A DNA stretch of 44,120 bases from Desulfobacterales bacterium (lineage in GTDB: Bacteria > Desulfobacterota > Desulfobacteria > Desulfobacterales > UBA11574), in NCBI GenBank assembly GCA_030145345.1, contig JAQYVT010000016.1, forward strand, positions 1 through 44,120, written 5' to 3'. The position numbers and the translations under genes were made by a program. Below, one piece after another: positions 1 through 44,120 of this stretch (positions are counted from its first letter, which is position 1; each line of letters begins with the position of its first letter). The notes beneath the pieces are model-generated. The model made no database searches and was not told where the DNA came from. It saw only the letters and a list, made by a program, of their open reading frames with translations.

Positions 1-452
1 ACACTAAATGAAACTCTTAAAATAATATTTCCCAAAACGCCCGCCACGATATCGTCCATGACAATGCCGATCCCCCCGGATAATTTTCTTTCGAGAAATC
101 GAATCGGATACGGTTTCCAGATATCCAGGATTCTGAATATTAAAAAACCGGCAAAAACAAAAATCATGTTAAACGGCAGGCCGATGAGGGTCACCAACAT
201 ACCGGCAATTTCATCGATGACGATACAACCCGGATCTTTTGCCTTTAATATTATTTCTGCCTCGTGAGCCATCCATACGGCAAAAAAAACAAACAGTATG
301 GTTAGGCCAACAGCAACCGAAAATTCGATTTTAGAAAGAAAAAAGCAAAGGGCGAGTCCCAGAATAGATCCAAAAGTTCCGGGAGCAAAAGAGATGTTCC
401 CAATAAAACAACCGGTCGCAAAAAACATGACCGATTTCTGTTTATAATTCAT
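1..452 (-). CDS. pgpA: Phosphatidylglycerophosphatase A, 3' end cut by window edge
   Basis: PgpA is a membrane enzyme that removes the phosphate from phosphatidylglycerophosphate to give phosphatidylglycerol. The reverse strand reads from ATG at 452 to the window edge without a stop, giving 150 residues. Family features are in order: an N-terminal APGTFGS motif, a VIDEIAG segment after the first membrane helices, a DIWKPYPI segment, and a C-terminal GIGIVMDDIVAG motif carrying the acidic pair expected for metal binding. Full-length family members are about 150-170 residues, so only a few residues are likely missing. The next gene, larC, is on the same strand but 104 bp upstream, and a candidate promoter lies between them. 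Identification is by motif and length. Confidence 0.88.
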   Translation of the reverse strand, partial: MNYKQKSVMFFATGCFIGNISFAPGTFGSILGLALCFFLSKIEFSVAVGLTILFVFFAVWMAHEAEIILKAKDPGCIVIDEIAGMLVTLIGLPFNMIFVFAGFLIFRILDIWKPYPIRFLERKLSGGIGIVMDDIVAGVLGNIILRVSFS

Positions 453-460
453 GGGTTGTC

Positions 461-487
461 TCTATAGTCTGACTCCTTTTTTGTCAA
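461..487 (-). promoter_or_regulatory. Candidate sigma-70 promoter for pgpA
   Basis: On the minus strand a perfect TTGACA (487-482) is followed after 15 bp by TATAGA (466-461), just upstream of the pgpA ATG at 452. The spacer is shorter than the usual 16-18 bp, so this is tentative. Confidence 0.35.
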
Positions 488-556
488 GAAATAGTATTGA
501 AACATAATTTCCTCAATTATCCAATCGCTCCGGTTTGAAAGCTGAAATCAATCTCC

Positions 557-1720
557 TTAAATTGAATTGCTCAGCGATTGTACAATCGTATCGTATACGA
601 TCCTGATGGGTATGTTCTTTTCCAGAGCGATCTTTCTGCAGACCTCATATTCGGGAGCCATACGAATACTTCCGTTCGGCGCTACAATTCGTTTTACCGC
701 TATTTCACCGTAGGCTGTTTCCATGAGGACGGATTCCCGAGCCAGCAAACGTCTTTTGGCATCATGGTATCTTACACCCAAAGAAGTGGTCTCCGACAAG
801 ATGCAGTCGATCACTGTTTCCCGGCAATCTACCGGACACAGAACCTGAACCATGGTACCCGGCCTGTTTTTTTTCATGAAAATCGGAATCCAGTAGACAT
901 CGAGGGCCCCATTTTCAAACAGGCGATCCATTAGGAACCCAAATACTTCCGGGTTCATATCGTCGATGCAGGTTTCGATAACTGTAATCGCGTCCTTTTG
1001 ATGAATGAATGCTTTTCCGGTAATGATCCTCAATAGATTCGGTATGGGTTCCAGTTCACGTTTTCCGGCGCCATAACCGGTTTTTTCGATGATCATTTCC
1101 GGAATTTCTTCAAAAGATTCAGCAAGGGCAACGATGATGGCAGCGCCGGTGGGTGTGACGAGCTCCTGGGGAATTTGGGTGCCATAGACCGGTACCCCTT
1201 TAAGAATGCCAAGGGTCGCCGGTGCAGGAACCGGGAGTATTCCATGCTGGCAGGAAACAAATCCTCTTCCCAACGGAATCCTTGAAGATATGACCCGCGC
1301 TATTCCCAAATAATCCACACAAAGTACGGTGCCCACGATATCGACAATGGCATCAACACCACCCACTTCATGGAAATGGACGTTTTCTTTGGGACATCCG
1401 TGAATCGCGGCTTCTGCATCTGCAATCTTTTCAAAAATATCGAGACTCTTTTGTTTGAGGTTCGGGGATAAATAGCTTTTTTCTATCATTGATATTATCT
1501 CAACATAATCCCTCGATTTTTCGTCATCTACGACACGGACATCCACGCTTTTAGCCTGAATCCCATTGCGTGACACCGTGGCAACAGAGAGATCAAAACC
1601 GGATAATGGTATCTTTTCGAGGCTGTCTTTGAGCCATTTTACGGGGACTCCGAGGTCAATAAATGCCCCCAGGGTCATATCTCCGCTAATGCCGGAAAAA
1701 CAGTCAAAATAAGCAATCAT
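557..1720 (-). CDS. larC: Nickel pincer cofactor biosynthesis protein LarC
   Basis: LarC is the cyclometallase that inserts nickel into the pyridinium bis-thiocarboxylate intermediate, forming the nickel-pincer nucleotide used by LarA-type racemases. The N-terminus MIAYFDCFSGISGDM is the family signature. A His-rich segment, CPKENVHFHEVGGVDAIVDI, follows at about residue 110-130, and there is a CIDDMNPE motif near residue 255. At 387 residues it is a single uninterrupted frame, unlike Lactobacillus where larC is split and joined by frameshifting. The start at 1720 is preceded by GGAAGG. larA, larB and larE are not in the window, so the client enzyme is unknown. The symbol follows the family (formerly DUF111). 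Confidence 0.93.
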   Translation of the reverse strand: MIAYFDCFSGISGDMTLGAFIDLGVPVKWLKDSLEKIPLSGFDLSVATVSRNGIQAKSVDVRVVDDEKSRDYVEIISMIEKSYLSPNLKQKSLDIFEKIADAEAAIHGCPKENVHFHEVGGVDAIVDIVGTVLCVDYLGIARVISSRIPLGRGFVSCQHGILPVPAPATLGILKGVPVYGTQIPQELVTPTGAAIIVALAESFEEIPEMIIEKTGYGAGKRELEPIPNLLRIITGKAFIHQKDAITVIETCIDDMNPEVFGFLMDRLFENGALDVYWIPIFMKKNRPGTMVQVLCPVDCRETVIDCILSETTSLGVRYHDAKRRLLARESVLMETAYGEIAVKRIVAPNGSIRMAPEYEVCRKIALEKNIPIRIVYDTIVQSLSNSI

Positions 1721-1855
1721 GGTTTCCTTCCCTGAAGTTCCTTAAAATCGTTCGGCCGGTTTTTCCTCTGATTCCAGCCAGTTTGCCGGTTCCGGTGAAA
1801 ACCGCTTTGCGCCTTATCCCTTAATCTTTACCGACCTTCTGATCTTCTCACCCTC

Positions 1856-3001
1856 TTATCCTATGCCAACGGCATGAAGCCGGATGATCTCGAGTAAAAG
1901 TTCGGTAGTACGGACCATATCGTCGAGCTTTACCGATTCCCGCACGGTGTGCATATCGCGCATTCCCGTGCCCAGAACACCCGTCAATATTCCCTTTTCA
2001 AAGAATACATTGGCATCAGCACCACCGCCGGTTGTCTTGGTCACCATTTTTCTTCCCAGGTTTTCAGCCGCTTTACCGGCGAGTTTTACCACCGGGTGAT
2101 CGTCTTGAATGTAAGTGCGAGAAAAATCTTTTTCAATGTTAATCTCAAGGCGAGGAAGACCGTCACCAGCGGCGTCACTTTTATAATTTTCAACAACTTC
2201 TTTAAAGGTCGATACGATTTGGTCTGTAATTTTATGGAGTTTTTCTTCATCATGGCTTCTCACCTCACCCTTGACCCTTACGAGGTTGGGCACGATGTTG
2301 ATGGCGATACCGCCTTCGATGATACCGATGTTGCATGTTGACTCATGGTCGATCCGCCCCAGCTCCAGTTCAGCGATGGCTTTGCTGGCCAGCAAAATGG
2401 CATTTATACCTTTTTCAGGCGCAGCACCGGCATGTGCGTCTTTCCCGTGGATTTCGAATTCAAGGCGGTTGGCAGAAGGTGCCCGGGTAACAATACCTTC
2501 CGTGTCGGTGGCATCCAGTGCAAAACCATACTCAGCGGTGATGAGGCTTAAATCAAGGTGTTTGGCACCCAGAAGGCCAACCTCCTCACAAACGGTAAGG
2601 ACAAGCTCAATGGGACCACACGGGAGAGCGCTTTCCTTCAGGATTGTCAAGGTTTCCAATAGAATGGCAATGGCACTCTTATCGTCTGCCCCCAGAATTG
2701 TTGTACCGTCACTGGTAAAGGTTCCGTTTTCCAGAACAACGGTAATACCTTTCCCGGGCTCCACGGTATCCATGTGAGCATTAAGTAGAAGCGCTGGCGC
2801 CTGGACATTCCCCGGGAATCTGGCAATAAGATTTCCCGTGTTGCCGCCGGTTTTATCACCGGCACGGTCAACAAATGTCTCTGCGCCCATGAGATCAAGT
2901 ATTTTCCTGATTTCACCGGCCATCGCCCCTTCTTCTCTTGAGACGCTATCGATTTGAACGAGAAATTTAAAAGTCTCCGCCAATCGTTCTCTATTGACCA
3001 T
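1856..3001 (-). CDS. PepT-like M20 family metallopeptidase
   Basis: This is a cytoplasmic zinc peptidase of the M20 clan in the PepT-like subgroup, expected to trim small peptides. The metal-site motifs are visible: NAHMDT (His-x-Asp), LGADDKSA (bridging Asp), CEEVGLLGA (catalytic Glu followed by the ligand Glu), ALDATDTEG, and a C-terminal MHTVRES His. The reading frame extends upstream to a TTG at 3061, but ATG at 3001 (MVNRERLAE) aligns better with the family start and has AAAGG about 13 bases upstream. The longer form would overlap the -35 box of the tRNA-Sec promoter. That gives 381 residues. It lies head-to-head with selC. The exact substrate cannot be read from the sequence. Confidence 0.85.
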   Translation of the reverse strand: MVNRERLAETFKFLVQIDSVSREEGAMAGEIRKILDLMGAETFVDRAGDKTGGNTGNLIARFPGNVQAPALLLNAHMDTVEPGKGITVVLENGTFTSDGTTILGADDKSAIAILLETLTILKESALPCGPIELVLTVCEEVGLLGAKHLDLSLITAEYGFALDATDTEGIVTRAPSANRLEFEIHGKDAHAGAAPEKGINAILLASKAIAELELGRIDHESTCNIGIIEGGIAINIVPNLVRVKGEVRSHDEEKLHKITDQIVSTFKEVVENYKSDAAGDGLPRLEINIEKDFSRTYIQDDHPVVKLAGKAAENLGRKMVTKTTGGGADANVFFEKGILTGVLGTGMRDMHTVRESVKLDDMVRTTELLLEIIRLHAVGIG

Positions 3002-3046
3002 GTGTTCGTCTTTACCTTTCGAAACGCTTTTTGCCTCACAAAAACG

Positions 3047-3074
3047 TTGACAAAAATTCAATACATATTATGAT
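3047..3074 (+). promoter_or_regulatory. Promoter of tRNA-Sec gene
   Basis: A perfect TTGACA -35 box at 3047-3052 is separated by 16 bp from TATGAT at 3069-3074. The predicted transcript start, near 3081, is about 12 bases before the mature tRNA 5' end. This is strong and typical of a stable RNA gene. Confidence 0.75.
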
Positions 3075-3092
3075 ACGGTTCGGCTCCAGAAC

Positions 3093-3190
3093 GGAAGTGC
3101 GCAGCTTACTGGTGAGGCTCCCGGACTTCAAATCCGGTGTGGGGCGCTAAAACCGTCCCGGGTGGGTTCGATTCCCATGCACTTCCGCCA
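3093..3190 (+). tRNA. selC: tRNA-Sec (anticodon UCA)
   Basis: This is the selenocysteine tRNA, which decodes UGA together with SelB and a SECIS element. The acceptor stem is the unusual 8 bp (GGAAGTGC at 3093-3100 with GCACTTCC at 3179-3186), followed by discriminator G and an encoded CCA. The anticodon arm CCGGA-CTTCAAA-TCCGG (3121-3137) puts TCA at 3128-3130. A long variable arm and a normal T arm (GGTTCGATTCC) follow, giving 98 bases in total. A dedicated promoter lies just upstream. selA, selB and selD are not in this window. selC shows that the organism makes selenoproteins. Confidence 0.97.
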
Positions 3191-3770
3191 CATTTTTTCT
3201 ATTTCATTTGTTTCTCGTCGTTCCCTGCCCCCGCAAGCCAACCGATAACACCCAAAAAAATATTCGTGTGTAAACAGAGGCTGATTTCCAAAAAAATGAA
3301 TATTGTTTTATTCACGTTTTGTCAAACCCATTTCCGACCTGATTATCCTCTTTACCCGGCCGGGGGCAAATTGACACCGAGCCTACTCGAAGGTTGTATC
3401 TAAAATCTATAGGATTTGGTGTTTTTTTTAAATCTCATGGGTTGCCTGTCTAAAGGTACTTAAATAGTCATTGCAAAAGAACAGTTGGATTTTATTCGGC
3501 TTATGGATTTTCTGGTGTACAATATATGGTAATTTGTTTTAATAAGCCACAATATATTCTAATTCAACTAAATTATATATAATTTATATATAGTTTAGCT
3601 TGACACCACCAAATTACAACTTCATGATATGATTATTAATTATTCTATAAAAGAATGTTTTCATAAAATTTCAGAACCGAACACGGTGTTTGGCGATCGA
3701 CTGGATACGAAGCCCCTTTCCGTTTCAGATTCTTGGATCGGAAAAGAGGCTCTATAATATTTGTGAATTT
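3191..3770. other. AT-rich gap downstream of selC, no confident gene
   Basis: About 580 bases hold no convincing coding region. From about 3410 to 3680 the sequence becomes very AT-rich, with alternating TA runs around 3571-3596 that could form weak hairpins. No integrase, direct repeat of the tRNA 3' end or insertion-sequence end is visible, although tRNA-Sec genes are a common integration site. The frame at 3690 begins with TTG and is probably only an upstream extension of the small gene at 3771. Confidence 0.6.
3600..3628 (+). promoter_or_regulatory. Candidate promoter for the small Arg-rich gene
   Basis: TTGACA at 3600-3605 is followed after 17 bp by CATGAT at 3623-3628, in an AT-rich setting upstream of the small gene at 3771. 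The -10 match is moderate. Confidence 0.35.
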
Positions 3771-3920
3771 ATGGCATCAATTATCAGAGACAATGGCGGC
3801 CGGCGTTTGGGAATTGATCGCCGACAATTCTTTTATACCATCCATATCCCTGAGCGCAGATCCGGCAAGGAGCGGAGAAGCGGGCTGGATAGACGATTAA
3901 AACCAAGACGATCGAATTGA
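3771..3920 (+). CDS. Small arginine-rich protein with RRSGxxRR motifs
   Basis: This 49-residue frame starts at ATG 3771 and is dominated by repeated arginine motifs: NGGRRLGIDRR near the N-terminus, then ERRSGKERRSGLDRR toward the C-terminus. The pattern RRSGxDRR recurs in many short deltaproteobacterial proteins of unknown function, from memory. A longer frame from TTG at 3690 adds 27 residues with no sign of selection that I can see. No good ribosome binding site lies close to 3771. The high positive charge would fit nucleic-acid or RNA-polymerase contact, but nothing here shows that. It stands alone, upstream of another small orphan gene. Confidence 0.5.
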   Translation: MASIIRDNGGRRLGIDRRQFFYTIHIPERRSGKERRSGLDRRLKPRRSN

Positions 3921-4007
3921 CCATTTTGTCGAAAGGCAATGGGACATATGTCAATTCAATTATTTTTTTAAAAAAAGGGGTCAACAACTGGAGGGAGGTT
4001 GCCACTC

Positions 4008-4259
4008 ATGATCGAAATGTTAAGAAAAATATTTGAAGCCAATCCAGAGAAATCTACCATCGTATTAAAAAGCACATGTTCAGACTGCAGGGACGATGTA
4101 ATCATCCACATTACATCTACATCCGGCGGATTTGGCTTTCAGGGCGGCGCGTTATTTAAGCAGTCACCAGACGGGTACTTCACGAAGTGTTCGGATTGTT
4201 ACAAGATCAACCCAAAAATAAAAGATTTTAATATGCCAAAATTCGCGAGTGCCCACTAG
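4008..4259 (+). CDS. Small hypothetical protein with two CxxC pairs
   Basis: This is an 83-residue protein starting at ATG 4008, preceded by a strong GGAGGGAGG with about 9 bases of spacing, so the start is well supported over the upstream TTG at 3999. It has two cysteine pairs, CSDC at about residues 25-28 and again CSDC at about residues 64-67, separated by a glycine-rich segment (TSGGFGFQGGALF). This layout could hold one zinc ion in a small zinc-ribbon fold. I do not recognise the family. It sits 87 bp after the Arg-rich small gene and could share its transcript. Confidence 0.65.
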   Translation: MIEMLRKIFEANPEKSTIVLKSTCSDCRDDVIIHITSTSGGFGFQGGALFKQSPDGYFTKCSDCYKINPKIKDFNMPKFASAH

Positions 4260-4513
4260 TTTGAGCAATATTATTTTTGAATGACGCTCTGTTAACATCA
4301 CTACGCCGTCTCGATTCGATTTCCATTGAGCAGCCTCTCTTGTTCCACCGATCTCATTTACGACCTGAACTTCAACCTACTTTTGATCGTAATTTTTCAT
4401 GTAGAATAAACAACCGTCCATATTTTATCTTGCAGGACATTATGCAATGTTGAAATAGGCCGCATGAAATCAATTTTCATCTTGATAGAAAATACACAAA
4501 AGGAGGTTAAGAT

Positions 4514-5209
4514 ATGAAACATCTAATATTGGCATTGTCATTACTAATCTCTATTTATTCGGCAAATGTCTTTGGCCAGTGTATAAAAGGTGATTGTGAT
4601 AATGGACAAGGCACCTATAAGTATTCCCACGGCACCGAATATGAGGGCCATTGGAAAAACGGCCAGATAGATGGGCAAGGGATTCTCACCTATCCAGATG
4701 GCAGTAAATATGTGGGACAATGGAAGGATAATCAACGGCATGGGAAAGGTGCTTATATTTATTCTGACGGCAGTAAATATACGGGGCAATTTGAGGATAA
4801 CCGGCGGAATGGGAACGGCACCTATATCCATCCTGACGGCAGTAAATACGTGGGGCAGTTTAAGGATGGTCAGCGAAATGGAAAAGGAACTTATACGTTT
4901 TCCGACGGTCGCAAATATGTAGGAGAATGGAAGGACAATAACTACGTTGAAGCCCTTAAATCCGGTCAACCCTATAAACCCGCTCCAAAAAAGATTGCCG
5001 GAAAAAAATCCCGGAAAGCCGAGTCATTCAAGTCTTCAAAAGTTTCCAAGAAATTGTTGAAGAAGCGTTATCACACGGTCAATTCAGGTGAATCACTTTG
5101 GGGCATCAGCCGCAGGTATGGTTTAACGGTGAAAAATATACGAATTCTGAACAGGCTGAATGATAGATCTGTAATTTATCCCGGGCAGAAACTTTTGGTC
5201 ACGCTCTAG
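4514..5209 (+). CDS. Secreted MORN-repeat protein with C-terminal LysM domain
   Basis: This 231-residue protein has a strong ribosome site (AAAGGAGG) seven bases before ATG. Residues 1-21 form a signal peptide ending near VFG, with no lipobox. Residues 43-142 hold four complete 23-residue MORN repeats (Y-x-G-x-W/F-K-x-x-x-x-x-G-x-G pattern) and a partial fifth. A lysine-rich linker (about 143-185) leads to a LysM domain at about 186-231 (YHTVNSGESLWGISRRYG...). LysM domains bind peptidoglycan, so the protein probably acts at the cell wall with the MORN sheet displayed in the periplasm. MORN sheets often bind lipids or act as a scaffold. It appears monocistronic. Confidence 0.85.
   Translation: MKHLILALSLLISIYSANVFGQCIKGDCDNGQGTYKYSHGTEYEGHWKNGQIDGQGILTYPDGSKYVGQWKDNQRHGKGAYIYSDGSKYTGQFEDNRRNGNGTYIHPDGSKYVGQFKDGQRNGKGTYTFSDGRKYVGEWKDNNYVEALKSGQPYKPAPKKIAGKKSRKAESFKSSKVSKKLLKKRYHTVNSGESLWGISRRYGLTVKNIRILNRLNDRSVIYPGQKLLVTL
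4640..4939 (+). repeat. 69-bp tandem repeats encoding MORN units
   Basis: Four full 69-bp units (4640-4915) and a partial fifth lie inside the MORN/LysM gene. The units are clearly similar at the DNA level, sharing for example a GACGGCAGTAAATA core, which suggests fairly recent duplication or gene conversion between repeats. Confidence 0.75.
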
Positions 5210-5235
5210 ACAGAAAAATAGGATCCCGCATAAGG

Positions 5236-5865
5236 CTACCTGGGCTGACCGGCCATTAAAAGCTCATTTGAAACCAAATTGACCAATCCCCATATGGCGT
5301 CCGCCGAAAGATGGCGCTCAATGGATCGATCGAAAAGAATGGACAGGTGCGGATCAAATTCATCGTCTCCTTCCCATAAGAGGTAATAAAGGGGAATCTT
5401 GGGGAGGGGTGAAAATTTATAGGCTGCGTCGGCAAGGTCCAGAAACTCGCCGTCCAGACTTTCGGCAGCTTTTTTAAACCCCACGAGGTCTCTGCCGTAC
5501 TGTTTTAAAATAGGACCTGTTTTAAGGGTATGAGGCCCTTGAAAAAAATGAGCGTCTTTAAGGTCGCTGACACTGATCATTTCTCTGCTGACCAGATCAT
5601 GAGTTACATTCAACAGATAGACCAGAACCACCAGTTCCAAAAGGGAGTGGTCTATTTTTTCACGCCGATCCGGGTATATTCGCCAGAGACACCGGTTTTC
5701 AACGTCCACATGGACATCATTGTTTAAAAAAAGGATCCGCAATCCCCCGGAATCATGGGATATGGCAAGGGAACATTCGCAGACCCGGTTCATATCCATT
5801 TTTTTTAAATCCTCCCAGTACGTGGGGGGGACTTTTATCAGATCACTTTTAGATTTCCTTGGCAT
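5236..5865 (-). CDS. DUF3786 family protein
   Basis: This is a 209-residue cytoplasmic protein that I recognise as a DUF3786 member, a family common in sulfate reducers and other anaerobes whose function is not established. Visible features are GGLRILFLNNDVHVD near residue 41, a central segment SREMISVSDLKDAHFFQGPHTLKTG, and a C-terminal PLYYLLWEGDDEFDPHLSILFDRSIERHLSADAIWGLV block typical of the family. It starts 37 bp after the rlmD stop on the same strand, so the two are probably co-transcribed. Its end converges with the MORN/LysM gene. Confidence 0.8.
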   Translation of the reverse strand: MPRKSKSDLIKVPPTYWEDLKKMDMNRVCECSLAISHDSGGLRILFLNNDVHVDVENRCLWRIYPDRREKIDHSLLELVVLVYLLNVTHDLVSREMISVSDLKDAHFFQGPHTLKTGPILKQYGRDLVGFKKAAESLDGEFLDLADAAYKFSPLPKIPLYYLLWEGDDEFDPHLSILFDRSIERHLSADAIWGLVNLVSNELLMAGQPR

Positions 5866-5902
5866 TCCGACATACTTTCATTTTAAAAAATGGACCGATT
5901 GC

Positions 5903-7312
5903 TCATTTCAGTTCAAGTCTGGCCACAGACTCGATGTGATATGTATGTGGAAACATGTCAACGGGCTGGACTTCCAGAACAGCGTAACTGTCTTTCAACA
6001 TGCCCAGATCTCTTGCCATGGTAGCGGGATTGCAGGACACATAAACGATTCTTTCGGGGGCCATATCAATAATCCGGACGACAACATCCTTGTGCATGCC
6101 GGCCCTGGGCGGGTCAATGATCATCACATCGGGACGGGACGTAAGTTTTTTAAGCCCTTCTTTTATATCCCCCAGGATAAAGCTGCAATTTGAAACCCCG
6201 TTTAAGCGACAGTTGTTCATTGCGTCGTTTACCGCACTTTCGGCGATTTCCATGCCGATCACTTTTTGAGCGGATCCGGATAAATATATGGCAATCGCTC
6301 CCGTGCCGCTGTAGAGATCCACAACCGTCTCCTGATCTGATAAACCTGCATATTCCTTTACGGTTTTGTACAAACGTTCAGCACCACGGGTATTGGTCTG
6401 AAAAAAAGAGTTTGCCGATATCTCAAATTCGAACGCGCCGATTTTATCCTTGATACAGGTAAGCCCGGAAAGCGGAATTTCACGTTCGCCGATAGCAACA
6501 CCGGCTTTGCGCGAAGTGACATTGTTTACCACCGATACGATTTGAGGATAGGTTTCCATCAGTTTATCGGAAAGCGGCGTTACCGTGTCGCGATCTTCTG
6601 TTGCCGTGACAATGTTTACCATCCATTGGTCGTAAGCCACAGAATGTCTCAGCATAAGAAAACGCCAAAAGCCGATATGACTATGGAGTCCATAAACAGG
6701 GGCATCCGAATTTCGGATATACGTTCTCACGTCATCGAGAATCGGGTTGCCGAGCTCGGGTTGAAGCAGGCATGCTCGGGTATCCAGAACTTTGTAAAAT
6801 GTCCCCGGCACATGAAGTCCAAGGGCAAAATCCCTGTCGATATCCATTTGATCCATTTCGTCCGGCAACAGCCACCTGCGGTCGGAACAAGAGAACTCCA
6901 TCTTGTTCCGGTATTCAAAAATCAACGGTGATGCCGTTGCAGGATGCACCCGTACGTCGTGAATATTCCCGATGTGTTTAAGGGATTCCTCAACATGCTG
7001 TTGTTTGTAAGCCAGCTGTTTATCGTAACTTAAAAACTGCCACTTGCAGCCGCCGCAAAAACCGCTGTACATGCATGGAGGGTCGACCCTGAACGGTGAG
7101 GCCTTTAAAACCATTTCAACACGGGCTTCTGCATACTGTTTTTTTCTTTTAACGATGCGGGCAATAACGGTATCCAAAGGGACCGTTTTATCAACAAAAA
7201 CCGTAAACCCATCGACCTTTGCCAGGCCTTTTCCGCCAAAGGCAATCCCGGAAATATCGAGTTCAAGCAGTTGACCTTTTTTTACTTTCATTTTTTGTAC
7301 TCGTTCAGCCAC
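5903..7312 (-). CDS. rlmD: 23S rRNA (uracil-5-)-methyltransferase, RlmD/TrmA family
   Basis: This is an S-adenosylmethionine-dependent RNA m5U methyltransferase. An N-terminal TRAM domain (about residues 8-68) is followed by the iron-sulfur cysteines C80, C86 and C89 (CMYSGFCGGC) and a fourth near residue 168. A Rossmann domain follows (VVDLYSGTGAIAIYL), then DPPRAG, and the catalytic cysteine in YVSCNPATMARD. The frame opens at GTG 7312, with GAGG very close upstream. ATG at 7291 (MKVKKG) is an alternative lacking a clear ribosome site. Paralogues in this family modify tRNA or either of two 23S sites, so the exact target is inferred. Confidence 0.87.
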   Translation of the reverse strand: MAERVQKMKVKKGQLLELDISGIAFGGKGLAKVDGFTVFVDKTVPLDTVIARIVKRKKQYAEARVEMVLKASPFRVDPPCMYSGFCGGCKWQFLSYDKQLAYKQQHVEESLKHIGNIHDVRVHPATASPLIFEYRNKMEFSCSDRRWLLPDEMDQMDIDRDFALGLHVPGTFYKVLDTRACLLQPELGNPILDDVRTYIRNSDAPVYGLHSHIGFWRFLMLRHSVAYDQWMVNIVTATEDRDTVTPLSDKLMETYPQIVSVVNNVTSRKAGVAIGEREIPLSGLTCIKDKIGAFEFEISANSFFQTNTRGAERLYKTVKEYAGLSDQETVVDLYSGTGAIAIYLSGSAQKVIGMEIAESAVNDAMNNCRLNGVSNCSFILGDIKEGLKKLTSRPDVMIIDPPRAGMHKDVVVRIIDMAPERIVYVSCNPATMARDLGMLKDSYAVLEVQPVDMFPHTYHIESVARLELK

Positions 7313-7397
7313 AAAACCTCACGGGCGCCAAGATTTTTTATATTTCATTACGATTTAAAGGATTGAAAATTATCACGATTCATGAGATAAACCAAGC

Positions 7398-8132
7398 ATG
7401 GATCAAAAAAACATCACGTTCACATCCAACGGGTTATCTCTCAGCGGCGTTCTTCACCATCCGGGTATCCCCCTGCCGACGGTTGTTATCGGTTCCCACG
7501 GACTTTTAAGCACCAGCAATTCTCCAAAACAGATCGCTCTGGCAAAAGCTTGCAATGCACACGGCATTGCATTTTTCAGATTCGATCACCGCGGATGCGG
7601 GAAAAGCGAGGGCGTTTTTAAAGAAGTGACGTCTTTAGAGGCCCGTTGTAATGACCTTATCAGCGCAATAAAAACAATTCAACTCAGAAAAGATACCGGT
7701 GACCGGATCAGTCTTTTTGGAAGCAGCATGGGCGGTGCTGTCTGTATATCGGCAGCTGCGTATTTTGATATCGATTCGGTGGTCACCTTTGCCTCCCCTG
7801 TGCGCACTGCCGACATAACAGAGTCCCAGGCAAAATCGGATGATGCAGATTCCATGGATACGACGTTCCATAAAAAAGCGCTGCAGTGGGACATTTCGGA
7901 CAGGCTCGAAAATCTTCACCATATATTAATTGTGCACGGTGATTCCGACAAGATTGTCCCACTGTCCAATGCCCATGAGATTTATGAAAAAGCCGGCAAT
8001 CCAAAAAAAATGATCATTCAAAAAAACGGTGATCACCGCATGAGCGACAAAAGACACCAGGAAGATTTTGTAGTGAACGCGGCGTTATGGTTCCAGAAAT
8101 GTTTCGCCGGCACATTAGAAGGCTCAACTTAA
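7398..8132 (+). CDS. Alpha/beta hydrolase
   Basis: This is a 244-residue serine hydrolase. The triad is visible: S110 in the nucleophile elbow GSSMGG, D184 in HGDSDKIVP, and H213 in NGDHRMSD. The HG motif in VIGSHGLLS supplies the oxyanion region, and FDHRGCGKSEG is typical of the acyl-esterase/lysophospholipase-like branch. No signal peptide is seen, so it is cytoplasmic. It is transcribed divergently from rlmD and overlaps the end of cinA by 4 bp in convergent orientation. Substrate unknown. Confidence 0.85.
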   Translation: MDQKNITFTSNGLSLSGVLHHPGIPLPTVVIGSHGLLSTSNSPKQIALAKACNAHGIAFFRFDHRGCGKSEGVFKEVTSLEARCNDLISAIKTIQLRKDTGDRISLFGSSMGGAVCISAAAYFDIDSVVTFASPVRTADITESQAKSDDADSMDTTFHKKALQWDISDRLENLHHILIVHGDSDKIVPLSNAHEIYEKAGNPKKMIIQKNGDHRMSDKRHQEDFVVNAALWFQKCFAGTLEGST

Positions 8133-9373
8133 CCCATAAGCTCTCGGCGAAGGATGTCGAGGGCTTTCATGGCAAATATCTTTTTAGTCCTCGACCTGTT
8201 GTTGAAGGGAAAATAGAACCGAAATCCCCGGGCAGAACGGGTGCCGGCAAGACCGATACAGACCGTCCCGACCGGTTTATCGTCGGTTCCCCCACCCGGC
8301 CCTGCAATGCCGGTGACTGCAAGGCCGTAAGTGGCTCCGGCGATCCGCCTTACACCCTCGGCCATCTTCTTTGCGGTCTTTTCGTGAACGGCTCCGAACC
8401 GTTTTAAGACCTCCGGCGACACATCCAGCATCTTTGTTTTGGCGTCATTTGAATAGGTAATCCCTGATAAGAGGAAATATTTCGAACTCCCCGGAATATT
8501 GGTAAGCATGTGGGAGATCAACCCCCCGGTACAACTCTCTGCAACGGCCAGCGTCGCTTTCTTTTCTGTAAGGAGCCCGCCGACCACAGCTTCCATGGAC
8601 ATGCCGTCAACGGAAAAAACATTTTCCCCGATTGTCTTTAGAACCGATTCAGTGGCTTTGTTCATAAGTTTATCTAGCGTCTCGCGATCCTTGCCCGAGC
8701 CATAAAGTTTTATCTGGATCTCCGGAAATTTCGCGCGAAAGCCCAGTTTTATCTCCGGAAATTCGGCCGAAAAGCCTTTCATCCGTTCACCTGTGGCCGA
8801 CTCTGTTAGGCCGAAGGTTGATAGGGTCTGGACCCTTCTGAATTCACGTCCGCCTCCCCGAAACGTCTCTATGGACGGAAGAACCGAATCCGAAAGCATT
8901 CTATGCATTTCAAAAGGGACTCCGGGAAGAAAATAAAAAAAACATTTCTCTATCTTTAGAGTAAATCCGGGCGCCGTTCCAACAGGGTTGTAAATCGCCT
9001 CGGCACCGAATGGCAGCATGGCCTGTTTTTTGTTTGAAATGCTCGTGGGTCGATTTCTGGTCCTGAAATAATCTTCAACCGAACGGAGTGCCGACCGGTT
9101 CAAAACAAGTTCTACACCGGCTGTTGTTGCAGCCGCTTCCGTTGTAATATCATCGGTGGTGGGGCCAAGCCCACCGGTTACAACAGCAACATCTGCTCGG
9201 ATTGCGATCTCTTGGAGGGTTGAAACCAGATGATTCATGTCGTCACCCACACAGCTGTGACGAACGCCGAAAAGTCCAATTTCTTTCAGCGCCTGTGCAA
9301 TATGCGCTGAATTGGTGTCGACTACGGCGCCTGTCAGGATTTCATTGCCTGTGGTAAGTATCTCTATAATCAT
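8129..9373 (-). CDS. cinA: CinA family protein (ADP-ribose pyrophosphatase / nicotinamide-nucleotide amidase)
   Basis: This 414-residue two-domain protein acts in pyridine-nucleotide recycling. The N-terminal molybdopterin-binding-like domain (about 1-170) has TTGNEILTG at its start and VVTGGLGPTTDD, and corresponds to the COG1058 pyrophosphatase part. The C-terminal PncC domain (about 255-414) has LAVAESCTGGLI, with the catalytic Ser/Lys region and AVTGIAGPGGG, and deamidates nicotinamide mononucleotide. Length and layout are normal for the fused form. In several related bacteria pgpA and cinA are neighbours; here they are about 8 kb apart. AGGGAG lies about 11 bases before ATG. Confidence 0.92.
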   Translation of the reverse strand: MIIEILTTGNEILTGAVVDTNSAHIAQALKEIGLFGVRHSCVGDDMNHLVSTLQEIAIRADVAVVTGGLGPTTDDITTEAAATTAGVELVLNRSALRSVEDYFRTRNRPTSISNKKQAMLPFGAEAIYNPVGTAPGFTLKIEKCFFYFLPGVPFEMHRMLSDSVLPSIETFRGGGREFRRVQTLSTFGLTESATGERMKGFSAEFPEIKLGFRAKFPEIQIKLYGSGKDRETLDKLMNKATESVLKTIGENVFSVDGMSMEAVVGGLLTEKKATLAVAESCTGGLISHMLTNIPGSSKYFLLSGITYSNDAKTKMLDVSPEVLKRFGAVHEKTAKKMAEGVRRIAGATYGLAVTGIAGPGGGTDDKPVGTVCIGLAGTRSARGFRFYFPFNNRSRTKKIFAMKALDILRRELMG

Positions 9374-9615
9374 GAAAAACTAAACTCCCTATCAGGTTTT
9401 CATTCGAACGTTAGGCCAATATTTTCTTTTGGACCAGAATGGATCCTTTTAACACCTTTCCCGAAGGGTAAACATCGCTCCAACACCTTTGCGGGGTTAG
9501 CGCTTTCCCGGTTGACCGGGTTGTGCTCACCCCACGCCCCACCTTTCAGGGCGGGATCGAGGGGAGCTCTATTATAATGGCCATTTCCTGACCGGGAAGC
9601 TTCAATCCCTGAAAT

Positions 9616-10638
9616 TCAACTGGCCGAGCTGTTTTGGTTCAAATCATCATAAATGCATCGAACCTGGCGGCACATCTTCTCAAATTGATTTGGATAAAGA
9701 GACTGGGCACCATCACTGAGCGCCTCCTCCGGCGCATGATGCACTTCCACCATCAGGCCATGTGCCCCCACGGCAACAGATGCACGGCTCAGAGGGATTA
9801 CCTGATCTCGGCGACCCGCTGCATGACTGGGATCGATAATAATCGGGAGGTGGCTTTCTTTAAGTACAACAGGAACTGCGGAAAGATCCAGCGTATTTCG
9901 GCTGTGATGGGCAAAAGTCCGGACGCCCCTTTCGCACAAAATTACCTGGGAATTTCCAACTTCTAAAATGTATTCGGCCGCCATTAGCCATTCATCGATG
10001 GTTGCAGCCATGCCCCTTTTGAGCAAAACCGGCTTACTGGTCCGACCCGCTCGCCGCAGCAAACTGAAATTCTGCATGTTCCGTGTTCCGATCTGAATGA
10101 CATCGGCATATTCTTCCACCAAATCGAAAGTTTCATAATCCATCACTTCCGTGACCACCGGCATCCCGGTTTTTTCACGAACCTTTGACAATATTTTCAG
10201 TCCGTCTTCCCCAAGCCCCTGAAATGAATACGGCGATGTTCGGGGTTTAAAAGCTCCGCCTCGAAAAAGCTGTGCACCGCTGCTCCGGACGTGCTCGGCA
10301 ATTGTCAAGGCTTGGAATTCACTCTCTATGGCACAGGGTCCGGCGATAAGGGTCAGGCTGCCACTGCCGATAGATATATCACCGATTTTTATTACGGTAT
10401 CTTCAGGTTTAATTTCTCGGCTTACGAGTTTATATGGCCGTGTAACATGGATGGCATCCTTTACCCCCGGCATGCTCAAAAACGGCCCAGCATCAACGTG
10501 CCCTTTGTTGTTCAATATCCCGATGGACACCCTTTCTCCGCCTGGAATCGGACGCGCCGTATACCCTCTCTGTTCAATCGCAGCCACCACGGTATCGATC
10601 TCCGTCTGTTTGGCTTTTTTATCCATAACAATCAGCAT
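9616..10638 (-). CDS. aroF: 3-deoxy-7-phosphoheptulonate synthase (DAHP synthase, type I beta)
   Basis: This enzyme condenses phosphoenolpyruvate and erythrose-4-phosphate, the first step of the shikimate pathway. Residues 1-70 form the N-terminal regulatory domain of the Thermotoga-like form (MLIVMDKKA...IGILNNKG), which usually mediates feedback by aromatic amino acids. The barrel follows with LIAGPCAIES, GGAFKPRTSPYSFQG, IGTRNMQNF, LLKRGM and DPSHAAGRR, which supply substrate and metal ligands. AGGAGG lies six bases before ATG 10638 and only three before GTG 10641, so 10638 is chosen (340 residues). A leader peptide and terminator upstream on the same strand imply attenuation by Trp/Tyr supply. 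Confidence 0.94.
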   Translation of the reverse strand: MLIVMDKKAKQTEIDTVVAAIEQRGYTARPIPGGERVSIGILNNKGHVDAGPFLSMPGVKDAIHVTRPYKLVSREIKPEDTVIKIGDISIGSGSLTLIAGPCAIESEFQALTIAEHVRSSGAQLFRGGAFKPRTSPYSFQGLGEDGLKILSKVREKTGMPVVTEVMDYETFDLVEEYADVIQIGTRNMQNFSLLRRAGRTSKPVLLKRGMAATIDEWLMAAEYILEVGNSQVILCERGVRTFAHHSRNTLDLSAVPVVLKESHLPIIIDPSHAAGRRDQVIPLSRASVAVGAHGLMVEVHHAPEEALSDGAQSLYPNQFEKMCRQVRCIYDDLNQNSSAS

Positions 10639-10696
10639 CACCTGCCTCCTTTGCCCTTGATTGAATTTCCCTGCATTAAGCTACAGAATTCTTTAC

Positions 10697-10733
10697 AAAA
10701 AAAAAGACCGTGAGCTTCAAAGTGCCCACGGTC
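10697..10733 (-). terminator. Attenuator terminator upstream of aroF
   Basis: On the minus strand GACCGTGGGC pairs with GCTCACGGTC, a 10-bp stem with one G-U pair and an 8-base loop, followed directly by nine T residues. It lies between the Trp/Tyr-rich leader peptide and aroF, with no other gene to terminate, so its role must be attenuation of aroF. Confidence 0.88.
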
Positions 10734-10801
10734 CTTCATTATCCGTCATCCTAATGGCTCAAGCAGACTTGAACCGGTCGGCACACTCCATCCTTCCGGT
10801 T
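10729..10801 (-). promoter_or_regulatory. Alternative RNA pairings of the aroF attenuator
   Basis: Three competing segments are visible on the minus strand. AACCGG (10801-10796), directly after the Trp codons, pairs perfectly with CCGGTT (10777-10772). The overlapping CGGTTC (10776-10771) can instead pair, with one G-U pair, with GGACCG (10734-10729), the 5' arm of the terminator. A ribosome stalled on the Trp codons would cover AACCGG, free CCGGTTC to sequester the terminator arm, and allow read-through. This is the classical 1:2 / 2:3 / 3:4 arrangement, inferred by hand pairing without energy calculation. Confidence 0.7.
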
Positions 10802-10848
10802 ATCCACCACCAGTACCAATAATATTTTTGTTTCCTAAAAGTTCCCAT
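10759..10848 (-). CDS. aroF leader peptide with YYWYWWW run
   Basis: This is a 29-residue frame on the minus strand, 120 bp upstream of aroF. Residues 9-15 read Tyr-Tyr-Trp-Tyr-Trp-Trp-Trp, seven consecutive aromatic codons with four Trp, which is not plausible by chance. It ends in TGA 25 bases before the terminator stem. Translation speed through these codons should report charged tRNA-Trp and tRNA-Tyr. The start at ATG 10848 has no strong Shine-Dalgarno sequence. A longer in-frame start at 10890 would begin at or before the predicted transcript start. The product itself probably has no role beyond being translated. Confidence 0.85.
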   Translation of the reverse strand: MGTFRKQKYYWYWWWITGRMECADRFKSA

Positions 10849-10889
10849 CTTTATATTTTTTTTAAACACCCTTTTTTTGGTTAGCATTA

Positions 10890-10919
10890 AAGCTACTGAA
10901 ACAGGCCCGGCCTTGTCAA
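10890..10919 (-). promoter_or_regulatory. Candidate promoter of the aroF leader transcript
   Basis: A perfect TTGACA -35 box (10919-10914, minus strand) is followed after 17-18 bp by a poor -10 region (TAGCTT). The predicted start near 10884 leaves a leader of about 35 bases before the leader peptide. The -35 is convincing; the -10 is not. Confidence 0.45.
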
Positions 10920-11023
10920 GGTTTTTTTCAATGTGTTTTTGCCCAGCCCTATATCGATTTTGCCGGTGAAAAAAAACGATTCCGACTTTCATCCAGGTAT
11001 TTTTTTCAAAGATCTAAAAAATC

Positions 11024-11051
11024 TTGACAAATGCTTTTGATTAAGGATAAG
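11024..11051 (+). promoter_or_regulatory. Candidate promoter of the trp operon
   Basis: A perfect TTGACA at 11024-11029 is followed after 16 bp by GATAAG at 11046-11051. The leader peptide begins 27 bp later. No obvious TrpR-type operator overlaps it. The divergent aroF promoter is about 100 bp away. Confidence 0.6.
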
Positions 11052-11077
11052 TTTAGCAATCGAATCCGGTGAAAAAA

Positions 11078-11173
11078 ATGAATAACAACAGTATCCAAAA
11101 AACATTAAAAAAGGTCGATATAAAATACTGGTGGTGGCAAACCCAAATCAACGGGTCTGCCCCAGGGACTTGA
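11078..11173 (+). CDS. trpL: trp operon leader peptide with YWWW run
   Basis: This 31-residue frame from ATG 11078 to TGA 11171 has Tyr17 followed by Trp18-19-20 (TGG TGG TGG at 11129-11137). A GGTGA ribosome site precedes the start. It lies between a promoter and two consecutive hairpin-plus-T-run structures upstream of trpE, as in classical trp attenuation. TGGTGGCA (11132-11139) can pair with TGCCCCA (11158-11164) with one bulge, so the Trp codons form part of segment 1. TGCCC can alternatively pair with GGGCA (11212-11216) in the next hairpin. The name follows the functional analogy to enterobacterial trpL, not sequence homology. Confidence 0.88.
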   Translation: MNNNSIQKTLKKVDIKYWWWQTQINGSAPGT

Positions 11174-11205
11174 TCAACCGACGTAACCTTAAAAAATCTA
11201 CAAAG

Positions 11206-11239
11206 GACCAAGGGCAACTCAAACCCACGGTCTTTTTTT
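11206..11239 (+). terminator. First attenuator hairpin of trp leader
   Basis: GACC-AA-GGG pairs with CCC-AC-GGTC around a 9-base loop, followed by seven T residues (11233-11239). The stem is imperfect, with a 2x2 internal loop. It closely resembles the aroF attenuator terminator: both begin GACC, share a GGGCA segment, and end CACGGTC plus a T run. Confidence 0.6.
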
Positions 11240-11251
11240 GACTTCGAACAG

Positions 11252-11280
11252 GCCGTGAAATTTTTCACGGCTTTTTTTTT
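11252..11280 (+). terminator. Second attenuator terminator of trp leader
   Basis: GCCGTGAA pairs with TTCACGGC (8 bp, 4-base loop) and is followed by nine T residues (11272-11280), a strong intrinsic terminator. Its 5' arm GGCCGTG (11251-11257) can alternatively pair with CACGGTC (11226-11232), the 3' arm of the preceding hairpin, so the two structures exclude each other. Confidence 0.85.
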
Positions 11281-11288
11281 GCTTTATT

Positions 11289-11432
11289 AGAAGCCATCTC
11301 AAAATAAAGATTTTGGTTCAAGATCAAGGCGGAGCCGAGTTTTAACCCGCAGGCATACTCAAGTATGTCGAGGACTTAAAACGAGGCTCCAACGCCGAGA
11401 TTGGGCCAATAGATTATTTTGAGATAGCTTCT
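11289..11432. repeat. 144-bp palindromic (MITE-like) element in trp leader
   Basis: The two ends AGAAGC...GCTTCT begin an inverted repeat that continues inward almost to the centre: ATCTCAAAATAA against TTATTTTGAGAT, GGAGCC against GGCTCC, GTTTTAA against TTAAAAC, closing at CATAC-TCAA-GTATG. It can form one very long hairpin. There is no coding capacity. It ends one base before the AAAGGA ribosome site of trpE, so it is part of the trp mRNA leader. Similar long palindromes recur in Desulfobacterota genomes from memory; no second copy is in this window. Confidence 0.8.
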
Positions 11433-11446
11433 AGAAAGGAACATCC

Positions 11447-12952
11447 ATGCTGATCAATGAATTCCCCGACATAGATGAATTTCGAAACCTAGCAGAACAG
11501 GCCAATGTCATTCCGGTTTGTATGGAGATGTTGGCCGACACGGAAACTCCGGTATCCCTCTTGAGAAAAATCTATAAAAACAACACCTCCGTCTTTTTGT
11601 TTGAAAGCGTTGAGGGCGGTGAACGATGGGGAAGATATAGTTTTTTAGGCGTCTCTGCAAGAACGCATATCCGAATATTCCCACAATTTGTAGAAGTCTG
11701 TGAAAACGGTTCTCCCAGGCAGATTCCCCACAACGGGGATCCCCTCGCTGTTTTGAGAATATTGATGAATCGTTATCAACCGGCACAAGTTCCCGGGCTA
11801 CCAAGATTTTGGGGAGGAATGGTGGGGTATTTAACCTATGAAATGGTGTCCTTTTTTGAATCGATCCCCAACCTTTTGCCGGAGAACAAACCCCTGGCCC
11901 ATTTCATCATTCCGGATGAACTGCTTATATTCGACAATATCCGGCATACATTACTCTTGGTTGTTATCTCCTTTCTGGAAAGCGCGCAGAATCCAGATGC
12001 GGCGTTTCATCGGGCAACTGACCGTCTCAAATCTTTACTGGGTGAAATGGAACAGCATGTGCCGGTAGACGATATCTATCCGGATGACGTTGAATTTGTG
12101 TTGCAAGCACCATGGGCGGAAAATGATTTTCGATCCCTTGTTAAACAGGTTAAGGACTATATCCGGGCCGGCGATGTCATACAGACCGTCATCTCCAAGC
12201 CATTTACCTGTGCCTTCCCGCCCGATCCGTGGACACTCTATCGGGCCCAGAGATTCATCAACCCTTCCCCCTACCTCTACTTTCTCGGTCTGGAAGAGAT
12301 GACCCTCGTGGGCTCCTCCCCGGAAACGATGGTCCACTTGGAAAACGGCGTTGCCACCCTTCGGCCCATTGCCGGAACCCGGCCGAGGGGCAAGAACGAA
12401 CAGGAAGACAGATCTCTGGCCAATGAACTCCTTGCCGACGAGAAAGAACGGGCCGAACACTTGATGCTGGTGGATTTGGGACGTAATGATCTGGGGCGCA
12501 TTGCAGAGGTGGGAACCGTTCAGGTCACCGATTTGATGGTTGTCGAACGCTATTCCCACGTCATGCACCTGGTTTCAAATATCTGCTGCGACCTGGAATC
12601 CGATTACGATGCCTGGGACCTGCTTCGGGCGACCTATCCTGCCGGAACTTTGTCCGGAGCACCTAAAATAAGGGCCATGGAGATTATCGCGGAACTAGAA
12701 CAAATCCCCAGAGGCCCTTACGGCGGTGCTGTGGGGTATATTTCGTTTCATGGAAACATGGACATGGCCATTACCATTCGGACCGCAAGCATTGAGAACG
12801 GAACACTAACGGTACAGGCCGGCGCCGGCATTGTTGCCGATTCTGATCCCGAGAGCGAACGAAAGGAGACCGTCAATAAAGCCATGGCCATGCAAAAAGC
12901 ACTGCAGTTGGTTCAAAAAGAATACAGCTCAAATATTTCCGGAAAAACATGA
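11447..12952 (+). CDS. trpE: Anthranilate synthase component I
   Basis: TrpE converts chorismate to anthranilate using ammonia delivered by TrpG. At 501 residues it is of normal length. The N-terminal LFES motif near residue 50 matches the tryptophan-binding LLES feedback site. The C-terminal chorismate-binding domain has PSPYLYFLG, GSSPETMV, IAGTRPRGK, the DLGRNDLGR block, HVMHLVSN, PAGTLSGAPKIRAMEII and IVADSDPE, all conserved in active TrpE. AAAGGA lies seven bases before ATG. It is first in the trpEGDCF-fabF run, after the attenuator and a palindromic element. Confidence 0.96.
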   Translation: MLINEFPDIDEFRNLAEQANVIPVCMEMLADTETPVSLLRKIYKNNTSVFLFESVEGGERWGRYSFLGVSARTHIRIFPQFVEVCENGSPRQIPHNGDPLAVLRILMNRYQPAQVPGLPRFWGGMVGYLTYEMVSFFESIPNLLPENKPLAHFIIPDELLIFDNIRHTLLLVVISFLESAQNPDAAFHRATDRLKSLLGEMEQHVPVDDIYPDDVEFVLQAPWAENDFRSLVKQVKDYIRAGDVIQTVISKPFTCAFPPDPWTLYRAQRFINPSPYLYFLGLEEMTLVGSSPETMVHLENGVATLRPIAGTRPRGKNEQEDRSLANELLADEKERAEHLMLVDLGRNDLGRIAEVGTVQVTDLMVVERYSHVMHLVSNICCDLESDYDAWDLLRATYPAGTLSGAPKIRAMEIIAELEQIPRGPYGGAVGYISFHGNMDMAITIRTASIENGTLTVQAGAGIVADSDPESERKETVNKAMAMQKALQLVQKEYSSNISGKT

Positions 12953-12965
12953 TGGGGAGAAAATA

Positions 12966-13562
12966 ATGATCATAATGATAGACAATTACGATTCATTCAC
13001 CTACAACCTGGTGCAATATCTGAAACAAATCGGCTCGTCCGTCAAGGTCGTGCGAAACGACGCTGCTTCAATTGCTGACCTGATCTCCTGTGAACCTTCA
13101 GGTATCGTTATATCACCCGGACCGGGCCGGCCGGAAACAGCGGGAATTTCACTGTCTGTGGTGCAACATTTCTCTGGCAGGGTCCCCATCCTGGGCGTAT
13201 GTCTCGGCCACCAGGCCATTGGCGCCGTTTTCGGTGGAAAAGTGGTTGCCGCCAAACGGCTCATGCATGGTAAGACATCCATGATTCACGCGGATGGGAA
13301 AATGATATATCAGGGCATTCACAAACCCTTCGAGGCGATGCGCTATCACTCCCTGGCCGTCTCCCGGGAAGATTTTCCTGAATGTTTGGAAATTACCTCG
13401 GAAGCGGATGACGGGGAAATTATGGGCATCCGGCACAAAAAATATCCCACAACAGAAGGCATCCAATTTCATCCGGAATCTATTATGACACCTTTGGGGA
13501 AACGGCTTTTGAGAAATTTTATCAATAAAACAAAAAACCATTCACCAGTGATAGATGACTGA
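12966..13562 (+). CDS. trpG: Anthranilate synthase component II (glutamine amidotransferase)
   Basis: TrpG hydrolyses glutamine and channels ammonia to TrpE. The start is ATG 12966 (MIIMIDNYDSFTYNL), with GGGGAG upstream and 13 bp after the trpE stop. A longer frame into trpE is not real. The 198 residues include SPGPGRP, the nucleophile C79 in GVCLGHQAIG, and the His-Glu pair in IQFHPESI. Some bacteria share this subunit with p-aminobenzoate synthase. Linkage to trpE and trpD favours the tryptophan role. Confidence 0.95.
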   Translation: MIIMIDNYDSFTYNLVQYLKQIGSSVKVVRNDAASIADLISCEPSGIVISPGPGRPETAGISLSVVQHFSGRVPILGVCLGHQAIGAVFGGKVVAAKRLMHGKTSMIHADGKMIYQGIHKPFEAMRYHSLAVSREDFPECLEITSEADDGEIMGIRHKKYPTTEGIQFHPESIMTPLGKRLLRNFINKTKNHSPVIDD

Positions 13563-13582
13563 TAAAAAGAGGAAAATTCATT

Positions 13583-14599
13583 ATGTTTAAGAAAAACCTT
13601 GGTAAAATTGTCCAGAGAAACGATTTGACTGAAGCCCAGATGGCTCAAATGATCACCGAAATTTTTTCGGGCAATGTGACGGATGCCCAGATCGGCGCGC
13701 TGATGGCTGCCTTGGCCACAAAAGGAGAAACCTTTGAAGAACTGGCAGGAGCGGCTCGCGCCATGCGCCGGAAAGCGCAGCGTATTCAAGCATCCAGCGC
13801 GACGGTTGTGGACACCTGCGGAACCGGCGGAGACGGCGCTCAGACGTTTAATATTTCCACCACAACAGCCTTCGTGGTTGCAGGGTGCGGGGTGACGGTG
13901 GCCAAGCATGGGAACCGATCTGTATCGAGTCGATGCGGCAGCGCAGATCTTCTTGAAACACTGGGGGTCAAACTCGACACCGATCCTGAAATCGTTGAAG
14001 AAGCTATCCAGGAAATCGGTATCGGTTTTCTTTTTGCGCCCCTTTATCACGGGGCCATGAAATATGCGGCCAAAGCAAGAAAGGAAGTGGGGCTACGCAG
14101 CATCTTTAACATGCTGGGGCCCCTTACGAATCCCGGTGGGGCCAATTGCCAGCTACTCGGGGTATATGCGCCTGAACTCACGGAGATGTTTGCAAATGCC
14201 TTACAGCTTCTTGGGGCAAAAAGAGCTTTTGTGGTCCATGGCCATGACGGACTCGATGAGATTACCGTTTGTGCACCCACCCGTGTTTCAGAGCTCAAAG
14301 ACGGTCTTATCCGAACGTATGATATTTTTCCGGAACAATTTTTCGGTCAACATGCGGACACAAAAGATCTTTTGGGAGGAGATCCTGAAGAAAATGCTCA
14401 AATCACCCGAAATATCTTAGATGGCGAAACCGGGCCACAACGGGATGTGGTCCTCATTAACGCTGCCGCGGCCCTGGTGGCGGCAGGAGCGGCGGATGAT
14501 TTGAAGCAAGGGATCCGATTGGCTGAAACATCCATTGATGAAGGAGCTGCAGTCGAAAAAATGAAAGCGTTGATCCAGTATACCCAGGAAAACGGCTGA
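13583..14599 (+). CDS. trpD: Anthranilate phosphoribosyltransferase
   Basis: TrpD transfers phosphoribose from PRPP to anthranilate. The PRPP-binding signature DTCGTGGDGAQTFNIST lies at about residue 75, followed by AKHGNRSVSSRCGSADLLE, and NMLGPLTNPGG near residue 178. At 338 residues it is of normal length and is not fused to trpG. It starts 20 bp after trpG and its stop overlaps the trpC start by one base, so translation is probably coupled. Confidence 0.96.
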   Translation: MFKKNLGKIVQRNDLTEAQMAQMITEIFSGNVTDAQIGALMAALATKGETFEELAGAARAMRRKAQRIQASSATVVDTCGTGGDGAQTFNISTTTAFVVAGCGVTVAKHGNRSVSSRCGSADLLETLGVKLDTDPEIVEEAIQEIGIGFLFAPLYHGAMKYAAKARKEVGLRSIFNMLGPLTNPGGANCQLLGVYAPELTEMFANALQLLGAKRAFVVHGHDGLDEITVCAPTRVSELKDGLIRTYDIFPEQFFGQHADTKDLLGGDPEENAQITRNILDGETGPQRDVVLINAAAALVAAGAADDLKQGIRLAETSIDEGAAVEKMKALIQYTQENG

Positions 14600-15387
14600 T
14601 GTCTGAAGATATATTGCTTAAAATCGTCGAAGATAAACAGCGGGAGATCGCTTTGGCAAAACGAAATTTGCCCGAACGCATGCTTCGTGAAAAATGTTTA
14701 GAACCTCGAAGAAAACGCCCGTTTTTAAAAAACCTTGAAAAGCCCGGGCCGTCCGGAATTAATATCATTGCTGAAATTAAACGGGCCTCCCCTTCCAAGG
14801 GGGTCATTTGTGCAGATCTGGACCCTGTTGCTCTTGCCACTGACTATGAATTGGGCGGTGCGGCGGCGCTTTCTGTACTCACGGATCAACCCCATTTTAA
14901 GGGAAGCCCTGAGGATTTGAAAATCGCTCGTGAGACAACAACCCTTCCGGTACTTCGGAAAGATTTTCTGATTTCCGTTTACCAGATTTTTGAATCCGCC
15001 GTAATGCAAGCAGACGCCATTCTTCTGATTGTTCGCATCCTTGAACCGGAACAGCTCAAAGATTATCTCAGCTTATGCGATGAACTGCAGATGGATGCGC
15101 TGGTGGAAATTCATTCAGAAGATGATCTTGAAAAGGCTACCCGAGCAGGCGCCCGCCTGATCGGGATCAATAACCGCAACCTTCGGTCTTTTGAAACCGA
15201 TATAGACACCGCAATCCGCATGAAATCGCTTCTCGATCCCCATCAGGTGGCGGTGGCAGCCAGCGGAATACAAACACGAGAAGATATTGAAAAAATAAAA
15301 GGTTCGGGAATCTGGAACTTTTTAATCGGTGAAAGTCTTGTGCGGTCACAAAATCCAAAGGATTTTCTTAGATTCCTCCAGGGATAA
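14599..15387 (+). CDS. trpC: Indole-3-glycerol-phosphate synthase
   Basis: TrpC closes the indole ring from carboxyphenylamino-deoxyribulose phosphate. The barrel has IIAEIKRASPSKG near residue 53 (catalytic Glu and Lys), LSVLTDQPHFKGS, LRKDFLIS (catalytic Lys), LVEIHSEDDL (Glu), GINNRNLRSF and AASGIQTREDI. At 262 residues it is monofunctional, with TrpF encoded separately. Its start overlaps the trpD stop (TGATG). A 119-bp gap follows before trpF. Confidence 0.96.
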   Translation: MSEDILLKIVEDKQREIALAKRNLPERMLREKCLEPRRKRPFLKNLEKPGPSGINIIAEIKRASPSKGVICADLDPVALATDYELGGAAALSVLTDQPHFKGSPEDLKIARETTTLPVLRKDFLISVYQIFESAVMQADAILLIVRILEPEQLKDYLSLCDELQMDALVEIHSEDDLEKATRAGARLIGINNRNLRSFETDIDTAIRMKSLLDPHQVAVAASGIQTREDIEKIKGSGIWNFLIGESLVRSQNPKDFLRFLQG

Positions 15388-15430
15388 GACCTCCCGAAAA
15401 AAACCACCGACGCAACAAAAAATAAAATTC

Positions 15431-15460
15431 TTGCATCAAACCCCGGCGAATGAATATAGT
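15431..15460 (+). promoter_or_regulatory. Candidate internal promoter before trpF
   Basis: TTGCAT at 15431-15436 and TATAGT at 15455-15460 are separated by 18 bp, in the only large gap inside the trp cluster. It could give trpF and fabF some expression independent of attenuation. Confidence 0.35.
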
Positions 15461-15506
15461 TGTTGCAATGTTTTTGTCATGAATGATCGATTTTGGGTGA
15501 TGGACG

Positions 15507-16175
15507 ATGTTCAAAAATAAATTTAGGCCGCGGGTTAAGATTTGTGGCTTAACCCGGATTGAAGACGCCATAGGATGTGTGGAACTCGGTGTTGATGCCA
15601 TTGGGTGTGTTTTTTACCCCAAAAGCCCGAGATATCTCACCCAAGCACGGGCCAGGGAAATTTGCTCGGCAATGCCGGAACGGGTCAAGACGGTGGGGGT
15701 TTTTGTCGATGAAACCTTTTCTGAGATCATGCAGCACGTTGAACACTGTCATCTTTCCACCGTACAGCTCCACGGCCATGAATCCCCTGAACTGGTCCGC
15801 CGTCTCCGCAAAGAAAAACTTCATGTCATCAAAGCGTTGTTCATCGACCACACGCCGTCTCTGAAAGATGTTTCAGAATATCAGGCATCGGCGTTCCTGG
15901 TGGAATGCGGCCAAGGAACACTCCCGGGAGGGAATGCACTGGAGTGGAACTGGAAGCTGGCCAAAAGTTTCGGGGAAAAGTATACGCTTATTCTTGCCGG
16001 AGGCCTTGCGCCTGAAAATGTTGCGCTGGCTGTGGAAATGAGTGTTCCGCATGCAGTGGACGTCAGTTCCGGTGTGGAGGAGGCCCCCGGCCAAAAGGAT
16101 CTTGACAAAATCAAAGCCTTCATGGATGCTGTTTCCAGATGCGGGATTGATAAAAACCCGGAAAATAGTTTTTAA
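15507..16175 (+). CDS. trpF: Phosphoribosylanthranilate isomerase
   Basis: TrpF rearranges phosphoribosylanthranilate to the ribulose form used by TrpC. RVKICGLTR near the N-terminus holds the catalytic Cys. VQLHGHE, LAGGLAPENV and the phosphate-binding DVSSGVEEAPGQKD segment (catalytic Asp in the first part) complete the barrel. At 222 residues it is slightly longer than the usual 200-210, mostly through extra C-terminal residues. No strong ribosome site precedes ATG 15507. It is 62 bp upstream of fabF. Confidence 0.94.
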   Translation: MFKNKFRPRVKICGLTRIEDAIGCVELGVDAIGCVFYPKSPRYLTQARAREICSAMPERVKTVGVFVDETFSEIMQHVEHCHLSTVQLHGHESPELVRRLRKEKLHVIKALFIDHTPSLKDVSEYQASAFLVECGQGTLPGGNALEWNWKLAKSFGEKYTLILAGGLAPENVALAVEMSVPHAVDVSSGVEEAPGQKDLDKIKAFMDAVSRCGIDKNPENSF

Positions 16176-16237
16176 GCGTTTTCCAAAAATTTAAAAATCG
16201 ACCTGTTTGCGAATTTATCGAAACTAAAGAGGAAAAA

Positions 16238-17548
16238 ATGAGAAAAACAATAGAATTAAAACGGGTGGTGGTCACCGGTTTGGGGATGGTGACTTCACTG
16301 GGTCTGGATGTGCACACAACTTGGGAGGCCATGGTCGCCGGGAAATCCGGCATCGATCAAATTACACAGTGGGGCGATTTGGAAGAAGTTAAAGCGCGAT
16401 TTAAACTGGCGGAGGACTTTCCCCTGATTGCCGGAGAAGTCAAAGATTTTAACATTAAAGATTTGGTTAAACAAAGAAAACACGGCTTTTCAAAAGACGA
16501 TCTAAAGCAAATTAAATATATGGATGCCTTCACCCAGTATGCTTATGCAGCAACACTGGAAGCGGTTTCGGATGCCAATGTAAACTTAGAACAAGGAGAG
16601 GTCGATGCGAATCGGATCGGCGTCATTATCGGCTCCGGCTTAGGCGGCCCCAAAACATGGGAATCCGAATTTGAACGTTTCTATAAAGGTAAAAAAGTAT
16701 CGCCCTTTCTGATTCCCCGCCTGATACCGAATCTGGCTGCCGGCAATGTCAGTATCTCTTTTAAAGCCAAAGGCGCCAATGCTTGTCTGGCAACAGCCTG
16801 TGCTTCAGGTTCCCATGCAATTGGTGAAGCTTTCCAAAGAATTCAACTCGGAAAAGAAGACGCCATTGCCTGTGGTGGAACAGAAGCTGCGATTACACCT
16901 TTAACGATTGCGGGTTTTCATGCAATCAAAGCCTTGTCATCAAAATACCAGACACCCCAAACCGCTTCCCGACCGTTTGACATAGACCGCAACGGTTTTG
17001 TTATGGGGGATGGATCTGGCATACTGATCTTGGAAGATTTGGATCATGCCATGAATCGGGGGGCTAAAATCTATGCAGAAGTCATCGGTTTTGCCATGAC
17101 CGGAGACGCCAGCCATATTACCGAACCCAATATGGACGGTGCCATTCGATGCATGAAGTTGGCTTTGGAGGATGCACAAATTACTCCGAACGACGTCGAT
17201 TTGATTAACCCCCATGCAACATCCACACCCAAAGGCGACACGAATGAGGCCGCCGCCATTAAAGAAGTATTTGGCGCCGGCAAAGAGAAACCGTTCATCA
17301 CCGCCAATAAATCTCAGGTGGGGCATTCTCTGGGAGCCATCGGAGGAATTGAAGCCATTTCCGCCGTATTATCCATTTATGACGATAAAGTCCCGCAAAT
17401 TTTGAACTTGGAGCAGATTGATCCGGAATGCCAGGGCCTGAACTATGTCATCGGCCAGACCAAAGAAGCCAAGATTGTTACGGCCCTTTCGAATTCTTTC
17501 GGTTTCGGTGGAACGAATGCAACCTTGGTTTTTCGAAAATACCCATAG
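16238..17548 (+). CDS. fabF: Beta-ketoacyl-ACP synthase II family protein
   Basis: This is a fatty-acid condensing enzyme that extends acyl-ACP with malonyl-ACP. The catalytic triad is visible: Cys in ATACASGSHA, His in NPHATSTPKGD, and His in KSQVGHSLGAIGG, with the C-terminal GFGGTNATL. At 436 residues it is a little longer than typical FabF (about 410), with an insert near residues 48-85. AGAGG lies before ATG. It follows trpF by 62 bp in the place where trpB and trpA would be expected. No acpP is adjacent, so it may be an accessory copy and not the main FabF. Confidence 0.88.
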   Translation: MRKTIELKRVVVTGLGMVTSLGLDVHTTWEAMVAGKSGIDQITQWGDLEEVKARFKLAEDFPLIAGEVKDFNIKDLVKQRKHGFSKDDLKQIKYMDAFTQYAYAATLEAVSDANVNLEQGEVDANRIGVIIGSGLGGPKTWESEFERFYKGKKVSPFLIPRLIPNLAAGNVSISFKAKGANACLATACASGSHAIGEAFQRIQLGKEDAIACGGTEAAITPLTIAGFHAIKALSSKYQTPQTASRPFDIDRNGFVMGDGSGILILEDLDHAMNRGAKIYAEVIGFAMTGDASHITEPNMDGAIRCMKLALEDAQITPNDVDLINPHATSTPKGDTNEAAAIKEVFGAGKEKPFITANKSQVGHSLGAIGGIEAISAVLSIYDDKVPQILNLEQIDPECQGLNYVIGQTKEAKIVTALSNSFGFGGTNATLVFRKYP

Positions 17549-17651
17549 GCAAGAAGAATTAATTAATCGTCCACCATTTAAAAATATCTAGAAGCTGTTT
17601 CAACACCTCCCATTGGGCGCTGGATTCATTTTTGAGACGCCTTATAGAATT

Positions 17652-18413
17652 TTATCTCAGGGTTTTAATAAACGCCTCAACAGCACCCACCCCTTCTTTA
17701 TCCACCAGCCGGATGGTCTCGGACCCAATGACGGCAATGTCGGCTTTCCCTTTTAAAAAATCGATATCCGCCCGCTCTTTGACCCCGAAACCGAGGGCCA
17801 AGGGAAGGTCGGTCGCCTTTCGGCATCGCACAAGATAATTTTCCAGTTGTCTGGAAAAATCCGTATCCACACCGGTAACCCCTTTTCTGGCCACACAATA
17901 GATAAACCCTCTTCCAAAGGCGCCAAGGTAGTTCATGCGTTCATCGGATGTTGAGGGAGAAAATATCAAGATCGGAGAAAGACGGTGTTTATCCATGGCC
18001 TCAAGATAATCCTTCCCTTCTTCAGGGGGAAGATCCGGGACAATGGCCCCCTGAAGACCGTTTTCGGCCATGGTGTCGACAAATCTCTCAACGCCGTATT
18101 TAAAAAGAATATTGTAGTAACTCATGAATAGAAAGGGAATCTCGAAGGTTTCAGCAACGGTTTTCGCAAAATCGACGCATTTTTTAACCGTTGCACCCTT
18201 GGCCAGCGCTTTTTGATTGGCATGCAGAATCACAGGGCCGTCTGCAATCGGTTCTGAAAAAGGGATCTGCAGCTCCATCAGATCAACACCGGCGTTGACC
18301 ATGGACTCAATGATCTTGAAAGCATCCTCGAAGGTTGGATATCCAAGGACGATATGGGTCATTAACAAGATCTCTTTTTGCTTCAGCCGGTTATCTAAGT
18401 ACGATTCAAGCAT
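17652..18413 (-). CDS. trpA: Tryptophan synthase alpha chain
   Basis: TrpA cleaves indole-3-glycerol phosphate to indole, which passes to TrpB. The start is taken at ATG 18413 (MLESYLDNRLKQ), overlapping the trpB stop by 8 bp, giving 253 residues. The upstream extension runs inside trpB and has no family match. The catalytic Glu and Asp lie in MELQIPFSEPIADGP near residues 50-60. This differs from the usual ELGVPFSDPxADGP by Gln for Gly and Glu for Asp, but keeps both catalytic residues. PDLPPEE and the phosphate-site GFGVK are present. It faces the end of fabF. Confidence 0.93.
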   Translation of the reverse strand: MLESYLDNRLKQKEILLMTHIVLGYPTFEDAFKIIESMVNAGVDLMELQIPFSEPIADGPVILHANQKALAKGATVKKCVDFAKTVAETFEIPFLFMSYYNILFKYGVERFVDTMAENGLQGAIVPDLPPEEGKDYLEAMDKHRLSPILIFSPSTSDERMNYLGAFGRGFIYCVARKGVTGVDTDFSRQLENYLVRCRKATDLPLALGFGVKERADIDFLKGKADIAVIGSETIRLVDKEGVGAVEAFIKTLR

Positions 18414-19632
18414 GATACCCCTCCGCTTTCTCTTTGATAAATGCCTGCCACTTGGGATCTGCAAATGCATCGGCAATGGTAAAGATGTCTTTGTCTCCTC
18501 GACCGGACTGGTTTATCAGAATAATATCCTTCGGGGTCATGGCCGGCGCCTCTTTTAACGCCTGTGCAAACGCGTGGGCGGATTCCAGGGCGGGGATCAA
18601 TCCCTCTTTTTGAATGGTCAGGGACAGGGCATCCATAACCTCCCGATCGGTTGCGGCTTCAAATCGAATTCGGCCGGTTTCTGCATATTGGGCCAGAATC
18701 GGTGAAACCCCGACATAATCCAGCCCGGCTGCGACACTATGGGTCTCTCGCATCTGCCCGTCATTATCCTGGAGAAAATATGTCTTATACCCCTGGGCGA
18801 CCCCGACGCTCGCATCTTTGGAAGAAAGTCGGGAAGCATGCCGGCCGGTCTCCAGTCCTTCTCCACCGGCCTCGACGCCCACAAGGTCAACCGGATCATC
18901 CAGAAACGCATTAAAGATCCCCAATGCATTGGACCCGCCGCCAACACAGGCATAAATTCGGTCAGGGAGCCCACCCGCTTGGTCAAGGATCTGTTTCCGA
19001 GCCTCCTGTCCGATAATCGATTGGAAATAAGAGACCATTTCCGGAAACGGATGGGGGCCGCAGGCCGTTCCCAAGACATAATGCGTGGTATCCATGTGGG
19101 TCACCCAGTCCCGAAAAGATTCATTGATGGCATCTTTTAAAATTCGGGTTCCTTCGGTTACGGTGATGACTTCAGCACCCAGTCTCTCCATCCAGAATAC
19201 ATTGGGACGCTGCCGCTGAACATCCACCTCTCCCATATAGATGGTACATTTGAATCCAAACCGTGCGGCCATGGTGGCGGTGGCCACGCCGTGCTGTCCG
19301 GCACCGGTCTCTGCGATGACCCGCGTCTTTCCCATCCGTTTCACCAGAAGGCCCTGCCCAATAACGTTATTGGCCTTGTGGGCGCCGGTATGGTTAAGGT
19401 CTTCTCTTTTAACATAAATGCGCGCACCGCCGAAATGCCGCGTCAGGTTTTGGGCAAAGGTAATCGGCGTCGGGCGGCAGGAATAGGTGGACATTATGTC
19501 GACATACTCCTCCCAGAACCCGGGGTCGTTTTTTGCCGTTTGGAATATTTCCACAAGTTCGTCGAATGTAGAAACAAGCATCTCGGGAAGATAGGCACCC
19601 CCGAATTTTTTATAATACCCTCTATCTTTCAT
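18406..19632 (-). CDS. trpB: Tryptophan synthase beta chain
   Basis: TrpB is the PLP enzyme joining indole and serine. The start is ATG 19632 (MKDRGYYKKFGGAYLPE), with GGGAGGA eight bases upstream, overlapping the preceding regulator gene by 11 bp. That gives 408 residues. The PLP lysine is in HTGAHKANN, and ETGAGQHGVATA, GGGSNALG and NQSGRGDKD complete the active site. It is the TrpB1 type expected to pair with TrpA, not the stand-alone TrpB2. The unit reads regulator-trpB-trpA, separate from trpEGDCF. Confidence 0.95.
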   Translation of the reverse strand: MKDRGYYKKFGGAYLPEMLVSTFDELVEIFQTAKNDPGFWEEYVDIMSTYSCRPTPITFAQNLTRHFGGARIYVKREDLNHTGAHKANNVIGQGLLVKRMGKTRVIAETGAGQHGVATATMAARFGFKCTIYMGEVDVQRQRPNVFWMERLGAEVITVTEGTRILKDAINESFRDWVTHMDTTHYVLGTACGPHPFPEMVSYFQSIIGQEARKQILDQAGGLPDRIYACVGGGSNALGIFNAFLDDPVDLVGVEAGGEGLETGRHASRLSSKDASVGVAQGYKTYFLQDNDGQMRETHSVAAGLDYVGVSPILAQYAETGRIRFEAATDREVMDALSLTIQKEGLIPALESAHAFAQALKEAPAMTPKDIILINQSGRGDKDIFTIADAFADPKWQAFIKEKAEGYHA

Positions 19633-20356
19633 TATCCATTCCTCCCAATGTCTGTGAAAAAACGAACTGATCTGTTCGACAATAAAGCTCTGAATAAATG
19701 GCGTTTTTTGCCAGATCAAAGTGCAAAAAACGCTTCACCGTAAGAACCGGTGTATCTGCCGCAACCTCCAAATTTTGTGCCTTTTTTCCGGTTAAGTGAC
19801 CGATTCTGAAGTTCTGCACACCCCCGATGGGTTGCATGTAATATTGCTCCGCCACAATCTGTGCCAAAGATCTTTGGGAGAGGTCCATATGGTCTATCCC
19901 TGTAAAAATTGTTTCATGCAGATAAATATCCTCGATGAGGACCGGTATTTTTTCAACTTTGCTCAGCCTGGAAAAAAAATAGGCTTTCTGATTGGAAAAA
20001 GGGTTTTCCGGATCATATCCGATGGATTTCAGTCGGATCTTTTTCAGGATATGGGTGGTCACCGACATCCCTTTTTTATGAAAAGCCGAAGTCGTTCCGG
20101 CCAGAGAAAAAAGATCGAGCTCTTTCTGCGGTTCACATACAAAGGTTCCTGAGCCCCGCTTTCGCATCAGCAGACCTTTTCGAACCAGAAGATCCGTAGC
20201 CTGCCTGGCGGTGGGCCTTCCGATACCGTATCCGGAGGCCAGGCTGTTTTCCGACGGAATCCTTGAACCGTCTGGATATTCTCCGGATCGTATTTTGGCC
20301 AGAATGATGTCCGCCAGCTGATGATATAAGGGAATCGGAGAGTTTATATTCAGCAT
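19622..20356 (-). CDS. GntR-family regulator (HutC/UTRA type) overlapping trpB
   Basis: This 244-residue DNA-binding protein has an N-terminal winged helix (residues about 8-75, with IPSENSLASGYGIGRPTARQATDLL as the recognition region and KRGSGTFV as the wing) and a C-terminal UTRA effector domain (about 95-240). Its end overlaps trpB by 11 bp, so it is co-transcribed and probably translationally coupled to trpBA. That suggests it controls this unit in response to a small ligand, perhaps an aromatic compound or intermediate, but the ligand cannot be read from the sequence. A palindrome overlapping a TTGACA box lies 30 bp upstream. Confidence 0.88.
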   Translation of the reverse strand: MLNINSPIPLYHQLADIILAKIRSGEYPDGSRIPSENSLASGYGIGRPTARQATDLLVRKGLLMRKRGSGTFVCEPQKELDLFSLAGTTSAFHKKGMSVTTHILKKIRLKSIGYDPENPFSNQKAYFFSRLSKVEKIPVLIEDIYLHETIFTGIDHMDLSQRSLAQIVAEQYYMQPIGGVQNFRIGHLTGKKAQNLEVAADTPVLTVKRFLHFDLAKNAIYSELYCRTDQFVFSQTLGGMDNER

Positions 20357-20385
20357 CCATGATGCCTAATATTTATTGGTAAAGT

Positions 20386-20395
20386 TGTCAAGACA
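20386..20395. promoter_or_regulatory. Palindrome TGTCAAGACA at -35 of the GntR-trpBA unit
   Basis: TGTCAAGACA is a perfect inverted repeat about 30 bp upstream of the regulator gene. On the minus strand it contains TTGACA (20391-20386), a perfect -35 box. GntR-type operators are short palindromes with GT and AC half-sites, so an autoregulatory site is plausible. No matching -10 box at good spacing was found. Confidence 0.4.
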
Positions 20396-20609
20396 TTTTT
20401 TCCCCATACATCCGGGTTAAGCAATCATGAAAAGGATCTCTAAAATCTGATGCCCCTCGAAAAGGTTTTATTCGAATGAATTCCCACGAAAATGGCCCAT
20501 CACCAAAGATTGCTTTGCGCAAAAGTTTGGGTGCGAAACTTGAACAACAACCTCCTATGTTCGTTGATTTTTTTCTCATAAAGGCTTACTTGGGCCTTCG
20601 GTTAATTTA

Positions 20610-20638
20610 TTGACATATCGGCCATTTTTAGATAAAGT
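20610..20638 (+). promoter_or_regulatory. Promoter of the cyclase-lipoprotein operon
   Basis: TTGACA at 20610-20615, a 17-bp spacer and TAAAGT at 20633-20638 make a good sigma-70 promoter. The transcript start would fall near 20645, only about 14 bases before ATG 20659, which favours the internal ATG at 20719 as the main start. Confidence 0.65.
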
Positions 20639-20658
20639 GTGGAATTTAAAGATTTTCT

Positions 20659-22452
20659 ATGTTACTTAAGATCGTTGCATTTTTTTCTTTTGAATATTCA
20701 GGGTCGGAAACCCCACGTATGAAACCGTTGACCGCTCAAACTTTTTTACAGTCCAGAATTAAAAGATTGCTGGGGAAATCTCCCGATAATTACAGTATGG
20801 CCATCGGCGCGGTTTTAAGAAAAAGAGGCATCATTACCGAAAAACAACTCCAGGAGGCCCTCAAGGTACAAAAAGAGAAACTCTATACACTGGGCAAGGC
20901 CGTTCGCCTGGGTCAGATCATCGTTGAACTCGGTTATGCATCAGAAGAGAAATTGGTCGATGCGGTAAGCAAAGAATATCAAATTTCAGTTAAAACACTC
21001 TCTGATGACATAAAAGGGCTTGTCAAAAAAAAGCGTGAAAGCTTTGTTGAAGGCCTTCCTCCAACACGTATTCCCATCTGGTTTCAGGTTTTTGCTGCAA
21101 TCATGGTGATTATCATCACCACCATTTCGGTGATAAGCTTTTTCATTCTGAGCCATCAGAAGGAAAGGTTTTACAAGCAAACCGTCAAAATCGGTATGGT
21201 CAGCATCAACTACTTTACCAACAATGCGTCGATCCCCCTTCTTGAAGACAATATTTTAAGACTTAATTCATTGATAAAAGATGCAACCCATGTTGAAGGG
21301 CTTCTTTATGCGATTATTGTTGACCACAATCAAACCATAAGGGCACATACAGACATAAACGAGATAGGGAAGACCTTTGAGATGTTTTCCAAAATCGAGG
21401 ATATCCGAAAAGAAGGAGACCTTACTTACTTTAACTACTTCTCGACATCGGGCGAGCATGTTTTAAATTTGACCCGCCCCATTCTATTCAAAGAAAAAGA
21501 ATTGGGTGAAATACATGTGGGAGTTTCCATCGATTTTATCGAAAGACTCATCCATAAAGAACGATGGACAATTATCGTGATCACCATTTTTATTCTCCTT
21601 TTTGGAAGTGCCATTGCGCTTTGGCTTGGATTCCGATTTTCCCGACCGATTTCAAATCTTGTCTTGGCAACCCAGGAAATCGGTTCCGGGAATTACCAAC
21701 ACAAAATTATCCTAGCCAGAAACGACGAACTTGGAAACCTGGCCACGGCATTCAATCGGATGGGTGATGAGCTTTGGAAAAACGCCTTGATGCAGAAATC
21801 TTTTGGCAAGTATATCGGTTCTGAAGTTCTTGAAATGATAATGGCCGATCCTGAAAGCGATTGGCTTAAAGGTCATCGGAATGAGGCCACCATTGTATTT
21901 GTCGATATCAGAGGATTCTCGTCCTTCTCGGAAATCAATGAGCCCGAAGAAATCGTGGAAAAACTCAATGAATACTTTGAAATTGCAACACAGAGCATAC
22001 AAGATCACGGGGGCTATGTGGACAAGTTCATCGGTGATGCGGTTCTTGGAGTTTTTGGGGTTCCGGTTTATCATGAAGATCACGCGAAACGCGCTGTAAA
22101 GTCAGCAGCGCATATGCAAAAAGAGTTCCTGAAAAAGCAAGAAAATGGAAATATTCTCCTTCAAACCGTTGGGATTGGAATAAATTCCGGCGTCGTCGTC
22201 TCAGGGAACATCGGTTCCCAGGATAGAATGGAATATACGGTCATCGGGAACAGTGTAAACTTGGCTGCACATCTATACAGGCTGGCCAATCCCGGTGAAA
22301 TTATTATCAGTAAAAGTGTTTATTCAAAAATAAAAGAGATGGTTCAGGTAGACCCGCTCCCTTCACAACACATAAAGGGCAAAACAGAACCGGTGGAGAC
22401 ATTTAAGCTGATTCGCATAAAGGAGCAGTATCATGCCAAAATCAGAAAATAG
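20659..22452 (+). CDS. Membrane class III adenylate/guanylate cyclase with GspE-N-like and HAMP domains
   Basis: This 597-residue signalling enzyme makes a cyclic nucleotide. Residues about 47-118 resemble the N-terminal domain of type II secretion ATPases (RLGQIIVELGYASEEKLVDAV). A membrane helix (about 138-165), an extracytoplasmic sensor region (to about 302), a second helix (303-325) and a HAMP domain (328-372) follow. The cyclase domain has metal ligands D416 and D460, K456, and T527 in the purine site; a Lys/Thr pair is common in bacterial adenylate cyclases. At the N-x3-R transition-state motif N534 is kept, but the Arg is replaced by H538, which is unusual. The start could instead be ATG 20719. 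Two lipoprotein genes overlap downstream. Confidence 0.9.
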   Translation: MLLKIVAFFSFEYSGSETPRMKPLTAQTFLQSRIKRLLGKSPDNYSMAIGAVLRKRGIITEKQLQEALKVQKEKLYTLGKAVRLGQIIVELGYASEEKLVDAVSKEYQISVKTLSDDIKGLVKKKRESFVEGLPPTRIPIWFQVFAAIMVIIITTISVISFFILSHQKERFYKQTVKIGMVSINYFTNNASIPLLEDNILRLNSLIKDATHVEGLLYAIIVDHNQTIRAHTDINEIGKTFEMFSKIEDIRKEGDLTYFNYFSTSGEHVLNLTRPILFKEKELGEIHVGVSIDFIERLIHKERWTIIVITIFILLFGSAIALWLGFRFSRPISNLVLATQEIGSGNYQHKIILARNDELGNLATAFNRMGDELWKNALMQKSFGKYIGSEVLEMIMADPESDWLKGHRNEATIVFVDIRGFSSFSEINEPEEIVEKLNEYFEIATQSIQDHGGYVDKFIGDAVLGVFGVPVYHEDHAKRAVKSAAHMQKEFLKKQENGNILLQTVGIGINSGVVVSGNIGSQDRMEYTVIGNSVNLAAHLYRLANPGEIIISKSVYSKIKEMVQVDPLPSQHIKGKTEPVETFKLIRIKEQYHAKIRK

Positions 22453-23446
22453 GAAAAAAACAATTTTATTTAAGTTTTTCCTGCTCAATTTTCTGTTTCT
22501 TGCAGCGTGTGCCGCCGGTACGCCGAACCATCGGAACACTTCTAAAGCGTTCATCGATGACGATTTTATTCTGGTGAAGACCACCGACAAAGACACGCTT
22601 TCTACACTTGCCGCCGACCACTTAAACGATCCGACAAAAGGTTGGCTGATCGCCGAATTCAATGACATCGAGACACTGACCTCCGGCCGGACGGTGGTTA
22701 TTCCCCGATCACCCCTTCACAAAGGGGGCCTTAAAACCGATGGTTTTCAGACGGTTCCTGTTCTGGTCTATCATAACTTTTCCAAAAACAGCTCGGGGAA
22801 GACGTCCGTTTCCGAAGCCGAGTTTGAAACCCAGATGAAATATCTGAAGGAAAATGGATTTCACGTCATATCACTCGATCAATTATTGGACTTTATCGAT
22901 TATAAGGAACCGATACCCGATAAATCGGTTGCCATCACATTTGACGATGCATGGGGCTCTATTTACGACATCGCTTTTCCCATATTGAAAAAATATGGTT
23001 TCCCCGCCACTTTTTTTATTTACACGGATTTTGTCGGCGGTGGGAAAGCCATGTCCTGGGAACAAATACAAACGCTTTCAGAACAGGGGTTTGATATCCA
23101 ATGTCAAACCAAAACGCACCGGAACTTGACGGTCCGAAAAAAGAATGAATCGTTTGAAGAATATTTCAAAGCCCTTGAAATGGAGATCGATTATCCCAAC
23201 AAGTTGATGGAGAAGAAACTGAAAAAGACATGCAAATATCTCGCGTATCCTTACGGAAAAACAAACGACCTCATCATTGCTATTTTAAAAAAACAGGGCT
23301 ACAGGGCAGCATTCACCGTTGAATGGGGATCGAATCCATTTTTCGTTGATAAATATCGGATCCATCGCTCAATAATACTCGGCAAACATGATATTGAAAG
23401 TTTTAAAAAGAACTTGTCCGTTTTTAAGAAAAACGAATTGAAATGA
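22433..23446 (+). CDS. Polysaccharide deacetylase-family lipoprotein with LysM-like segment
   Basis: This 337-residue lipoprotein overlaps the cyclase gene by 20 bp, with AAGGAG inside that gene. The lipobox is LAAC with Cys26. Residues about 46-92 resemble a LysM module that ends in a GRTVVIP strand. The NodB domain (about 108-310) has YH114, TFDD (169-172), FPATFFIY and AYPYGKTND. The zinc-binding H-(S/T)-x-x-H motif appears as Q225-TKT-H229, so the first His is missing. The enzyme may be inactive or use another ligand. It probably acts at the outer membrane or cell wall together with the next gene. Confidence 0.85.
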   Translation: MPKSENRKKTILFKFFLLNFLFLAACAAGTPNHRNTSKAFIDDDFILVKTTDKDTLSTLAADHLNDPTKGWLIAEFNDIETLTSGRTVVIPRSPLHKGGLKTDGFQTVPVLVYHNFSKNSSGKTSVSEAEFETQMKYLKENGFHVISLDQLLDFIDYKEPIPDKSVAITFDDAWGSIYDIAFPILKKYGFPATFFIYTDFVGGGKAMSWEQIQTLSEQGFDIQCQTKTHRNLTVRKKNESFEEYFKALEMEIDYPNKLMEKKLKKTCKYLAYPYGKTNDLIIAILKKQGYRAAFTVEWGSNPFFVDKYRIHRSIILGKHDIESFKKNLSVFKKNELK

Positions 23447-24759
23447 AACATGCCTTAAACGTTTTAAGCCTGATTATTGTTCTGTATTTTGTTACAGGGT
23501 GCGCCGGTGTGCTGGGAGCTTTCACGGATTTTACCGAAAAAGTTTCCAAGGAAACTTCGGATAAAGCCTCCCGTTCCAAAGGGGTCCTCTCCCCTTCTGA
23601 TTACATTGAAAAAGCAACGGCGTTTGAAAAAAACGATGAATTACAAGCTGCACTTTTTTATTTCAAGGTTGCCGGCGCATTGAATCCGGACGATCCGGAT
23701 ATTGTCGATAAAATATCCGGTTTAGAATCGACGGTTGTTCACAAATCCTTCGAACATCTCCAAAAAGGGGGGAAATTCTTCAAAAACAAACAATTCAAAG
23801 AAGCCCGATATCACTTTCTGACGGCACTCAGATACGACCCCGACAATAAAGAAGCACTCGATTATCTGCAAAACAGACTCATCCCTAAAACATATATTTC
23901 CTATCGAGTTTCGGAAAACGATACCTTAAATTCCATATCCGAAAATTTTTACAAAAACCCGGAAAAAGCTTTTTTGATCGTCTATTTTAATGATCTTAAA
24001 CCCGACACAGCCCCTTTACCCGGAACCCTTCTCAAACTCCCTATTCTGGCACCAAAGCTTATCCAACCCACTCTAAATATTCCCGAGGAACTGCTTAAGG
24101 CGGAAAGCTTATTGAAAAAAAGACAATACGAAGCGGCGGCAAGTATCACCGAAAGGATCTTACAGAATGATCCGACCAATACCACTGCCGTTGATTTAAA
24201 AAATTCCGCCGACTATCAGGTGGGAATCCAGTTAAGCCGAGAAAAAAAGTATGGCGAAGCCATAAACATGTTCAAAAAAATAACACCCAAATCCGAAGTC
24301 GTTGATAAATCCATTCAAGACGTCATTGAAAAAGAATTGTCACAAGCGGAAAATTTTTTGAAAGAAAAAAAATATACAGCGGCAATCGCCGTTGCAGAAA
24401 ATATTTTGAGCCATGACCCATCGAACAAAGCGGGCAGAGATATTATGAATACCGCCTTGTGTCAAAATGGAAAGAGCTTGCTCATTCGCAAAAAATATAC
24501 CGAAGCCTTAACCGTGCTCAACCGCGCAGACCCTGGATATGAATGTGTCGAAAGAACCCTATCTTCGGTAAAAAATTCAATGAAAAAACAGGCTGAAATC
24601 CACTACCTTCAAGGCGTAAAATATTTTCTCAACGAGGAGCTACAAAGTGCCATAAAGGAATGGGAAACGACCCTGACCCTGGATCCCGAGCACATAAAGG
24701 CTAAAAAAGACATTAAAAACGCCAGAGGCTTGTTGGAGAAATTAAAAAAGGTCCAATAG
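23443..24759 (+). CDS. TPR and LysM-like lipoprotein
   Basis: This 438-residue lipoprotein has lipobox VTGC (Cys20). It overlaps the preceding gene by ATGA. TPR-like helical pairs occupy about residues 53-143 and again 215-430 (for example FEHLQKGGKFFKNKQFKEA and HYLQGVKYFLNEELQSAIKEW). A LysM-like module at about 153-201 separates the two blocks and resembles the module in the deacetylase upstream. It probably serves as an envelope scaffold. Its function within the cyclase operon is not known. Confidence 0.8.
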   Translation: MKHALNVLSLIIVLYFVTGCAGVLGAFTDFTEKVSKETSDKASRSKGVLSPSDYIEKATAFEKNDELQAALFYFKVAGALNPDDPDIVDKISGLESTVVHKSFEHLQKGGKFFKNKQFKEARYHFLTALRYDPDNKEALDYLQNRLIPKTYISYRVSENDTLNSISENFYKNPEKAFLIVYFNDLKPDTAPLPGTLLKLPILAPKLIQPTLNIPEELLKAESLLKKRQYEAAASITERILQNDPTNTTAVDLKNSADYQVGIQLSREKKYGEAINMFKKITPKSEVVDKSIQDVIEKELSQAENFLKEKKYTAAIAVAENILSHDPSNKAGRDIMNTALCQNGKSLLIRKKYTEALTVLNRADPGYECVERTLSSVKNSMKKQAEIHYLQGVKYFLNEELQSAIKEWETTLTLDPEHIKAKKDIKNARGLLEKLKKVQ

Positions 24760-24788
24760 CTTATTGGGCGGGCACGTGTAAAAATGAG

Positions 24789-24909
24789 GTAAGTGTTCAG
24801 GGGGTGCGCTCCCCCGCTTCACTCCGGTGTCTATGCGTCTGGTCATTTCAATGACGAAGCCGCTCCGCCAATATCGTTACACGGGGAAGCGCACCCCCTG
24901 AACACTTAC
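24789..24909. repeat. 121-bp inverted-repeat element
   Basis: The first 22 bases (24789-24810) and the last 22 bases (24888-24909) are perfect reverse complements. Pairing continues inward for about 5 more bases with one mismatch. The centre carries its own hairpin, GTCATT-TC-AATGAC (24842-24855). There is no coding content. It lies between the TPR lipoprotein and the SPFH gene and could end transcription or be a non-autonomous mobile element. It is unrelated in sequence to the palindrome at 11289. Confidence 0.85.
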
Positions 24910-24968
24910 AAAAAGAAACCCGGATGCGACACACGACAACATTTTCATTCCAATGGGAGATTTAATTT

Positions 24969-26099
24969 ATGGGCACCGACAATATCATTTTTTTGGAAAA
25001 CCTGGAATGGTTCGACAATACCGGCAAAGAACTTGTTCACCGTCTCCCCCAAAAAGGTTCTGGTGAGATCAAATACGGCGCCCAGATGACGGTCAGGGAA
25101 AGCCAGGCCGGTGTATTTTATTATCAAGGAAAGGCCCTGGATGCATTTGGGCCGGGCCGGCATACCCTCAAGACAGCCAACATTCCAATTTTGACAAAAA
25201 TTCTCAGCCTGCCCTGGGGACTCACCAGCCCCCTTAGAGCAGAGGTCTATTTTGTAAATTTAAAGGTGTTTACAAACCTTAAATGGGGGACCCGTGATCC
25301 GGTGGCCTTCAAGGATTCCGAGCTGGGGCTGATACGGCTCAGAGCCTTCGGAGTTTTCAACCTTCAGGTGATGCAGCCGGTTTTATTTATCAACAACCTT
25401 GTGGGCACCCAGAGTATGTACACCACCCAGGAAATCGAAGAATACCTGAACCGGGTCATTGTATCCAGATTCAACGATTACATGGGAGAGACCATCGACT
25501 CGATCCTAAACCTTCCGGCCAAGTACGAAGAACTTTCCCAAGGTATGGTCCAACGTCTCCAAAAGGATTTCAGCCACTTTGGTCTTGGACTGACCCACCT
25601 GTACATCAATGCCATCACGCCCCCACCCGAGGTTCAACAGGCCATTGACGACCGAAGCCGAATGGGCGTCTTCCAAGATATGAACAAACTGATGCAGATG
25701 AAAGCGGCCATGGCCATGGAAAAAGCTTCGGAAGCGGACGGTGCTGCCGGCCCGGGGATGGGGATGGGGCTCGGACTGATGATGCCGGCCATGTTTTCTC
25801 AGTACTTTGCAGGCGCGCAACCTGAGCCTCGCAAATCCGATATCCAACACGACGTTTCATGCCCGGATTGTCGTCATTCGATCCCCCCAGAAGCTAAGTT
25901 CTGCCCGTTCTGCGGGCACCAGCAACTGGTTTTCAGACAATGCACAGAATGCGGCAAAAATCTTACACCCAACGCAAAATTTTGCTCCCGCTGTGGTCAT
26001 TCTGCGGAAGAAAAGCCAAAACCCAAGGTTTGTTCAAAATGCAACAGCGAAAATTTAGCCGAATCCACCTTCTGCAACCAGTGTGGAGAGTTGCTTTAA
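24969..26099 (+). CDS. SPFH-domain protein with C-terminal zinc ribbons
   Basis: This 376-residue protein belongs to the YdjI-like group. Residues about 10-245 form the SPFH core (ESQAGVFYYQGKALDAFGPGRHTL, later LGLTHLYINAITPPPEVQQAI). A Met/Gly/Ala-rich linker (about 250-280) leads to six CxxC pairs that form three zinc ribbons: CPDC...CPFC, CTEC...CSRC and CSKC...CNQC. SPFH proteins form ring-like oligomers at membranes. B. subtilis YdjI is recruited to membranes under stress, together with partner proteins. No membrane helix is visible here. The next gene, also carrying zinc ribbons, is probably its partner. Confidence 0.85.
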   Translation: MGTDNIIFLENLEWFDNTGKELVHRLPQKGSGEIKYGAQMTVRESQAGVFYYQGKALDAFGPGRHTLKTANIPILTKILSLPWGLTSPLRAEVYFVNLKVFTNLKWGTRDPVAFKDSELGLIRLRAFGVFNLQVMQPVLFINNLVGTQSMYTTQEIEEYLNRVIVSRFNDYMGETIDSILNLPAKYEELSQGMVQRLQKDFSHFGLGLTHLYINAITPPPEVQQAIDDRSRMGVFQDMNKLMQMKAAMAMEKASEADGAAGPGMGMGLGLMMPAMFSQYFAGAQPEPRKSDIQHDVSCPDCRHSIPPEAKFCPFCGHQQLVFRQCTECGKNLTPNAKFCSRCGHSAEEKPKPKVCSKCNSENLAESTFCNQCGELL

Positions 26100-26155
26100 G
26101 GTGCCGATCCATTCCATCTTCAAAACTTCTATGGTGACACGGTTTTTTAAAATAA

Positions 26156-27385
26156 ATGCCTCGACTACGTATTGAATACCAGTGCCCTCAGTGCGGGGCG
26201 CCGGCTGTCCTGGAAGAAACGGACCGACTTTTTGTTTGCGAGTACTGCCGTGTACGATCATACCTGCTTCCCAAAGATGTTTTTCGCTATATGCTGCCCA
26301 GTTCCGCTCCGGAAAATAAGCGCCTGGTGTTCTTCCCGTACTGGCGGTTTAAAGGAATGCTTTTTTCTTGTGTGGAAAGCGGCATAAAACACAGATTTAT
26401 TGATGTCAGCCATCAGGCGGTAGAGTCCCCTTATTTCCCTATCTCCGTTGGGTTGCGCAGTCAAGCCTTGAGACTCAGTTTCGTTACACCGGAAACTCCG
26501 GGTTATTTCTTGAAGCCGACCCTGCCGTTTAAAAACATGGTGGAGACTTTTTCCCAGCGATTCAGCAGATCCTTGTCAGATCCTGTTTTCCATCAATCCC
26601 ATATCGGTGAAACAATGAGCATTATCTATTCTCCGTTTTATGCAAACGACAAAATCTACGATGCGATCCTAAACAGGCCGATTGGCCCTATGCTCCCGAC
26701 GGATTTTGATACAATGCTTCTTCCAGGGGGGCGTCCGAACTGGCGTATTCAATTTACGCCGGCCCTGTGCCCCGCTTGCGGGTGGGATTTACACGGCCAA
26801 CGCAACGCTTGGGTGCTGACCTGTAAAAACTGCAACTCGGCGTGGAGACCGGCCGGGAACAGACTCAAAAGTTTGAAATTTGCATTCATCCCGGCAAAAG
26901 AAGAAAACGTTCTTTATCTGCCTTTCTGGCGTATAAAAGCGGACATTTCCGGGATAAAACTCCAAACATATGCAGACCTGGTAAAGATCGCCAATCTGCC
27001 GAAAGCGGTTCAGAAAGACTGGCATCATATTGATTTCCATTTCTGGTCTCTGGCCTTTAAAGTTAAACCCAAGGTTTTTTTACGCCTTTCACGCAATTTA
27101 ACCCTATCGCAGCATCACGACAAACTAGTCCGAAAACTCCCGGACGGACGACTTTATCCGGTAACGTTACCGGTCAAGGAAGCCATTCAAAGCCTTACCA
27201 CCAGCCTCGCCAATTTCCTAAAACCTCAAAAAGAGGTTATGCACAACCTCCGTGATTTGACTATTAGACCCAAAAGTTATTTGCTGGTTTACATACCGTT
27301 CATGGAAAAACATCATGAATACATCCAACCTGAACTGAATTTAACCCTAAATAAAAATCAGCTTGCATTGGCTGCAAATCTTTAA
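26156..27385 (+). CDS. Zinc-ribbon protein of unknown function, SPFH partner
   Basis: This 409-residue protein follows the SPFH gene by 56 bp. It has an N-terminal zinc ribbon (CPQC at about 10-13 with CEYC at about 29-32) and a second near the middle (CPAC...CKNC at about 203-223). The remainder looks globular, with many aromatic residues, and contains a recurring phrase of the type FFPYWRFKG / YLPFWRIKAD that hints at an internal duplication. No signal peptide, membrane helix or catalytic motif was seen. I do not recognise the family. The linkage implies work with the SPFH protein. Confidence 0.75.
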   Translation: MPRLRIEYQCPQCGAPAVLEETDRLFVCEYCRVRSYLLPKDVFRYMLPSSAPENKRLVFFPYWRFKGMLFSCVESGIKHRFIDVSHQAVESPYFPISVGLRSQALRLSFVTPETPGYFLKPTLPFKNMVETFSQRFSRSLSDPVFHQSHIGETMSIIYSPFYANDKIYDAILNRPIGPMLPTDFDTMLLPGGRPNWRIQFTPALCPACGWDLHGQRNAWVLTCKNCNSAWRPAGNRLKSLKFAFIPAKEENVLYLPFWRIKADISGIKLQTYADLVKIANLPKAVQKDWHHIDFHFWSLAFKVKPKVFLRLSRNLTLSQHHDKLVRKLPDGRLYPVTLPVKEAIQSLTTSLANFLKPQKEVMHNLRDLTIRPKSYLLVYIPFMEKHHEYIQPELNLTLNKNQLALAANL

Positions 27386-27417
27386 GGTCCATCGTCATTG
27401 ACATCGCTTTTCTCATC

Positions 27418-28623
27418 TCATCTCAGCTCAAGTCCATAACCGGCCGCATTCAACCGGCCGGCGATTTCATCGACATGCGCCGGACCGCGCGTTTCGAGCT
27501 CCAAGTCGACCCGTGTTTCATAAATCGGCAACCCCCTTATATTCCGATCATGATAGATATGAAGGACATTTGCTTTTAGACTCGATATCAACGCCAGCAA
27601 TTTTGCCAAGGAGCCGGGGGTGTCGTCGAGCCGCACCCTAAAGCGCATTATCCGGCCGTTTTTTAACAAGCCCTGGCCGAGCATACGACCCAACAGAGAG
27701 CTGTCCACATTGCCGCCGCTAATCAAAAGAACGGTCCTGCTTTTCTCGGGGACAGTGACCGAGCCATTCAGAAGAGCCCCCAGAGAAATCGCACCAGCAC
27801 CTTCCGCAAGAATTTTTTTTCTTTCAAGAAGTAACAGGATCGCTGCTGCAATATGATCTTCTTCCACCAAAACCACATCATCCACAAAGTCTCGGATGAT
27901 AGGGAAATTAAGTTCACCCACCTGTTTAACGCTGATACCGTCTGCGATGGACTGTTCAGATACGACCCGGGTGTTTTTCCCTTTTCGATACGATTCATAG
28001 GCTGAAGGGCATGCAGCAGATTGAACCCCGATGATATTTACTTGAGGCCGAATCGTTTTTGCTGCCAAGGCAACACCTGAAATGAGACCGCCTCCGCCGA
28101 TGGGTACCAAAATCGAGTCGACTTCTTTTAGATCTTCCAGGATTTCCAGTGCGACGGTCCCCTGCCCCGCAATAATATCCGGATCATCGAACGGATGAAT
28201 AAAGGTCTTGTCTTCTCCTGCGATTTCCTCGGCTTTTTTGAGGCTTTCCCCTAAACTCTGGCCGGCGATGACGACCTCTCCGCCATAACCGCGGGTTGCT
28301 TCCTGCTTGCTGATGGAAGCCCATTCAGGCATTACGATGGTCGCCTGAACATGCGCTTGCTTGGCTGCCAATGCCACTCCCTGTGCGTGATTCCCCGCAG
28401 ATGCCGCCACGACGCCGCCGGAAGCGATTTTATCACGGTTTCTCAAGATACTGTGGGTTGCACCCCTGATTTTGAACGAGCCTGTTTTTTGGAGGTTTTC
28501 CAATTTTAAGTAAATTTCTCCACCGAACATTTTACTGAGAGAGGGTGAAGAGACCAGCGGCGTTCTGATGACCTTCCCTTTTATCGATTTAGCGGCTTCT
28601 TGAACGTTTTCGATGGAAATCAA
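27418..28623 (-). CDS. ilvA: Threonine ammonia-lyase with C-terminal ACT domain
   Basis: This PLP enzyme deaminates threonine to 2-oxobutyrate. The PLP lysine is in TGSFKIRGA near residue 51, AASAGNHAQGVA and the glycine loop PIGGGGLISG bind the cofactor phosphate, and a single C-terminal ACT domain (about 327-401, MRFRVRLDDTPGSLAKLL) is present. At 401 residues it matches the shorter TdcB-like form with one ACT domain, not the E. coli IlvA with two. The role could be isoleucine precursor supply or threonine breakdown. No ilv genes are adjacent, so the symbol is provisional. Confidence 0.88.
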   Translation of the reverse strand: MISIENVQEAAKSIKGKVIRTPLVSSPSLSKMFGGEIYLKLENLQKTGSFKIRGATHSILRNRDKIASGGVVAASAGNHAQGVALAAKQAHVQATIVMPEWASISKQEATRGYGGEVVIAGQSLGESLKKAEEIAGEDKTFIHPFDDPDIIAGQGTVALEILEDLKEVDSILVPIGGGGLISGVALAAKTIRPQVNIIGVQSAACPSAYESYRKGKNTRVVSEQSIADGISVKQVGELNFPIIRDFVDDVVLVEEDHIAAAILLLLERKKILAEGAGAISLGALLNGSVTVPEKSRTVLLISGGNVDSSLLGRMLGQGLLKNGRIMRFRVRLDDTPGSLAKLLALISSLKANVLHIYHDRNIRGLPIYETRVDLELETRGPAHVDEIAGRLNAAGYGLELR

Positions 28624-29023
28624 ATTTCGATCCTTTCTTTAATTGCAGGCGTTAAGGGGTTCAAGTTTCCATTCTTGTCCCCGGACTGCATTTGGGATGC
28701 GTATTTACGAGAAAAGCGTCAGTTTCGTCACCCCCAATTCAAAATTTGAAGCTAACTTGGCAATTACTTGGGAGAATGAACATTTGTAACGAGGACTTCG
28801 GATCTTCATGCCTTCTTTGTCCTTACCCCTGAACGTTGAACCCTGAACCTGTGAACGGTTATCTTTAATTCATGTATTCCCTTGCATAATTGAGCGATTA
28901 AGTATTTGACGAAATTCAAAGTTTATTCTATTTAACGGGAGGTATTCAATAATTTTTTTAATTAAATTTAGTGTGTTGAAAGATTTTGTCGCATCCAGAC
29001 AATGTTTTTGAAGGGTGCGAAAC
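28624..29023. other. Divergent spacer with a short heptad repeat
   Basis: The 400-bp spacer between the threonine ammonia-lyase gene and the phosphodiesterase gene holds no convincing gene. At 28831-28858 it contains four approximate copies of a 7-base unit based on TGAACCN (GAACGTT, GAACCCT, GAACCTG, then TGAACGG). A candidate promoter for the plus-strand gene lies at 28906-28934. Confidence 0.55.
28906..28934 (+). promoter_or_regulatory. Candidate promoter for the glycerophosphodiesterase gene
   Basis: TTGACG at 28906-28911, a 17-bp spacer and TATTTA at 28929-28934. The -35 is good, the -10 only moderate. The gene starts about 85 bp downstream. Confidence 0.4.
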
Positions 29024-29848
29024 ATGGGGGATTGGACGCAACAAATGGATATCCCAATCTGGTTTGAAAAACGTTTGCTTCAGAGTATCGATCTTTTTTA
29101 TGCAAAGTGGCCGCAGCCGCCACCCCATAAAGACCGGCTGAAACATTGCACCATCATTTCACATCGGGGAGAGCATGACAATAAAGATATTTTTGAAAAT
29201 ACATTGTCCGCCTTTGACCAGGCGAGAGACGCTGGTGTCGGGGGAATAGAATTTGATATACGCTGGACCAAAGATTTACATCCTGTTGTCTTCCACGACA
29301 CCCATCTCCAAAGGGTTTTTGGGTCCGAGGTAGAACTCAACCAAGTAACCCTGGATGCGTTGAAAACCCACTGTAGATTGATCCCTTCTCTTGAAGAAGT
29401 GATTCAAAAGTACGGGAAAATTTTGCACTTGATGGTTGAAATCAAAAAAGAAGTATATCCGGATCCATCCTATCAGATCATGGTTTTAAAAGATCTTTTT
29501 CAGGGACTATCCCCTCAAAAAGATTTTCACTTCATATCTCTGCACCCTGAAATGTTTCAATTAATCGACTTTGTACCCACATCGGCATTTCTTCCCAGTG
29601 CTCGTTTTAATATAAGGGCCTTGAGTAAACTGGCGATAGATAAAGATTATGGTGGAATTGCCGGCCATTATTTTATTCTAACAAATCGGATCCTAAGAAA
29701 ACATCGTATGAACGGACAAGATATCGGCACCGGATATATTTGTTCTAAATACTGTTTAATCCGGGAACTCAACAGAGGGGTAAAATGGATTTTTTCCAAC
29801 AATGCGGTGGAACTTCAGGGCATCTTCAATTCACTTCTGAAATATTAG
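29024..29848 (+). CDS. Glycerophosphodiester phosphodiesterase
   Basis: GDPD enzymes split glycerophosphodiesters from phospholipid turnover into sn-glycerol-3-phosphate and an alcohol. The core signature is clear: ISHRGEHDN...ENTLSAF, then GIEFDIRWTKD (metal-binding Glu and Asp), then VVFHDTHL (catalytic His). EIKKE supplies a further acidic residue. The frame opens at GTG 29015, but ATG 29024 has AAGGG eight bases upstream and is chosen, giving 274 residues. There is no signal peptide, so it is cytoplasmic. Its end overlaps the UMF1 transporter gene by 4 bp, convergently. Confidence 0.88.
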   Translation: MGDWTQQMDIPIWFEKRLLQSIDLFYAKWPQPPPHKDRLKHCTIISHRGEHDNKDIFENTLSAFDQARDAGVGGIEFDIRWTKDLHPVVFHDTHLQRVFGSEVELNQVTLDALKTHCRLIPSLEEVIQKYGKILHLMVEIKKEVYPDPSYQIMVLKDLFQGLSPQKDFHFISLHPEMFQLIDFVPTSAFLPSARFNIRALSKLAIDKDYGGIAGHYFILTNRILRKHRMNGQDIGTGYICSKYCLIRELNRGVKWIFSNNAVELQGIFNSLLKY

Positions 29849-31182
29849 ACTTCTGACAAACGGAGCGCTTCTGCCTTTCCTTTTTCCTCATCGACCCGAG
29901 AAAAAAGAATCGCGCCGATGATAAAAAGAAGCGCGATGGAAGCAATCCCACAGCGAGACGCCAGCTGTCCGACATGCATCACCTGCTCGGGAGTGGGCGA
30001 CGTCGGCATCAAAACCCAACGTACCATCAGTCCAACAGAACCCATCAGAACGGGCCCAAAAATCGCCGCAAATTTTCCCAGCATATTGTAAAACCCATAG
30101 AACTCAGCAGCCCTTTCTTTGGGTATCAGCCTTGAATAGTAAGATCGGCTCAGGGCCTGAATGCCGCCCTGAACCAAACCGATGATGACGGCCAGAATGT
30201 AAAATTCGTGTTTGTTGGTCATCATGGTTCCCCACAGTGTAACGAATAGGTATATACCGATGGCCATGTAAATGGATTTACGTACGCTCCATCGTTGTCC
30301 TAACTTTCCGAAAACAATTGCAGAAGGGAACCCAACAAACTGCGTAATTAAAAGCGCAAAAATTAAATCGTTTGAATTGAATCCAATGGACATCCCATAA
30401 TCGACGGCCATCCGAATAATGGTATCCACGCCGTCAATGTAAAACCAGTAAGCAGTTAAAAAAAGAACCACCGTCTTCATATGGCGGATCTTTTTAAGTG
30501 TACCGGCCAATTGTCGAAAACCATCGACGATCAATTCCACCCCTTTTAACGGAGTAGCGGATCTAGGTTCTTCTGGGATCCAGAAAATGGTAAAAATTGT
30601 AAACAGGCCCCACCATAACGCCACTGAAAGAAAGGCATACCTGACCGCTGTCTCCGCATCTGAAAAACCAAATTTTTCCGGCATCAATGCCATTAGAACG
30701 TTTAAAAGAAAAAGTAGTCCGCCGCCAAGATATCCCATAGAATACCCCAAGCCGGATATATAATCTATATTCTCTTTATCCGAGATACTCGGTAAAAGTG
30801 AATCGTAAAATATATTGGCACCGGAGAATCCGATAATCCCCATGACATATAAAAAAACAGCCCATACCCAATCACCTTTTTGAACCATAAACAATCCGGC
30901 GGTCATCAGTACCCCTAAATATGCAAAAAAGATCAGGAACCTTTTTCTCACCGAACCTCTGTCGGCAATTGCACCCAGGACAGGGGCCATAAGCGCCACC
31001 AATACGCTTGCGATGGAATTCCCGAATCCAAGCTGTGCAGTACTTATATTGACGTTGCCACCATAGCTCCAATATTGTTTAAAGAAAACCGGGAAAAATC
31101 CCGCCATCACGGTGGTGGCAAACGCAGAATTTGCCCAGTCATACATGAGCCAACCCCAAACAGCCTTCTTATCTTCATTCAT
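29845..31182 (-). CDS. MFS transporter, UMF1 family
   Basis: This 445-residue inner-membrane protein has about 12 predicted helices. The N-terminal VWGWLMYDWANSAFATTVMAGFFPVFFK is characteristic of the UMF1/Atg22-like branch of the major facilitator superfamily. ALSRSYYSRLIPKERAAEFYGFYNMLGK in the second half is also typical. Related fungal proteins export amino acids from the vacuole, but the bacterial substrates are not established. It is convergent with the phosphodiesterase gene and divergent from the LysR gene. Confidence 0.88.
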   Translation of the reverse strand: MNEDKKAVWGWLMYDWANSAFATTVMAGFFPVFFKQYWSYGGNVNISTAQLGFGNSIASVLVALMAPVLGAIADRGSVRKRFLIFFAYLGVLMTAGLFMVQKGDWVWAVFLYVMGIIGFSGANIFYDSLLPSISDKENIDYISGLGYSMGYLGGGLLFLLNVLMALMPEKFGFSDAETAVRYAFLSVALWWGLFTIFTIFWIPEEPRSATPLKGVELIVDGFRQLAGTLKKIRHMKTVVLFLTAYWFYIDGVDTIIRMAVDYGMSIGFNSNDLIFALLITQFVGFPSAIVFGKLGQRWSVRKSIYMAIGIYLFVTLWGTMMTNKHEFYILAVIIGLVQGGIQALSRSYYSRLIPKERAAEFYGFYNMLGKFAAIFGPVLMGSVGLMVRWVLMPTSPTPEQVMHVGQLASRCGIASIALLFIIGAILFSRVDEEKGKAEALRLSEV

Positions 31183-31539
31183 ACATCCATCCCCATGGAT
31201 TGTGGGTTAATTTAGGATCTTTAATCTAAAAGTAAGATCGATCCATCCCTCCCCACCTACCCCTACCCTATACATCAAAAACCATCAAATCTTCAATAAA
31301 TCATTCTTATATTGATTTAATCATATCTTTTTGTGTATGGAAAAGAAAAGCCGCTGAAGCGTTCAATATAGAGCAGTTCCCAAAAATATATTCCGATTCA
31401 ATTGCTTGCGATTATAATTTAGATAATCCTGGGGCTGAAACGAAATGTTATTCTGAGAAAGGCTATAAGTTGCGGGTTTTGGCAGATTATAGGCCTGTTA
31501 TGAAATAATGTGAATACGTACTGAAAGAAAGGCGTAAAA
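31183..31539. other. Divergent spacer upstream of the LysR regulator
   Basis: The roughly 360-bp spacer has no gene that I can support. It contains a TATAAT at about 31411 with only a weak -35, and AT-rich sequence near 31290-31330. LysR proteins usually bind T-N11-A sites in such divergent spacers, but none stood out clearly. Confidence 0.4.
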
Positions 31540-32439
31540 ATGGATTTATGGCAATTAAATATCTTCTGCAAGGTTATTGAGCTTGAAGGTTTTTCAAAAG
31601 CCGGAAAAGCCGTTCATCTATCTCAGCCCACCATCAGCAGCCACATCAAAGATCTAGAAAATCATTTTGGGTGTCAACTTATCGACCGTCTCGGCAAGAA
31701 AGCCGTCCCGAGTAAAGCCGGCGAACTATTACATACCTATGCCCGCAAACTGATTGCTTTGCGAGATGAGGCTGAAACCGCTATGGATGAATTTCAGGGA
31801 AAAATCAAGGGGCGCCTGGTCATCGGTGGCAGTACAATCCCCGGAGGATATATTCTGCCACAACGCATCGGTGCTTTTACAACAGATTATCCTGAGGTTA
31901 AGATTTCACTGATTATCGGTGACACCGATCAAATAATACAGGACACCCTATCTGGTTTGCTGGAACTCGGTATTGTGGGCGCCAAGCCATCCGATAAAAA
32001 CATTGCCCAGGAAAAACTAATCGAAGACGAAATGCGGCTGATTGTTACCGCAGATCATAAGTGGGCCGGGAAAAAACATATCTCCTCGGAATTATTATTC
32101 AAAGAACCTTTTATTGTTCGTGAACCCGGTTCCGGGACGTTAAAATCGATCGAGATGAGTTTAACGGAGAAAGGCCATATCGTTGAGGATCTTAACATTA
32201 TTTCAGAAATGGGAAGTACGGCGGCGATTATTCAAGGTATAAAAAGCAAGGTCGGAATTTCGATCCTCTCCACCATCGCGGTGGCAGAAGAACTGAAAGC
32301 AAAGACTTTAAAAGCTCTGGCAATTAAAGACCTGAAGCTGAAGCGAAATTTTTATCTTATAAGACACAAACATCGCAGCGCCTCTCCTTTGTGTAGGGCC
32401 TTTAACGAATTTCTTAAAAAAGAATTTACCAGAAAATAA
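31540..32439 (+). CDS. LysR-family regulator, selenium-metabolism-associated type
   Basis: This 299-residue transcription factor has an N-terminal winged helix-turn-helix (residues 1-60, GFSKAGKAVHLSQPTISSHIKDLE) and a periplasmic-binding-like effector domain (about 90-295). The opening MDLWQLNIFCKVIE and the segment GRLVIGGSTIPGGYILPQ match, from memory, the LysR subgroup annotated as selenium-metabolism-associated in Desulfobacterota and clostridia. The selC gene 28 kb away fits, but no selenium gene is adjacent. A CysB-like role in sulfur or other anion metabolism is the alternative. AAAGG lies seven bases before ATG. Confidence 0.82.
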   Translation: MDLWQLNIFCKVIELEGFSKAGKAVHLSQPTISSHIKDLENHFGCQLIDRLGKKAVPSKAGELLHTYARKLIALRDEAETAMDEFQGKIKGRLVIGGSTIPGGYILPQRIGAFTTDYPEVKISLIIGDTDQIIQDTLSGLLELGIVGAKPSDKNIAQEKLIEDEMRLIVTADHKWAGKKHISSELLFKEPFIVREPGSGTLKSIEMSLTEKGHIVEDLNIISEMGSTAAIIQGIKSKVGISILSTIAVAEELKAKTLKALAIKDLKLKRNFYLIRHKHRSASPLCRAFNEFLKKEFTRK

Positions 32440-32513
32440 CCGTTGGTGTTATACCCTCGCTTTGCGATTCCATTTAAAAAAACAGATCTGGTACGGTGAA
32501 ATTAAACGGACGT

Positions 32514-33164
32514 CTATTTCGGCCTGTTGTCAGACGGATTGTTGTCCCTATCGTCATTTAAAAGCGTGTTGCTGTCGGGACTGGAATCCTCGGGGTTCTG
32601 GCTCTCTGGTGAAAATCCCGCGGGTTCCGGCAACATACGATCTTTCCTCAAAAACCGATCGCTCTCTACAGCCTTGTCTACACCATCGGCCGTGATGGCC
32701 CAGGCTCCGGACTCCGTACGCCGAATCCAGTCTTTTTCTTTAAGATACCAGACATGAAACTCCATGTGCTCCTGGGGACAGCTTAGATACTTTTCCAGTT
32801 CAACGATTCCCATCCCAGGATTTGACGCATCCCGCCTGCGGGCCGTATAGAGCAGGGAAAGGACCCCTTGCCGAATCCGATTGTCGTCATCGAAACCGTC
32901 CGCGTGTGACGCCTCTTCGAAAATCTTCCAGGTGGCCCCGCGTTGCTGATCATATTTTACGTCATAGGCCGCCCGCTTTTCCGGATCAGCCAGCACACGG
33001 TATGCATCATTAAGCGTGTTGAATTTTTCTGCATTTCCGGTTTGTGTATTGTCGGGATGGTACCGCTTCGCAAGTAACCTGAAAACTCTTTCGATCGTCT
33101 CCATATCCGCATTCGGACTTATCTGAAGATTTTCGTAATAATCGGTGAAAGCCTTTATCCCCAT
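32514..33164 (-). CDS. J-domain (DnaJ-like) protein
   Basis: This 216-residue protein has a J domain at residues about 8-68, including the HPD motif (KRYHPDN) that stimulates Hsp70 ATPase. No Gly/Phe-rich region or zinc fingers follow, so it is not DnaJ itself. Residues about 95-165 look like a small helical/winged domain (LEKYLSCPQEHMEFHVWYLKEKDWIRRTESGAWAI), which may bind a client. The C-terminal 45 residues are low-complexity, rich in Asp, Ser, Asn and Pro. AAGGAG lies seven bases before ATG. Confidence 0.85.
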   Translation of the reverse strand: MGIKAFTDYYENLQISPNADMETIERVFRLLAKRYHPDNTQTGNAEKFNTLNDAYRVLADPEKRAAYDVKYDQQRGATWKIFEEASHADGFDDDNRIRQGVLSLLYTARRRDASNPGMGIVELEKYLSCPQEHMEFHVWYLKEKDWIRRTESGAWAITADGVDKAVESDRFLRKDRMLPEPAGFSPESQNPEDSSPDSNTLLNDDRDNNPSDNRPK

Positions 33165-33351
33165 ACGTTAACTCCTTATAGATGCCATGGATTAATATTT
33201 TTTAATACCTACAATAAACGGTATGTGATGTCAATGTACCAATCGAGGTGAAGATAGCGATCTGATTAAAAAACCATGAATTGCTCGGGCTTGAGCTTTA
33301 AAAATAACCCGCTGTTTCATCAAAAATTAAAGGGAATCCAGATTGCTTAGA

Positions 33352-33816
33352 TCATGGGCCGAATCCGTAACATTCCTTGAGCAGTTTTCGTGTGGCAGCA
33401 CTTATTTTTCGGGTATTGATATCTTTGGACGACACCCAGCCTACATCCACGGCATCATCTCCGGCCTTGGCTTCCCCGCTGATATAATCGGCTGCCAGAT
33501 CTAAAATCACATAATGGAACCGGATTCGGCCGCTGTCGTCTCTTTCAATCACATCAAAAGTATAAACAGGTTCCCCGGCCCGAATGGAAATCCCGGTCTC
33601 TTCCAGAATCTCTCGTTCCGCAGCTTCCTGAAGGGTCTCGCCCAGCTCAACGCATCCCCCGGGGATAGACCACTGGTTTTCAGCAGGCGGTTTGCTCCGC
33701 AACACCAGAAGGACTTTATTTTCCTTAAAAACGACAGCGCCCACCGCCACCCGCGGGGCGCTGGGATAGGCGCCGTTAATATTTTTAGATCTTTCGTGGG
33801 TCATTGGATCCGGCAT
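33352..33816 (-). CDS. Nudix hydrolase
   Basis: This 154-residue enzyme carries a complete Nudix box near residues 52-74 (GCVELGETLQEAAEREILEETGI), the metal site used to hydrolyse nucleoside diphosphates linked to another group. The downstream FHYVILDLAADYISGEAKAGDDAVDVGWV is typical of the ADP-ribose pyrophosphatase-like or MutT-like branch. GAGG lies eight bases before ATG 33816; ATG 33804 is an alternative. The substrate cannot be read from the sequence. Confidence 0.85.
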   Translation of the reverse strand: MPDPMTHERSKNINGAYPSAPRVAVGAVVFKENKVLLVLRSKPPAENQWSIPGGCVELGETLQEAAEREILEETGISIRAGEPVYTFDVIERDDSGRIRFHYVILDLAADYISGEAKAGDDAVDVGWVSSKDINTRKISAATRKLLKECYGFGP

Positions 33817-33874
33817 TCCTTTAACCTCATCGATCAGGTAACCATACCAATTCTTTTAGCAGATCCCCACGGGA

Positions 33875-34675
33875 TTAAGCCCGTGGTCCGCTGCTGATTT
33901 TGAATGGCCGGGACTTTTTCTTAAAATCTTCGATGGTTCGGCAGATAGATTCGATTTCCCGGCAACTTGTTTTGAGTTTTTTACCTTCCAGGTTGTCCAT
34001 TAAAATGGACGGCATATAGGGAATTTCAGCGACAACTTTTTTGCGGTCGATATTTTTGTGCATGGCATCACGGATGCTTTCGTCGATCTTGTTGAGCACA
34101 AAGAATATCTCGACCCCTGCTCTTTCTGCCATACCTTCCATCTGTTTTGCCAGTGAAAACGACTCAAAGGTGGGGTCCACCACGCCGATAATCATATCGC
34201 AATCACCATCGACTCTCCGTCCAAAATGTTCAACACCGGCGGCGGCATCGATGATTACGATTTCATTTTTCCCCAACGCGAGCTTTGATAAAAACATTTT
34301 TGACAACGCACCCATGGGACAGGCGCACCCTTCACCAAAATCATGAATCTTTCCGATGACGAGCAGTTTTATTCCATCAGATTCAGCAAGACAGGCCTCT
34401 GGGAATTCATCGATGCCCATCCCATCCTTGAATGGGTGTTCGGCGGTGGGTTGAGGAAATGTGACCGAAGTCATTTTCTTGAATCCCGGTTTTCCACCCA
34501 TACTGTCCAGCAATGAAACCGGAAAAGAAATGTCCAGTAAGCGGTGAAGGCCATAATTCGATTCATCTGCATCAACCAGTAGGACGCTGAAGCCACGGTC
34601 TTTCAAGGCTTTTGCCACAAGCGCAGACAGGGTGCTCTTTCCACTGCCCCCTTTACCGGAGATTAATATTTTCAT
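33875..34675 (-). CDS. cooC: CooC-type carbon monoxide dehydrogenase maturation ATPase
   Basis: This 266-residue MinD-like ATPase is predicted to help insert nickel into carbon monoxide dehydrogenase or a related enzyme. The deviant Walker A motif GKGGSGKST is at residues 7-15, with VDADESN at about 34. The CooC-type C117-x-C119 pair (GCACPMG) can bind a metal at the dimer interface, and IIDAAAGVEHFGRR is the Walker B region. No CODH genes are in the window. A small conserved gene starts the unit, 5 bp upstream. The symbol is by family, and more than one CooC paralogue is common in acetogenic or sulfate-reducing bacteria. Confidence 0.85.
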   Translation of the reverse strand: MKILISGKGGSGKSTLSALVAKALKDRGFSVLLVDADESNYGLHRLLDISFPVSLLDSMGGKPGFKKMTSVTFPQPTAEHPFKDGMGIDEFPEACLAESDGIKLLVIGKIHDFGEGCACPMGALSKMFLSKLALGKNEIVIIDAAAGVEHFGRRVDGDCDMIIGVVDPTFESFSLAKQMEGMAERAGVEIFFVLNKIDESIRDAMHKNIDRKKVVAEIPYMPSILMDNLEGKKLKTSCREIESICRTIEDFKKKSRPFKISSGPRA

Positions 34676-34680
34676 TCCAC

Positions 34681-34998
34681 CTACTCTTCCGGACTTTTAT
34701 GGACCTGTGCCATGACCTTGTCCACTTCCTTTTGCATTGCAGCCGGAAATTTTTCGATGGCTTCATCTAAAGTTTTCGCTTCGAGCAAAGACTGAAGCAT
34801 TACCGGCCCCGACGGTGTCATCAACTGCGTTTGCCCCATATAAAGGGGGTGGCGGCTGTCATCCGTTGACAAGTCAGGCTTTACAGGTGTGAGTTGCCGG
34901 ATTGCCGCGACTCTGATATCGGTGAAAGATTCCTCACGGTATAGGTTGTTTCGATCGACGGTTAAATTAATCTGGGTCTTCTGGGTATCACTCGCCAT
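34681..34998 (-). CDS. Small conserved protein linked to cooC
   Basis: This protein starts at ATG 34998 (MASDTQKTQINLTVDRNNLY), with AAGGAGAT seven bases upstream, giving 105 residues. The longer frame to 35052 has no better support. It is predicted soluble, with no Cys and no membrane helix. The region RVAAIRQLTPVKPD and the C-terminal helical part (EAIEKFPAAMQKEVDKVMAQV) are the recognisable segments. Similar short proteins in related bacteria are annotated only as cytoplasmic proteins. It ends 5 bp before cooC, so it is co-transcribed and may assist CODH maturation. Function unknown. Confidence 0.75.
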   Translation of the reverse strand: MASDTQKTQINLTVDRNNLYREESFTDIRVAAIRQLTPVKPDLSTDDSRHPLYMGQTQLMTPSGPVMLQSLLEAKTLDEAIEKFPAAMQKEVDKVMAQVHKSPEE

Positions 34999-35385
34999 AC
35001 GGTATCTCCTTTTTAAGGTGCTGGTTTCGGTGACCAGATGCACTTTGGACAAATGGTGCCATGTTAGCGTTATGAAAGGAAAGGGCCAACACGCATTTTC
35101 GATATCAGATGGAACAGAACTTGTCCATGTTTATCCATACAAAACCCAGGGCAAACGCATTTGAATCCCAATAAAGAGAGAACGCTCCATATCGCCCCTC
35201 AGCTAGTGTTCATCCACAATTGTTAAATGGGCACGTTGGCGTTTCCAATTCATAAATGAGCAATTTTTGTCCGGATCAATGCCGCACAAGGGTTTTCGGT
35301 GAGGCATACTCCCTGCATGCCGCAGCCGGAAACCCGCGGAGAACGCAGATCCGGGCAAAAAGGGCCATTTATGGATGGAAACCAG
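34999..35385. other. Spacer between rsmG and the cooC unit
   Basis: The roughly 390 bp hold no gene that I can support. A plus-strand frame of 30 codons from 35072 lacks a ribosome site and any family feature. No clear promoter hexamers were found for the cooC unit. Confidence 0.4.
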
Positions 35386-36087
35386 CTAAGGGTGGCGGTT
35401 ACGTTTTAAACTCACGATGGATCTTTCTAATTTCAAATATGGAAGCGTATACGTTTCCAAGCGCAACTCAAAATTTGTCCGGTTCTCATCCCCTTTGCCT
35501 GTTTTTTTATAAATCAACGAACGCACCGATTCAATCTCCGCTTTAGAACGTTTTCCTTTCATGGCGATGATTATTCCGTCTTTGTCCAGTAAGGGCAGTG
35601 CCATCCGAACAAATTCCGGCGTAGAAGAAAGCGCACGGCTGATAATGGCATTAAAAGCGCCCGCAAAGACAGCCTGTTTGGAGAATTCCTCGGATCGGAC
35701 ATGAAACGCTTCAATATTTTCAAGTCCCAGAATTCTGATGATATGTTTTAAAAAACTAACCTTTTTACGGGAAGCATCGATCAGCGTAACAGATAAAGAC
35801 GGCTTCAATATCTTCAATGGAATCCCAGGAAATCCACCGCCGGCGCCGATATCGAGAAGCGAAGCATTCGAAGGAATCATGGAATCCGGTGCCATGGAAT
35901 CCAGAAAGTGTTTGACTGCAACCTCCACGGGGTCCGTAATTGCAGTCAGATTCATCTTTCGGTTCCATTTCGCAAGTTCCGAGGCATGGATAGTAAATTT
36001 TTCCACCGTATCCGAATCGACGTGGATTTCAAGAGCCTGTGCGCCGTCATAAAGCAGTTTCTTCCATTTGATCGATCCGATTTGCAT
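35386..36087 (-). CDS. rsmG: 16S rRNA (guanine-527-N7)-methyltransferase
   Basis: RsmG (formerly GidB) methylates G527 of 16S rRNA using S-adenosylmethionine. Residues about 35-60 hold WNRKMNLTAITDPVEVAVKHFLDS, and the SAM loop LLDIGAGGGFPGIPL follows near residue 76, then LIDASRKKVSFL and ISRALSS. At 233 residues it is of normal length. It is not next to mnmG or parA, where it often resides. GGTGGGG lies just before ATG. Confidence 0.94.
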   Translation of the reverse strand: MQIGSIKWKKLLYDGAQALEIHVDSDTVEKFTIHASELAKWNRKMNLTAITDPVEVAVKHFLDSMAPDSMIPSNASLLDIGAGGGFPGIPLKILKPSLSVTLIDASRKKVSFLKHIIRILGLENIEAFHVRSEEFSKQAVFAGAFNAIISRALSSTPEFVRMALPLLDKDGIIIAMKGKRSKAEIESVRSLIYKKTGKGDENRTNFELRLETYTLPYLKLERSIVSLKRNRHP

Positions 36088-36115
36088 AACCCCACCGAGA
36101 CGTTATCCATTTTTG

Positions 36116-36144
36116 TTGACCAGAACAGTGCCGGTTGATACAGT
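36116..36144 (+). promoter_or_regulatory. Candidate promoter for the cupin gene
   Basis: TTGACC at 36116-36121, a 17-bp spacer and TACAGT at 36139-36144. It lies in the rsmG-cupin divergent spacer and would give an approximately 145-base leader. Confidence 0.4.
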
Positions 36145-36296
36145 GACCCTGTTTGTTCAAAGCACAAAGAAGGTGGCGTCAGAGACGTGTATGGAGTCCC
36201 AATACAAGTTTCCATGGGGTATGATACGACGCCTGACACTATTAAATCGAGCATTATCGCCCGATGAATACCTTATTGATGCATAAGGAGATGCAC

Positions 36297-36647
36297 TTGA
36301 AAATCATACACTATTCTGATGCAGAACCCAAGCATTTCGATGCAGACGGTGTGAAAGGCGTTACCGGACGCGTTGTCATCGGCAAAGCTGATGGTGCTGA
36401 TAATTTTTGTATGCGATTTTTTGAACTGTCTGAAGGCGGTTATTCACCCGAACATTCCCATGATTGGGAGCACGAAATTGTCATTCATTCGGGAAAAGGT
36501 GAAGTATTATGTGAAGGAGAATGGACGCCCGTGACCAAAGGTCATGTTATTTTCATTCCCGGCAATGAATCGCATCAGCTGAGAAACGCCGGTGAAGATC
36601 CCCTGGTTTTCGCCTGTCTGATTCCTTCGGAAGCGCCGGAGTTGTAA
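36297..36647 (+). CDS. Cupin-domain protein
   Basis: This small single-domain cupin has the first motif G(X)5HxH(X)3-4E as GGYSPEHSHDWEHE, and the second motif around GHVIFIPGNESHQL, giving the three His and one Glu of a metal site. AAGGAG at 36285-36290 directly abuts ATG 36291 but sits six bases before TTG 36297, so translation most likely begins at TTG, giving 116 residues. Upstream in-frame ATGs (36264, 36279) lack a ribosome site. Small cupins of this kind bind metals or sense small molecules. Function unknown. Confidence 0.8.
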   Translation: MKIIHYSDAEPKHFDADGVKGVTGRVVIGKADGADNFCMRFFELSEGGYSPEHSHDWEHEIVIHSGKGEVLCEGEWTPVTKGHVIFIPGNESHQLRNAGEDPLVFACLIPSEAPEL

Positions 36648-36812
36648 AGTTTCCAACGCCATCCATGAATTCACAAACCGTCGGATTCATCAATGGCTTA
36701 AGGGTTGCAGCTTTTTTTTCATAGATGTTTTTTTTACAGTCACTTAAATCCATTCCCTCTAAAAAGTCGCTAAAGATTTGTTTTTGACTCATTACAAATC
36801 CGGCACCATTAA

Positions 36813-37244
36813 ATGAAACAAAAATACAGGAATCCGCTCGTTACGGTAGACATTGTCATAGAGATCGATCAAGGCATCGTTTTGATCAAAAGAGCAAATC
36901 CCCCTTATGGATGGGCACTTCCCGGCGGATTTGTCGACTACGGCGAATCCCTTGAATCATCCGCTGTCAGGGAGGCAAAAGAAGAAACATCGCTGGACAT
37001 TATACTTAAAGAACAGTTCCACACATATTCTGAACCAGACCGTGATCCCCGGCATCACACTGTTACCACGGTTTACATCGCAAAGGGGATCGGCATCCCA
37101 AAGCCGGCCGATGACGCAAAAAAAGTGGGGGTTTTTACAAAAACCAACCTTCCCGAGCCCATGGTTTTCGATCATAAAAAAATAATCCATGATTATTTTC
37201 GATATAAAAAAGGAGCGCCTAAAACCAATATTTTTCTGCTTTAA
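36813..37244 (+). CDS. Nudix hydrolase, ADP-ribose pyrophosphatase-like
   Basis: This 143-residue protein has a Nudix box at about residues 38-60 ([26 protein letters not shown]). The DYGES variant, together with [16 protein letters not shown] and the [17 protein letters not shown] segment, is typical of the ADP-ribose pyrophosphatase branch. It is the second Nudix gene in 3.5 kb and not closely similar to the first. It precedes the Smr gene by 62 bp. Confidence 0.86.
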
Positions 37245-37306
37245 TCTGAGGTTTACACATCTCGTAAAAAACGTGTTTGTTCGTTCATAGATTTTGGAGG
37301 AACCCT

Positions 37307-38074
37307 ATGAAAACTTCCAAGTCTTCAGGAGCCTTCAGCCCGTTCGAGAGATTGAAAGAACTGCTCAAGAAAAAATCATTGCCGTCCGGGCCTTTCTCCG
37401 CTGCAGCAAGCGCTGAAATCGATTCGAACACCGACGTCAAACAGCATAACGGTTTAAAATCTAACAGCAATTTCGACAATCGTCCTGACCATGAAAATGA
37501 AAGGGCGCTTTTTTTAGATGCCATGACTGACGTTAGGCCGATGGTTCGAGGAAACCGGGTGGCGAAACATATCGTGTCCACGCCGAGTGTTAATGCGGAT
37601 GTCGATTCCGAAAATGAAACCCTACACCAGTTAAACACACTTGTAAAAACCGGAGAGGGTTTTGTCGTCAAGAATACACCGGAATATATCGAGGGCACCG
37701 GACATAATGTTCACCCCAAAATTTCCACCCGGCTCCACCGTGGAGACTTTTCCATACAGGCCCATGTCGATCTTCACGGGTTTGGTGTGGAAGATGCCCG
37801 AAATGCCTTTGAATTTTTTATTAAAGATTCCATAGCAACCGGTAAAAGGGCGGTTCTGATCGTCCACGGCCGTGGCCTCTCCTCACCTGACAGACCGGTC
37901 TTAAAAACAAAAGTTGTGGAATGGCTCACCCGCGGTCCGTTGCGTAAATGGGTCATCGCCTTTTCCAGCGCAAGATCCTGTGACGGCGGTGCGGGTGCCA
38001 CCTATGTTCTGCTTCGCCAGCGACCACTGACACGGCGATACAGAAAAAAGATTAAGCATCATTGCAAATTTTAA
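37307..38074 (+). CDS. Smr-domain protein
   Basis: The start is ATG 37307, with TTGGAGG six bases upstream; the frame opening at 37277 is longer but unsupported. This gives 255 residues. The C-terminal Smr domain (about 165-245) has VDLHGFGVEDARNAF, the LIVHGRGLSSPDRPVLK signature and a GGAGATYVLLR end. Smr domains bind branched or damaged nucleic acids, and some are nucleases acting on DNA or on mRNA of collided ribosomes. The N-terminal half is probably disordered. It resembles stand-alone SmrA/SmrB-type proteins and is not MutS2. Confidence 0.86.
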   Translation: MKTSKSSGAFSPFERLKELLKKKSLPSGPFSAAASAEIDSNTDVKQHNGLKSNSNFDNRPDHENERALFLDAMTDVRPMVRGNRVAKHIVSTPSVNADVDSENETLHQLNTLVKTGEGFVVKNTPEYIEGTGHNVHPKISTRLHRGDFSIQAHVDLHGFGVEDARNAFEFFIKDSIATGKRAVLIVHGRGLSSPDRPVLKTKVVEWLTRGPLRKWVIAFSSARSCDGGAGATYVLLRQRPLTRRYRKKIKHHCKF

Positions 38075-38144
38075 AATACTGGGCCACGCGACGACGTCGA
38101 CGTTCATATCGCCTTGAAGAAAATATATAGAATCGCCCGTTTTT

Positions 38145-38945
38145 ATGAAAAATCATTCTAATAAAACCACAAATGGCGCCGGATTTATACACCTTATTAC
38201 CATTTCCTGCACAACGCTGCTTCTAAGTTTTTATTTTTCCACCGCCGCCTTGGCTCAGAGACTGAATGCGATCCCGATCAAAGAAAACATTCATTCAAAA
38301 GTAGAGCGTCGTTTATTAGAATTGAAAAATGAATATGAAAAGGGGCAAAATATTGGAACCGGTTTTGCACAGAAAAAAAATATACGCGTCGACGACCAAA
38401 ACAAAATTACCGTTTATCTGGTTTCAGAACCGGAAACAACTCTCGATGAAACCTGGCTCCAAGCTCTTGGAACAAAGGTCATTAAAAAATCGGGCAACTT
38501 GTCAAAGATATAATGTCCCATAAACCTCATTGACACCATCGCCGACACTATAAACGGCGTGCGATTTATTAAACTCCCGGATAGACTCCTGCCGGCTTTG
38601 GTTCAAAGCGAAGGGGTGGATTTAACCGAAGCCGCAGCCTACCATTCTGAAGGCTACATCGGTTCTGGTGTTCGCGTTGGTGTGATAGACGTCGGTTTTG
38701 CCGGCCTATCTTCCGCAATATCCAGGGGTGAACTTCCAGACAACGTTGTAGAAATCGACTGTACCGGCGCCACCTGCGCACCCGGCATCTTTACGTCAGA
38801 AACATCGCCACACGGGACAGCAGTTGCTGAAATTATATATGATATGGCCCCTGGAGCGTTGCTTTACCTGATAAAAGTTTGGGACACATTAGACCTCGAA
38901 GGTGCTGCAGATCCAATTGGGGGCGGACGGGGTACAAAAAGATAA
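38145..38945 (+). pseudogene. Truncated subtilisin-like (S8) protease with in-frame stop
   Basis: The first part (38145-38513) encodes a signal peptide (cleavage near ALAQ) and a propeptide-like segment. It ends in TAA at 38511. The same frame then continues without a break through 38945. This second part has VRVGVIDVGF with the catalytic Asp and SPHGTAVAEIIYDMAPGA with the catalytic His, both S8 hallmarks. It then runs into an unrelated sequence and another TAA before the Ser motif (GTS) is reached. With a nonsense codon and a missing 3' half, it is almost certainly inactive. TAA cannot be read as selenocysteine. Confidence 0.82.
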
Positions 38946-39331
38946 TAATTTTATACGAATGCCTTGACAAACGCATTTTCGCAATTATTTTCACGGGGTA
39001 TACTTGACTTCGACATTGAACACATGCCCCGGAGCTTCCTGGACGAGAGTTTATCCCGTGAACCCTGTCCATCTTTTAAGTTTAACTGGGATGTAGATCC
39101 CCTTTCAAAGGGATTGAGGGGTCGTCGAGCGAACACGTATTTGGCAGAATTTCTTATAGACGAAGATTTCCCACATCTTTCCGGGATTTTCGACAGCGTA
39201 TTAATCAGCGATCCCTCATATGGTGCGAACATCCCAATGAGGGGTTTTTTATTCAATAAACCTTAATAATTTCTTAGTGTTATAGATTTTATCTTCTGCA
39301 TTACACTCGATTAGGGTAAAAATAGAGATGT
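38946..39331. other. Spacer between protease remnant and EF-G gene
   Basis: About 390 bp with no gene that I can support. Open frames exist on both strands over 38951-39266 but lack recognisable features, good starts or ribosome sites. They may be noncoding or remnants of sequence that replaced the 3' half of the protease gene. TTGACA at 38964 with TATTTT 16 bp later (38986-38991) is a possible promoter. Confidence 0.4.
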
Positions 39332-41428
39332 ATGAATACCATGAAAAATTCTATCCAAAAAGTCAGAAACATCGGAATCAGTGCGCACATAGATTCAGGG
39401 AAAACAACACTTACTGAAAGAATCCTTTTTTTTACGAAAAGAATTCATACCATCCATGACGTCAAGGGAAAAGACGGTGTGGGTGCAACCATGGATTCCA
39501 TGGATCTTGAAAAGGAGCGCGGTATAACCATTGCTTCGGCAGCCACCTATTGTGAATGGCTGAACCATGAAATTAATATTATCGACACCCCCGGTCATGT
39601 CGACTTCACCATAGAAGTGGAACGGTCCCTGAGGGTGCTCGACGGCGCCATACTTGTTTTATGCGCTGTGGGGGGGGTTCAATCGCAATCGATCACTGTT
39701 GATCAGCAAATGAAAAGGTACAAAGTGCCGTGTATGGCTTTTATCAACAAATGCGATCGAAGCGGTGCCAACCCTTTTCGTGTCATTGATCAACTGAAAG
39801 AAAAACTGGGGCACAATGCTTTGGCCCTGCAGATTCCAATAGGACTTGAAGCCAATCTGGAGGGGGTTGTTGATCTTGTGACCATGAAAGCGGTTTACTT
39901 TGACGGCCCCAACGGAGACGTTGTGCGGGTTGAGGAAATACCCCAGCATCTTCTTGCGGAAGCCATGGAAAGGCGGGAAGAACTGATCGATGCGGTTTCC
40001 CTGTTCTCCGATACACTGACCGAGGCGGTTCTTGAAGAGAAAGAAGTGACAACAGATATGATTATCACGGCCGTTCGCCGGGGAACGCTGTCTCGCGAAA
40101 TCACACCGGTATTCATTGGATCGGCCTACAAAAACAAAGGTGTTCAACCGCTCCTCGATGCGGTTGTCAATTTTCTTCCCTGCCCTTCTGAAGTGGAAAA
40201 CACAGCACTGGACCTTAATGATAACGAGGCGCCGGTTCCTTTGTCGTGTGAATCGAAAAAACCGGTTGTCGCCCTGGCCTTTAAACTTGAAGACGGTCAA
40301 TACGGCCAGTTGACCTACATCAGGGTATATCAGGGATCCCTTTCCAAGGGCGATACCATCGTCAACGTCCGCAACGGAAAAAAAATCAAGGTGGGAAGGG
40401 TCGTCCGAATGCACGCGGATCAAATGGAAGACATCGAGACCATTGCGCCGGGGTATATCGGGGCGCTTTTTGGAGTCGACTGTGCTTCCGGAGATACCTT
40501 TGTGGGTCCCGGTCTCAATCTGACCATGACGTCCATGTTTGTGCCCGACCCGGTGATTTCCCTTGCCATTGTGCCGAAAGACAATAAATCTCAAATGAAT
40601 ATGTCCAAAGCCCTCAACAGGTTCAGCAAAGAGGACCCCACCTTCAGGACCTATGTGGACGATGAGACCAATGAAACGATTATCGAAGGAATGGGAGAGC
40701 TGCATCTTGAAGTCTATGTAGAGCGGATGCGGCGTGAATACACCGCCGAGGTTACAACAGGCAAACCCCGGGTGGCTTACAGGGAAACCATAACCCAAAA
40801 GGCTGAATTCAACTATACCCACAAAAAACAAACCGGTGGATCCGGACAATACGGACGGGTTGCCGGCTATATGGAACCTGTTTCCGAAGAGCATTTCGTC
40901 TTTGAAAATAACATCGTCGGCGGTAAGATTCCGACCCAGTTCATCGCTTCATGTGAAAAAGGCTTCAGACAATGCATGCCCAAAGGGCCAAAAATGGAAT
41001 TCCCCGTTACCGGCATTAAAGTGGTCATCAATGACGGCGCATCACATTCGGTGGACTCATCGGAGATGGCATTCATCGCAGCAGCCCGGGGCGCTTTTCG
41101 TGAAGGGTATCTTAAATCAAAGCCGGTTATTCTTGAACCGATCATGAAAGTTGATGTCGAAACACCGGCCGAGTTTCAAGGCGCTGTTATGGGTCTTTTA
41201 AACCAGCGTCGCGGAATCATTGTGGGTTCCCAGGATGAAGGCCCCATGTGTGTTGTTGAGGCCAGGGTTCCACTTGCAGAAATGTTCGGCTTTTCAACGA
41301 TTTTAAGATCATCAACCCAAGGAAAAGCTCAGTTTACCATGGAACCCGGTACCTACAAGCAGGTCCCCCATTCCATTGCCGAGGAATTGGCCAAAAAGGC
41401 AGCAGAAGCCAAAAAGAATACTGCCTAA
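39332..41428 (+). CDS. fusA: Elongation factor G, spdEFG1-like
   Basis: This 698-residue translational GTPase drives ribosome translocation or a related step. G motifs are all present: AHIDSGKTT (P-loop), RGITI, DTPGH and NKCD. Domains II-V follow, with [11 protein letters not shown] and GGSGQYGRV in domains III and IV. The N-terminal stretch [27 protein letters not shown] is, from memory, typical of the spdEFG1/mitochondrial EF-G1 branch found in spirochaetes, planctomycetes and delta-proteobacteria, and differs from canonical EF-G. No str-operon genes are adjacent, so this is probably a second, stand-alone copy. It lacks a strong ribosome site. Confidence 0.9.
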
Positions 41429-41448
41429 TTAAAGAAAGGAAAACGATT

Positions 41449-42153
41449 ATGCTTAAAAAAGAACTCCGCCTCCAGAACCCCTTGAGGTTCATGGAACGTG
41501 AAAATGAAGATATCCTTCCTGAAGGAGGCTTCGGGGCAGTGCTTGCACGAGCGGGCGTCGGCAAAACTGCAATCCTGGTTCAACTCGCCTTGAACACCCT
41601 TTTAAAAGGAAAGAATGTCCTCCATATCAGCCTGAACGATCCGGTAAAAAAAGTTGGTTTGTGGTATAAAGAAGTCTTCCGTCATCTCACACAACATTAT
41701 GAAGCGCGGAAAACAAATGAGGTCTGGGAATCCATATTGCCGCACAGATTTATTATGACATTCAGGGTTGAGGGGTTTTCCACTTCCAAACTTGAAGAAA
41801 GGCTGACCGATCTCGAGGAACAGAATATTTTTTCGCCCCAAATGATTTTTATCGACGGGTTTCAAATTGACGATACCGCCAGAAAATCCCTTTCCGATTT
41901 AAAGCGCCTGGCTGAAAAACGTTCATTACATGTCTGGCTGACCATAAAGACACACCGGCGTAAAAAACCCGACCCCGAAGGAATGCCGGCGCCGCTTTTG
42001 GATGTTGTCGACCTGTTTGACCTTGTCATTCAGCTCCAGCCCGAGGGCAAAGAAATCCATGTAAAAACCCTAAAGGGCACCGGCGCCGATTCCGACCAAC
42101 CGGTATTGTTTTTGGACCCCGCAACCATGCTGCTCAAAAAAACAGCGGCCTAA
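41449..42153 (+). CDS. P-loop ATPase of RecA/KaiC-like type, unknown function
   Basis: This 234-residue protein starts 20 bp after the EF-G stop, with AAAGGA nine bases upstream. A Walker A motif, ARAGVGKTA, lies at about residues 32-40. ALNTLLKGKNVLHISL follows, and the hydrophobic MIFIDGFQ near residue 136 is a Walker B strand. The fold resembles single-domain RecA/DnaB-like ATPases, but I do not recognise the family. Tight linkage suggests shared expression with the EF-G. A role in translation or ribosome handling is only a guess. Confidence 0.75.
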   Translation: MLKKELRLQNPLRFMERENEDILPEGGFGAVLARAGVGKTAILVQLALNTLLKGKNVLHISLNDPVKKVGLWYKEVFRHLTQHYEARKTNEVWESILPHRFIMTFRVEGFSTSKLEERLTDLEEQNIFSPQMIFIDGFQIDDTARKSLSDLKRLAEKRSLHVWLTIKTHRRKKPDPEGMPAPLLDVVDLFDLVIQLQPEGKEIHVKTLKGTGADSDQPVLFLDPATMLLKKTAA

Positions 42154-42164
42154 CCCGTCATGGG

Positions 42165-43013
42165 TTATATGTCTGAATATGGCAGGAAACCATATTTTTG
42201 ATAAATTTTTTGAGGCTCTGGGGATCTTATAAACTCGACGAACTTTTCTGCATTTCCGGGGTTTGGAGCCTCTTTTAATTTGCATATATAGTAATTTATC
42301 CGGTCTCTTTGATCGAAATCTTCACCCGGTTCAATCACCTCGAATGCAAGGCCCGAAGACTTTGCATGGATCACTTCTGTGGCCCACACCGGCCCTACAT
42401 CCACCGTTTTTTTAAATATCCGCAAGGGGGTTTCTCTGTGATGAACGACGGTGAAAATGGTCGTTCCTTCGGCGCGCTTTTTTTCCATGATGCGATGAAC
42501 AAGTTCATCGCCCCCAGCCTGGCGGTACATATCAACGATATGGAACGCAATATCTTCATTTTCAGGATCCGGCTGAGATATTCGAACCCGCTCCCCGCCC
42601 ATGTCATTTATGGACCTTATCCGAGCCGGATTACCTTCCGGAACCATCAGTGTCAGTCGGTTGTGCAGGTAAAAATGGTAATCATCGCTGCGAATATGAC
42701 CGGCTGTCTCAAGTGTTTTCATGGCGTTTAGATTCACCGACGAATAGACATCCGGATAGACGCTGATGCGTTTATCTCTAAAGATCGCTCCACCGGATAG
42801 AATCTGTTTGAGTTCAAGGCCGGGTGGAAGGGTTTCGTAATATATTTTGTCAATATCCGGATATTCTCTTTGAAAGGCGAAAATTATCTCTTTCATGGCC
42901 ATGAACTGATTCCCGGCCATAAAAAGGACAAGGTCTGCGGAATCCGCAATCTCCAGCTTATGCAGATCATCCCCGCGATCAGACGGAATTATCGGAAGAT
43001 TTTTTGGATCCAT
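42165..43013 (-). CDS. ModA-like solute-binding protein without signal peptide
   Basis: This 282-residue protein resembles periplasmic type II binding proteins of the molybdate/tungstate (ModA/WtpA) kind: ADLVLFMAGNQFMAMKEIIFAFQREYPDI near the start, then NRLTLMVPEGNPARIRSINDM, and a C-terminal KFVEFIRSPEPQKIYQKYGFLPY, all in the usual order. No signal peptide is present, and the upstream frame reaches a stop (TAA) without another start codon, so the protein appears cytoplasmic. No permease or ATPase gene is adjacent. It might be an intracellular metal-oxyanion sensor or carrier; this is inference. Confidence 0.75.
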   Translation of the reverse strand: MDPKNLPIIPSDRGDDLHKLEIADSADLVLFMAGNQFMAMKEIIFAFQREYPDIDKIYYETLPPGLELKQILSGGAIFRDKRISVYPDVYSSVNLNAMKTLETAGHIRSDDYHFYLHNRLTLMVPEGNPARIRSINDMGGERVRISQPDPENEDIAFHIVDMYRQAGGDELVHRIMEKKRAEGTTIFTVVHHRETPLRIFKKTVDVGPVWATEVIHAKSSGLAFEVIEPGEDFDQRDRINYYICKLKEAPNPGNAEKFVEFIRSPEPQKIYQKYGFLPYSDI

Positions 43014-43079
43014 AGTGCGTCTCGAAAATTCTCTAATTATTTGAAATTAAGATTTTTTATAGCTCCTGGTTTATTCCGC

Positions 43080-43190
43080 TTCCATGGAATGTTGGAATTT
43101 TGGAATAGTGGAAGGTTGACTTGAAGAAACAATATCAATCAAATTCAGACAGTTACCCATTATTCCATTGTTCCAATTGTGAGCGAAGGG
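43080..43190. repeat. Degenerate TGGAAT / ATTCCA inverted repeat region
   Basis: The left part has four TGGAA copies in about 30 bases, near 43083-43113. The right part (about 43155-43178) has their complement as ATTCCA-type units. The two could pair imperfectly into a long hairpin. There is no coding content. It lies upstream of the ModA-like gene. Confidence 0.45.
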
Positions 43191-43248
43191 AATTAACTTG
43201 ATCTTTCTCCTTTGTTCCTTTCACGACGGTGTAAGGGCGGAATTCTAA

Positions 43249-43674
43249 ATGAAATCTCCAAGGGATTGCATCATCCTGTCTTATTGTTCTGAATATATCA
43301 ATATTTTTTTGACACCCCGACCGACTTGTCTTATACCTGTATTGACCTATAAGGGGGCGAAAATAAACGTTCAAACGCAATATATTCTGTGTACCCGAAG
43401 TAAGCGTAAACACCGAAAAGCCATTGAGGTCTGCCATAAATGCCGCTATTTGAAGAGCTGTGACGATTATCAGCAATCCCAAGCGCCTGAGTTGGTCAAG
43501 GCGCTCGACGATTTGCTGCTGATGTTTAATAAAAAAAGCCTCCGCCGAGAAGATTTGTTGTATTTCAAAAAAGAGATCGAAGAACTGGCGGCGCTATTAC
43601 GGGGGTCTACGACCACCCGTAAAACGGGTGGCTTGCCTTTTCGGCCATCGGCCGAAAAGGCAAAAGCACCTTAG
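43249..43674 (+). CDS. Small Cys-containing hypothetical protein ending in a REP-like hairpin
   Basis: This 141-residue frame starts at ATG 43249, with AAGGGCGG eight bases upstream. The central part ILCTRSKRKHRKAIEVCHKCRYLKSCDDY has a C-x(13)-C-x2-C-x5-C pattern that could bind zinc. A helical part follows (APELVKALDDLLLMFNKK...LLYFKKEIEELAALL). The last 24 residues are encoded by palindromic sequence (43605-43661 and flank) and look unlike the rest. The N-terminal 40 residues may be over-extended. I do not recognise the family. Confidence 0.6.
   Translation: MKSPRDCIILSYCSEYINIFLTPRPTCLIPVLTYKGAKINVQTQYILCTRSKRKHRKAIEVCHKCRYLKSCDDYQQSQAPELVKALDDLLLMFNKKSLRREDLLYFKKEIEELAALLRGSTTTRKTGGLPFRPSAEKAKAP
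43611..43661. repeat. REP-like double hairpin
   Basis: Two adjacent perfect palindromes: CCACCCGT-AAA-ACGGGTGG (43613-43631) and GCCTTTTCGGCC-ATC-GGCCGAAAAGGC (43635-43661). Such paired GC-rich hairpins resemble REP elements moved by IS200-like TnpA-REP transposases, but no transposase is in the window. It overlaps the end of the small Cys-containing gene. Confidence 0.65.
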
Positions 43675-43696
43675 TGTTTTAATCGTTGCATTTGCT

Positions 43697-43721
43697 ACCG
43701 GGTGCAACCCACCCGGTTTTT
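43697..43721 (+). terminator. Intrinsic terminator before the glycosyltransferase gene
   Basis: ACCGGGTG pairs with CACCCGGT (8 bp, loop CAACC), followed by five T residues. It ends the transcript of the small Cys-containing gene 23 bp before the next gene. Confidence 0.7.
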
Positions 43722-43744
43722 AGGCCAAAATAAAAAGACAAGAA

Positions 43745-44120
43745 ATGAAAATCGTATTTATTCATTATCATCTCAAAACCGGCGGGGTCACCGCAGTTTT
43801 AAGGCAGCAGGTCGAATCCATGCTTCACACATCCGATCTCCTTATACTGACGGGTTCACCTCCGGAAACTTTCTTTCCCTGCGAAACCGTCCACATCCCC
43901 GGGCTCGGTTACGACAAAACCGGCCTCAGAGTTAACCCGGAAAAGGTGGCCGCCGCCATCATTAAAGCAATCCTTTTAAAATGGGAAAGCGGGTGCGACC
44001 TTATTCACGTTCACAACCCGACAATAGCAAAGAACAGAAATTTTCTAAAAATCCTAAAGACACTTCAAAAAGAAAAAATCAGACTCTTTTTACAAATTCA
44101 CGATTTCGCAGAAGACGGAC
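43745..44120 (+). CDS. Glycosyltransferase (GT4-like), 3' end cut by window edge
   Basis: From ATG 43745 the frame stays open to the window end (125 residues). The N-terminus MKIVFIHYHLKTGGVTAVLRQQ has the first beta strand and glycine turn of a GT-B fold sugar transferase, and DLIHVHNPTIAKN with LFLQIHDFAEDG match the next strands of the N-terminal domain. Only this acceptor-side domain is visible, so donor and acceptor cannot be judged. It may begin a surface polysaccharide or glycolipid gene cluster beyond the window. Confidence 0.75.
   Translation, partial: MKIVFIHYHLKTGGVTAVLRQQVESMLHTSDLLILTGSPPETFFPCETVHIPGLGYDKTGLRVNPEKVAAAIIKAILLKWESGCDLIHVHNPTIAKNRNFLKILKTLQKEKIRLFLQIHDFAEDG

Follow-up and report, generated by a model that had tools for sequence, protein, structure and literature searches.

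In this Desulfobacterales genome, aroF (minus strand) and trpE (plus strand) are separated by a spacer that encodes two divergent leader peptides, MGTFRKQKYYWYWWWITGRMECADRFKSA and MNNNSIQKTLKKVDIKYWWWQTQINGSAPGT, and the second of these is followed by two terminators (T1 and T2) that are separate, conserved, and complementary to one another. We propose a six-arm attenuator of the Desulfobacterales, in which one stalled ribosome would flip two serial terminators (pairing of arms 2:3, then of arms 4:5) at trp, at aroF in some genera, and at a Phe-controlled DAHP synthase fusion; we estimate the probability of this reading at roughly 60%. For the genome at hand, we consider it quite probable that the spacer contains two divergent attenuators, that T2 of the trp leader is disarmed through 4:5 pairing, and that a third, Phe-reading attenuator precedes the fusion gene. 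The support for the attenuators and for the domino step described below comes from sequence and thermodynamics. An earlier interpretation of the same DNA (the sequence-only reading) had pointed out the twin leaders and missed the interlocked tandem trp terminators, which are the more unusual feature, together with a palindrome at 11284-11434.

Two divergent leaders in one spacer

The two leaders lie in the window (the whole stretch of 44,120 nucleotides that was analysed) between aroF (9616-10641, minus strand), which encodes a DAHP synthase of 341 amino acids of the PRK08673/DAHP_synth_Bsub type (NCBIfam NF006421, E = 2e-149, and TIGR01361, E = 1.6e-120, both exceeding the cut-off), and trpE (11447-12952, plus strand), which encodes anthranilate synthase component I and opens trpEGDCF. 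The best E value for trpE against the NCBIfam trpE models is 1e-154, a match that falls short of the strict equivalog cut-offs of those models. Among the plus-strand trp genes, E, D, and F were assigned by profile search, and G and C by reading the open reading frames (ORFs). Genes trpB and trpA (17652-20356 of the window) are separated from trpEGDCF by fabF; they are on the opposite strand, and a GntR-family regulator gene lies immediately upstream of them. A selenocysteine tRNA gene is found at 3093-3186 (Rfam RF01852).

The aroF leader peptide is encoded on the minus strand at 10759-10848 (ATG at 10848, stop ending at 10759), and its putative stall codons are a run of seven, YYWYWWW (three Tyr and four Trp; 10804-10824, first Tyr at 10824). 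The trp leader peptide is encoded on the plus strand at 11078-11173 (ATG at 11078, stop ending at 11173), with the run YWWW at 11126-11137. Both were read directly from the sequence and both are kept in relatives. A scan for Trp/Tyr clustering covered the ORFs of 10-60 amino acids on either strand throughout the window, and in it the aroF leader ranked first and the trp leader fell within the top four; first-order random sequence yields 0.4 ORFs per 44 kb at the score of the trp leader, and we regard the conservation of both leaders as a stronger argument than this chance score. An Rfam search of the window, with a permissive run on the spacer, returned no relevant family, and within the spacer neither the RF00513 Trp_leader covariance model (at the gathering threshold or at E up to 5) nor the T-box covariance model had a match. 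Because the two leaders match no Rfam model, annotation pipelines would miss both. A sigma-70 scan of 10300-11700 gave zero sites above threshold; TTGACA boxes can be seen by eye upstream of both leaders, and relatives again have TTGACA ahead of the aroF leader. A search of a plasmid collection gave no match.

Each leader is followed by the elements expected of an attenuator. In the aroF leader, region 2 (codons A-D-R-F-K; 10766-10783, minus strand) is the predicted antiterminator arm: in a starved-state fold, in which the stretch under a ribosome that has the first Trp codon in its A site is masked and arm 4 has yet to be made, UGCC/AC/GGUUC (10783-10771) pairs with GGACC/GU/GGCA (10734-10723) at -19.5 kcal/mol. 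The aroF leader of the window carries a single terminator (arms 3:4; 10702-10737, minus strand; -22.0 kcal/mol), found by the terminator scan, with a T run to about 10693. In the trp leader, region 2 (codons G-S-A-P-G-T; 11153-11171, plus strand) is likewise the predicted antiterminator arm, and in the starved-state fold before arm 4 its GGGU/UGCCC/GG/CUU pairs with AAG/CC/GGGCA/ACUC at -18.1 kcal/mol. T1 (arms 3:4; 11202-11236, plus strand) has a stability of -10.7 kcal/mol, compared with a mean of about -19 among relatives; it is weak in the genus of the window because of an internal loop. T2 (arms 5:6; 11250-11273, plus strand; -13.2 kcal/mol), also found by the terminator scan, is followed by a T run to about 11280. 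The divergent ORFs, codon runs, T runs, alternative hairpins, and intrinsic terminators that the sequence-only reading had placed here are thus all borne out by direct reading, by the starved-state folds, and by the terminator scan. The palindrome, which lies between T2 and trpE and outside the switch, is a MITE-like element of about 150 bp with no assigned strand (inverted ends AGAAGC.ATCTCAAAATA...TATTTTGAGATAGCTTCT); nine further copies in the same genome have 94-99% identity, and in congeners its site holds a longer form in one (G002) and is empty in two (G001 and G003).

The best reading of both leaders is as ribosome-mediated attenuators of the classical kind. Attenuation of trp operons is textbook knowledge, as are ribosome stalling and the choice between 2:3 and 3:4. 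When charged Trp tRNA (for aroF, also charged Tyr tRNA) is available, the ribosome would reach the leader stop and cover region 2, and the terminator hairpin would form. If charged tRNA runs low, stalling at the Trp/Tyr codons would place the ribosome over region 1, leaving 2:3 to pair, and RNA polymerase would continue into aroF or trpEGDCF.

Leaders and gene order among relatives

We compared the regions upstream of trpE and aroF in relatives of the same order and in named genome records, the closer of which are Desulfobacterales throughout. Trp-run leaders are present upstream of 54 of the 71 trpE genes and 34 of the 51 aroF genes examined (counts that include several upstream stretches ended by contig edges), so that the leader frames recur well outside the window and the claim that aroF has an aromatic-codon leader of its own is supported; some genomes have no recognisable leader or a single hairpin only. 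All 34 aroF runs contain Trp, 19 contain Tyr, 20 contain Phe, and seven contain neither of the latter two. The absence of Phe from the aroF run, to which the sequence-only reading had drawn attention, is therefore a feature of the genus of the window rather than of the family. Peptide segments that follow the run are kept as well (ADRF in aroF; GSAxGT or GFADG in trp), presumably because these residues encode RNA region 2.

Of the 15 family genomes with aroF and trpE on the same contig, 14 have the two genes as divergent neighbours, and so do four genomes of other families. Elsewhere aroF stands alone with its own leader. In Desulfatibacillum alkenivorans (L135, L166), Desulfacinum (L173), and a member of the Syntrophobacteraceae (L189), aroF precedes trpE in the same orientation and one Trp leader with tandem terminators serves both, the pair forming one operon in the first two. 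The back-to-back pairing that had been proposed to link pathway entry with branch control is thus a conserved local layout, and is not required. Trp-run leaders, mostly with one terminator, also occur before trpE in records labelled Fibrobacteres, Phycisphaerales, Kiritimatiellota, Lentisphaeria, and a rumen bacterium (L183, L188, L192, L195, and L197). As a further case, ilvB had a leader in one of six upstream regions, with a single terminator: in a relative of the same family (L277), an Ile/Leu/Val-rich leader, MKTIAAINNLISLIIILVVVL..., lies some 228 bases ahead of the ilvB match.

The genome encodes a second DAHP synthase which, from a reading of its translation, is fused to prephenate dehydratase; its gene starts at base 23127 of contig C113 (minus strand; L129). 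It is preceded by a leader, MNKHSISKIQKIFGRFFFSFRSVHPDR, with the Phe run FGRFFFSF and then two terminators (CCCCGGATGG...TCCGGGG and GCCCCGGG...CTCGGGGC), which are unrelated in sequence to the trp ones and can form a 4:5 helix of 8-9 bp (CCGGGG/CCCCGG). The Phe leader and its tandem layout recur in the order, the hairpin pair being present in 26 genomes; covariation of 4:5 in these leaders is marginal (69 of 5000), the sequences being too alike for a strong test. These leaders suggest a division of labour in which one DAHP synthase would respond to Trp together with Tyr or Phe, and its counterpart to Phe. A possible association between Phe in the aroF run and a missing Phe leader on the second DAHP synthase is a hint only.

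Two complementary terminators in the trp leader

Across the order, trp leaders mostly carry two hairpins separated by a short U-rich linker, typically GGACCGTGGGC...GCCCACGGTCC for T1 (arms 3:4) and GGGCCGTGG...CCACGGCCC for T2 (arms 5:6), with the core CCGTGG/CCACGG common to both. The covarying stems that the sequence-only reading had looked to relatives for are present: over T1 and T2 together 97.5% of cells are paired, and 17 of 22 pairs have changed on both sides (0 of 500 shuffles). In trp leaders the pairs formed by a genome's own regions 2 and 3 beat swapped ones (0 of 5000). Fourteen aroF leaders of relatives share the tandem-terminator layout, and in these the same comparison was not significant (1803 of 5000).

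T2 directly precedes trpE in most genomes, and starvation must therefore somehow overcome it. A candidate route is the complementarity of arm 4 to arm 5. In the window, the arm 4 stretch CACGGUCU (11226-11233, plus strand) pairs with 11250-11257 in the nascent fold, at -13.4 kcal/mol. Among 47 diverse aligned sequences, which are related and hence not independent, 95.7% of 4:5 cells are paired and 34 cells are doubly changed, compared with 7.3 +/- 2.2 in shuffles (0 of 500), while the control pairing 3:6 reaches 79.1%. In a set of 58 trp leaders, subject to the same non-independence, 4:5 is paired in 92.8% of cells, equal to 5:6, and 3:6 in 75.4%; row shuffles reached the 4:5 value in 0 of 2000 trials and the 3:6 value in 726 of 2000. 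The 3:6 control has a small signal of its own. Pairing of 4:5 is 97.6% on the transcribed strand and 75.4% on the antisense strand, a specificity that arises because the helix uses G-U pairs. The complementarity is also kept in lineages with another core (GCAGCC/GGCTGC in relatives of Desulfobacula). Taken by themselves, the 14 aroF leaders give a weak 4:5 signal (181 of 2000 and 56 of 5000). Across 696 kb of loci, tandem terminator pairs were nearly all leaders or their reverse strand, and so offered no useful non-leader null set.

From this anatomy, conservation, and covariation we infer how stalling, termination, and a 4:5 step may be joined. In the starved state, 2:3 would occupy region 3, leaving arm 4 free to capture arm 5 as it emerges; 4:5 pairing would then delay 5:6, so that T2 would not form in time. 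The Trp-replete leader would thus adopt 3:4 and 5:6, two serial stops with low leak, and the Trp-starved leader 2:3 and 4:5, with both terminators open. At equilibrium 5:6 is favoured over the 4:5 hairpin (mean stability -18.9 compared with -12.7), the full-length fold of the trp leader in the window shows T2, and in starved-state folds through T1 the terminator helices win, with 3:4 persisting in most genomes. Any effect of 4:5 must therefore be kinetic and cotranscriptional, as is also the case for 2:3.

Back-up terminators are common, and the two leaders may be ordinary attenuators in which T2 is such a back-up that resembles T1 and has no functional 4:5 pairing. We consider this unlikely, although more probable than the alternatives below. 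In its favour, 5:6 is the thermodynamically favoured helix, and the core that occurs in both hairpins supplies some cross-complementarity for free. Similarity alone would nevertheless make 3:6 equal to 4:5, which is not what the 47 sequences show, and would not account for a 4:5 helix that covaries and is strand-specific; moreover, an unregulated T2 before trpE would hold the operon largely off in starvation. The proposed 4:5 step would explain how a strong T2 can stand before trpE without lasting shutdown of the operon, and would account for the covariation of arms 4 and 5.

The resemblance of T1 to T2 within many genomes raises a second alternative, that 4:5 complementarity is a by-product of duplication of, or gene conversion between, the two hairpins. 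Such a process would keep 3:6 as well as 4:5, but a conserved A-U pair in T1 lies opposite a G-C pair in T2, with the result that 3:6 is mismatched there in 38 of the 47 sequences while 4:5 pairs as U-G. The asymmetry between 4:5 and 3:6 comes partly from this column, yet columns 43/83, 46/80, and 49/77 of 4:5 covary too, and we regard the by-product explanation as improbable. The 4:5 step would itself explain the column, in that the U of arm 4 can pair with both partners while 3:6 is broken. Finally, it is very improbable that the conserved hairpins work at some level other than attenuation (through mRNA stability, Rho, or protein binding) and that the leader ORFs are incidental, for although the leaders are known here from sequence, aromatic runs are kept in three separate leaders and each matches the product of the gene behind it (Trp in the trp leader, Trp together with Tyr or Phe in the aroF leader, and Phe in that of the fusion).

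Known attenuators and control of pathway entry

The trp leader shares with the trpL-type attenuator of E. coli and other bacteria (RF00513) a short leader with a Trp run, the 1:2, 2:3, and 3:4 hairpins, and a terminator before trpE; it differs in its lack of a match to the Rfam model, its two serial terminators, and its conserved 4:5 helix. The aroF leader has its own precedent. Attenuation of both trp and DAHP synthase is known in Corynebacterium glutamicum, through trpL and aroR (PMC4046766, PMC11802643), and the aroR leader has a Phe-Tyr-Phe run and answers to Phe (PMC4046766; PMC11802643, citing Neshat 2014). The two systems have in common leader-peptide attenuation of a DAHP synthase gene and mixed aromatic codons, whereas in the Desulfobacterales Trp dominates the aroF leaders, accompanied by Tyr or Phe, and aroF and trpE often diverge from each other.

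The leader of Salmonella mgtCBR likewise contains two attenuation elements, but in these tandem attenuators two ORFs respond to two signals and act independently, with no intrinsic terminators (PMC3641672). In the trp leader, by contrast, a single ORF precedes two terminators with shared arms, and each transcript here has one aromatic leader ORF in place of two sensor ORFs for separate signals. Attenuator regions with two intrinsic terminators are those of erm(K), where they are adjacent (mentioned in PMC4335068), and of the rimP leader, where they are in tandem (PMC2965389); these respond to other signals, and the passing mentions in those papers do not refer to pairing of the 4:5 type. The searched text of a study of delta-proteobacteria (Rodionov 2004, PMC545781) does not contain leader peptide, tryptophan, DAHP, or aroF. 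A search of the open-access literature, outside which most subscription papers lie, yielded no account of interlocked terminators that follow a single amino acid leader, or of these leaders in Desulfobacterota, and we provisionally regard the interlocked terminators as novel.

If the proposed mechanism is correct, the position of one ribosome would govern two terminators by way of a conserved helix chain, which would make this a new attenuator architecture, and the purpose of the interlock would be to lower leak while retaining induction. The leaders would also give a picture of how control of entry into the shikimate pathway is split in a large and little-studied order of sulfate reducers.
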